In this document: piece by piece, positions 1 to 35,412 of the stretch
Numbering within the stretch: position 1 is the first letter of the stretch
Layout: each line of letters opens with the position of its first letter
From: Halorussus sp. MSC15.2
GTDB lineage: Archaea; Halobacteriota; Halobacteria; Halobacteriales; Haladaptataceae
Assembly: GCF_010747475.1 (NCBI RefSeq)
Contig: NZ_VSLZ01000013.1
Coordinates: 1-35,412, forward strand
Length of the DNA: 35,412 bases
Reading direction: 5' to 3'
Notes under the pieces: generated by a model
Database searches by the model: none
The model's input: only the letters and a program-made list of their open reading frames with translations
What the model was told of the DNA's origin: nothing
Program-made: the position numbers and the translations under genes

Positions 1-2
1 CG

Positions 3-345
3 ACCACGACGACTACCGAGACTCCGACGACCACGACTCGGACAACCACCACCACAACCGCACAACCCGGGATTCAGGCTGATACGACCACGACGACGAC
101 CGAGCAACCAACGACGACCACTGAACGGCCGACGACGACACCACAGACGACTACGACGACCGAACAGCCCACGACCACCACCACGACCCAGACGACAACC
201 ACCACGACTACAGACCGACCGACGACCACGACGACTCAGACGACTACAGAACGAACCACGACAACCACGACGGCACTGACGACGACCACGACCACCGAAC
301 AGCCCACGACAACGACGGCACAGACGACCACGACGACAACGGTGA
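3..345 (+). repeat. Low-complexity ACN (Thr) codon tract
   Basis: About 340 nt made almost entirely of Thr codons using all four synonyms (ACG, ACC, ACA, ACT), interspersed with Glu-Gln-Pro or Arg-Pro units. It is coding low complexity, not an intergenic satellite, and encodes the stalk of the overlapping surface protein. Confidence 0.85.
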
Positions 346-716
346 CCGGTGATTCGGCGGCCGTCACCCTCGCCAATCAGACCGCCGACGGGCAGGTCAC
401 CGTCGCGGCCGCCGACCTGCCCGAGGGCGGGTTCGTCGCGGTCTACGACCGGAGCGGGAACCTCGTCGGCGTCTCGGAGTACCTCGCTCCCGGCGAGTAC
501 GAGGACGTGCCCGTGCCGGTCAACGAGTCGCTGTCCGGCCAGCAGGTGGTGTTCGCCGCGGCCCATCGCGACACCGACGGCGACCGAACCTTCGGATTCG
601 TCGAGTCCGGCGGACGGGTCGATACGCTGTATCTCGACCCCGACGGCGAGATAGTCACCGACCCCGCAGTCGTCGAGTTCCCGACGGACAACGCGACGGC
701 GACGACAGCGGGATAG
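3..716 (+). CDS. Thr-rich surface protein with C-terminal DUF7282-like domain (5' partial)
   Basis: The reading frame is already open at the window edge, so the true start is upstream. The first ~115 codons are a low-complexity stretch of Thr broken by short EQP, ERP and DRP units, the mucin-like, probably O-glycosylated stalk seen in haloarchaeal surface proteins. About 120 residues of globular sequence follow, with alternating hydrophobic strands and phrases such as VTLANQTADGQVTV, GGFVAVYD and LAPGEYEDVPVPV. From memory of the family this resembles the haloarchaeal DUF7282 beta-sandwich domain. The C-terminus (ATATTAG) has no PGF-CTERM motif or membrane helix, so any anchor must be N-terminal or absent. 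It is probably secreted. Function is unknown; the domain name is recognised by pattern, not by search. Confidence 0.75.
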   Translation, partial: TTTTTETPTTTTRTTTTTTAQPGIQADTTTTTTEQPTTTTERPTTTPQTTTTTEQPTTTTTTQTTTTTTTDRPTTTTTQTTTERTTTTTTALTTTTTTEQPTTTTAQTTTTTTVTGDSAAVTLANQTADGQVTVAAADLPEGGFVAVYDRSGNLVGVSEYLAPGEYEDVPVPVNESLSGQQVVFAAAHRDTDGDRTFGFVESGGRVDTLYLDPDGEIVTDPAVVEFPTDNATATTAG

Positions 717-734
717 CCCACTTTATTTCGACGC

Positions 735-741
735 TTCTATA
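735..741 (+). promoter_or_regulatory. Box A (TTCTATA) for the gene at 766
   Basis: The TATA-like element is centred about 28 nt before the ATG at 766, the spacing expected for a leaderless haloarchaeal transcript. A second candidate (TTTATTT, 722-728) lies farther upstream. Confidence 0.45.
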
Positions 742-765
742 GGTCGGCGGTGACCTCGTTGTGGC

Positions 766-1083
766 ATGGGAAGTCACGGCAGGACCGCAAGCACGGCAGG
801 GGGACCCCGGCTACCCGACGCGGTTCCGTTCGACCTGACGACCGTGACGCGACTCAGTTGGGAGTTAGGGTCGCAGGTCGTCTCGGACGCGACGCGACTG
901 TCCGAGTGGGAACACGCCACGTCGGGACGGAGGCTCGCCGTCTACGACGCAACCGACCACACCGTCGTCCTCGGCGTCCGGACGCCGGTCGGGCGCGAAC
1001 GCTTCTTCGGAGCGACGAAGCACGACGTGGACGCGAAGCGGTCGCGCCTCCGCGACGCCGAGAACTGGCGGCGATGCGAGTAA
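766..1083 (+). CDS. Small conserved-looking haloarchaeal protein, function unknown
   Basis: A 105-residue protein I do not recognise. The composition is that of a real haloarchaeal gene, unlike the Arg-rich overlapping frame that starts at 750. Residues ~20-90 have a plausible mixed alpha/beta pattern (VTRLSWELGSQVVSDATRL, then RRLAVYDATDHTVVLGVRT). There is no signal peptide, membrane helix or metal-binding motif. It follows the surface protein by 49 nt, but a box A at 735-741 supports its own leaderless promoter. Probably cytosolic; role unknown. Confidence 0.6.
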   Translation: MGSHGRTASTAGGPRLPDAVPFDLTTVTRLSWELGSQVVSDATRLSEWEHATSGRRLAVYDATDHTVVLGVRTPVGRERFFGATKHDVDAKRSRLRDAENWRRCE

Positions 1084-1114
1084 CAGAGAACCGAATCGAG
1101 CGCGGTTTTCGCGT

Positions 1115-1342
1115 CTATCGGGCGTAGAGTTTCTTCCCGAGGAGCGGCGCGAGCGTGACCCCGTCGTCGGGCGAGACCGCGGCGTAGGGCCGCGAGACCG
1201 GGCCGAAGACGTCCACCACGCGACCGACCTCGTTCAGTTGCTCGTCGATGGCCTGCGTGCCGACGTTCGGGGGGTCGTCGTCGGGACACCGGACGACGGC
1301 GAGACCCTGCGCCGTCCGGACGACTTCGCCGAGCGCCTCCAT
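1115..1342 (-). CDS. gar1: H/ACA snoRNP-like protein Gar1
   Basis: A 75-residue protein with the archaeal Gar1 pattern: LGEVVRTAQGLAVVRC near the start, then a short beta-barrel (VGRVVDVFGPVSRPYAAV) and a basic LLGKKLYAR end. Gar1 binds Cbf5 in H/ACA guide ribonucleoproteins and assists pseudouridine formation in rRNA. The longer in-frame extension upstream is Arg-rich and antisense to srp19. The ATG at 1342 is preferred because it overlaps the srp19 stop by one base (TGATG), implying translational coupling. The length fits the short archaeal form. A srp19-gar1 pair is, as far as I know, a common archaeal arrangement. Confidence 0.88.
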   Translation of the reverse strand: MEALGEVVRTAQGLAVVRCPDDDPPNVGTQAIDEQLNEVGRVVDVFGPVSRPYAAVSPDDGVTLAPLLGKKLYAR

Positions 1343-1623
1343 CACTCTCGGAGCGCCGCGACGTACGCCGCGACCGCCTGAATCAGGTCGTTCTTCGTCG
1401 AGTCGTCGGCGTTCTGGACCAGCACGCGACCCCGCTCGTTCCAGTTCTCGCGGGAGTAGGCCTTGTCGCGTTCGATTATCGCGTCGTAGCCCACCTGCTG
1501 GACTGCCTGAGCGATTTCGTCCACCGTCGGCTCCTCGACGGCCATCTCGGCGGCCACCCGGCGTCCCTCGTTGCGACTCTTCGCCGCGTCGAAGTACGCA
1601 GGCCACAGCACTTTCTCGACCAT
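1342..1623 (-). CDS. srp19: Signal recognition particle protein Srp19
   Basis: A 93-residue protein matching archaeal SRP19. It begins [20 protein letters not shown] with the conserved Tyr-Phe-Asp and the basic GRR that follows, then [18 protein letters not shown] and a basic strand ending GRVLVQ. SRP19 binds 7S RNA helices 6 and 8 and promotes SRP54 binding for co-translational targeting to the membrane, relevant here because several secreted proteins are nearby. It is the first gene of a pair with gar1 (one-base overlap). A box A (GTTTAACG, 1645-1652) centred about 26 nt before the ATG supports this start and a leaderless transcript. Confidence 0.95.
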
Positions 1624-1626
1624 ACG

Positions 1627-2844
1627 TCAACGTCTCTCCCCGGCCGTTAAACACCTTAGGAAAACAGCGAACGGAACAGCGCGTTCAGGGACGACGCGCG
1701 AGCAGGGCCGCACCGGCGAGCGCGCGAGCGTCGCGGAGACGCCGAACCCGGGGATGCTCCCCGACGAACTGTCGGTCGCGGTCGCAGTCGTCGTGTCCGC
1801 CTGCATCGCACCCTCTTCGGTGGTCGTCTCGGGCGCTTCAGTCGTCGTCTGGGTCGTGTCAGTGGTCTCGACCGTCGTCGTGGCGTTGGCCGCCGCGTAG
1901 GCCTCGGGGTGGAACGCCTTCGCCATCTGCACCACGGCGTTGACGACTCGCGGTGCGGGCTGGCTGATGTTCTCGTTGGTGACCGTGATGACCTGGTCGT
2001 TCTTCACCGCCGCGGTGCCGTTGTAGGCGTCGGTCTTCGGGTAGACGCCGTACTGGCCGATTTGGACTATCCACTCGGGGTTCTGCTGGACGATGACCTC
2101 CTCGCTTATCTGGCCGTAGCCCGAGATGTTCGCTTCGGCCGCGATGTTGGTCCCACCGGCGAGTTCGACCATGTTGCCGATGAAGGTGCCCGCTCCGGCG
2201 GTGTAGCCACCGCCCACGGAGACGAACACGCGCGGTCGCTCGGAGTTCTCGACCGCCTGCCGGACGGTCTCGATTCGGTCTTTCATGGACGCGACCGTCT
2301 CGTTAGCGGCTTCGCAGTTCCCGGTGAGTTCCCCCGTCAGTCGGGTCTTGGCGTAGATGTCCTCGACCGAACTGGCGAACCCGAACCGGAAGACGGTCAG
2401 TCCGGCGTCGCGGAGTCGCTGGACCGTCTCGTTCGAGATGACGTTCGGTGCGAGGACGAGGTCGGGTTCCGTCGAGACGACCTTCTCGACGTTGACCTGC
2501 GTCTGTCCCGCGCCGGAGACGTTAGTACGGGACTCGGCCCCCTCCAGATACGAGGCGTACTGCGAGACGCCGACGACCTGTTCCTTCCCGCCGATTTCCC
2601 ACATCGTCTGGGCCGCGCTCGGCGAGAGCGTGACGACTCGTTCCGGTTTCTGTTCGACCGTCACTTCGGTTCCCGTCGCGTCCGTCTCCGTGACGGGGAA
2701 CGAACAGTCCGCCTGCGCCGCGCTCGCTCGGACGTCGGTCCCGACGTCGGCGTCGGTCCCGGTCACGGCCGTCGCACCCACCGGAGCGACGCCCGCCGCG
2801 AGCAACAACAGTACCGCAAACACGCTCGTGACCTTCTGTCTCAT
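1627..2844 (-). CDS. btuF: Cobalamin ABC transporter substrate-binding protein BtuF, PGF-CTERM tail frameshifted
   Basis: 405 residues as read. An N-terminal Sec signal (residues ~1-26, hydrophobic [15 protein letters not shown]) precedes a Peripla_BP_2 domain (~48-315: [57 protein letters not shown]). A Thr-rich linker and [12 protein letters not shown] at ~363-374 follow, the start of a PGF-CTERM sorting signal. After that the frame is wrong: a charged, non-helical 31-residue tail replaces the membrane helix. One extra base near 1718-1728 would restore [12 protein letters not shown] and a stop at 1685. BtuF captures corrinoids outside the cell and delivers them to BtuC. It is divergent from btuC, with overlapping promoters. 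The frameshift may be real or a sequencing error. Confidence 0.9.
1645..1652 (-). promoter_or_regulatory. Box A for srp19-gar1
   Basis: GTTTAACG on the minus strand, centred ~26 nt before the srp19 ATG. The frameshifted tail of btuF reads across it, whereas the repaired btuF would stop at 1685, upstream of it. Confidence 0.6.
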
Positions 2845-2866
2845 GCGTTTCCCACTCCGACCGTGT

Positions 2867-2883
2867 CCAATAAGTATTTACCT
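2867..2883. promoter_or_regulatory. Face-to-face box A elements of btuF and btuC
   Basis: Minus-strand CTTATTGG (2867-2874) is centred 27 nt before the btuF ATG. Plus-strand TATTTACCT (2875-2883) is centred 27 nt before the btuC ATG. The two boxes abut within the 61-nt spacer, so transcription factor binding at one should affect the other. Confidence 0.6.
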
Positions 2884-2905
2884 AAAGCAAACTGGCTTTC
2901 AGGTG

Positions 2906-4006
2906 ATGCGACAGGGTGCGCGAGTCGTCGGATGGTCGTCCGGACTAGCCGCCGCGCTGGGGGTCGTGGTGGTGGTGAGCGCGGCCGTCGGCCCGGTGCC
3001 CATCGACTACCTCGTGGTGGCGAAGGTGTTGCTGAACGCGCTCGCAGTACCCGCGGGGGTCGGCGTCGCCGACCGGACGCTCCGAATCGCGGGACTCGCC
3101 GTCACGATGCCCGTGCCGACCGTCGAGTTCGCGCCGATATTTCACTTCGCCGCGCCCGATACCGCCCGGACCATCGTGATGACGCTCCGCCTGCCACGAA
3201 TCGCGCTCGGGGCGGTCGTCGGACTGGCGCTCTCGACCGCTGGCGTCGTCATGCAGGGGTTCTTCCGGAACCCGATGGCCGACCCCTCGATAATCGGGGT
3301 CTCGTCGGGCGCGGCGGTGGGCGCGGTGGCGACCATCGCGCTCCCGCTGGCGGTCCCCTTCTCGCTCCCGACCGCCGCCTTCGTCGGCGCTATCGCGGCC
3401 GCGTTCGGAGTCTACGTGCTGGCGACGGAGGACGGCCGGACGCCGGTCGCCACCCTCCTGCTGGCGGGCGTGGCGGTCCAGACGTTCCTCGGCGCGGTGG
3501 TCTCGTTCCTGCTCCTCCAGACGGGCGAGAGCATGGAGCGGGCGGTGTTCTGGCTGATGGGCCACCTCCACCTCGCGTCGTGGGAGGACGTGCGACTCGT
3601 CCTCCCGGTCGCGGTCCTCGGATTCGCGGTCCTGATGGCCTACGCCCGGGACCTGAACGTCCTCCTGCTCGGCGAGGAGGACGCTCACGCGCTCGGCGTG
3701 GAGGTTGAGTGGACCAAGCGCCTCCTGCTGGCGGTCGCCAGCGTGATGACTGGCGCGGCGGTGGCAGTCACGGGCGTCATCGGCTTCGTCGGTCTGGTGG
3801 TGCCCCACGTCATGCGACTGCTGGTCGGCCCGGACCACCGAATCCTGCTCCCCACGTCGGCGCTCGCTGGCGCGACGTTCCTCGTCGCCACCGACACCGT
3901 GGCGCGTTCGGGCACGGCGGAACTCCCGGTCGGCATCGTGACCGCGTTCCTCGGCGCGCCGTTCTTCCTCTACCTGCTCCGCAAGCGGGAGGTGCACGCG
4001 CTGTGA
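2906..4006 (+). CDS. btuC: Cobalamin ABC transporter permease BtuC (FecCD family)
   Basis: A 366-residue polytopic membrane protein of the FecCD/BtuC type. Recognisable family phrases are [19 protein letters not shown] followed by [22 protein letters not shown] (the conserved N-P-[LM]-A-[DE]-P element), then [11 protein letters not shown], and near the C-terminus [19 protein letters not shown], the coupling-helix region that contacts the ATPase. About ten helices are expected. It forms the pore of the BtuCDF importer. The ATG at 2906 (or the GTG one codon upstream) has a box A at the right distance; the in-frame upstream extension is antisense to btuF and rejected. It is followed after 268 nt by btuD. 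Confidence 0.93.
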
Positions 4007-4077
4007 ACCGACGTTTCTACCGGCGGCGAAACTACCACTTCCGACAGGGTTGCGCTCGACTCGTCGTACCACGGTCC

Positions 4078-4195
4078 GGGTGGACTGAAAGGGGCCGCCC
4101 GGTTGCGTTTACGTGGTCGTCTGGCCGACCCCTATCTGCGTGCGGTTTGCGCAGATATGTCGGCCAGCGACCGCGACCGGTCGGGGGCTTTCTAA
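4078..4195. repeat. Structured intergenic element with GAAAG...CTTTC ends, possible dispersed repeat
   Basis: This stretch inside the btuC-btuD spacer begins with GGACTGAAAGGGGCCGCCC and ends GGGGGCTTTCTAA, so the outer parts carry inverted GAAAG/CTTTC. In the middle is a strong inverted repeat (4121-4167). I recall similar tracts scattered in intergenic regions of other haloarchaeal genomes, but could not search for them. It has no convincing protein; the 70-residue minus-strand frame across it is Pro/Arg-rich. Confidence 0.45.
4121..4167. other. 47-nt hairpin in the btuC-btuD spacer
   Basis: The left arm CTGGCCGACCCCTATCTGCG pairs with the right arm CGCAGATATGTCGGCCAG around a 9-nt loop, interrupted only by a small internal bulge (CCCT opposite AT). 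As RNA it would be a stable stem able to act as attenuator, processing site or terminator between btuC and btuD; as DNA it resembles the core of a mobile intergenic repeat. Confidence 0.7.
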
Positions 4196-4274
4196 ACGGT
4201 CTCGACGGAGCCTGTAGACCCTGCTTCAGTGCCGGAATGAACACCGAGAGGAACGTTTCTGCGGAGAACTAATC

Positions 4275-5549
4275 ATGATAGAGATAGACGACGTCGCGGT
4301 CGAACTCGGCGGGAACCGCATCCTCGATGGGGTGACGACCACCGTCGAGGACGGCCAGTTCGTCGGTCTGGTCGGGCCGAACGGCGCGGGCAAGACGACC
4401 CTGCTCCGGACCATCAACGGGGTCGTCGAACCCGACCGCGGCGAGGTCCGGGTCGGCGGCGACCCGGTCGCCTCGCTCTCGTCGAAGGAGACGAGTCGCC
4501 GGGTCGCGGTCGTCCCGCAGGACACGACGCTCTCGTTCGACTTCCCGGTCGAGGAGGTCGTGGCGATGGGCCGCCACCCCTACCGGTCGCGGTTCTCGGG
4601 CGGCGCGGAACCGGCGGACGGTCCGTCCGACCGCGAGCGCGTGACCGCCGCGATGGAGCGCACCGAAGTCTCGGCGTTCGCGGACCGCTCCATCACCGCG
4701 GTGTCGGGCGGCGAGCGCCAGCGCGTCCTGCTGGCGCGGGCGCTGGCCCAAGACACCCCCGCGCTCCTGCTGGACGAACCCACTGCCAGCCTCGACATCA
4801 ACCATCAGGTCCGGACGCTCGAACTCGTCCAGGAACTGGTGGACGAGGACGACAAGACCGTGGTGGCGGCCATCCACGACCTCAACCTCGCGGCCCACTA
4901 CTGCGACGAACTCCGCCTGCTCTCGGGCGGCCGTGTCCGCGCCAGCGGCGACCCCGAGACCGTCCTCGCCGAGGACCACCTCGAAGCGGCCTTCGACACG
5001 CGGGCGGTGGTCTCCAGCCATCCCGTGACCGGTTCGACCTACGTCACGGCCCTGCCCGAACGCCCGGTCGAACGAGAGGGCCGCGTCCACGTCGTCGGCG
5101 GGGGCGGGACCGTCTCGCGCCTGCTCTACGTGCTGTCGGCCGCGGGCTACGAGGTGTCGGTCGGCGCGCTCAACGAGGGCGACTCCGACCTCGATACCGC
5201 GCAGTCGCTCGGTCTCGACGCCGTGACCGAGGAACCGTTCGCCCCGGTCGGCGACGACGCCCGCCGCGCGGTCGAGTCCCGAGTTCGGGAGGCCGACGTG
5301 ACTGTACTGGCTGACGTGGAGGTCGGTGCGGGCAACCTCGCCAACCTCCGGGCCGCCCGCGAGGCCGACTCCGTGGTCGTAGTCGAGGAACGGCCCTTCG
5401 AGGAGCGCAACTACGCCGGGAGCGACGCCGCCGCGCTCTACCGGGAACTCTGCGAGCGCGGGCGCGTCGTCGGCCCGGACGAACTCCTCACGGCGGTGGA
5501 GGCGGCGGTGGACCCGCCGAGCGAGCGCGCGGGTCGGGCGGCCGAGTGA
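4275..5549 (+). CDS. btuD: Cobalamin ABC transporter ATPase BtuD with C-terminal extension
   Basis: 424 residues. Residues ~1-255 are an ABC ATPase: Walker A GPNGAGKT (34-41), Q-loop Gln82, signature SGGERQR (144-150), Walker B ALLLDEP (163-169) and switch His201. It energises corrinoid import through BtuC. Residues ~265-415 form an additional domain starting VHVVGGGGTVSRLLYVL, an alpha/beta Rossmann-like fold with a Gly-rich first loop; as I recall such tails occur on archaeal BtuD proteins, and their role is unclear. The start is supported by a Shine-Dalgarno GGAG 8 nt upstream (4263-4266), unlike the leaderless genes around it. This suggests a leadered mRNA, probably shared with btuC or starting in the spacer. 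Confidence 0.93.
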   Translation: MIEIDDVAVELGGNRILDGVTTTVEDGQFVGLVGPNGAGKTTLLRTINGVVEPDRGEVRVGGDPVASLSSKETSRRVAVVPQDTTLSFDFPVEEVVAMGRHPYRSRFSGGAEPADGPSDRERVTAAMERTEVSAFADRSITAVSGGERQRVLLARALAQDTPALLLDEPTASLDINHQVRTLELVQELVDEDDKTVVAAIHDLNLAAHYCDELRLLSGGRVRASGDPETVLAEDHLEAAFDTRAVVSSHPVTGSTYVTALPERPVEREGRVHVVGGGGTVSRLLYVLSAAGYEVSVGALNEGDSDLDTAQSLGLDAVTEEPFAPVGDDARRAVESRVREADVTVLADVEVGAGNLANLRAAREADSVVVVEERPFEERNYAGSDAAALYRELCERGRVVGPDELLTAVEAAVDPPSERAGRAAE

Positions 5550-5598
5550 GCGGTCGAAGTCACAACTGACTTGTCAGCAGTGCCGGAACTCGACGACG

Positions 5599-6593
5599 AT
5601 GCCCTCCACTGTCTCCCGACGGGAACTGCTGGCGGCCGGTGTGGCGGTCGGCGTCGCGGGGTCGAGCGGTTGCCTCGACGCGATTCGCGGTTCGTCCCGA
5701 GACCGGACCGACGAGCGACGACTCAAACTACTCCTCCACGACGAGTCGGCGACGCTCCGCGAGAAGTACGTCGCCGACCTCGAGGGGAACCGGCCCGAGT
5801 GGGACGAGGAAGCCTTCGCGGCCGCGCTCGACGGCGAGTCGTACACGACCCAGTACCGCGAACCCTTCTACGCGCGAGACGAACCCAAGTACGCCGAGCG
5901 CGACGGGACCTACTACCGACTCGGGTCCGTCGTCGTCGGCGAGGCGACGGCGACTCGTCCCGTCCTGCGACTCACCTCGGTCGGACGGCCCGACGAACTG
6001 GATTCGGTGCCCGACCACGTCGCACACGACGACCTGCCCGAGACCGACCGACGGGCGGTCAAAGTCGCCCAGATGGCGGCCCGCGCTCGCGCAACCCGGG
6101 CGGCGTTCCGCGACGTCTGGTCCAGCGCGGCGGCTACGTCTACCGCGACGAGCGACGGACGGCGGACAGTCGCCTCCTCGGTGAGTCGGGACCGAGCCAC
6201 GTCGAGTACCGTGACAGAATCTACGCGGTCGAGGTGTCGCGCGAGACGTTCCACGAACCGGTGTATCGCGCCGAGGTGGAACCGGTCGCCGAGTCGCCCG
6301 ACGAGATGGAGGCGGTGCTTCGCGCGCAGTTCGTCGAGGGGCGGTTCGACCGCCGCGACCTCTCCGAGGAGGAACGCTCGATTCTCCGGGCGGCGCAGGG
6401 CAACAGCGGGTACAGCGAGTCCCACCCGTACTCCGTCGCGTACCGGTCGCTGCTGAAGCGACTCGGCCAGCGCGCGTACCTCGACGGAAACGTCGAGAAG
6501 GACGCGCCAGCGGACTCGACTCGCCACGAGATACTCCGGTACGACGACGAGTACCACGAGTACTGGTTGCGGTTCGTCGGGACCGAACAGTGA
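5599..6593 (+). pseudogene. Tat-exported lipoprotein, function unknown, split by a single-base frameshift
   Basis: The first half (5599 to ~6117) begins MPSTVSRRELLAAG with a twin-arginine motif (SRRELL) and a lipobox-like end AGSSGC (Cys24), so a Tat lipoprotein is expected. It reads sensibly to AAFRDV, then becomes Ser/Thr/Arg junk. From 6120 a different frame continues sensibly (VQRGGYVYRDERR ... HEYWLRFVGTEQ) to the stop at 6593. One inserted base near 6117-6120 would give DVLVQRGGYVYRDE and a ~331-residue protein rich in Tyr, Arg and Glu. I recognise no family. Either the gene is recently broken or the base was lost in sequencing. It lies 49 nt after btuD on the same strand, but any link to cobalamin is unproven. 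Confidence 0.75.
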
Positions 6594-6659
6594 CCGCGTC
6601 GCGGGAGTCGTCGGACCCGACTCCCGCCGCGACCCGCTACCGGGTCACCTCGAAACGTG

Positions 6660-6968
6660 CTAGTTCGCGGCGAGTTCGTACTGCTGGGCCAACTCGAACA
6701 GCATCAGCGCCGCGAACGTGCTGGCCGCGAGCAGCACCAACCCGGTGATGCCGACCTCGACGTTGGGCGCGGCCACGCTCGCGGTGCCGAGTAATACGCC
6801 CGAAACCAGCGCGGCGAGTATCCGGACCGGTCGGGGGAGGTTCGCACACCGCTGGGCGAGCGTCGGGTCGAGTCCGACGATGCGGGTCCAGACCACGTAG
6901 AGCGAGACGACGAACAGGAAGGCGAGCAGACCGACACCCAGCAGGAGGGCGAACTTCGCGGGATACAT
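6660..6968 (-). CDS. Small three-helix membrane protein, unknown
   Basis: 102 residues starting MYPAKFALLLGVG. Three hydrophobic segments (~residues 5-27, 46-64 and 70-92), with a loop containing the positively charged AQRCANLPRPVR. No cofactor or catalytic motif is visible. A longer start at 7001 adds MYEPLRCWKQE, but a TATA-like TTATGTA at about 6997-7003 sits too close to that codon and at a better distance from the ATG at 6968. It is convergent with the broken lipoprotein and divergent from crtD. Probably an integral membrane protein of haloarchaea; role unknown. Confidence 0.65.
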   Translation of the reverse strand: MYPAKFALLLGVGLLAFLFVVSLYVVWTRIVGLDPTLAQRCANLPRPVRILAALVSGVLLGTASVAAPNVEVGITGLVLLAASTFAALMLFELAQQYELAAN

Positions 6969-7084
6969 CTCCTGTTTCCAACAGCGTAAGGGTTCATACA
7001 TAAGTGCATCGGTGATAGGTCTCGGTTCCGAGAGTCAGACTCGGGACGTCTCGGTGTCCGTGTGGCAGTCGGAGTCGGCGCGGC

Positions 7085-7112
7085 AATTATGTGACTCGCG
7101 CCCTGAGAGGGC
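7085..7112 (+). promoter_or_regulatory. crtD promoter: box A plus small palindrome
   Basis: AATTAT (7085-7090) is centred 28 nt before the crtD ATG. Between it and the start lies GCCCT-GAG-AGGGC (7100-7112), a 5-bp inverted repeat in the position where a repressor could block initiation. The operator idea is inference. Confidence 0.45.
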
Positions 7113-7115
7113 GGT

Positions 7116-8621
7116 ATGGAACTCGCCGACCGTTCGGTCGTCATCGTCGGGAGTGGCTTCGGTGGTCTCTCGACCGCCTGCTACCTCGCCGACGCGGGAG
7201 CGGACGTGACAGTCGTAGAGAAGAACGAACAGGTGGGCGGTCGGGCGAGTGTCCTCGAACGGGACGGTTTCAGATTCGATATGGGTCCGTCGTGGTATCT
7301 GATGCCCGACGTGTTCGAGCGCTTCTTCGGCCACTTCGACCGGCGGCCGAGCGACTACTACGGACTGGAGCGGTTGGACCCACACTACAAGTTGTTCTTC
7401 AAAGACGGCGACGAGATGACGGTCACCGCCGACCGCGAGGCGACCAAGGCCACCTTCGAGGAGTACGAAGACGGCGCGGGCGCGGCCCTCGACGCCTACC
7501 TCGACGAGGCCGAGGAGACCTACGACATCGGGATGGAACACTTCGTCTACACCGACCGCCCGCGGTTCCGCGACTACGTGGACTGGGACGTGTTCAGGCA
7601 CGCCCGCGGACTGACGTTCCTCGGGTCGATGCGCGACCACGTCGCGGAGTACTTCGACCACCCGAAACTCCGGCAGGTGATGCAGTACACCCTCGTCTTC
7701 CTCGGCGGGTCGCCCAAGAACACGCCCGCGCTCTACAACCTGATGAGCCACGTCGATTTCAACCTCGGCGTCCACTACCCAGTCCGCGACGAGGAGGAAG
7801 ATTCTCCCGGCGGGATGGGCGTCGTCGTGGACGGCATCGCCGAAATGGGCGCGGAGATGGGCGTCGAGTACCGGACCGACAGCGAGGTCCAGTCCATCCT
7901 CGGGTCGGCGGGTAACTTCCGCGTGGAAGTCAATGACGGATACCTGCGGAGCGACTTCGTGGTCAGCGACGCCGACTACGCCCACACCGAACAGGAACTG
8001 CTCCCGCCCCAGAGTCGCCAGTACGACGCCGACTACTGGGAGTCGCGAACCTACGCCCCCTCGGCGTTCCTGCTCTACCTCGGCGTCGAGGGCGACGTGG
8101 ACCCGCTGGCCCACCACTCGCTGGTCCTGCCGACCGAGTGGAACGACCACTTCGACGGCATCTTCGAGGACCCCGCGTGGCCCGAGGACCCGGCGTACTA
8201 CCTCTGCGTGCCGAGTCAGACCGACGACACCGTCGCGCCCGAGGGCCACAGCAACCTGTTCGCGCTGGTCCCCATCGCGCCCGGACTGGACGACGACCCC
8301 GAGACCCGGGAGCGCTACCGCGAGTTCGTGCTGGACGACATCGCCGAGAACACCGGCGTGGACCTCCGGGACCGCATCGTCGTGGAGGAGCAGTTCTCCG
8401 TCTCCGATTTCGCCGACCGATACAACTCCACTCGGGGCACCGCGCTCGGACTCGCCCACACCCTCCGCCAGACCGGCCCGCTCCGGCCCGGCCACCGGTC
8501 CTCGGAGGTCCCCGGACTCTACTTCACGGGGTCGTTCACCACGCCCGGCATCGGCGTCCCGATGTGTCTCATCAGCGGTCAGCACACCGCCGACGCCCTG
8601 CTGGAGGACTACGGCGAGTAG
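7116..8621 (+). CDS. crtD: Carotenoid 3,4-desaturase CrtD (phytoene desaturase family)
   Basis: A 501-residue flavoprotein. The N-terminal FAD-binding Rossmann motif is VGSGFGGLS (Gly12, 14 and 17), with the acidic end of strand 2 at Glu35 and the GGRA...FDMGPSWYLMP block typical of CrtI-like enzymes. The C-terminal FAD signature GLYFTGSFTTPGIGVPMCLISG is intact. Because it is followed directly by lyeJ and cruF, the order described for bacterioruberin synthesis in Haloarcula japonica, I call it CrtD, which desaturates the 3,4 position of C50 intermediates, rather than the lycopene-forming CrtI. That assignment rests on context; CrtI and CrtD are hard to separate by motif. It acts at the membrane. 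Length is normal. Confidence 0.85.
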   Translation: MELADRSVVIVGSGFGGLSTACYLADAGADVTVVEKNEQVGGRASVLERDGFRFDMGPSWYLMPDVFERFFGHFDRRPSDYYGLERLDPHYKLFFKDGDEMTVTADREATKATFEEYEDGAGAALDAYLDEAEETYDIGMEHFVYTDRPRFRDYVDWDVFRHARGLTFLGSMRDHVAEYFDHPKLRQVMQYTLVFLGGSPKNTPALYNLMSHVDFNLGVHYPVRDEEEDSPGGMGVVVDGIAEMGAEMGVEYRTDSEVQSILGSAGNFRVEVNDGYLRSDFVVSDADYAHTEQELLPPQSRQYDADYWESRTYAPSAFLLYLGVEGDVDPLAHHSLVLPTEWNDHFDGIFEDPAWPEDPAYYLCVPSQTDDTVAPEGHSNLFALVPIAPGLDDDPETRERYREFVLDDIAENTGVDLRDRIVVEEQFSVSDFADRYNSTRGTALGLAHTLRQTGPLRPGHRSSEVPGLYFTGSFTTPGIGVPMCLISGQHTADALLEDYGE

Positions 8622-8625
8622 CCCC

Positions 8626-9486
8626 ATGCTCGACTCTCGACCGACCACGGCGCTTGGCTACCTCCTGACGCTCTCGCGGCCGCGGTTCTGGCTCTACCTC
8701 GCGGGACCTGTCCTCGTCGGGGTCGCCTACGGCGCGTCGTCGGTCGCGGACCTGTTCGCGCCGAGCGCCGTCGCGCTGTTCGCGTACTTCCTCGTGCCCG
8801 CCAACGTCTACCTCTACGGCGTCAACGACGCGTTCGACGCCGACGCGGACGCGGAGAACCCGAAGAAGACGGGCGAGGACGCGCGGGAGGCACGGTTCCG
8901 CGGCGGACTCGGCGTCGCCGCAGTCGTCGCGGCCTGCGGTCTCGCGGGTCTGGCGTTCGTCGTGGTTCTCCCGCCGGGCGCGACAGTCTGGGTCGTCGGA
9001 TTCCTCGTTCTCGGCTACGCCTACAGCGCGCCGCCGTTCCGACTCAAGACCGTCCCGCCGCTGGACTCGGTCTCGAACGGTCTCTACGTCCTGCCGGGCG
9101 CGGCCGCCTACGTCGCGCTGGCGGGCGAGCAACCGCCCGCGCCCGCGCTGGCGGGCGGGTGGCTCTGGGCGATGGCGATGCACACCTTCTCGGCGGTGCC
9201 CGACATCGACCCCGACCGCCGGGCCGGGATTCGGACGACGGCGACGGTCCTCGGCGAGCGCGCGACGCTGGCGTACTGCGGGGTCTGCTGGCTGGCGGCG
9301 GCCGCGGCCTTCGGTCTGCTCGACGCTCGGGCCGGGGCGCTCCTGCTGGTCTACCCCCTGTTCGCGGCGGGAGTCGCGGAGACCGACGTGAGCGTCTCGC
9401 GGGCCTACTGGTGGTTCCCCGCGCTCAACACGCTGGTCGGGATGGCACTGACGCTCGGCGGTCTCTGGGGGGTCGTGCGTGGATAG
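8626..9486 (+). CDS. lyeJ: Lycopene elongase / 1,2-hydratase LyeJ (UbiA prenyltransferase)
   Basis: A 286-residue UbiA-family integral membrane enzyme. The first Asp-rich motif is NDAFDADAD (Asn67, Asp68, Asp71, Asp73), the second is DIDPD (193-197), and eight to nine hydrophobic helices are visible. It transfers dimethylallyl units to both ends of lycopene and hydrates the 1,2 position, giving the C50 skeleton of bacterioruberin. The ATG at 8626 lies 4 nt after the crtD stop, and the 3' end overlaps cruF by 8 nt, so the three genes form one operon. A longer in-frame frame from 7933 is only the shadow of crtD. Confidence 0.88.
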   Translation: MLDSRPTTALGYLLTLSRPRFWLYLAGPVLVGVAYGASSVADLFAPSAVALFAYFLVPANVYLYGVNDAFDADADAENPKKTGEDAREARFRGGLGVAAVVAACGLAGLAFVVVLPPGATVWVVGFLVLGYAYSAPPFRLKTVPPLDSVSNGLYVLPGAAAYVALAGEQPPAPALAGGWLWAMAMHTFSAVPDIDPDRRAGIRTTATVLGERATLAYCGVCWLAAAAAFGLLDARAGALLLVYPLFAAGVAETDVSVSRAYWWFPALNTLVGMALTLGGLWGVVRG

Positions 9487-10333
9487 TTCGCCGACCGACG
9501 AGTCGTCGGTGGACCGTCGGCGAATCGAAGCGGCCCTCTCGGCGCTCGTCCGGAAGAATCGGTTCACCATCGCGGTGGTGTTCCCCCTCGTCGGGGCCGC
9601 GCTGTTCGTCGCCAGTCGCGAGGCGTGGCTCCCGACGTGGCTGGCGATGAACCCGACGCTGGTGCTGTTCGGAACGCTCGTGATGCGCCTCCCGCTGGTG
9701 GCGGGTCTCACGCCGCTGGTGGACCGTCGGGCAGGGCTCGGCCTGTTCGCGGTCGCGGCCTACAGCTACGCCGTCGAGTACGTCGGAGTCCACTACGGCG
9801 TGCCTTACGGCGAGTTCAGCTACCAGTTAGAACTCGGCCCGATGGTCGGCGGAGTTCCCGTCGGACTCCCGGTGTTCTTCCTCCCGCTGGTGGTCAACAG
9901 CTACCTGCTCGTCGTCCTGCTCCTGCCGCGGGCCGGATGGCTCCGGCGGACGCTCGCCGCGCTCGGGGTCGTGCTGGTCGTGGACCTCGTACTGGACCCG
10001 GCGGCGGTCGGTCTCGGCTTCTGGCGCTACGACGGCGGCGGCGTCTACTACGGGGTTCCGCTCTCGAACTTCGCAGGGTGGGTGCTGAGCGGTCTGGTCG
10101 CCATCGCGCTGGTCGAGTGGGGGTTCGACCGGGACGCGCTGGCGGCCCGGCTACGGGACTGCGAGTTCGCACTCGACGACTTCGTGAGCTTCGTCGTCCT
10201 CTGGGGCGCGATGAACGTCTACTTCGGCAACTGGGTCGCGGTGGCGCTGGCGGTCGGCCTGTCGGCGGGACTGGTCCGCGCCGACCGTTTCGACTTCGTG
10301 GGACTCGGCCGCGAGCGTCCCGAGCAGAGCTGA
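9479..10333 (+). CDS. cruF: Bisanhydrobacterioruberin hydratase CruF
   Basis: A 284-residue polytopic membrane protein of the CruF/DUF422 type. It has several helices and the family blocks AYSYAVEYVGVHYGVPYGEFSY and DLVLDPAAVGLGFWRYDGGG, the latter with acidic and aromatic residues typical of the carotenoid hydratase. CruF adds water to the psi ends of bisanhydrobacterioruberin in the last steps to bacterioruberin, the red membrane pigment. It starts with GTG at 9479, overlapping the lyeJ stop by 8 nt, so translation is probably coupled. It is convergent with crtB, with 43 nt between the stops. Confidence 0.88.
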   Translation: MDSSPTDESSVDRRRIEAALSALVRKNRFTIAVVFPLVGAALFVASREAWLPTWLAMNPTLVLFGTLVMRLPLVAGLTPLVDRRAGLGLFAVAAYSYAVEYVGVHYGVPYGEFSYQLELGPMVGGVPVGLPVFFLPLVVNSYLLVVLLLPRAGWLRRTLAALGVVLVVDLVLDPAAVGLGFWRYDGGGVYYGVPLSNFAGWVLSGLVAIALVEWGFDRDALAARLRDCEFALDDFVSFVVLWGAMNVYFGNWVAVALAVGLSAGLVRADRFDFVGLGRERPEQS

Positions 10334-10376
10334 CTGTATCGAACATCCGGTCGAAAAACGGACGCCTCGGCCGAAC

Positions 10377-11333
10377 TCAGTCGGCCTGCGGCGTCCCGTC
10401 CTGATGCTCCGGACCCGCGCGAACGCCCTCGTCTTCGGGAATCGCGCTCACGGCCCGGAACACCGTCACCGGGTCCCGCGAGCGCTGCCAGTGCCACCGC
10501 GTCTTGACCCAGAGCCACGCCGCGCGTACGGCACCCACCTCGGGCGGCGACGAGAACACGTCGTAGTCGAGCGCCCGGATGAGTCGGTGGTGTTCGGCGT
10601 AGAGGACGGCGGCGTACAGCACCGCGAACTGGCAGTCTTGGGGGAGATACTCGATTCCCACGACCCCCTCGCGGTACTTGCGCTCGGTGCGCCTGAGTTC
10701 GTGAGCCATCGCGGTCCGGAAGCCGTCGGTCGGGTCGCAACGCCGAACGTCGGACTCCGTGACGTCGTGGCGCTCGCGGGTGTCGCCCGGGAGGTAGATG
10801 CGGTCGTGGTCCTCGATGTCCTCGCGCACGTCGCGCAGGAAGTTCGTCAACTGGAACGCTTCGCCGAGCGCGACCGCGTGGGGTTTCGCGCGCTCGGGGT
10901 CCTCGACGCCCATCACCGACAGCATCATCACGCCGACCGCCGCGGCCGACCCGCGCATGTACGTCTCCAGTTCGTCGTAGCTCTCCCAGCGACACTTCTC
11001 GATGTCCGACAGCATCGCGTCGATGAAGCGTTCGACCTCCTCGTCGGGAATCCCGCGTCGCTCGCGCACCTCCTGAAACGCGGCGAGGACGTCGTCGTCG
11101 GTCTCTTCCCTGCCGAGCGCTTGCGCCCGGAGTCGTTCGAGTCGGTCGCGTTGCTCCTCCGGGGGGCGGTCGGTCGCGCCGTCTACGACCTCATCCGCCA
11201 CGCGGAAGAACGCGTAGAGGACGTACGTCGGGTGGCGGACTCGCTCGGGGAGCAACCGCGTCGCAAAGTGGAAGGTTCTGCCGGTTCGCTGCTGAATCGC
11301 CTTGCTTCGTCGGAGTTGTCGGTCGGTGACCAT
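10377..11333 (-). CDS. crtB: Phytoene synthase CrtB
   Basis: 318 residues of the squalene/phytoene synthase family. Both Asp-rich substrate motifs are present: DEVVD (47-51) and DVRED (168-172), the latter within the family block FQLTNFLRDVREDIEDHDRIYLP. It condenses two geranylgeranyl diphosphates to phytoene, the entry to C40 and then C50 carotenoids, and so supplies the convergent crtD-lyeJ-cruF operon. The ATG at 11333 is chosen over the far longer in-frame extension because a Shine-Dalgarno GGAG lies 5 nt upstream (11339-11342), the extension is Arg-rich, and a box A sits at 11389-11396. The C-terminal ~25 residues are low-complexity. Confidence 0.95.
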   Translation of the reverse strand: MVTDRQLRRSKAIQQRTGRTFHFATRLLPERVRHPTYVLYAFFRVADEVVDGATDRPPEEQRDRLERLRAQALGREETDDDVLAAFQEVRERRGIPDEEVERFIDAMLSDIEKCRWESYDELETYMRGSAAAVGVMMLSVMGVEDPERAKPHAVALGEAFQLTNFLRDVREDIEDHDRIYLPGDTRERHDVTESDVRRCDPTDGFRTAMAHELRRTERKYREGVVGIEYLPQDCQFAVLYAAVLYAEHHRLIRALDYDVFSSPPEVGAVRAAWLWVKTRWHWQRSRDPVTVFRAVSAIPEDEGVRAGPEHQDGTPQAD

Positions 11334-11388
11334 TCTGTCTCCTGTAGTTTTGCAGAGTCCGGCCGAACAGCAGCGCCTCGCAGACTCC

Positions 11389-11396
11389 GTATAAGG
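11389..11396 (-). promoter_or_regulatory. Box A for crtB
   Basis: CCTTATAC on the minus strand, predicting a transcription start near 11365 and a ~30-nt leader. That agrees with the Shine-Dalgarno just before crtB and contrasts with the leaderless pattern of the other carotenoid operon. Confidence 0.5.
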
Positions 11397-11594
11397 ATTC
11401 CTCCGAGTTAATTGTTGGCGTGGGAGAAGTCCCCGCCGGGGGACACACTGCGTCTCACCTCGTTCTCCCGGTGGGCGGCGCGTCTGGCATGGCGTAGTTC
11501 CGACTCGAACACCCATCGATGAGACGGTCTCAGACCGTGCGCGACCGACGCCTGCCATCACGCATTTCCCCGTCGATATCCTCCATTCGTGCGT

Positions 11595-12353
11595 ATGAGT
11601 TCTTCCAACGCCGCTTCCGAGACGGCGGACCGGAGCGGGAACGACCTCGCGGGACGAGTCAGCACGCTGGCGGAGACGGTCGGGCCGAAACTGGCGCGTC
11701 ACGCCGGGTCCGGCAACCTCGCGGCCGCTTCCGGGGTCGTCTCACTGCTCCGAGCGGCCCGAACCTTCCTGAAGGGGAACCGAAAGCGAGGCGTCCGCCA
11801 ACTGCTCGGTGGCCTGTTCTGGGTCGGGGTCTCGCTCGCCCAGCGCCGGTCCGGCGGGTCGGGCGACTCCGACGGGCCGGGGAGGTCGAGAGAGCGTCGC
11901 TCGGGGACCGACGTCTCCGAGGTGGCCGACATATCGCCGGACGTGGAGGACGCCGTCGAACCGGGCGGTCACGAAACCGACCACGCAACCGGCGAGAGCG
12001 TGGTGGACACCACCGACGCCGACATCGAGGAGTCCGACACCGCGCCGGAGGTCGGCGCGTCTCCGGACGTCGCCGGTGACGTGGACGACGAGGACGTGAA
12101 CCAGCGCGACGTGGCCGAGTCCGCCCCAATCGAAGACGCCGCCGAGACCGGCGACGAAGACGAGACGGAGTCCCAGTCGGACGGCGGCACGGAGTCCGAC
12201 GCTGAGTCGCAGGCCGGGACGGAGTCGGATTCGGTGACGGAGTCCGAATCCGGGTCGGAAGACGAGACGGGCACGGCGTCCAGGGGCGACTCGGAAGACG
12301 AGGAGGCGGCTACCGAGGCGGACGAGCGCGTCGAGACCACGTCGGGGGAGTGA
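11595..12353 (+). CDS. Unknown protein with long acidic disordered tail
   Basis: 252 residues. The N-terminal ~90 are a helical, basic region (LAGRVSTLAETVGPKLARH, then FLKGNRKRGVRQLLGG followed by FWVGVSLAQRR), with one weak hydrophobic segment that could be a short membrane or monotopic helix. The remaining ~160 residues are almost entirely Asp, Glu, Ser, Thr and Gly with no folded pattern. The bipartite charge suggests binding to membrane or nucleic acid through the head, with a solubilising tail, but this is inference. A GTG two codons upstream (11589) is an alternative start. It is divergent from crtB and upstream of the reductase gene. I do not recognise the family. Confidence 0.65.
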   Translation: MSSSNAASETADRSGNDLAGRVSTLAETVGPKLARHAGSGNLAAASGVVSLLRAARTFLKGNRKRGVRQLLGGLFWVGVSLAQRRSGGSGDSDGPGRSRERRSGTDVSEVADISPDVEDAVEPGGHETDHATGESVVDTTDADIEESDTAPEVGASPDVAGDVDDEDVNQRDVAESAPIEDAAETGDEDETESQSDGGTESDAESQAGTESDSVTESESGSEDETGTASRGDSEDEEAATEADERVETTSGE

Positions 12354-12373
12354 GGACGCCGCGGCCCCGCGAG

Positions 12374-12379
12374 TTTTAC
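12374..12379 (+). promoter_or_regulatory. Box A for the gene at 12403
   Basis: TTTTAC centred ~27 nt before the ATG. A GGAGGT also directly precedes the ATG, but at zero useful spacing, so leaderless initiation is more likely. Confidence 0.5.
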
Positions 12380-12402
12380 GCCTCACCGTCCAATCGGGAG
12401 GT

Positions 12403-13491
12403 ATGGCCGACGAACTGCTCGTCTACGGCTCGTACGGGTACACGGGCGCGCTCGTCGCGCGGACCGCGGTGGAGGAGGGTCTCTCGCCCGTTCTCGCCGG
12501 GCGCACCGCCGAGAAGGTAGAGCGACAGGCGACCGACCTCGGTCTCGACCACCGGGTGTTCAGTTTGCAGCATTCCGAGGTGGTCGAGTCGCAGGTCGAG
12601 AAGTTCGCCGCGGTGCTGAACTGCGCGGGACCGTTCTCGAAGACCGCCGAACCGCTCTACTCGGCGTGCCTGAACGCCGGGACCGACTACCTCGACATCA
12701 CCGGCGAAATCGACGTGCTGGAAGCCATCGCGGGACGCGAGGAGGAAGCCGAGGCGACCGGCGTGACGCTGCTCCCGGCGGTGGGGTTCGACGTGGTTCC
12801 GACCGACTGTCTGGCGGCGTACCTCCACGAGGAGTTGCCGTCGGCGACCCGCCTCTCGCTGGCTATCGACGGACTCGGGACGTTCTCGCCCGGCACGGCG
12901 AAGTCCATCGTGGAGGGGTTGTCGACCACCGGTGCAGTCCGGCAGGACGGCCGGATTCGCACGGTCCCGGCGGCGTGGAAGACCCGCCACCTCGACTTCG
13001 GACGGGGCCGCAAACCCGCGGTGTCGATTCCGTGGGGCGATATCTCCTCGGCCTACTACACCACCGGGATTCCGAACATCGAGACGTTCGCCACGGTCCC
13101 GGAGTACGCCGCCAAACTGATGCCGAAGACACGGCCGCTCGCGCCGGTCCTCGGGACCAAGTCGGTCCAGAAGGCGCTGAAAGCCGTCATCGACGCGGCG
13201 GTGTCGGGACCCTCCGCCGAGGAGCGCGCCCGGAGCGTGAGTCGTATCTGGGGAGAGGTCGACGACGACGATGGAAACCGAGTCACCGCGCGACTACGGA
13301 CGCCAGACACCTACGACTTGACCGCGAAGACCGCGGTGGAGTCGGCCCGACGCGTCGTCGAGGGAGAGGTCGGTCCGGGGTTTCACACGCCTGCGTCGGC
13401 GTTCGGCGCGGACTACGTACTGGAGTTCGACGGTGTAGAACGTGAGGACGCGAGCCAGCGGTCGGCGGTCGGGATGCGAGTGGAGGAGTGA
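12403..13491 (+). CDS. Saccharopine dehydrogenase-like NAD(P)-binding reductase
   Basis: A 362-residue soluble protein. The N-terminus has the dinucleotide fold LLVYGSYGYTGALVAR with GSYGYTG at 9-15, followed by AGRTAEKVE. The block around residues 70-103 (VLNCAGPFSKTAEPLYSACL ... DYLDITGE) is typical of the saccharopine dehydrogenase / trans-acting enoyl reductase superfamily. The second domain contains PAVGFDVVPTDCLA and GTFSPGTAKSIVEGL. Members range from lysine metabolism to lipid enoyl reduction; in haloarchaea the substrate is unknown, and reduction of an unsaturated lipid or isoprenoid is only a guess. It stands alone with its own box A and faces a tRNA gene on the other strand. Confidence 0.85.
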   Translation: MADELLVYGSYGYTGALVARTAVEEGLSPVLAGRTAEKVERQATDLGLDHRVFSLQHSEVVESQVEKFAAVLNCAGPFSKTAEPLYSACLNAGTDYLDITGEIDVLEAIAGREEEAEATGVTLLPAVGFDVVPTDCLAAYLHEELPSATRLSLAIDGLGTFSPGTAKSIVEGLSTTGAVRQDGRIRTVPAAWKTRHLDFGRGRKPAVSIPWGDISSAYYTTGIPNIETFATVPEYAAKLMPKTRPLAPVLGTKSVQKALKAVIDAAVSGPSAEERARSVSRIWGEVDDDDGNRVTARLRTPDTYDLTAKTAVESARRVVEGEVGPGFHTPASAFGADYVLEFDGVEREDASQRSAVGMRVEE

Positions 13492-13523
13492 CTGTTCGAG
13501 GTGACGGAGTTCGGGGTAGAAAG

Positions 13524-13598
13524 AGCCGGTGGAGGGATTTGAACCCTCGGCCTATTCCTTACGAAGGAATCGCTCTAGCCAGTCTGAGCTACACCGGC
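13524..13598 (-). tRNA. tRNA-Thr (anticodon CGT)
   Basis: A 75-nt cloverleaf on the minus strand: acceptor GCCGGTG/CACCGGC, D arm GCTC...GAGC, anticodon stem ATTCC/GGAAT with loop TTCGTAA (anticodon CGT, reading ACG), T arm GAGGG TTCAAAT CCCTC, discriminator U. There is no intron and CCA is not encoded. ACG is heavily used in the Thr-rich stalks of this window. Confidence 0.97.
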
Positions 13599-13636
13599 GC
13601 GTCGCAGTGCGCACTCAAACATAGTCGCAAGAACGG

Positions 13637-13644
13637 GCTTAAGC
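13637..13644 (-). promoter_or_regulatory. Box A for tRNA-Thr
   Basis: GCTTAAGC, about 42 nt before the mature 5' end, predicting a short 5' leader removed by RNase P. Confidence 0.45.
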
Positions 13645-13663
13645 GTTCCGAAATCGCCCGACG

Positions 13664-14677
13664 TTAGCGAGACAGTCGCACGTCGAGACAGACGTTGAGT
13701 TCGTGGGGCGCGTACGACCGGACGACGTGTCGCGTCTCGACTTCGACCTCGTACTCGGGTTCCGCCGCCGCCCGAATCGCGGCCTCGCCCGGCCCGAAGG
13801 GGTCGTCCTCGTGCTGGATGTCGTAGTAGTGAACTACGCAGTCGTCGCCCGCGAGTTCGACCGCCGTGTCGAGGAACTCGTCGGCGCTGTGGGGGAGGTT
13901 CATCACCACGCGGTCGGCCCAGTCGGCGTAGTCCGACGCGACCTCTCCACCACCGTCCGACGACCCCGAGACTACATCTCGCACGTCCCCCTGAATCGCG
14001 GTTACCCGGTCGGCAACGCCGTTCCGGCGGGCGTTCTCCCGGAGGTACTCCACCGCTCGTTCGTTCAGGTCCACGCCGACGACTTCCGCGTCGCGCTTGG
14101 CGAAGGGGACGACGAAGGGACCGACGCCCGCGAACATGTCGAAGGCGCGCTCGCCCGCTTCGACCTGCTCGGCGACGCGGTTGCGCTCGGTGGCGAGGCG
14201 CGGCGAGAAGTACACCTCGGCCACGTCGAGCAGGAACTCGCACCCGTACTCGCGGTGGACGGTCTCCGTGCCGTCGCCGACCAGCACCTCCCAGTCGCGA
14301 ACGCGGAGTTCGCCTTTGACCTTCGAGGCGCGGTTGACGACCGTCTCGACCGGCAGGTCCGAAGCCATCACGGCGTCGGCGATTTCGCGGGCGGTAGCGG
14401 GGTCGTCCTCGTCCAGAATCACGATGTCGCCGAGTCGCTCGTAGGTGGGTTCGAAGCCGAGCAGGTCGGTGGGCGTCTCCGGCGTGTCGCGCTCGCCGAC
14501 CGACCGCGTCACGACCTCCAACTCCGCGGGCACCGCGTCGGCGTCCGTGACCGGGAGATAGAGGTGACCGTCTCCGACTTCGATTTGGAACTCGTCGGCG
14601 AGCAGACCCGCCTCGGCCAATCGCTGGCGGGTCTCCTCGCCTCGTTCGCGCTCGACGCGCACGCACGGCGCTTCCAT
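13664..14677 (-). CDS. trm5: tRNA (guanine37-N1)-methyltransferase Trm5
   Basis: 337 residues, the full length of archaeal Trm5 including the N-terminal D1 domain. The signature block is DVAEVYFSPRLATERNRVA (Arg160), followed by the SAM-binding motif FDMFAGVGPFVVPFAKR (~179-195), GVDLNERAVEYLREN, and the NLP motif at 260-262. It forms m1G37 next to the anticodon of tRNAs reading CNN codons and so prevents +1 frameshifting. The start at 14677 has a box A (GCTTACC, 14700-14706) 26 nt upstream; the very long in-frame extension is antisense-type Arg-rich sequence over the antiporter. Its neighbour downstream is tRNA-Thr. Confidence 0.93.
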   Translation of the reverse strand: MEAPCVRVERERGEETRQRLAEAGLLADEFQIEVGDGHLYLPVTDADAVPAELEVVTRSVGERDTPETPTDLLGFEPTYERLGDIVILDEDDPATAREIADAVMASDLPVETVVNRASKVKGELRVRDWEVLVGDGTETVHREYGCEFLLDVAEVYFSPRLATERNRVAEQVEAGERAFDMFAGVGPFVVPFAKRDAEVVGVDLNERAVEYLRENARRNGVADRVTAIQGDVRDVVSGSSDGGGEVASDYADWADRVVMNLPHSADEFLDTAVELAGDDCVVHYYDIQHEDDPFGPGEAAIRAAAEPEYEVEVETRHVVRSYAPHELNVCLDVRLSR

Positions 14678-14699
14678 ACCACTCGCTTCTCGCGGCGGG

Positions 14700-14716
14700 C
14701 GGTAAGCGTGACGCTT
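14700..14716 (-). promoter_or_regulatory. trm5 promoter with overlapping palindrome
   Basis: Box A GCTTACC (14700-14706, minus) overlaps the perfect 13-nt inverted repeat AAGCGT-G-ACGCTT (14704-14716), which covers the region where TFB would bind. It is a candidate operator; function is inferred. Confidence 0.4.
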
Positions 14717-14755
14717 CGCGGGCGGCAGGCCGCGCCGGTCGCGGTCCCCGCGCTG

Positions 14756-14810
14756 CGGTGTTCGCGCAGGCGTGTCCCGAAGTCGATGGCCGTTTCGAGC
14801 GCGAACACCG
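14756..14810 (-). other. 12-bp perfect inverted repeat after the antiporter gene
   Basis: CGGTGTTCGCGC (14756-14767) is exactly complementary to GCGCGAACACCG (14799-14810), with a 31-nt loop. It lies 35 nt beyond the antiporter stop. It could fold in the 3' UTR as a terminator or stabiliser, though no T-run follows. Confidence 0.5.
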
Positions 14811-14844
14811 GCAGGGACGAGAGCCAGCGATATGCCTCCTGCGA

Positions 14845-16158
14845 CTACGAGACTTCGGCTTCGGTGGACTCCGGGGTGCGCTCGTCGTCGCGCGTCCGGT
14901 CGAGGACGTTCATGACCCAGTTGGCCGAGACGCCGTGGACGACGATGGACGCGAGCGCGACGAACCCGATTAGCGCCCAGAGTTTGTCGGCGGCGACGAG
15001 TAGCTCTATCTCGCCGAACGACGCCTCGTTGAGCGCGAACGCCAGATAGTAGAACGAACCGATGCCGCGGATACCGAACGACGAGACGACGAGTCGCTCG
15101 CTCCACGGCATCGGCGACCCGAGCAGGCCGACGACTCCGGCGAGGGGCCGAACCACGAAGATGAGCGTGAGACCGACCACGACGTCGAGCAGCGTCAGGG
15201 GAGCCAGCAGGCCGCCAGCGATGGCCCCGCCGAACAGCACGAGCACGGACGCCATCACGATTCGCTCTATCATCACCGCGTAGTCGTGGAGCGCGACGTA
15301 GTACTCGTGCTCCCACTCGTAGTGGCGGAGTTCGAGCGCCGCGACGAACACAGCGATGAAGCCGTAGCCGTGGACGAGTTCGGTCACGCCGTACGTGATG
15401 AGGGTGGCCGCCAGCGCCTCCGCGCCCTCCATGACCTTCCCGAGTTGGGTCGTGACGGGTTCGCTGAAGATGAACCGGGCGAGAACTTGCCCGGCGAGGT
15501 AGCCCATCACGACGCCGACCACTATCTCGTAGAGGAAGTGGACGAGGAACCAGTCGCCCAACCACCCCAGCGACGACGTCCCGGCGGCCGCCGCCATGGC
15601 GATGGCGAGGTGCGTGAACGGAAACGCCAGTCCGTCGTTGAGACCCGCCTCCGAGGTGAGCGCGAACCGGACTTCCCCTTCCTGCTCCGTGGGGTCGGCC
15701 TCCTCGTCCATCCCCTCGGTCGGCGGGGACGCCTGCACGTCGGAGGCCAACACCGGGTCGGTCGGCGAGACTATCGCGCCGAGCAGGACGGCGGTCGGCA
15801 GGAGCGTTCCCAGCACGCCCCACCCGAGCAGAGCGGTCGCGACGATGGTTAACGGCATCGTGATGCCGAGCAGTCGCCACGTGCTCGACCACGCTCTGGG
15901 GTCGAACGGTCGGTCGAGTTTCAGTCCCGCACCCATCAGCGCGATTATCACGACGAACTCGGTGAGTCGCTCGGCGAGTTCCCCGTGTTCGACGGGGTCG
16001 GGAACCTCCACCCCCAACGGGAGCGAGAACAGGACCACTCCGGCGGTGACGTATATCAACGGGAACGACATCGGCTTGTCCGAGAGAACTCGCGGCAGTA
16101 CGACGGCCCCCAAGATTGCGATACCGATGAGCAGTAAGGCGGCTTCGTAAGCGGCCAT
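14845..16158 (-). CDS. CPA1-type sodium/proton antiporter (NhaP-like)
   Basis: A 437-residue polytopic membrane protein with about 12 helices. CPA1 hallmarks are LLGAIVSPTDPVLASDVQ (Thr133-Asp134-Pro135) and SEAGLNDGLAFP, with the Asn174-Asp175 ion-binding pair, plus the later FGIRGIGSFYYLAFAL helix with its conserved Arg. It exchanges Na+ (or K+) for H+ across the cell membrane, a function shared with the Mrp complex encoded farther right. The acidic loop ASPPTEGMDEEADPTEQEGE between helices is typical of halophile insertions. A box A at 16183-16190 (CATTTACG), ~28 nt upstream, supports the ATG. The C-terminal ~20 residues are charged and cytoplasmic. Confidence 0.9.
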   Translation of the reverse strand: MAAYEAALLLIGIAILGAVVLPRVLSDKPMSFPLIYVTAGVVLFSLPLGVEVPDPVEHGELAERLTEFVVIIALMGAGLKLDRPFDPRAWSSTWRLLGITMPLTIVATALLGWGVLGTLLPTAVLLGAIVSPTDPVLASDVQASPPTEGMDEEADPTEQEGEVRFALTSEAGLNDGLAFPFTHLAIAMAAAAGTSSLGWLGDWFLVHFLYEIVVGVVMGYLAGQVLARFIFSEPVTTQLGKVMEGAEALAATLITYGVTELVHGYGFIAVFVAALELRHYEWEHEYYVALHDYAVMIERIVMASVLVLFGGAIAGGLLAPLTLLDVVVGLTLIFVVRPLAGVVGLLGSPMPWSERLVVSSFGIRGIGSFYYLAFALNEASFGEIELLVAADKLWALIGFVALASIVVHGVSANWVMNVLDRTRDDERTPESTEAEVS

Positions 16159-16182
16159 TCGTCACAACGTACTGTGTTTCGA

Positions 16183-16190
16183 CGTAAATG
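16183..16190 (-). promoter_or_regulatory. Box A for the CPA1 antiporter
   Basis: CATTTACG on the minus strand, centred ~28 nt before the ATG at 16158. Confidence 0.45.
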
Positions 16191-16272
16191 CCCGTGGGCC
16201 AGATGACGGGTCCGGGAGACGTTCCGTCGGCCAGACGACGGTACTACGTCTCGGTTCGCGCCGACTCGAAAG

Positions 16273-16280
16273 GCTATAGC
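16273..16280 (+). promoter_or_regulatory. Box A for dphB
   Basis: GCTATAGC centred ~27 nt before the dphB ATG, consistent with a leaderless transcript. Confidence 0.5.
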
Positions 16281-16303
16281 CGTCCCCGTCCCCTATCGCC
16301 TAC

Positions 16304-17077
16304 ATGCTCACATTCGTCGGTCTCGGTCTCTACGACGAGCGCTCGATAACCGTCGAGGGCCGGGACGCCCTGCGGAACGCCGACCGCGTCTTCGCCGAGT
16401 TCTACACCAGCAGACTCCTCGGCGCGACCGTCGAGGACCTCGAATCCTACCACGACGCCGACATCGAGGTCCGCGACCGCGCGGGCGTCGAACAGGACCC
16501 CGAGGACATCCTTCGCGCCGGGAGCGACGGCGACGCGGTGTTCCTCACGGCGGGCGACACGATGATTTCGACCACGCACGTGGACCTCCGACTCCGCGCC
16601 GAGGAGCGCGGCATCGACACGCGGGTCGTCCACGCGCCGACCGCCGAGTCCGCCGCCAGCGGTCTGACCGGACTCCAGAACTATCGGTTCGGCAAGGCCA
16701 CGACGCTCCCCTTCGAGTACGCCCACGGTGCCGACGGCGTCCCCGCCAGCGTCACCGACGCGCTCGACGAGAACCGCGAGCGCGGTCTCCACACGCTGGT
16801 CTACCTCGACATCAAAGTTCGCAACGACGAATACATGACCGCCGACCACGCCGCCAGACTGCTCGCCGACGACTACGGCGACGTGCTGGCCGTCGTGGTC
16901 GCGCGCGCCGGGAGTCCGGACCCGTTGGTCGCGGCCGACCGACTCTCGAACCTCGCCGACCGCCAGTTCGGCGACCCGCTCCACCTACTGGTCGTTCCTG
17001 GAGACCTCCACCACATCGAGGCAGACGCGCTCGCCGAACTCGCCGACGCGCCCGAAGAACTGCTCGACGTCGAGTAG
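16304..17077 (+). CDS. dphB: Diphthine synthase DphB
   Basis: 257 residues of the tetrapyrrole methylase fold. The start MLTFVGLGLYDERSITVEG is the standard diphthine synthase opening; FLTAGDTMISTTHVDLRLRA carries the Gly-Asp SAM-contact loop, and NYRFGKATTLPFEY is also family-specific. DphB methylates the modified histidine of translation elongation factor 2 during diphthamide synthesis, in the cytosol, using SAM. The length is normal. It is convergent with artA (105 nt between stops) and has its own box A, so it appears monocistronic. Confidence 0.95.
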   Translation: MLTFVGLGLYDERSITVEGRDALRNADRVFAEFYTSRLLGATVEDLESYHDADIEVRDRAGVEQDPEDILRAGSDGDAVFLTAGDTMISTTHVDLRLRAEERGIDTRVVHAPTAESAASGLTGLQNYRFGKATTLPFEYAHGADGVPASVTDALDENRERGLHTLVYLDIKVRNDEYMTADHAARLLADDYGDVLAVVVARAGSPDPLVAADRLSNLADRQFGDPLHLLVVPGDLHHIEADALAELADAPEELLDVE

Positions 17078-17182
17078 CCGTTCTCACCGGACGAGCGACG
17101 ACTACCCGCCGTACCGCCGAAGAATCATCTCACAACTCGGAGTACTTCTGCAAACGGGAGTACGGACGAACGGCGTCGCGGG

Positions 17183-18109
17183 TCACTCGCCGTTCCCGTC
17201 CGCGGCGACCGGCCGCTCGGTCCCCACCGCCGCGTGGAGGTCGTACTCGTCGCCGGTCACGACGTAGAGGACGTCCTCGCCGACGGTCAGCAGTTCGGGC
17301 ACCTCGCGGGCGACGGCCCACGCGATGCCGACCAGCGCGACGACGGAGAGACTCTGAGCGAGGACGCGGTCGGAGATGAAGTACGACACCATGTACGGAT
17401 TGTCGTAGCCGACCAGCGACATCGTCGGTTCCACGAACACCTGCATCCACTGCTGGCTGAACGCGAGCGTGATGAACACGACTCGGGCGAGGTTCAGCGC
17501 CCAGATAACGGGGATAGCGATGGCGATAGCCCGAAGCTTCCGGCGGACGGGGGCGCGAACTGCTGCGATGAGACCGCCGAAGATGGCCATGCTCCCGAGA
17601 CCCGTGCAGGCAAGCAGGACGTTGATGGTGAACTCGCCGTGGTTCTCGGTGGCGAAGAAGTACGCGCCGCGGATGGTCTCGTCGCGTTGGACGACCTGAA
17701 ACTCGTAGCCGAGCGACCGCATGACGAACTCGCCCTGCCACGTCACGGTCTCGATGAGCCACTCGTTGGCCGGCGCAATCATCGTGAACGGCATGTAGAT
17801 GAGACCCATGAACGCGACGGCCCGCGAGAGCAGGAAGAGGGTCTCTCGCCCCTGCAAGAGCAGGTAACCGACGTACAGACAGGCAGGGAGTGCGACGAAA
17901 CTCAGCGCCCCTTCGATGAAACTCCGCTGTTCGAAGGCGAAGTGAGGGAACAGCGCGAGCCAGAAGACGCCGAAGACGCCCCACGCGCCCGCCGCGAGGT
18001 AGCGGGCGCGTCCGCGTCCGCGGTCGTCGTCGTACCAGTCGAGCGCGGTGGCCGCGGCGAACAGTCCAATCGCGAGCCACGCGAGTCCGTCGGTTAACGC
18101 CGAAGTCAC
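17183..18109 (-). CDS. artA: Archaeosortase A (PGF-CTERM sorting enzyme)
   Basis: A 308-residue membrane protein with about eight helices. From a GTG start, Cys168 (in LLACTGLGSMAIF), Arg209 (in ALNLARVVF) and Arg248 (in FISDRVLAQ) align with a constant offset of 5 to the Haloferax volcanii catalytic residues that I recall as C173, R214 and R253. ArtA cleaves the PGF-CTERM tail of surface proteins and joins the new C-terminus to a lipid. GTG 18109 is chosen because a box A (CTTTATC) lies ~30 nt upstream, while an ATG at 18211 would add 34 non-hydrophobic residues across that promoter. It sits 181 nt downstream of the S-layer gene on the same strand. Confidence 0.93.
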   Translation of the reverse strand: MTSALTDGLAWLAIGLFAAATALDWYDDDRGRGRARYLAAGAWGVFGVFWLALFPHFAFEQRSFIEGALSFVALPACLYVGYLLLQGRETLFLLSRAVAFMGLIYMPFTMIAPANEWLIETVTWQGEFVMRSLGYEFQVVQRDETIRGAYFFATENHGEFTINVLLACTGLGSMAIFGGLIAAVRAPVRRKLRAIAIAIPVIWALNLARVVFITLAFSQQWMQVFVEPTMSLVGYDNPYMVSYFISDRVLAQSLSVVALVGIAWAVAREVPELLTVGEDVLYVVTGDEYDLHAAVGTERPVAADGNGE

Positions 18110-18135
18110 TGTTAGCGGAGTGAAAGCGTCCCCCG

Positions 18136-18142
18136 GATAAAG
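18136..18142 (-). promoter_or_regulatory. Box A for artA
   Basis: CTTTATC, centred ~30 nt before GTG 18109. It gives artA its own promoter between the S-layer terminator and the gene, and decides the start codon. Confidence 0.55.
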
Positions 18143-18241
18143 AGTTGACGGCTCCGGTCGGGCCGGGTAACGTCGGCCTACGGGTACGGAAACGGTCCGT
18201 TTCGTCCACACGAGCGCAGTCGCTACGGAGTCGAACGCACG

Positions 18242-18276
18242 AAAAATGGGAACTGCGAAAGACCGGGAAACCCGGT
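18242..18276 (-). terminator. S-layer gene terminator: hairpin plus T-run
   Basis: On the minus strand, 14 nt after the S-layer stop, ACCGGG-TTT-CCCGGT (18262-18276) folds into a perfect 6-bp stem, followed by CCCATTTTTCG (18239-18250 region). The same T-rich motif follows the paralogous gene at 20788-20798. Confidence 0.65.
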
Positions 18277-18290
18277 GATTAGTTAGCTAT

Positions 18291-20360
18291 CTAGTTGCTG
18301 CGGCGGAGAGCCAGCAGCGCGGCGGCGACGAGCGCAACCATCGAGACGGCGACACCGAAGCCGGGGATACTACCACTCTGTTCGGTGGTGGTGGTCTCCT
18401 CGGTGGTGGTCTCTTCGGTCGTGGTCGTCGTGTCCGCGGTCGTCGTCGTCGTGGTCGTCGTCTCCGTCGTGGTCGTCGTGGTGGAGTTCGACGTGGTGGT
18501 CGTCGTCGTCTCTGCGGACTCGACAATCACGCCGTCGACCTCGTCACTCGCATCGCCGGACTTGGCGGAGACGGTGACGTCCGTGCCCGTGTCAACGTCG
18601 CTGAAGTCGAACGGGGCGACGAAGGTACCGTCGTCCTGAACGGTCGCGGTCGCGGTCCGGACGAAGGAGTCGGACTTGACCTGGACCTGGAACTCCGAGC
18701 CAGCAGCGATGCTGGTGTCACCGGAGATGTTACCGGCGACGGGGAGCACGTCGCTCTCGTTCACACCGGTGAAGGAGAGTTCGCGCTCCGTGACGGTGAA
18801 CGTAGTGTTGGCCGAGCGGGCCTCGTCAGTGACGCTGCTACCTTGGTGGACCGTGAACGTCGCGCGGTACTTGTCGGCCACACTGATGTCGTTGCTACTG
18901 GTGTCAACGACAGCGTAGACCGTGTTGTTGGCCGAGTCGAAGTAGACCTCACGCGTCTGGTTACCCTCGAACTCGTTCGGCTGAGCGTTCGCGCCGGGGT
19001 TGGTCTGCGTGACGTTCAGCGAGTAGACGTCGCTCGCGTTGAAGTTCGTGCTGAGGTTGTGATGGGTCAGACTGTCGTTACCGTAGAGACCGGACGCGGT
19101 GAACTCGACAACCGCGAGGTCCTGCATCGCAACGGAGTCACCCTTGACGACGTTGCTGACGAGGTCGCTCACGTCGCTCGGGAGGTTGCTCGTCTTTCGC
19201 GGGTGCTTCCAGACCTGCGCACCGTCAATCGAACCCTCGTTCAGGGAGAGCTGGGTGACGTCGTCCTCACCGTTGACGCCAGTAATCATCTCGTACTGAC
19301 CCGCGGAGATGGGACTGCCGAGACCGCCCGGGTCGGCCGTCTGGTTGTTGTCCCAGTTAGTGTGAACGCCCTGAATGGAACCACCATTGCTGGCGGTTCC
19401 GTGAGTCTTAACGGCGTCGTCACCTTCAACACTCACGAAGTCTTTAACCACACCGCTGTCGGACTTGTAAGTATTGAAGTTGACGGTGACCTCGTTGTCG
19501 GTGCCGTTGTCGTAGACCGTGAAGTTGGCCTTCCAGTTGACGTCTTGGCTACCGATGGAGACGTTAGCCTTGTCGCTGTTTTCGAGGTCGATGGTGAACG
19601 AGGCGATGTCGCCGCGCTCTTCACTGACAACGCCGCTACCTTGGAAAGTAGCCATTGCGTCGCCACCTGCCGAGACGTTGATGTCGGCTTCGGCGACCGC
19701 GCCGGTGTCGTTCACTTCGACTTTGAACGTGTAGTTGCCAGCGTCAACATCCTTGAAGGACGTATTGATCGTCTCAGTCTGGATGGTTTGGATAGCAACA
19801 CCGTTCTCAGTCCGCTTGGTCGTAATGTCGGTGAAGATTCCCTCAAGCTCCTCAGAACTGAGACCACTCGAGGTAATCGTGGCGTCGTAGTTCGTCCGCT
19901 TGGAGTTCAGGTTGAGTTCCGTCTTCGTGGAGTGCTTGTTGTCCACGTCGTCCTCGAAACTCGCGCTGAGGTCCTGCGACGTGACCTTGAAGCTGAGGAC
20001 TTTATTGTTAGCATCGGTGAGGTTCTGACCGTTCTCGTTCTGGAGGTAGTAGTTGCCTTCCAGACCCTTGGTGCTGAACTTGATGTCGCCTTCACTGTCC
20101 GTAACGAACGAGTCAGCGAGGGAGCCATCAGTTTCGTCAATAATTTCGACAGTCGTTTCCGTACTGTTCGCCTCGTCGGTGAAGACCGTCTGTCCCGCCC
20201 AGTAACGCTGGCCGGGGTTCAGGTCGAACGCATCGCCCTTCTCGACGTTTCCTGCCGCCGCGGATGCTGCGCCCGCAAAGGCGATGGTGCCGGCGAAAAC
20301 CGACATTACCAGCATCGCAGCAAGGAAAGCGCCGCGAAGTTTGTCTGTTGTTGTTGTCAT
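18291..20360 (-). CDS. csg: S-layer glycoprotein (PGF-CTERM anchored)
   Basis: 689 residues. A long signal peptide (MTTTTDKLRGAFLAAMLVMS, then VFAGTIAFAGAASA) of the halobacterial surface-glycoprotein type is followed by AAGNVEKGDAFDLNPGQRYWAGQTVF, typical of the mature S-layer N-terminus. Beta-rich domains follow to ~600, with about 20 Asn-X-Ser/Thr sequons, then a Thr-rich stalk, SIPGFG, a hydrophobic helix (MVALVAAALLAL) and RRSN: a complete PGF-CTERM signal, presumably processed by ArtA encoded next door. It forms the cell's paracrystalline coat. Unlike its paralog it has about 23 Lys, many Asn and visibly lower GC, possibly reflecting exchange of S-layer genes. ATG 20360 is chosen for the signal peptide; 28 upstream in-frame codons are rejected. 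Confidence 0.92.
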   Translation of the reverse strand: MTTTTDKLRGAFLAAMLVMSVFAGTIAFAGAASAAAGNVEKGDAFDLNPGQRYWAGQTVFTDEANSTETTVEIIDETDGSLADSFVTDSEGDIKFSTKGLEGNYYLQNENGQNLTDANNKVLSFKVTSQDLSASFEDDVDNKHSTKTELNLNSKRTNYDATITSSGLSSEELEGIFTDITTKRTENGVAIQTIQTETINTSFKDVDAGNYTFKVEVNDTGAVAEADINVSAGGDAMATFQGSGVVSEERGDIASFTIDLENSDKANVSIGSQDVNWKANFTVYDNGTDNEVTVNFNTYKSDSGVVKDFVSVEGDDAVKTHGTASNGGSIQGVHTNWDNNQTADPGGLGSPISAGQYEMITGVNGEDDVTQLSLNEGSIDGAQVWKHPRKTSNLPSDVSDLVSNVVKGDSVAMQDLAVVEFTASGLYGNDSLTHHNLSTNFNASDVYSLNVTQTNPGANAQPNEFEGNQTREVYFDSANNTVYAVVDTSSNDISVADKYRATFTVHQGSSVTDEARSANTTFTVTERELSFTGVNESDVLPVAGNISGDTSIAAGSEFQVQVKSDSFVRTATATVQDDGTFVAPFDFSDVDTGTDVTVSAKSGDASDEVDGVIVESAETTTTTTSNSTTTTTTETTTTTTTTADTTTTTEETTTEETTTTEQSGSIPGFGVAVSMVALVAAALLALRRSN

Positions 20361-20493
20361 GGTTTGGTTGTTTATTCGGTCGGCGACAGCACCTTTCCTG
20401 TGCCCTTCGGGGGAACCCGGTACCGCACCGGATGTGGGCCTCATGTACTCGCTACTGCCACCATGGGTAGGGGTACAGACATAAGGTTATGCC

Positions 20494-20504
20494 AAGGTTA
20501 TAAG
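20494..20504 (-). promoter_or_regulatory. Main candidate box A of the S-layer gene
   Basis: CTTATAACCTT predicts a start near 20472 and thus a leader of ~110 nt, unusually long among the mostly leaderless genes here. A related GGCATAACCTTAT copy lies beside it (20481-20493). Confidence 0.5.
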
Positions 20505-20787
20505 TGCTTTGTGGTCTGTGACTTGGCTCGTTACTCCGTAGCATGAAAATTTATTGGTCCGTTTCTCAGCCGCCTTAGCGCCTCAGGGGTCGAAATAGCC
20601 GAATCTGTCGGTGAAGTATCTTGAGAGACGTTCGCACGACCGCGTTCGGTATCGCGAAGCACCGAGACCGGTAGAAACGGCCGATTTCGTCCGTCCGTGG
20701 CGTCGGTTACGGGAGAAGTCCGAACGTCGCGATTTCCTTATAAAAGAAACGTGCCAATCGCGGCTGCGCGGTCAGCGTATATCTGCG

Positions 20788-20798
20788 ACGAAAAATGG
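20788..20798 (-). terminator. T-run terminator of the S-layer-like paralog
   Basis: CCATTTTTCGT on the minus strand, 25 nt after the stop at 20823. The motif is almost identical to the one after the S-layer gene. Confidence 0.5.
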
Positions 20799-20822
20799 AG
20801 TAGGACGCGACGTTACGTTCAG

Positions 20823-22922
20823 TTACCGACTACGGCGTATCGCCAGCAGTGCCGCCACCACGAGCGCGACGAGTGCGACGCCGACGCCGAAGCCGGGGAT
20901 GCCGCCCCCGCCGCCTTCTTCGGTTGTCGTCTCCACCGTCGTCGTCTCCGCTTCGGTCGTGGTCGTAGTCGTCGTTGTCGTCGTTGTCGTTGTCGTCGTG
21001 GTCGTAGTCGTTGTCGTCGTCTGTACCGTCGTCGTCTCGTTGGCCGCGGGTCCGCCCGCCGCGAGCTGGCCTTCGACCAGCACCGCCTCGCTACTCACGT
21101 TGTAGTTCGGAACGAGCACCTGCGCCTCGGTTCCGTTCTCCACGTTCGGCAGGTCGAAGTTCACCGTCCAAGTCCCGTTCTGGTTCACGGTGGCCTCTTC
21201 TGTTCGCAGGAACGCGCTGGAACCGGAACTCTCGATGCGCACGTCGAACGTACTTCCCGGCGCGAGCGTCGAGTTACCGGAGACGGTGCCGCGTCCGAGC
21301 GCGACCCGAAGCGGCTGGTCGCCGGTCGCGTTCTGGAGCGTCACCTGCCGGTCGACGACGTTGAAGACCGTCGATACAGACCGGTTCTGCTGGACGTAGG
21401 GGTTCTCCTCGGTCATCGTGAACGTGACGTTGTACCGACCGTCGGTCTCCAACCCGTTGGTGTCCAGCAGCATGAAGAAGTGGTTGTTCTGCGGGTCGGT
21501 CACGAGCGTGACGTTGCGGGCCGGAATCGACTGGGCCTCCGCGTTCGGACCGAGGTTGGTCCGCTGGATGGACGCCTGCAGACCGAGCGACCGATTGGTC
21601 AGGTTGGCCGACTCCTGAAGGTACCCGTACAGTCCGGACCCGCTGACCTCGACGACCGCCCAGTCCCCGCGCGCGATGGTGTCGTCGCGGCTCACCGCGC
21701 TCAACAACTCGGAGACGCTACCGGGTTCGGCCGAATCCGGTGCGGTCCACACCGTCATCGACTGCAACGACGGTTCGTTCAGTATCAGGTTCGCCACGTC
21801 TGTCGGGGTGCCGTCTACGAGCGTCCGTACGCCGTACTGGCCCGCGTCGAGCGGCGTCGTCAACGGTTCGGTGTCGAGATTGTAGTCGATTATCTCGTCG
21901 CCCTCGGCCACGGTGAACCCGCCCGTCGGTGCGATGTTACGACCTGCGACGAACGTGTTGAGTCGGAGCGTAACCTGACCGTCGTTGTTCACGTCCCGAA
22001 CGCGCACGGTCGCTTGGTAGTTCTTCTCCTGTGAGCCGACCGTGACGGTCGCGGTCTGCGTGCCGTTGAGTTGCACGGTGAAGGTCGCCACGTCCCCGCG
22101 CTGTTCGACGATTACGCTCTGGTTGAGGTTCGCGCCCTGTTGGCCCGGTTCGCGAACCTGAATCGTCGCGCGTGCGGTCACGTTCGTGTCCACCGGACTC
22201 ACGACGATTTCGTACTCTCCGGGACTCACCGTACTGAAGTTGGCGTCGAGAGCGTCGCGCGGACCGGTCACGGGTCGAGACAGGACGACTTCCTGCTGGC
22301 CGTCGCCGTCGATGTCCGTCCGGTTGGCCGCGAATATCTCGGTGAGTTGCCCGGCACCGAGTTCGTCCGACCGGAGGACGACCCGGTACTGACCGCGGTT
22401 CGACCGGAGTTCCAAGTCTGTCAGCGCGCTATCGCCGGTCGCGGTCGTGACCGTCTCGTCCGAGAAACTGGCGTTCAGTGATTGGGCCGCTATCTCGAAA
22501 CTCGGGTCGTTCGCCGTCGGCGTCTCCGCTATCGTCCCGTTGGCGAAGAACACGGGGGTCCCGTTCTCGTTCACCACCACGTACTGGCCGACGAGGTCGG
22601 ACGTCTGAATCGTCGCTGCGCCCGACCCGTTTAGCAGGAACTCGGTGACCAACGTGCCGACGTTGCCCCCACCCGACTCGTCCCACTCGCGTAACTGCCA
22701 CGTCTCGCTGGCGTTCTCCTCACCGGCCAGAACCAACAACTGCTGGCCCTGCCAGAACGTCTCCCCCGAGTCGAGTCGCTCCAACGTCGCGTCGTCCGCG
22801 GTCTGGGCCTGTACCCCCTTCGCGTCGGACGCCGCCCCGGCGAGGGCGGCCGGCCCGACGACCATCGCCGAAACTACCACTATCGTCAGCCAAACGCTCC
22901 GTAACTGATGTACTCGTGTCAT
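20823..22922 (-). CDS. S-layer glycoprotein paralog (PGF-CTERM surface glycoprotein)
   Basis: 699 residues, collinear with the S-layer glycoprotein: signal peptide (residues ~1-30, LTIVVVSAMVVGPAALAGAA), then LDSGETFWQGQQLLVL corresponding to LNPGQRYWAGQTVF, SLNASFSDE matching DLSASFEDD, VVEVSGSGLYGY matching VVEFTASGLYGN, and QRTNLGPNAEAQ matching TQTNPGANAQPN. It has many Asn-linked sequons, a run of 22 Thr, a GGGGGIPGFG motif, a hydrophobic helix and RRSR, a full PGF-CTERM signal. It has only two Lys against about 23 in the S-layer protein, so the copies are old or of different origin. It may be a minor or alternative coat protein. It likely has a long leader: CTATTTCC near 23055-23062 predicts ~110 nt. 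Confidence 0.88.
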   Translation of the reverse strand: MTRVHQLRSVWLTIVVVSAMVVGPAALAGAASDAKGVQAQTADDATLERLDSGETFWQGQQLLVLAGEENASETWQLREWDESGGGNVGTLVTEFLLNGSGAATIQTSDLVGQYVVVNENGTPVFFANGTIAETPTANDPSFEIAAQSLNASFSDETVTTATGDSALTDLELRSNRGQYRVVLRSDELGAGQLTEIFAANRTDIDGDGQQEVVLSRPVTGPRDALDANFSTVSPGEYEIVVSPVDTNVTARATIQVREPGQQGANLNQSVIVEQRGDVATFTVQLNGTQTATVTVGSQEKNYQATVRVRDVNNDGQVTLRLNTFVAGRNIAPTGGFTVAEGDEIIDYNLDTEPLTTPLDAGQYGVRTLVDGTPTDVANLILNEPSLQSMTVWTAPDSAEPGSVSELLSAVSRDDTIARGDWAVVEVSGSGLYGYLQESANLTNRSLGLQASIQRTNLGPNAEAQSIPARNVTLVTDPQNNHFFMLLDTNGLETDGRYNVTFTMTEENPYVQQNRSVSTVFNVVDRQVTLQNATGDQPLRVALGRGTVSGNSTLAPGSTFDVRIESSGSSAFLRTEEATVNQNGTWTVNFDLPNVENGTEAQVLVPNYNVSSEAVLVEGQLAAGGPAANETTTVQTTTTTTTTTTTTTTTTTTTTTTEAETTTVETTTEEGGGGGIPGFGVGVALVALVVAALLAIRRSR
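20955..21020 (-). repeat. Run of 22 Thr codons
   Basis: 22 consecutive Thr codons in the S-layer paralog, mixing ACG, ACA, ACC and ACT rather than a pure trinucleotide repeat, just before the PGF-CTERM region. Confidence 0.9.
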
Positions 22923-23142
22923 GTGTAGACTCTCCAGTATTCGTTCGAATGGATGCCGTTGCCGACTCTACCCTCGTCCCCACCCAAGGCCGCGCGTAAC
23001 GGTAGTGCCTCTCGGCAAAGAGAACAGCATGGCTAACAGCATATGCCTTGTGGGGAAATAGAGCATTTCAGCGCCTACGGAGGCTAAAAACGGCGTATTT
23101 AGGCGCAGATATATCGGTTACGGAGGAGTCCGTACGCTCGCC

Positions 23143-23904
23143 CTACTCGTCGCGTTCGAGAATCTCGATTTCGTGGCCGTCCACGTCCTTCGTGAAGGCG
23201 TAGCGGTTGTCACAAGATTCGGGGTCGCGGTAGTCCTCGGCGTCGCGTTCCATCAGCGTCGCCCAGTCGCCTTGGAGGTCGTCGGCGCGGACGGCGAGGT
23301 GGCCCCACGCGTCGCCCAACTCGTACGTCCGTCCGTCGTAGTTGTACGTGAGTTCGACCGCCATTGCCTCCTCGGCCGCGCCCTCGGGTTTCATGAAGTA
23401 GTTGGCGAAGGTGTCGGACTCCCAGCGACCGGTGTGTTCGTACTCCAGTTTTCGGGTGTACCATCCGAGCGCGGCGTCGGCGTCCTCGACGCGAATCATG
23501 GTGTGGTCGAGGCTCCAGCGCGCGCCGTGGTCTCGCTCGACGATTTCGATTTCGTGGCCGTCCGGGTCCTTCACGAAGGCGTAGGAGCCACCGCAGGAGT
23601 CGGGGTCGCGGTAGTCCTCGACGCCCTCGTCCATCAGTTGTTCGTAGGCGTCGTACACGTCGTCCACGCGCACGGCGATGTGGCCCCACGCGTCGCCCAT
23701 CTCGTAGGTTCGGTCGTCGTGGTTGTACGTGATTTCGAGGAGCGCGCCCTCCTCGTGGACGTCCTCGGGACCGAGGTAGACGTTGGTGAAGGTGTCGGCC
23801 TCCCAGCGACCCTTCTCCTCGTAGTCGAGGTGGGTCCCGTACCAGTCGAGCGTCTCGTCGAGGTCCTCTACGCGCATCATCACGTGGTCGAGCGTGGCGT
23901 TCAT
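23143..23904 (-). CDS. Tandem VOC (glyoxalase I-like) protein
   Basis: 253 residues made of two similar halves, each a paired beta-alpha-beta-beta-beta VOC module. The putative metal ligands are complete in both: His7, Glu57, His75, Glu120 in the first and His134, Glu184, His202, Glu247 in the second. Phrases TLDWYGTHLDYEEKGRWEAD and ALGWYTRKLEYEHTGRWESD show the internal duplication. Single-domain glyoxalase I dimerises to build its active sites, so this may be a fused form detoxifying methylglyoxal-type 2-oxoaldehydes, or another metal dioxygenase or isomerase. Haloarchaea use gamma-glutamylcysteine rather than glutathione, so the thiol substrate would differ. Cytosolic; stands alone. Confidence 0.88.
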   Translation of the reverse strand: MNATLDHVMMRVEDLDETLDWYGTHLDYEEKGRWEADTFTNVYLGPEDVHEEGALLEITYNHDDRTYEMGDAWGHIAVRVDDVYDAYEQLMDEGVEDYRDPDSCGGSYAFVKDPDGHEIEIVERDHGARWSLDHTMIRVEDADAALGWYTRKLEYEHTGRWESDTFANYFMKPEGAAEEAMAVELTYNYDGRTYELGDAWGHLAVRADDLQGDWATLMERDAEDYRDPESCDNRYAFTKDVDGHEIEILERDE

Positions 23905-24027
23905 GCGTTCGACGTTTGGGCGTTCGCGAGCGAAAAGGGTACCGTTCGCGGAAAGTCAGTTGGTCCATCACGCGTGGGCACGCGAACGACGACTATACAC
24001 CGGGGACCCAGTGCGGTCCGAAGCTAC

Positions 24028-24462
24028 TCACGGCCACAGTGCGGTCCGGAGGTCCGACCAGTGGAACCACCACGCTGCAATCCAGAGCAGGACCGACCCG
24101 ACCGGAACCGCCAGCAACCCCGGCCGCGCCATCCCGAGCGCGAACCAGAAGTCGCTCGCGCCCGCGAGCGCCAGCAACCCGCCGGTCACTCGACGGTCCT
24201 CCCAGTCCGGACCGAACTGGCCGAGAACCGCGTTCCCGACCGCGAGCAGGTACAGCGAGACGGCGATAGGCCACGCGAGCAAGCGGTTCGGGAGTCCACT
24301 CGTGTAGACGAACAGGTAGTCGGGAAGCGTCGTGACGTGGACCGGGTCGAACGTCGCCAGCCCCCACGCGAACACGAAGTCGCCGGTCGAAAGGACCGTC
24401 CACGGAGCGAAGAAGAGTGCGAGTAGCGCGAGCAGTCGCCGGGGGTCGGTCGGCCGGTCCAT
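24028..24462 (-). CDS. Small integral membrane protein, probably the TIGR04206 (near-ArtA) family
   Basis: 144 residues with four hydrophobic segments and the string LPDYLFVYTSGLPNRLLAWP in an external loop, then DRRVTGGLLALAGASDFWFALG and a Trp-rich end (LLWIAAWWFHW). From memory this matches TIGR04206, defined as a haloarchaeal membrane protein often encoded near archaeosortase A; the function is unknown and I could not check the assignment. artA lies about 6 kb away here. It starts at ATG 24462, overlapping the Drg GTPase stop by one base (TGATG); a GTG at 24465 is an alternative. It is thus translationally coupled to drg. Confidence 0.7.
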   Translation of the reverse strand: MDRPTDPRRLLALLALFFAPWTVLSTGDFVFAWGLATFDPVHVTTLPDYLFVYTSGLPNRLLAWPIAVSLYLLAVGNAVLGQFGPDWEDRRVTGGLLALAGASDFWFALGMARPGLLAVPVGSVLLWIAAWWFHWSDLRTALWP

Positions 24463-25571
24463 CACTTCCGGACGACGAGTCGGAGCACGTCCTCGTCGGC
24501 GAGTTCGTGGCTCTTGCCGACCTGTTGCTCGTCGTGCTTGGCGCTCGGCCCGCTCACGCGGGCGAACCGGAACCGGTCTTCGAGTTCGCCGCCGAGTCGC
24601 CGCGCGGCGTCCCCGACCGTACTCCCCTTGGGGAGGACGAGCGGTTCGTCGCGGTCCACGCCTCGGCCCGGTTTGTCCATGTAGATGCGCATGAGACCGA
24701 GTTCCTGCCAGATGGACTCCTTGAGTGAGTCGAGACCCCGCTCGGCCTCGGCCGAGATGAAAATGGCCTCGTCGGGGTCGATATCATGCTCGCGGAGGTC
24801 CTCGTTGACGGTCTCGACGTAGTCGGGTTCGATGAGGTCCACCTTGTTGACCGTCACGATGGAGGGGATGTACTCGCGGTTGTCCATCACGCCGTCCACG
24901 AGACGGTCGATGTCCACCTGCTCGCGGATGGTCACGTCGGCGTTGACGTAGCCGTGTTCGCGCAGGACCTCCTTCACCACGTCCTCCGAGAGGTCCAAAT
25001 CTACGCTCGACGTGACCCGGATGCCGCCCTTGCCCTTCTTCGATATCTTGACGCTCGGCGGCGACTGGTCGAGGCGAATCTTGTTCTCGTAGAGTTCCTT
25101 CTGCAGGCGCTCGTACTGGTCTATCTCGAAGACCGAGAGGACGAACACCACAAGGTCCGCGGCGCGGACGACCGACAGGACCTCTTGCCCGCCGCCGCGG
25201 CCGTGCGCCGCGCCCTCGATGAGACCGGGCACGTCGAGCAGTTGGATGTTCGCACCGTTGTACTGCAACATCCCGGGGTTGACGTTGAGAGTCGTGAACT
25301 CGTAGTCACCGACTTCGCTCTCGGCGGCAGTCAGCGAGTTCAGTAGGGTAGACTTCCCGACGCTCGGGAAGCCGACGAACGCGACGGTGGCGTCTCCGTG
25401 CTTCTCCACGTGGTACCCCTCGCCGCCGCCGGCGGAGGACTGGTTCTCGAGTTTCTCCTTCTTCTCCGCGAGTTTGGCCTTCAGCCGTCCGATGTGCGCC
25501 TCCGTGGACTTGTTGTACGGAGTCTCGGCTATCTCCTCGCGGAGGTCCTCGATTTCTTCCTCCAGTCCCAT
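24462..25571 (-). CDS. drg: Drg-type translation-associated GTPase with TGS domain
   Basis: 369 residues. An N-terminal helical region (MGLEEEIEDLREEIAET, ~1-45) is followed by the G domain: P-loop GFPSVGKS (67-74), TT at 93-94, DVPG (113-116), NKVD (242-245) and SAE (273-275). An HTH-like insertion lies between ~165 and 235, and a TGS domain at ~294-368 ends VLRLVVRK. This is the archaeal/eukaryotic Drg (Obg-HflX superfamily) layout; in eukaryotes Drg proteins act on translating ribosomes, and the archaeal role is inferred. ATG 25571 is chosen because a box A (GCTTTTTCGG, ~25595-25604) lies ~29 nt upstream; 50 extra in-frame codons before it are rejected. Coupled to the downstream membrane-protein gene. 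Confidence 0.93.
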   Translation of the reverse strand: MGLEEEIEDLREEIAETPYNKSTEAHIGRLKAKLAEKKEKLENQSSAGGGEGYHVEKHGDATVAFVGFPSVGKSTLLNSLTAAESEVGDYEFTTLNVNPGMLQYNGANIQLLDVPGLIEGAAHGRGGGQEVLSVVRAADLVVFVLSVFEIDQYERLQKELYENKIRLDQSPPSVKISKKGKGGIRVTSSVDLDLSEDVVKEVLREHGYVNADVTIREQVDIDRLVDGVMDNREYIPSIVTVNKVDLIEPDYVETVNEDLREHDIDPDEAIFISAEAERGLDSLKESIWQELGLMRIYMDKPGRGVDRDEPLVLPKGSTVGDAARRLGGELEDRFRFARVSGPSAKHDEQQVGKSHELADEDVLRLVVRK

Positions 25572-25689
25572 TACCAGTGAGTCGGCCGTGCGCGCCGAAA
25601 AAGCCTTTCTTTCTGTGGAGGGGCCACCGACGCGTCTTCTCGCACTTCGACACGTTAATATGCCGGTAGAGAACACCTCGCAAACGACG

Positions 25690-26010
25690 ATGCCGGACCC
25701 CACCACGCTACGGGATAGCACTCAGTTCGTCCTCCCGGCCGAGGTGCTGGCCGGATTCCGGGAGGACCTCGACGAGCAGTTCACGCTGACGTTCTTCGAG
25801 GTGGACGCGAGCGGTCGCGGGTCCGGTCAGAGAGAGGGTAGCGACGCCACAGGAGCGACGGGCGGCAGCGGGGAACCCCGCGAAGGCGAGCGAGAAGACG
25901 CGGGCGACGAGACCAGTCGAAACGACGGCTACGTCCGCGTTATCGGGAGTCCAGTGGAAATCAAAGCCGCCAGCGAGTTTCTGAGCCGACACGGCGTGAG
26001 CGTCCGGTGA
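25690..26010 (+). CDS. Small haloarchaeal protein, KH-like C-terminal segment, unknown function
   Basis: 106 residues from ATG 25690 (or 116 from ATG 25660). The 5' TATA-like GTTAATA (25654-25660) overlaps the first ATG and lies ~33 nt before the second, so I favour 25690. An ordered N-terminal part (TQFVLPAEVLAGFREDLDEQ, then FTLTFFEVDA) is separated by ~45 low-complexity Gly/Glu/Ser/Arg residues from an ordered C-terminal part (GYVRVIGSPVEIKAASEFLS then RHGVSVR). The latter faintly resembles a nucleic-acid-binding KH strand-helix, but with no GxxG loop I can assign. It is divergent from drg and just upstream of the L11 gene, so a translation-linked role is possible, not shown. Confidence 0.7.
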   Translation: MPDPTTLRDSTQFVLPAEVLAGFREDLDEQFTLTFFEVDASGRGSGQREGSDATGATGGSGEPREGEREDAGDETSRNDGYVRVIGSPVEIKAASEFLSRHGVSVR

Positions 26011-26035
26011 AAGTCCCGACGACCGAAAGATAAGC

Positions 26036-26042
26036 CTTAAAA
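26036..26042 (+). promoter_or_regulatory. Box A for the L11 gene
   Basis: CTTAAAA centred exactly 27 nt before the L11 ATG: a textbook leaderless haloarchaeal promoter. Confidence 0.7.
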
Positions 26043-26065
26043 CTGCTCCGCGGGTTCGTTTAGGT

Positions 26066-26554
26066 ATGGCTGAGACGATAGAAGTACTCGTTCCCGGCGG
26101 GCAGGCGGACCCCGGTCCGCCCCTCGGTCCGGAACTCGGACCGACCGCCGTCAACGTACAGGAGGTCGTCAACCAGATTAACGACCAGACCGAGGCCTTC
26201 GACGGTACCGAAGTCCCGGTGACCATCACCATCGAAGACGACGGTAGCTTCGAGATTGAAGTGGGCGTCCCGCCGACGGCGGCGCTCATCAAGGACGAGG
26301 CCGGTTTCGAAACCGGAAGCGGCGAACCCCAGAAGGACTTCGTCGCTGACCTCTCCATCGACCAAGTGAAGAAGATTGCCGAGCAGAAACATCCGGACCT
26401 GCTCGCGTACGACACGAAGAACGCCGCGAAGGAGATAGTCGGCACCTGCGCTTCGCTCGGCGTCACCATCGAGGGAGACGACGCCCGCGAGTTCAAGGAG
26501 AAGGTGGACGCTGGCGAGTACGACGACGTGTTGCTCGACGAAGCCGCAGCGTAA
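26066..26554 (+). CDS. rpl11: Large-subunit ribosomal protein L11 (uL11)
   Basis: 162 residues of archaeal L11. The N-terminal domain opens with MAETIEVLVPGGQADPGPPL and the Pro-rich Gly-Pro-Thr-Ala-Val-Asn-Val loop (27-33 region) that contacts translation factors; the C-terminal RNA-binding domain contains LSIDQVKKIAEQKHPDLLAYDTK and GTCASLGVTIEG. L11 binds the GTPase-associated centre of 23S rRNA. As I recall for Halobacterium, its gene is separate from the L1-L10-L12 operon, and here too no other ribosomal gene adjoins it. The acidic tail is a halophile trait. Confidence 0.97.
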   Translation: MAETIEVLVPGGQADPGPPLGPELGPTAVNVQEVVNQINDQTEAFDGTEVPVTITIEDDGSFEIEVGVPPTAALIKDEAGFETGSGEPQKDFVADLSIDQVKKIAEQKHPDLLAYDTKNAAKEIVGTCASLGVTIEGDDAREFKEKVDAGEYDDVLLDEAAA

Positions 26555-26560
26555 CCTCGA

Positions 26561-26586
26561 TTCCTTTCGTTCCTGCTTTCTACCTC
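26561..26586 (+). terminator. Pyrimidine-rich candidate terminator of L11
   Basis: TTCCTTTCGTTCCTGCTTTC and a few more bases, starting 7 nt after the stop. Archaeal transcription often ends at T/C-rich tracts without a hairpin. Confidence 0.35.
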
Positions 26587-26682
26587 ACCCGGTAGCCGTT
26601 GGGCCGTCGCCCGCGCGAACGACTCGTCGGCAGGTGACCCTATCGGCGAACGCCCCCTATCCGGAGACCCTCTAGTCGCTGG

Positions 26683-26760
26683 TGGGGAGGGAGCGGGGAA
26701 AAGAGCGTACGTATAGAAGAGAACCGAGCGCAGAGAAGAGCGTCCATCGAGAAGAACGGA
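26683..26760. other. Purine-rich tract between L11 and the DUF7344 gene
   Basis: About 78 nt with repeated GAGAAGAG/GAAGAG words on the plus strand (pyrimidine-rich on the minus strand). It lies just past the stop of the minus-strand regulator gene, so it would be a T/C-rich termination zone for that gene. The plus-strand frame across it (from 26682) is Arg/Glu-rich and runs into the antisense of the regulator. Confidence 0.4.
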
Positions 26761-26801
26761 CCTACATTTCTCGTCGAGACGATTCGGCCCGGACCGAGCG
26801 A

Positions 26802-27191
26802 CTACTGGCCGACCTCTCTCGCGTGGAGGTTCGAGGAGCGCGTCGCGCGAAACAGGTCGGGTTCACGTTCGCGTGTGCATCGCAGCAGCGGGTCCAGTTC
26901 CTCGCCGCCGTCTGCGAGTTCCACCGTACCGCTCTCGCGGTCGTACTCGACTACGGACGCCTCGGATAGTTTCGGCAGGTGGGCGTGAACCAGCGAGGTC
27001 TCGACCGCACTCGGGTCCGTCTCGTCGCGTTCGTCCGACTGCCACGCAGCGATGCGCCGAGCGAGTTCCGCGACGGACGTTCGGCCGTTGCGCTTCAGGG
27101 TGTAGAGGACGCCGCGGCGGCGGGCGTCTCGGAGGAGGTCAAAAGCCACGCTTACGTCATCGACTGACTCGGTTCGCTGTTGGTCCGACAT
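26802..27191 (-). CDS. DUF7344-type winged-helix regulator
   Basis: 129 residues. After a short acidic start (MSDQQRTESVDDVSVAFDLL), a winged-helix core follows: RRRGVLYTLKRNGRTSVAELARRIA (helices 1-3), then VETSLVHAHLPKLSEASVVE with YDRESGTVELAD forming the wing. This is the haloarchaeal domain I know as DUF7344, usually a small DNA-binding regulator with unknown targets. The remaining ~30 residues (PLLRCTREREPDLFR onward) are a short variable tail. It is divergent from coaBC; a palindrome over its own predicted start (27193-27205) hints at autoregulation. Cytosolic. Confidence 0.82.
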   Translation of the reverse strand: MSDQQRTESVDDVSVAFDLLRDARRRGVLYTLKRNGRTSVAELARRIAAWQSDERDETDPSAVETSLVHAHLPKLSEASVVEYDRESGTVELADGGEELDPLLRCTREREPDLFRATRSSNLHAREVGQ

Positions 27192-27192
27192 A

Positions 27193-27226
27193 CAGGACCA
27201 TCCTGGTTCCGGGGGTACATTAACCG
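27193..27226 (-). promoter_or_regulatory. Promoter of the DUF7344 gene with palindrome at the start site
   Basis: The box A is GGTTAATG (27219-27226, minus), predicting initiation near 27195. There CAGGA-CCA-TCCTG (27193-27205) forms a 5-bp inverted repeat immediately before the ATG, a plausible operator. Confidence 0.45.
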
Positions 27227-27370
27227 GATACTCACTCCCGTCGATTGCAACGAGTTCGTTCCGACCGTTGCAACTGTTTCAATGCTTGATTACTATTTTT
27301 TATACTCCGATGGACTCCGCCACGACCGACCGAGGGGCGTCTCGCCGCGACCGGTTCCAACCCGTACCTC

Positions 27371-27377
27371 TTTAACC
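27371..27377 (+). promoter_or_regulatory. Box A for coaBC
   Basis: TTTAACC centred 27 nt before the ATG at 27401; leaderless start. Confidence 0.6.
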
Positions 27378-27400
27378 TATCAGGAACCGAACGTCGGGTA

Positions 27401-28561
27401 ATGCTCGCGGGAACAAACGTCGCGCTCGGGGTGACGGGTAGCATCGCGGCGGTGAAGGTAGTCGAGTTGGCGCACGAACTCCAGCGGCGCGGCGCGTCGG
27501 TCCGAGCGGTGACGACCGAGAGCGCACGCGGCATCGTCCACCCGTGGGCGGTCGAATTCGCCACCGGAAACCCGGTCGTCACCGAGATTACGGGACAGGT
27601 CGAACACGTCGAGTTGTGCGGCCGCGACGGGTGGGCCGACGTACTGCTCGTCGCGCCCGCGACCGCGAACACGGTGGGCAAGATTGCCGGAGCCATCGAC
27701 GACACACCGGTCACGACCTGCGCGACCACCGCGCTCGGCGCGGGCGTGCCGGTCGTCGTCGCGCCCGCGATGCACGAACCGATGTACGACCACCCCGGCG
27801 TCCTCGACGCCATCGAACGCGTCGAGTCGTGGGGCGTCGAGTTCGTGGACCCCCGAATCGAGGAGGGGAAGGCCAAAATCGCCACCGTAGACACCATCGC
27901 GCTCGACGTCGCGCGCGCCACGTCGCCCGACCTATTCGGGGGAAGGAACGTCGTGGTCACGAGCGGCGCGACCAGCGAACCCATCGACCCGGTGCGCGTG
28001 CTGACCAACCGCGCGTCGGGCAAGACCGGCCGGGCGGTCGCGCGCGCCTGCTACGCCCTCGGCGCGGACGTGACGCTGGTCCAGCAGGGCGGCGACGTGC
28101 CCTACGCCGAAGTCGCGCAGGTCGAGACGGCGGCGGAGATGACCGAAGCGGTCCTCGACCGAGTGACGGCCGGAGCCGCCGACGCACTCGTCTCGGCCGC
28201 GGCCATCGCCGACTACACCGTCGAGACCGCCGACGAGAAGATTCGCTCGGGACAGGACCTCACGCTCGACCTGTCGCCGACGCCGAAACTCATCGACGAA
28301 GTGCGGGACGCCAGCGACGTCCCCATCGTCGGGTTCAAGGCCGAGACCTCCGGCGACGACGAGGCGATGGTCGCCGAGGCCCGCGAGACGCTCGAACGCG
28401 CGGCCCTCTCGTTCGTGGTCGCCAACGACGCCAGCGTGATGGGCGACGACCGGACGCGGACGCTGTTCGTGCGCGAGAACAGCGTCCGGGAGTACGAGGG
28501 GACGAAGGCGGCGCTGGGGTGGCGAGTGGCAGAGGAGTTGGCGACTGAACTGTCGCAGTAG
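27401..28561 (+). CDS. coaBC: Bifunctional phosphopantothenoylcysteine decarboxylase / phosphopantothenate-cysteine ligase
   Basis: 386 residues. The N-terminal CoaC flavoprotein part (1-~180) has VALGVTGSIAAVK, the catalytic-type His69 in QVEHVEL, APATANTVGKIAGAIDD and the PAMHEPM motif (122-128). The C-terminal CoaB part (~185-386) starts VVVTSGATSEPIDPVRVLTN and has RASGKTG, VSAAAIADY and GFKAETS. It ligates cysteine to 4'-phosphopantothenate (archaeal enzymes may use CTP or ATP) and decarboxylates the product, two steps of coenzyme A synthesis. The length is typical of the fused enzyme. Leaderless, with its own promoter; tail-to-tail with the Mrp operon end. Confidence 0.96.
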   Translation: MLAGTNVALGVTGSIAAVKVVELAHELQRRGASVRAVTTESARGIVHPWAVEFATGNPVVTEITGQVEHVELCGRDGWADVLLVAPATANTVGKIAGAIDDTPVTTCATTALGAGVPVVVAPAMHEPMYDHPGVLDAIERVESWGVEFVDPRIEEGKAKIATVDTIALDVARATSPDLFGGRNVVVTSGATSEPIDPVRVLTNRASGKTGRAVARACYALGADVTLVQQGGDVPYAEVAQVETAAEMTEAVLDRVTAGAADALVSAAAIADYTVETADEKIRSGQDLTLDLSPTPKLIDEVRDASDVPIVGFKAETSGDDEAMVAEARETLERAALSFVVANDASVMGDDRTRTLFVRENSVREYEGTKAALGWRVAEELATELSQ

Positions 28562-28602
28562 TTCTGGGGTTTCGACGGACTTCGAGAATCGGAGTCGCGG
28601 GG

Positions 28603-28947
28603 TCAGTCCGACCCGGGTTCGTCTACCTCTTCGGGCCACTCGGCCTCTTTCCCGAAGAACGGCACGCCCATCTTGTGGGCCGACCGGGAGATGAGGTGGG
28701 ACCCGGTCGGCGCGGTGATGAACAGGAAGAGGATGCCGACCAGCGAGGTCAGGCCCGCGCCCTGCGGGCCGTAGTAGGCGAACGCCGCGAGGAACATCGA
28801 AGACGCCCCCAGCGTGGTCGCCTTGCTGCTGGCGTGCATTCGGTTGTACACGTCGGGGAACCGGAGCAGGCCGACAGTGCCGACCAGCAGGAAGAACCCC
28901 CCGACGGCGACGAGCGCCGCGACGACGAACTGTTGAATCACGTTCAT
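28603..28947 (-). CDS. mrpG: Mrp antiporter subunit MrpG
   Basis: 114 residues, three helices, with the family signature TVGLLRFPDVYNRMHASSKATTLG and then ITAPTGSHLISRSAHKMG. MrpG is a small structural subunit of the multisubunit cation/proton antiporter. It is last in the operon, its ATG overlapping the mrpF stop by four bases. The C-terminal EAEWPEEVDEPGSD is an acidic halophile tail. Confidence 0.94.
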   Translation of the reverse strand: MNVIQQFVVAALVAVGGFFLLVGTVGLLRFPDVYNRMHASSKATTLGASSMFLAAFAYYGPQGAGLTSLVGILFLFITAPTGSHLISRSAHKMGVPFFGKEAEWPEEVDEPGSD

Positions 28948-29225
28948 TCGATGATGTCACCCTCGATTACGTACTGACTCACTGCGATAGTGCTGATGAA
29001 CCCGATGATGGCGAGGACGAGACCCACCGTGACGAACAGGCCTTGGCCGGTCGCGACCGCGAACAGCGCCGCGATGGCCACGACGTTCGTCGCGATGGTG
29101 TCGAGCGCGACCACCCGGTCGGGGACCGTCGGTCCGCGGATGACTCGATAGCCCGCCAACAGGGTGAGCGCGGCGGTGAGGACGAGCGCGCTGTTCACGA
29201 CCGTCCCGAGCAGTTCACTCGCCAT
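28944..29225 (-). CDS. mrpF: Mrp antiporter subunit MrpF
   Basis: 93 residues, three helices. YRVIRGPTVPDRVVALDTIATN is the conserved MrpF motif with the Asp in the second helix. The ATG at 29225 lies 11 bases inside the mrpE 3' end, so translation is coupled; an ATG three codons upstream (29234) is less likely. MrpF forms part of the cation path beside MrpA and MrpE in solved bacterial complexes. Confidence 0.94.
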   Translation of the reverse strand: MASELLGTVVNSALVLTAALTLLAGYRVIRGPTVPDRVVALDTIATNVVAIAALFAVATGQGLFVTVGLVLAIIGFISTIAVSQYVIEGDIIE

Positions 29226-29862
29226 CGGACTCACCTCCCTTGGACGTGTCGGCGTCCTCCGAGGTCCGGGACGTGTCGAGTCGCTCGCCGCCGTCCGCGC
29301 GTCCGCCGCGGGACGGGAGCGGGACCTCCGGCACGGGGTCGCCGGGCTTGCGGTCCTCGTCGAAGATGACCAGCGCGTAGTCCTCCCACGTCCGGATGGG
29401 TTCGACCACGGCCTCGCGGTTCCGGCCGGTGATACCGTGCACGTACAGCGTGTTGGTCTCGTCGTCGTAGTCCATGGTGAGCGTGCCGGGTGTCAGGGTG
29501 ATGGAGTTGGCAATCGTCGTGATGGCCGCGTCGGTCTCGACCCGGAGCGGGACGACCACCACGTCGGGGTCGATGGGCATGCTCGGCGCGAGGACGCGGT
29601 ACGCGACGTCGAAGTTCGCGGTCGCCAGTTCCTTGAGGAACACGCCGACGTAGAGCAGCGCGTAGGGTGCCGCCCGGAGGTTCCGCGTGAGAGAGGTCCG
29701 CTCGGTGTAGAACCGTCGGAACGCGAACGCGACCGGCAGCCCCAGCGCAAGACCGATGAGGAACTCGCCGAGGACGGCGGCCGGGTCGAGCGAGACGCCG
29801 CGGACGAACAGCCAGAGCACCGCTAGCAGGACGCCGATGACCGGCCACTTCCGGGGCTTCAC
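29215..29862 (-). CDS. mrpE: Mrp antiporter subunit MrpE with acidic C-terminal extension
   Basis: 215 residues, longer than the usual ~160. An N-terminal pair of helices (WPVIGVLLAVLWLFVRGVSL; FLIGLALGLPVAFAFRRFY) and a soluble domain with SITLTPGTLTMDYDDE, LYVHGITG are the MrpE core. The last ~40 residues are low-complexity and acidic (DGGERLDTSRTSEDADTSKG). It starts with GTG at 29862, in a four-base GTGA overlap with mrpD. MrpE stabilises the assembled antiporter. Confidence 0.93.
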   Translation of the reverse strand: MKPRKWPVIGVLLAVLWLFVRGVSLDPAAVLGEFLIGLALGLPVAFAFRRFYTERTSLTRNLRAAPYALLYVGVFLKELATANFDVAYRVLAPSMPIDPDVVVVPLRVETDAAITTIANSITLTPGTLTMDYDDETNTLYVHGITGRNREAVVEPIRTWEDYALVIFDEDRKPGDPVPEVPLPSRGGRADGGERLDTSRTSEDADTSKGGESDGE

Positions 29863-31466
29863 GCGTGACCACCTCCGTTACCGAGGACGGCCTCGACGTA
29901 CTCCTGTCTGTCGAGCGCGGCGTGCGCGCCCGCCTCGGCGGCTCGCATCACCACGTCGAAGCCGACGCCGAGGACCGCGATGGCCAGCGCGAGTGCCACC
30001 ACGACCGCGACCAGCGAGAACTTCGCCTCGCCGTGCTGGACCAGCAGCGGCGGGTCGCCCCAGAAGCCGCGGGTCCACGCTCGGGAGAAGTACGCGATGG
30101 TCAGAATCGCGCCGAACAGCGCGACTCCCAACGCGAGCCACGACTCGACTCGGCCCGCCGCGTCGAACACGAGCATCTTGCCGAAGAAGCCCGACAGCGG
30201 CGGGATGCCGATGAGCGCGAGCGCGCCGACGAAGAACCCGCCCGAGAGCCACGGCGCGGTCTCGGTCAGGCCGCCGAGGTCGGGGAACTGCTCGGAGCCG
30301 ACCGCGTCGTACACTGCGCCGCTGGCCATGAACAGCAGGCTCTTGGCGAATCCGTGGTTCAGGGCGTAGACCAGCGCGGCCGCGACGCCGAGGACGCGAA
30401 TCTCCTCGGTCGGCGCGGTCGCCGCGATGGCCAGCGGTAGGACGATGAACCCGACCTGTCCGATGGACGAGTACGCGAGCAGACCGTCGATGTCGTCGCG
30501 ACCGACCGCGCCGACGCCGCCGACGATGATGCTCGCGGCCGCCATCACGAACAGAATCGGGCCGTAGAACGCCAGCAGCGCGCTCCCGTCGTCCGGGACC
30601 GCGAAGCCCGGGAGCGACACTCCCGAGAGCGCGGCCGCGCCGAACACCGTGAAGTACACGCGGATGATGGCGTAGACGCCCACTTTCTTGACGACACCGG
30701 CCAGCATCGCTGAGACCGGCGCGGGCGCGGCGCGGTACGCCGCAGGCACCCAGAACTGGAACGGCGCGAGTCCGGCCTTCAGCGCGAAGACGGCGAACAG
30801 CAGCGCCGACAGGCCGAGGACCGGGGCGATTCCCCCGTCCGCGAGACCGTACGCGGCCGGGTTGGCCACGCGCCGGGAGAGGTCGGCCATGTTGAGCGTC
30901 CCGGTGGTTGCGTAGAGACCGCCGATGGCGAGCAGCATGACCGCGCTCCCGACGAGGTTGAGGACCACGTAGTGGAGCGCGGCGCGGGTGTGTTCCGGAC
31001 CGCTGTAGAACACCACGAGGACGTAACTCGACATCAGCATCACCTCGAACCAGACGAACAGGTTGAAGATGTCGCCGGTGAGGAACGACCCCGTGACCCC
31101 GACCAGCATGAAGTGGAACAGGGGATGGTAGGAGACCCGCTGACCGTACGTATCGACGTAGCTTGCCGAGAAGACGAGCGCCGCGAGGGCGACGACCGCC
31201 GAGAACGCGAGCATGAACGCCGACAGGGAGTCGGCCACGAGCGTGATGCCGAACGGGGCCTGCCACCCCGATAGCTGGTAGCTGAACACCTCGGTCGCGC
31301 CGAGCGGGTCCACCTTCGAGACCAGCCACGCGACCGCCCCGAGGTAGCCAAGACCGCCGAGCAGGCTGAGCGTGACCTGAACCCGGTCGAACCGCCGGGT
31401 CACCAGGGTGGCGATTGCGGTGAGCATCGCCACGAGGAGCGGTGCGACGACGAACTGCTGGCTCAT
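29859..31466 (-). CDS. mrpD: Mrp antiporter subunit MrpD
   Basis: A 535-residue, ~14-helix proton-conducting subunit homologous to NuoM/NuoN of respiratory complex I. The helix-5 glutamate is Glu141 in FNLFVWFEVMLMSSYVLVVF; the Lys-bearing segment FALKAGLAPFQFWVPAAYRA and VSAMLAGVVKKVGVYAIIR mark the ion channel. With MrpA it carries protons inward to drive Na+ export. ATG 31466 overlaps the mrpC stop by four bases. Confidence 0.96.
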   Translation of the reverse strand: MSQQFVVAPLLVAMLTAIATLVTRRFDRVQVTLSLLGGLGYLGAVAWLVSKVDPLGATEVFSYQLSGWQAPFGITLVADSLSAFMLAFSAVVALAALVFSASYVDTYGQRVSYHPLFHFMLVGVTGSFLTGDIFNLFVWFEVMLMSSYVLVVFYSGPEHTRAALHYVVLNLVGSAVMLLAIGGLYATTGTLNMADLSRRVANPAAYGLADGGIAPVLGLSALLFAVFALKAGLAPFQFWVPAAYRAAPAPVSAMLAGVVKKVGVYAIIRVYFTVFGAAALSGVSLPGFAVPDDGSALLAFYGPILFVMAAASIIVGGVGAVGRDDIDGLLAYSSIGQVGFIVLPLAIAATAPTEEIRVLGVAAALVYALNHGFAKSLLFMASGAVYDAVGSEQFPDLGGLTETAPWLSGGFFVGALALIGIPPLSGFFGKMLVFDAAGRVESWLALGVALFGAILTIAYFSRAWTRGFWGDPPLLVQHGEAKFSLVAVVVALALAIAVLGVGFDVVMRAAEAGAHAALDRQEYVEAVLGNGGGHA

Positions 31467-31807
31467 GCGCTATCACCCAGTTCGAGGAGGTCGATGGTTC
31501 CGTGTTCCTCGTACACCCGGTACGTGAGGACGAGCGCGAACGCTGTCGTCCCGAACCCGATGACGATGGCGGTCAGCACGAGCGCCTGCACCAGCGGGTC
31601 CGTGACGGCGTGTTCGCCGCCGTGCCCGCCGTGTCCGAGGATGGGGACGCTCCCGGAGAGACCGCCCATCGTCACGAGGTAGACGTTCGCCGACTGGCTG
31701 ATGATGGTGACGCCCCACACGACTCGGACCACGTCCCGGCGCAGGACGAGGAACGTCCCGAGCGCGAACAGCACGCCCAACACGGCGGCGAGGACGTACT
31801 GGGTCAT
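31463..31807 (-). CDS. mrpC: Mrp antiporter subunit MrpC
   Basis: 114 residues, three helices, related to NuoK. WGVTIISQSANVYLVTMGGL followed by ALVLTAIVIGFGTTAFALVL is the family core. A His/Gly-rich loop GHGGHGGEHAV lies between helices 2 and 3. ATG 31807 is in a four-base overlap with mrpB. The long in-frame upstream extension is antisense-type sequence over mrpB and is rejected. Confidence 0.95.
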   Translation of the reverse strand: MTQYVLAAVLGVLFALGTFLVLRRDVVRVVWGVTIISQSANVYLVTMGGLSGSVPILGHGGHGGEHAVTDPLVQALVLTAIVIGFGTTAFALVLTYRVYEEHGTIDLLELGDSA

Positions 31808-32268
31808 TCGGTTCCCACCACCGCGAGAATCGTGAGTAGCGCGCCGACCACGACGAAGTAGACGCCGAGGTCGAACGCGAGCGCGCTCGCCACCTCGAAC
31901 TCGCCGTAGACGGGGAGGTGGTGGAACACCCAGAACGTCTGGTAGAGGAAGTTGTGGCCGAACAACAGCGGGACGAGACCCGCGACGGCGGCCACGCCCA
32001 GTCCTACCCCGAAGGCGAGTTGGTAGTTCTCCACGATGCCGTGTTCGACCGACTCCAGCAGGGGTTCGCGGTTCTGGTGGAGCAACTCCTCTTCGAGGTA
32101 GTCCAGCCCGTAGATGATGTATATCAGGGCGAACGCGGTCACTGTCAACACCCCGCCGATGAACCCGCCGCCGGGGAGGTTGTGGCCCTGCAACAGCAGG
32201 GCGAGGGCGGTCACGAGGATAAGCGGTACCACTGTTCGGGTCACGGTTCGTGCGATTACCGTACTCAT
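31804..32268 (-). CDS. mrpB: Mrp antiporter subunit MrpB
   Basis: 154 residues, four helices. The stretch LLLQGHNLPGGGFIGGVLT is the MrpB signature (domain DUF4040/MnhB). EYGxx-type acidic loops LEEELLHQNREPLLESVEHG face the cytoplasm. ATG 32268 overlaps the mrpA stop by four bases. Confidence 0.95.
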   Translation of the reverse strand: MSTVIARTVTRTVVPLILVTALALLLQGHNLPGGGFIGGVLTVTAFALIYIIYGLDYLEEELLHQNREPLLESVEHGIVENYQLAFGVGLGVAAVAGLVPLLFGHNFLYQTFWVFHHLPVYGEFEVASALAFDLGVYFVVVGALLTILAVVGTE

Positions 32269-34661
32269 TGAGTCTCACCTCGCTCTCGCATGGCGACCAG
32301 CGTCAGCACCGAGAGGGCGGCCATCGCGACGACCGATATCTCGCCCATCGTGTCGAACGCTCGGAAGTCCACGAGGATGACGTTCACGATGTTGTGGCCG
32401 CCGGCCTCTTCGATGGTCACCGCCGGGTCGGTGAAGAAGTGGGTGATGCTATCGGGCGTGGCCGCGGTCGAGACCAACACGGTCACGAACACGGTCGCAC
32501 CGACGACCGCCGAGAGGACGCCGTCGCGCATCAGTTTCCCGCGGCCCGCGTTCCCGTAGAACGCCGGCAGTTTGTCGAGGACCATCAGGAAGATGACCAG
32601 CGTGAGGGTCTCGACGACCAACTGGGTCAGCGCGAGGTCAGGGGCGGACGCGAGGACGTAGAACACCGCGACCATGAACCCCAGAATCGAGAGGGTCAGC
32701 ACGCCCGAGATGTGCGAGGGCGCGATGGACACCGCAATCGCGCCGACGATGGCGACCCCCAGTACGAGCGCGATGGGGGCCGTGACTGCGAAGTTCGTGA
32801 ACTCGGGCAGCGAGACGCTCGTCGCGGCGTAGCCGGAGAGCGCGAGCGCCGCGACGGCAGCCATCGCCCACGTCACGTAGGTCCGCAGTAGGCCGTTCTG
32901 GACGACCCCGCTCGCCGTGTCGCTCCAGTCGTTCAGACCGAAGACCGCCGAGTCGTAGTACCAGTTGGCGCGCAGGGCGTCCACGTCGGTCAGGCGGTTC
33001 ACGCCGCGGTGAAGCCGACCGTAGAACGGGTAGGCCGCCGCGCCGACGACGAGCGTAATCGCGCTCATCGCCACTGCGGGAGTGAGGTGGGTCGGGAAGT
33101 AGTAGTGGAAGCCGCCGTGGAGGTCGGACTCCGGCGGGAGCGTACTCGCCCAGATTTCCTCGACGAAGTGGTCGAACGGCGCGAAGTGGATTCCGAACGT
33201 GCCGAGGACGCCGCCGAGGCTGATGAGGCCCGCGAGGACGCCGAGCAGGAGCGGCGGCGCGAGCATCGTCGTCGGCGGCGAGTGGACCTTGTGGAGGCCC
33301 GTCGGCTTCTCGCCGAAGAACAGCATCAGGAACCGGATGGAGTAGAGGAAGGTGAAGATACTCCCGAACACCGCGACCGCGGGGTAGAGCCACGCGAGTC
33401 CGCCCGCGTGCGCGGCGGCCTCCCACGCGGCCTTGAACAGGAGTTCCTTGGAGTAGAAGCCGTTGAACGGCGGGACTCCGGCCATCCCGAGCGCCGCGAC
33501 GGCCGTGATGCCCGCGGTTATCGGGAGGTCGTCTTTCAACCCGCCCAGATTCTCTATCTTGCGCGTCCCGGCCTCGTGGGCGATGATGCCGGCCACGAGG
33601 AACAGCGCGGCCTTGAACGCCGCGTGGTTGACGATGTGGAACGCGCCGGTCTCACCCCCGAGTTCGGAGACGAAGCCGAACCCGGCCACGATGAGACCGA
33701 GGTGGCTGGCGGTCGAGTACGCCAGCAGTTCCTTGATGTCGGTCGCGCCGACCGCCAGAATCGCGGCGACCGTCATCGTCGTCAGACCGAGAACGGCGAA
33801 CAGCAACTGCCACTCCTCGCCGACCAGAATCGGTCGGAAGCGCCCGAGGAGGTAGACGCCCGCCTTCACCATCGTGGCCGAGTGGAGGAACGCCGAGACC
33901 GGGGTGGGTGCCTCCATCGCGTTCGGCAGCCAGATGTGGAGCGGGACCTGCGCGGACTTGGCGGCCGCGCCGATGCCGAGGAGTCCGAGGACGGGCAGGA
34001 ACAGCCCCGCCTCACGGAGTTGCTCCTGCACTAGCTCGGCGTGCTCCAGCATCCAGACGATGCTGAACGCGTTCGCCCCGGAGGTCACGTCGAGCAGCAC
34101 GTCGTGCAGCAGCAGGAACCCCACGAGCATGAACAGACCGCCCGAGACGGTGATGAGCATCGACTTGCGGGCGGCGTACTGCGAGCTTTTCTGTCGCTGG
34201 TAGTGACCGATGAGGACGAACGACGAGAGACTGGTCAGTTCCCAGAAGACGAACAGTGCGATGAGGTCGGCGGCGAACGCCACGCCGAGCATCGACCCCA
34301 TGAACGCGAGCAGCGCGGCGTAGTACTTGGCCTGTGCCGGTTCGCCGTGCATGTAGCCGCCGGAGTAGGTGAGGATGAGGACGCCGACGCCGCTGGCGAG
34401 GAAGCCGATGAGCAGCGAGAGGCCGTCGACGTAGAGACTCACCGAGACCCCGAGCGAGGGAATCCACGGGACCGAAATCGCGCCGTGCGTGCCGTACTGG
34501 CTGGCCACGAGACCGAAGCAAGCCAGCGCCACCGCGGCCGCGTAGTAGGCGGTGCGCTCGCCCAGTACGCGGTAGACGAACGGCACCAGCGCGGCGGCCA
34601 CGAACGGCAGGAACACGACGGCGAGTACCGCCGACGCTGCCGGGTCCGGTGTCGGTTGCAC
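32265..34661 (-). CDS. mrpA: Mrp antiporter subunit MrpA (large subunit)
   Basis: 798 residues, the full length of the large Mrp subunit with ~20 helices. The NuoL-like part has Glu141 in [20 protein letters not shown], Lys235 in [20 protein letters not shown] and the block [20 protein letters not shown]. The C-terminal part has [20 protein letters not shown] (MbhD-like) and a final MbhE-like domain with [22 protein letters not shown] 34661 is chosen because a box A (GTTAAGT) lies exactly 27 nt upstream; 61 in-frame upstream codons, including an ATG at 34844, are rejected. It is first of the seven-gene operon and, with MrpD, forms the ion-translocating core. Confidence 0.95.
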
Positions 34662-34684
34662 GTGCGAGACTCGCCCCGGACCGG

Positions 34685-34691
34685 ACTTAAC
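34685..34691 (-). promoter_or_regulatory. Box A for the mrp operon
   Basis: GTTAAGT on the minus strand, centred 27 nt before GTG 34661; it fixes the mrpA start. Confidence 0.6.
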
Positions 34692-34721
34692 AGTTCTCAA
34701 ATTTGGGTCGCGGTCACGGGG

Positions 34722-34747
34722 TCGCCCACAAGCACGCCCGTGGGCGA
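34722..34747. promoter_or_regulatory. 8-bp inverted repeat upstream of the mrp promoter
   Basis: TCGCCCAC (34722-34729) and GTGGGCGA (34740-34747) are perfectly complementary across 10 nt. The repeat sits ~30-60 nt upstream of the mrp box A in the divergent spacer with the phosphoribosyltransferase gene. Candidate binding site for a regulator; no evidence of which. Confidence 0.45.
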
Positions 34748-34856
34748 GACACGTTTCAATTATTACGGACCAAGTGCGCCAAAAGCTACAGACCCCGTAG
34801 AGGGGCGGTCCCACGGCGTAGAGAATCCCTCGCACGGTAGCCACGCGATTCCGTCA

Positions 34857-34864
34857 GCTTTTAT
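34857..34864 (+). promoter_or_regulatory. Box A for hpt
   Basis: AGCTTTTTATT region, TTTTTATT centred ~27 nt before the ATG at 34887; leaderless. Confidence 0.6.
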
Positions 34865-34886
34865 TGTCGTGTCGAGTACCCCCAAC

Positions 34887-35412
34887 ATGGATAAACTGAG
34901 GCAGTCGCTGCTCGACGCGCCAATCATCGAGAAAGACGGGTACCACTACTTCGTACACCCCATCAGCGACGGGATTCCGATGCTGGAACCCGGCCTGCTT
35001 CGAGAGATAGTCATCCAGATTATCCGGAAGGCCGAACTGGAGGACGTGGACAAAATCGTCACGCCCGCGGCGATGGGCATCCACATCTCCACTGCGGTGT
35101 CGCTGATGACCGACATCCCGCTGGTGGTCATCCGCAAGCGCGAGTACGGACTGGAGGGCGAAGTCGCGCTCTCCCAGCAGACGGGCTACTCCGAGAACGA
35201 GATGTACGTCAACAACGTCCACGACGGTGACCGGGTCCTCCTCCTCGACGACGTTCTCAGCACGGGCGGGACGATGAAGGCAATCACCGAAGCGCTCGAA
35301 CACATCGGCGCGGACGTGGCCGACGTGCTCGCGGTCATCAAGAAGGAAGGGCCGAACGAACTCGACGACACCGACTACGACGTGAAGACGCTCATCAACG
35401 TGGACGTGCGAG
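34887..35412 (+). CDS. hpt: Hypoxanthine/guanine phosphoribosyltransferase (3' partial)
   Basis: 175 residues to the window edge, probably lacking only the last few. The PRPP-binding motif [13 protein letters not shown] (117-129, with Asp121-Asp122) is intact; the start [20 protein letters not shown] and [20 protein letters not shown] match the archaeal HGPRTase branch of the APRT-like family. It salvages hypoxanthine and guanine to IMP and GMP with PRPP. Adenine phosphoribosyltransferase is the alternative, but this subfamily is annotated as hypoxanthine/guanine-specific in archaea. Divergent from the mrp operon. Confidence 0.9.

Follow-up and report, generated by a model that had tools for sequence, protein, structure and literature searches.

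What does it mean that the gene for archaeosortase A (ArtA) adjoins two genes for S-layer-type glycoproteins in the window analyzed here, a 35,412-nt stretch of DNA from Halorussus sp. MSC15.2? Most haloarchaea have no wall other than the S-layer, which also serves some of their viruses as a receptor, and the S-layer gene, csg, is usually among the most highly expressed haloarchaeal genes. The evidence set out below points, with a probability of roughly 80%, to an old and widespread haloarchaeal S-layer locus built of modules, in which the ectodomain is exchangeable between conserved ends.

Architecture of the locus

The genes artA (17183–18109), Slp1 (18291–20360), and its paralog Slp2 (20823–22922) run collinearly along the minus strand of a single Halorussus contig, in the tandem order given by a preliminary description of this DNA. 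The convergent flanking gene dph5 (16304–17077, plus strand; TIGR00522, 258 bits) is a conserved neighbor, retained in families f1, f3, f5, and f8 of the survey. On the other side lie a glyoxalase-like gene (23143–23904, minus strand; TIGR00068, 134 bits), also conserved in gene order, and a gene for a membrane protein (24028–24465, minus strand) that scores 131 bits against TIGR04206, with a cut-off of 90. TIGR04206 is an NCBI family called "near_ArtA" for its proximity to artA, and the name carries no information on csg linkage.

The artA product is 308 aa long and matches TIGR04125 with 323 bits, far above the curated cut-off of 75. All three catalytic residues ascribed to it earlier (C168, R209, and R248) were found; C168 and R209 occur in all of the 121 ArtA sequences compared, R248 in 90 of them. 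The start codon is best placed at GTG 18109, because a conserved TATA box (18137–18142) lies approximately 28 nt upstream, a spacing that suggests a leaderless artA mRNA. The surrounding promoter footprint, GTCAACTCTTTATCCGGGG (18131–18149, minus strand), is kept as GTCAACTCTTTATyCGGGG in 13 Halorussus species. Between artA and Slp1 lies the 3′ terminator of Slp1 (18241–18276, minus strand), made up of a hairpin at 18262–18276 (ACCGGG TTT CCCGGT) and a T-run at 18241–18248, with compensatory changes in the stem across 13 species; the 86-nt stretch around it, folded alone, is unexceptional (z −0.95). The promoter of its own and the separating hairpin that had been proposed for artA are thus both supported. 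A sigma-70 and bacterial terminator scan of the window was uninformative, since its models are bacterial.

Conservation of the linkage

The preliminary description had suggested a survey of artA neighborhoods and had named linkage unique to this genome as the outcome that would count against it. In 58 of the 118 loci surveyed, spread over 30 genera and six families, artA has a collinear csg-like gene on its upstream side, and the linkage is therefore conserved far beyond Halorussus sp. MSC15.2. In 41 of 61 genomes, no more than 6.5 kb separates artA from the best S-layer match of the genome. Chance is an implausible explanation, as a genome of about 4 Mb holds a few csg-like genes and, by our own estimate, under about 1% of loci would be expected to be linked. 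Linkage is missing from family f4, Haladaptatus, Halobellus, and Haloquadratum. For Haloferax, the earlier statement that the two genes are far apart holds for H. volcanii and its like, and a linked locus with separate promoters, which may act in surface assembly as proposed, was correctly described; the unlinked state is not the norm, however, and is an exception even within Haloferax, most members of which carry a leader-bearing S-layer gene next to artA. In the two Haloferax checked, this neighbor is a bona fide S-layer glycoprotein gene (NF041335, 1523–1551 bits).

The two genes might also be ancestral neighbors drifting apart without consequence, so that the linkage is passive inherited synteny. 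This explanation retains an appreciable, though minority, share of the probability: ArtA is present in all 212 genomes, artA and csg have separate promoters, and 14 linkage changes can be placed on the ArtA tree. On the other hand, linked loci occur in both halves of that tree, and 8 of the 58 keep csg beside artA with none of dph5, drg, glyoxalase, or near_ArtA nearby. Given the separate transcription units and the roughly one-half of loci that are unlinked, csg–artA linkage is best regarded as favored and not required; the unlinked half also indicates that it is not needed for processing.

Two putative S-layer glycoproteins

Slp1 (689 aa) is taken to start at ATG 20360, which coincides with the beginning of the TIGR04207 surface-glycoprotein signal (27.1 bits); a longer open reading frame from 20444 was rejected on this ground. 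Both Slp1 and Slp2 (699 aa) carry the complete PGF-CTERM signal attributed to them earlier, with its PGF motif, hydrophobic segment, and basic tail (TIGR04126; 36.0 and 34.5 bits, cut-off 24.5), and both would be processed by ArtA. Against NF041335, the model of ArtA-dependent S-layer proteins, Slp1 reaches 205 bits and Slp2 214, in each case over the C-terminal part and well below the equivalog cut-off of 1100; by this score they are relatives and not members. Against TIGR04216 (the HVO_2072 family), the two score 79 and 64.5 bits, below the cut-off of 400. The designation of Slp1 as the main S-layer protein thus rests on its leader, its architecture, and its place among the best matches of the genome.

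A single-sequence AlphaFold model of Slp1 was poor (pLDDT 41), and a run on aligned sequences was used instead (AF2, pLDDT 77.6). Its top match is 7ptp, the csg structure of H. volcanii, at a TMq of only 0.34; similarity to 7ptp has an E value of 5e-7 by sequence and 1.5e-15 by fold. Together with 20 sequons and a Thr tract, the predicted signal peptide, tandem beta domains, Thr-rich stalk, and PGF-CTERM give Slp1 the expected makeup of a haloarchaeal S-layer glycoprotein. The fold evidence covers Slp1, and a profile search found no TIGR04207 match in Slp2.

Both proteins could instead form a two-component S-layer, or Slp2 could be the bulk coat with Slp1 as an accessory. Slp2 does equal Slp1 on NF041335 and is 94% conserved in H. 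aquaticus, and two S-layer proteins have been reported in Halorubrum lacusprofundi (PMC10544981). Such an arrangement is nevertheless rather unlikely here, as the leader and the TIGR04207 signal are found on Slp1 only, and the one Slp of several single-Slp Halorussus species occupies the Slp1 position.

A structured leader RNA upstream of Slp1

Directly 5′ of Slp1 lies a leader of approximately 117 nt (20361–20476, minus strand). Its TATA box, TTATAA in ACCACAAAGCACTTATAACC (20498–20503, minus strand), is kept in most of 16 Halorussus and in about 70 leaders from many genera, and transcription is predicted to start near 20476. The leader holds an invariant block (20445–20476) and a helix P1, which pairs 20463–20454 with 20390–20381 and encloses a variable hairpin, P2. 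The R1 search matched this leader with an E value of 7e-22, its only match in the genome of the window, with none upstream of Slp2; in all, 67 matches were found in 51 genomes, 62 of them directly 5′ of S-layer genes and the other five without an adjoining NF041335 gene. Halobacterium csg is said to have a leader of about 111 nt, known from work in the 1980s.

The leader is a structured RNA, with both helices covarying beyond controls. The cognate arms of P2 reach a z score of −10.8 and those of P1 −6.5, against controls between +1 and −2.5, and P1 is 89% paired compared with at most 72% when slid. The block could in principle be a DNA element, such as a promoter-proximal binding site, given the near-invariance of its first 16 nt, which sit about at the expected transcription start; this is improbable in view of the compensatory changes in P1 and especially in P2, whose arms have wholly different sequences in different genera but still match their cognate arm better than any other. 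Individual genera do show disrupted P1 pairs. When single leaders are folded by minimum energy, the result is mostly no better than for shuffled sequences, and the case for an RNA is therefore based on covariation. RNAalifold recovered P1 but not P2, which does not lend itself to alignment by sequence. Rfam gave no credible match above gathering score within 16200–23400, and its miRNA matches (E 0.06–0.6) were dismissed as chance; the exact leader block was not found in the viral contigs searched. The literature searched, which did not extend to the founding archaeosortase paper (Haft 2012), mentions neither artA–csg linkage nor a conserved csg leader. Neither this leader nor the ectodomain exchange figures in the preliminary description.

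Replacement of the Slp1 ectodomain

Outside the Slp1 ectodomain, which is about 50% identical, the locus shares about 95% identity with that of H. aquaticus. The divergent cassette spans codons 31–617 (18510–20270, minus strand), and its flanks remain at about 0.95 nucleotide identity; codons 618–689, which encode the Thr-rich stalk and PGF-CTERM (18294–18509, minus strand), are 0.96–1.00 identical, and the junction at the Thr tract is sharp. At 4-fold sites, identity is 0.84 in artA, 0.82 in Slp2, and 0.96 in the Slp1 tail, against 0.45 in the ectodomain and 0.40 for random sequence. Trees of artA and Slp2 pair this genome with H. aquaticus, while sisterhood of the two Slp1 ectodomains was rejected by the AU test (p 1.9e-10). 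The cassette between the signal peptide and the Thr-stalk/PGF-CTERM has thus been replaced, most plausibly through homologous recombination. S-layer proteins act as receptors for viruses and are subject to selection (PMC10544981), but fast adaptive divergence in place is very improbable, since the near-random 4-fold sites (0.45 vs. 0.40) between flanks at 0.82–0.96, a test that rules out simple fast evolution, are joined by the abrupt junction at the Thr tract and by the conflict of the ectodomain tree with those of artA and Slp2. Haloarcula provided a second case of a replaced S-layer ectodomain. The comparison sample held one genome per species, so recombination donors were not seen.

A modular model and its implications

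In the modular reading, the first module would be the promoter, the structured 5′ leader RNA, and the conserved surface-glycoprotein signal peptide; the second, the exchangeable beta-rich ectodomain; and the third, the Thr-rich stalk, PGF-CTERM signal, hairpin terminator, and artA with its own promoter. Slp1 mRNA, including the leader, would be made at a presumably high level, and the protein would be exported and then glycosylated, after which ArtA from the adjacent gene would cleave the PGF-CTERM and anchor Slp1 to lipid. The exposed ectodomain could then be swapped by homologous recombination in the conserved ends on either side, which would leave export, expression, and anchoring intact; viral selection probably drives such swaps. 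Slp2 may be a second ArtA substrate, serving as a back-up or variant coat.

A further-reaching proposal is put forward tentatively, at somewhat less than even odds: the csg leader would represent a novel class of structured cis-acting RNAs controlling haloarchaeal S-layer synthesis, and artA–csg would be a dedicated S-layer expression site, a surface-variation cassette system giving immediate expression and anchoring to any ectodomain that recombination places between the leader/signal-peptide end and the stalk/PGF-CTERM/artA end. A fixed leader and anchor end with a middle exchanged among close relatives suggests how cells may vary their surface without loss of the wall, and intragenic cassette junctions offer a concrete route to a new coat with anchoring kept. 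The leader is also a defined and testable RNA element on an S-layer gene.

Comparison with known systems

ArtA of Haloferax volcanii (HVO_0915) belongs to the same family as that of Halorussus, with identical catalytic residues and PGF-CTERM substrates, and Slp1 resembles the solved H. volcanii structure 7ptp in sequence and fold. HVO_2072 is of another S-layer family, scoring above the TIGR04216 cut-off, and the gene in its near relatives is unlinked to artA and has no leader match. The model organism for ArtA and S-layer structure, H. volcanii, would by this survey be atypical in both its locus and its S-layer family. The Haloferax gibbonsii-type glycoprotein (HfgLR_04635; NF041335), identified by MS (PMC7921747), is, like the Slps, the product of a PGF-CTERM S-layer gene, although Slp1 and Slp2 fall far below its equivalog cut-off. 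In H. gibbonsii ATCC 33959, too, artA adjoins a csg-like gene, and most Haloferax share with the window a leader preceding this gene.

Haloquadratum walsbyi, with its S-layer genomic island GI1 and replacement flexible genomic islands, likewise exchanges an S-layer gene within a conserved gene context; the published breakpoint falls outside csg in that case, with as much as 44 kb changed (PMC3119063), a finding that weighs against the present model, whereas the Halorussus breakpoints lie inside the S-layer gene, beside artA. In Methanosarcina, artA shares a cluster, artA-pssA-pssD, with other anchoring-pathway genes (PMC7157517); this cluster is reported to be absent from more than 70 haloarchaea. 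The partners of artA are lipid-synthesis genes in Methanosarcina and a substrate gene in the Halorussus locus.

Locus architecture and linkage of artA to S-layer genes

The artA gene (17183-18109; TIGR04125 match, 323 bits), the S-layer glycoprotein gene Slp1 (csg; 18291-20360) and its collinear paralog Slp2 (20823-22922) lie on the minus strand of a complete Halorussus contig of 35,412 bases, with dph5 convergent; among named relatives, H. aquaticus XZYJ18 is the closest (ArtA 95%). Slp1 and Slp2 both exceed the PGF_CTERM profile cut-off and are the top two S-layer matches genome-wide, with 205 and 214 bits to the S-layer model NF041335, both below its equivalog cut-off of 1100. A sequence search with Slp1 retrieves 7ptp, the S-layer structure of H. 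volcanii (E 5e-7); 7ptp is also the best fold match of a fair AlphaFold model of Slp1 (pLDDT 77.6; E 1.5e-15, TM-score only 0.34). The membrane protein TIGR04206 'near_ArtA' is encoded at 24028-24465 (minus strand), and its position between drg and glyoxalase is kept in linked and unlinked loci.

ArtA was present in 212 of 212 class genomes. The artA neighbourhood survey proposed in the preliminary description showed that S-layer linkage recurs: among 118 assessable loci of approximately 20 kb, 58 (30 genera, six families) place upstream of artA, within 5 kb and on the same strand, a gene that is csg-like or encodes a large PGF-CTERM protein. The best NF041335 match lies ≤6.5 kb from artA in 41 of 61 genomes. 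On the ArtA tree the linkage state falls on either side of the midpoint and requires 14 changes, compared with 40 for shuffled states. Members of families f1, f3, f5 and f8 have in common the order drg, near_ArtA, glyoxalase, csg, artA, dph5; eight linked loci keep csg beside artA without the remaining neighbours. No linkage was found in f4 (0/24 loci), in the f7 and f10 loci surveyed, or in those of the sister genera Haladaptatus and Halomicrococcus. In one genome (G042:C1:1039958-1040401), a decayed csg C-terminal remnant with an in-frame stop sits directly upstream of artA, a loss of the linked gene caught in place.

ArtA variants

At ArtA positions 247-248 (121 sequences), HN or HS replaces DR in f4 (24 loci, none linked to csg), and HH is found in f10 and part of f7, which suggests that the third catalytic residue switched from Arg to His in these groups. 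Halomarina-type genomes carry two artA copies in tandem (L114:9010-10995 in G156; L252; G159:C49:110-1936), approximately 50% identical to the window ArtA and possibly of two sorting specificities.

Replacement of the Slp1 ectodomain

The window and H. aquaticus are approximately 95% identical over two stretches, one running from dph5 across artA and the final ~70 codons of Slp1, the other from the Slp1 leader across Slp2 as far as drg. Over Slp1 codons 31-617 identity drops to approximately 50%, with the signal peptide intermediate (0.73-0.80). Four-fold-site identity is 0.84 in artA, 0.82 in Slp2 and 0.96 in the Slp1 tail; in the ectodomain it is 0.45, against 0.40 at random. Because selection on the protein is unable to bring synonymous sites to saturation in just one segment, the history of the ectodomain is a different and older one. 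Sisterhood of the two ectodomains was rejected by the AU test (p 1.9e-10), and within Halorussus the ectodomain classes are found at the Slp1 and Slp2 places alike. A like break, with its junction ~170 codons before the stop, was found in two genomes that we take to be Haloarcula (artA 95.8% identical). An alignment effect was rejected as its source because no comparable break was found in the Halococcus, Halosimplex and Haloferax pairs. Separately, two loci with artA 93.6% identical in nucleotides (L118 and L119) differ in the length of the adjacent csg product (423 against 848 aa), whose C-terminus is conserved; this looks like an internal ectodomain deletion.

A structured leader of csg

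Upstream of Slp1, TTATAA is followed ~25 nt on by the block GTACCCCTACCCATGGTGGCAGTAGCGAGTAC, and the leader totals approximately 117 nt; the block occurs in 70 of 201 artA loci, nearly always with a csg-like gene downstream. Helix P1 pairs columns 14-23 (GGTGGCAG type) with 105-114 (CTGTCGCC type), and P2 is a hairpin whose arm sequences are wholly different between genera. Cognate arms pair far better than permuted arms do, with z -10.8 for P2 (-6.6 in the non-redundant set) and -6.5 for P1 (-5.3), compared with +1 to -2.5 for reversed or unrelated segments. P1 is paired in 89% of cells (≤72% on sliding) and shows 16 double changes, compared with 4.9 after shuffling. Between the helices sit GAGUA and GAAA, both nearly invariant and bearing only a resemblance to a sarcin-ricin type loop. 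The Rfam search at the Slp1 locus did not find this leader family.

The leader model has one match in the window's genome, upstream of Slp1; among 76 other genomes, 52 have a match. Of the 67 matches tallied, 62 are immediately 5' of an NF041335 match, including genomes with csg far from artA; the leader accompanies csg rather than artA. The remaining five (G154:C5:121000, G136:C1:1229034, G014:C3:264867, G074:C4:6307 and G068:C1:1009328) may belong to divergent S-layer genes or point to a different role of the RNA. In Halorussus halobius, csg and its leader (C3:72987) lie on a different contig from artA (C2:734501), so that leader and linkage come apart.

An HVO_2072-family gene is above cut-off in three of 15 Haloferax genomes, none of which has a leader match; 11 of the remaining 12 have one, in 10 cases a few kb upstream of artA. 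The artA-adjacent gene in two checked genomes scores 1523 and 1551 bits to NF041335. Of the named genomes, those of H. gibbonsii, larsenii, mucosum, marinum and others show the linkage, which is missing from denitrificans, sulfurifontis and massiliensis. Thus, the separation described earlier for H. volcanii does exist in Haloferax, but it reflects an exception and not the typical state. The S-layer protein of H. gibbonsii identified by mass spectrometry, 24% identical to HVO_2072 (PMC7921747), is probably the product of the artA-adjacent gene.

Transcription signals between artA and csg

Across 13 Halorussus species, GTCAACTCTTTATyCGGGG is kept approximately 28 nt before the artA GTG start (with small departures in the most distant species), a spacing that fits a leaderless transcript. 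A short hairpin followed by a T-run is likewise kept 3' of csg, with compensatory changes (ACCGGG/CCCGGT, ACCGGA/TCCGGT, ACCGGC/GCCGGT and others). The separate artA promoter and the terminator after the S-layer gene, both described earlier, are thus conserved, and the two genes most likely form independent transcription units.

A probable modular S-layer locus

The locus would comprise an expression end, an exchangeable coat and an anchoring end with its own enzyme. Expression is presumably high, the leader is a candidate functional element, and ArtA probably processes the Slps; ectodomains may be exchanged by recombination across the conserved ends, perhaps with a viral role. In the literature searched, with the founding archaeosortase paper outside its scope, both the intragenic junctions next to artA and a structured csg leader appear unreported. 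The components are known; in Haloquadratum and Halorubrum, exchange of the S-layer under pressure from viruses is already known or has been proposed (PMC3119063, PMC10544981).
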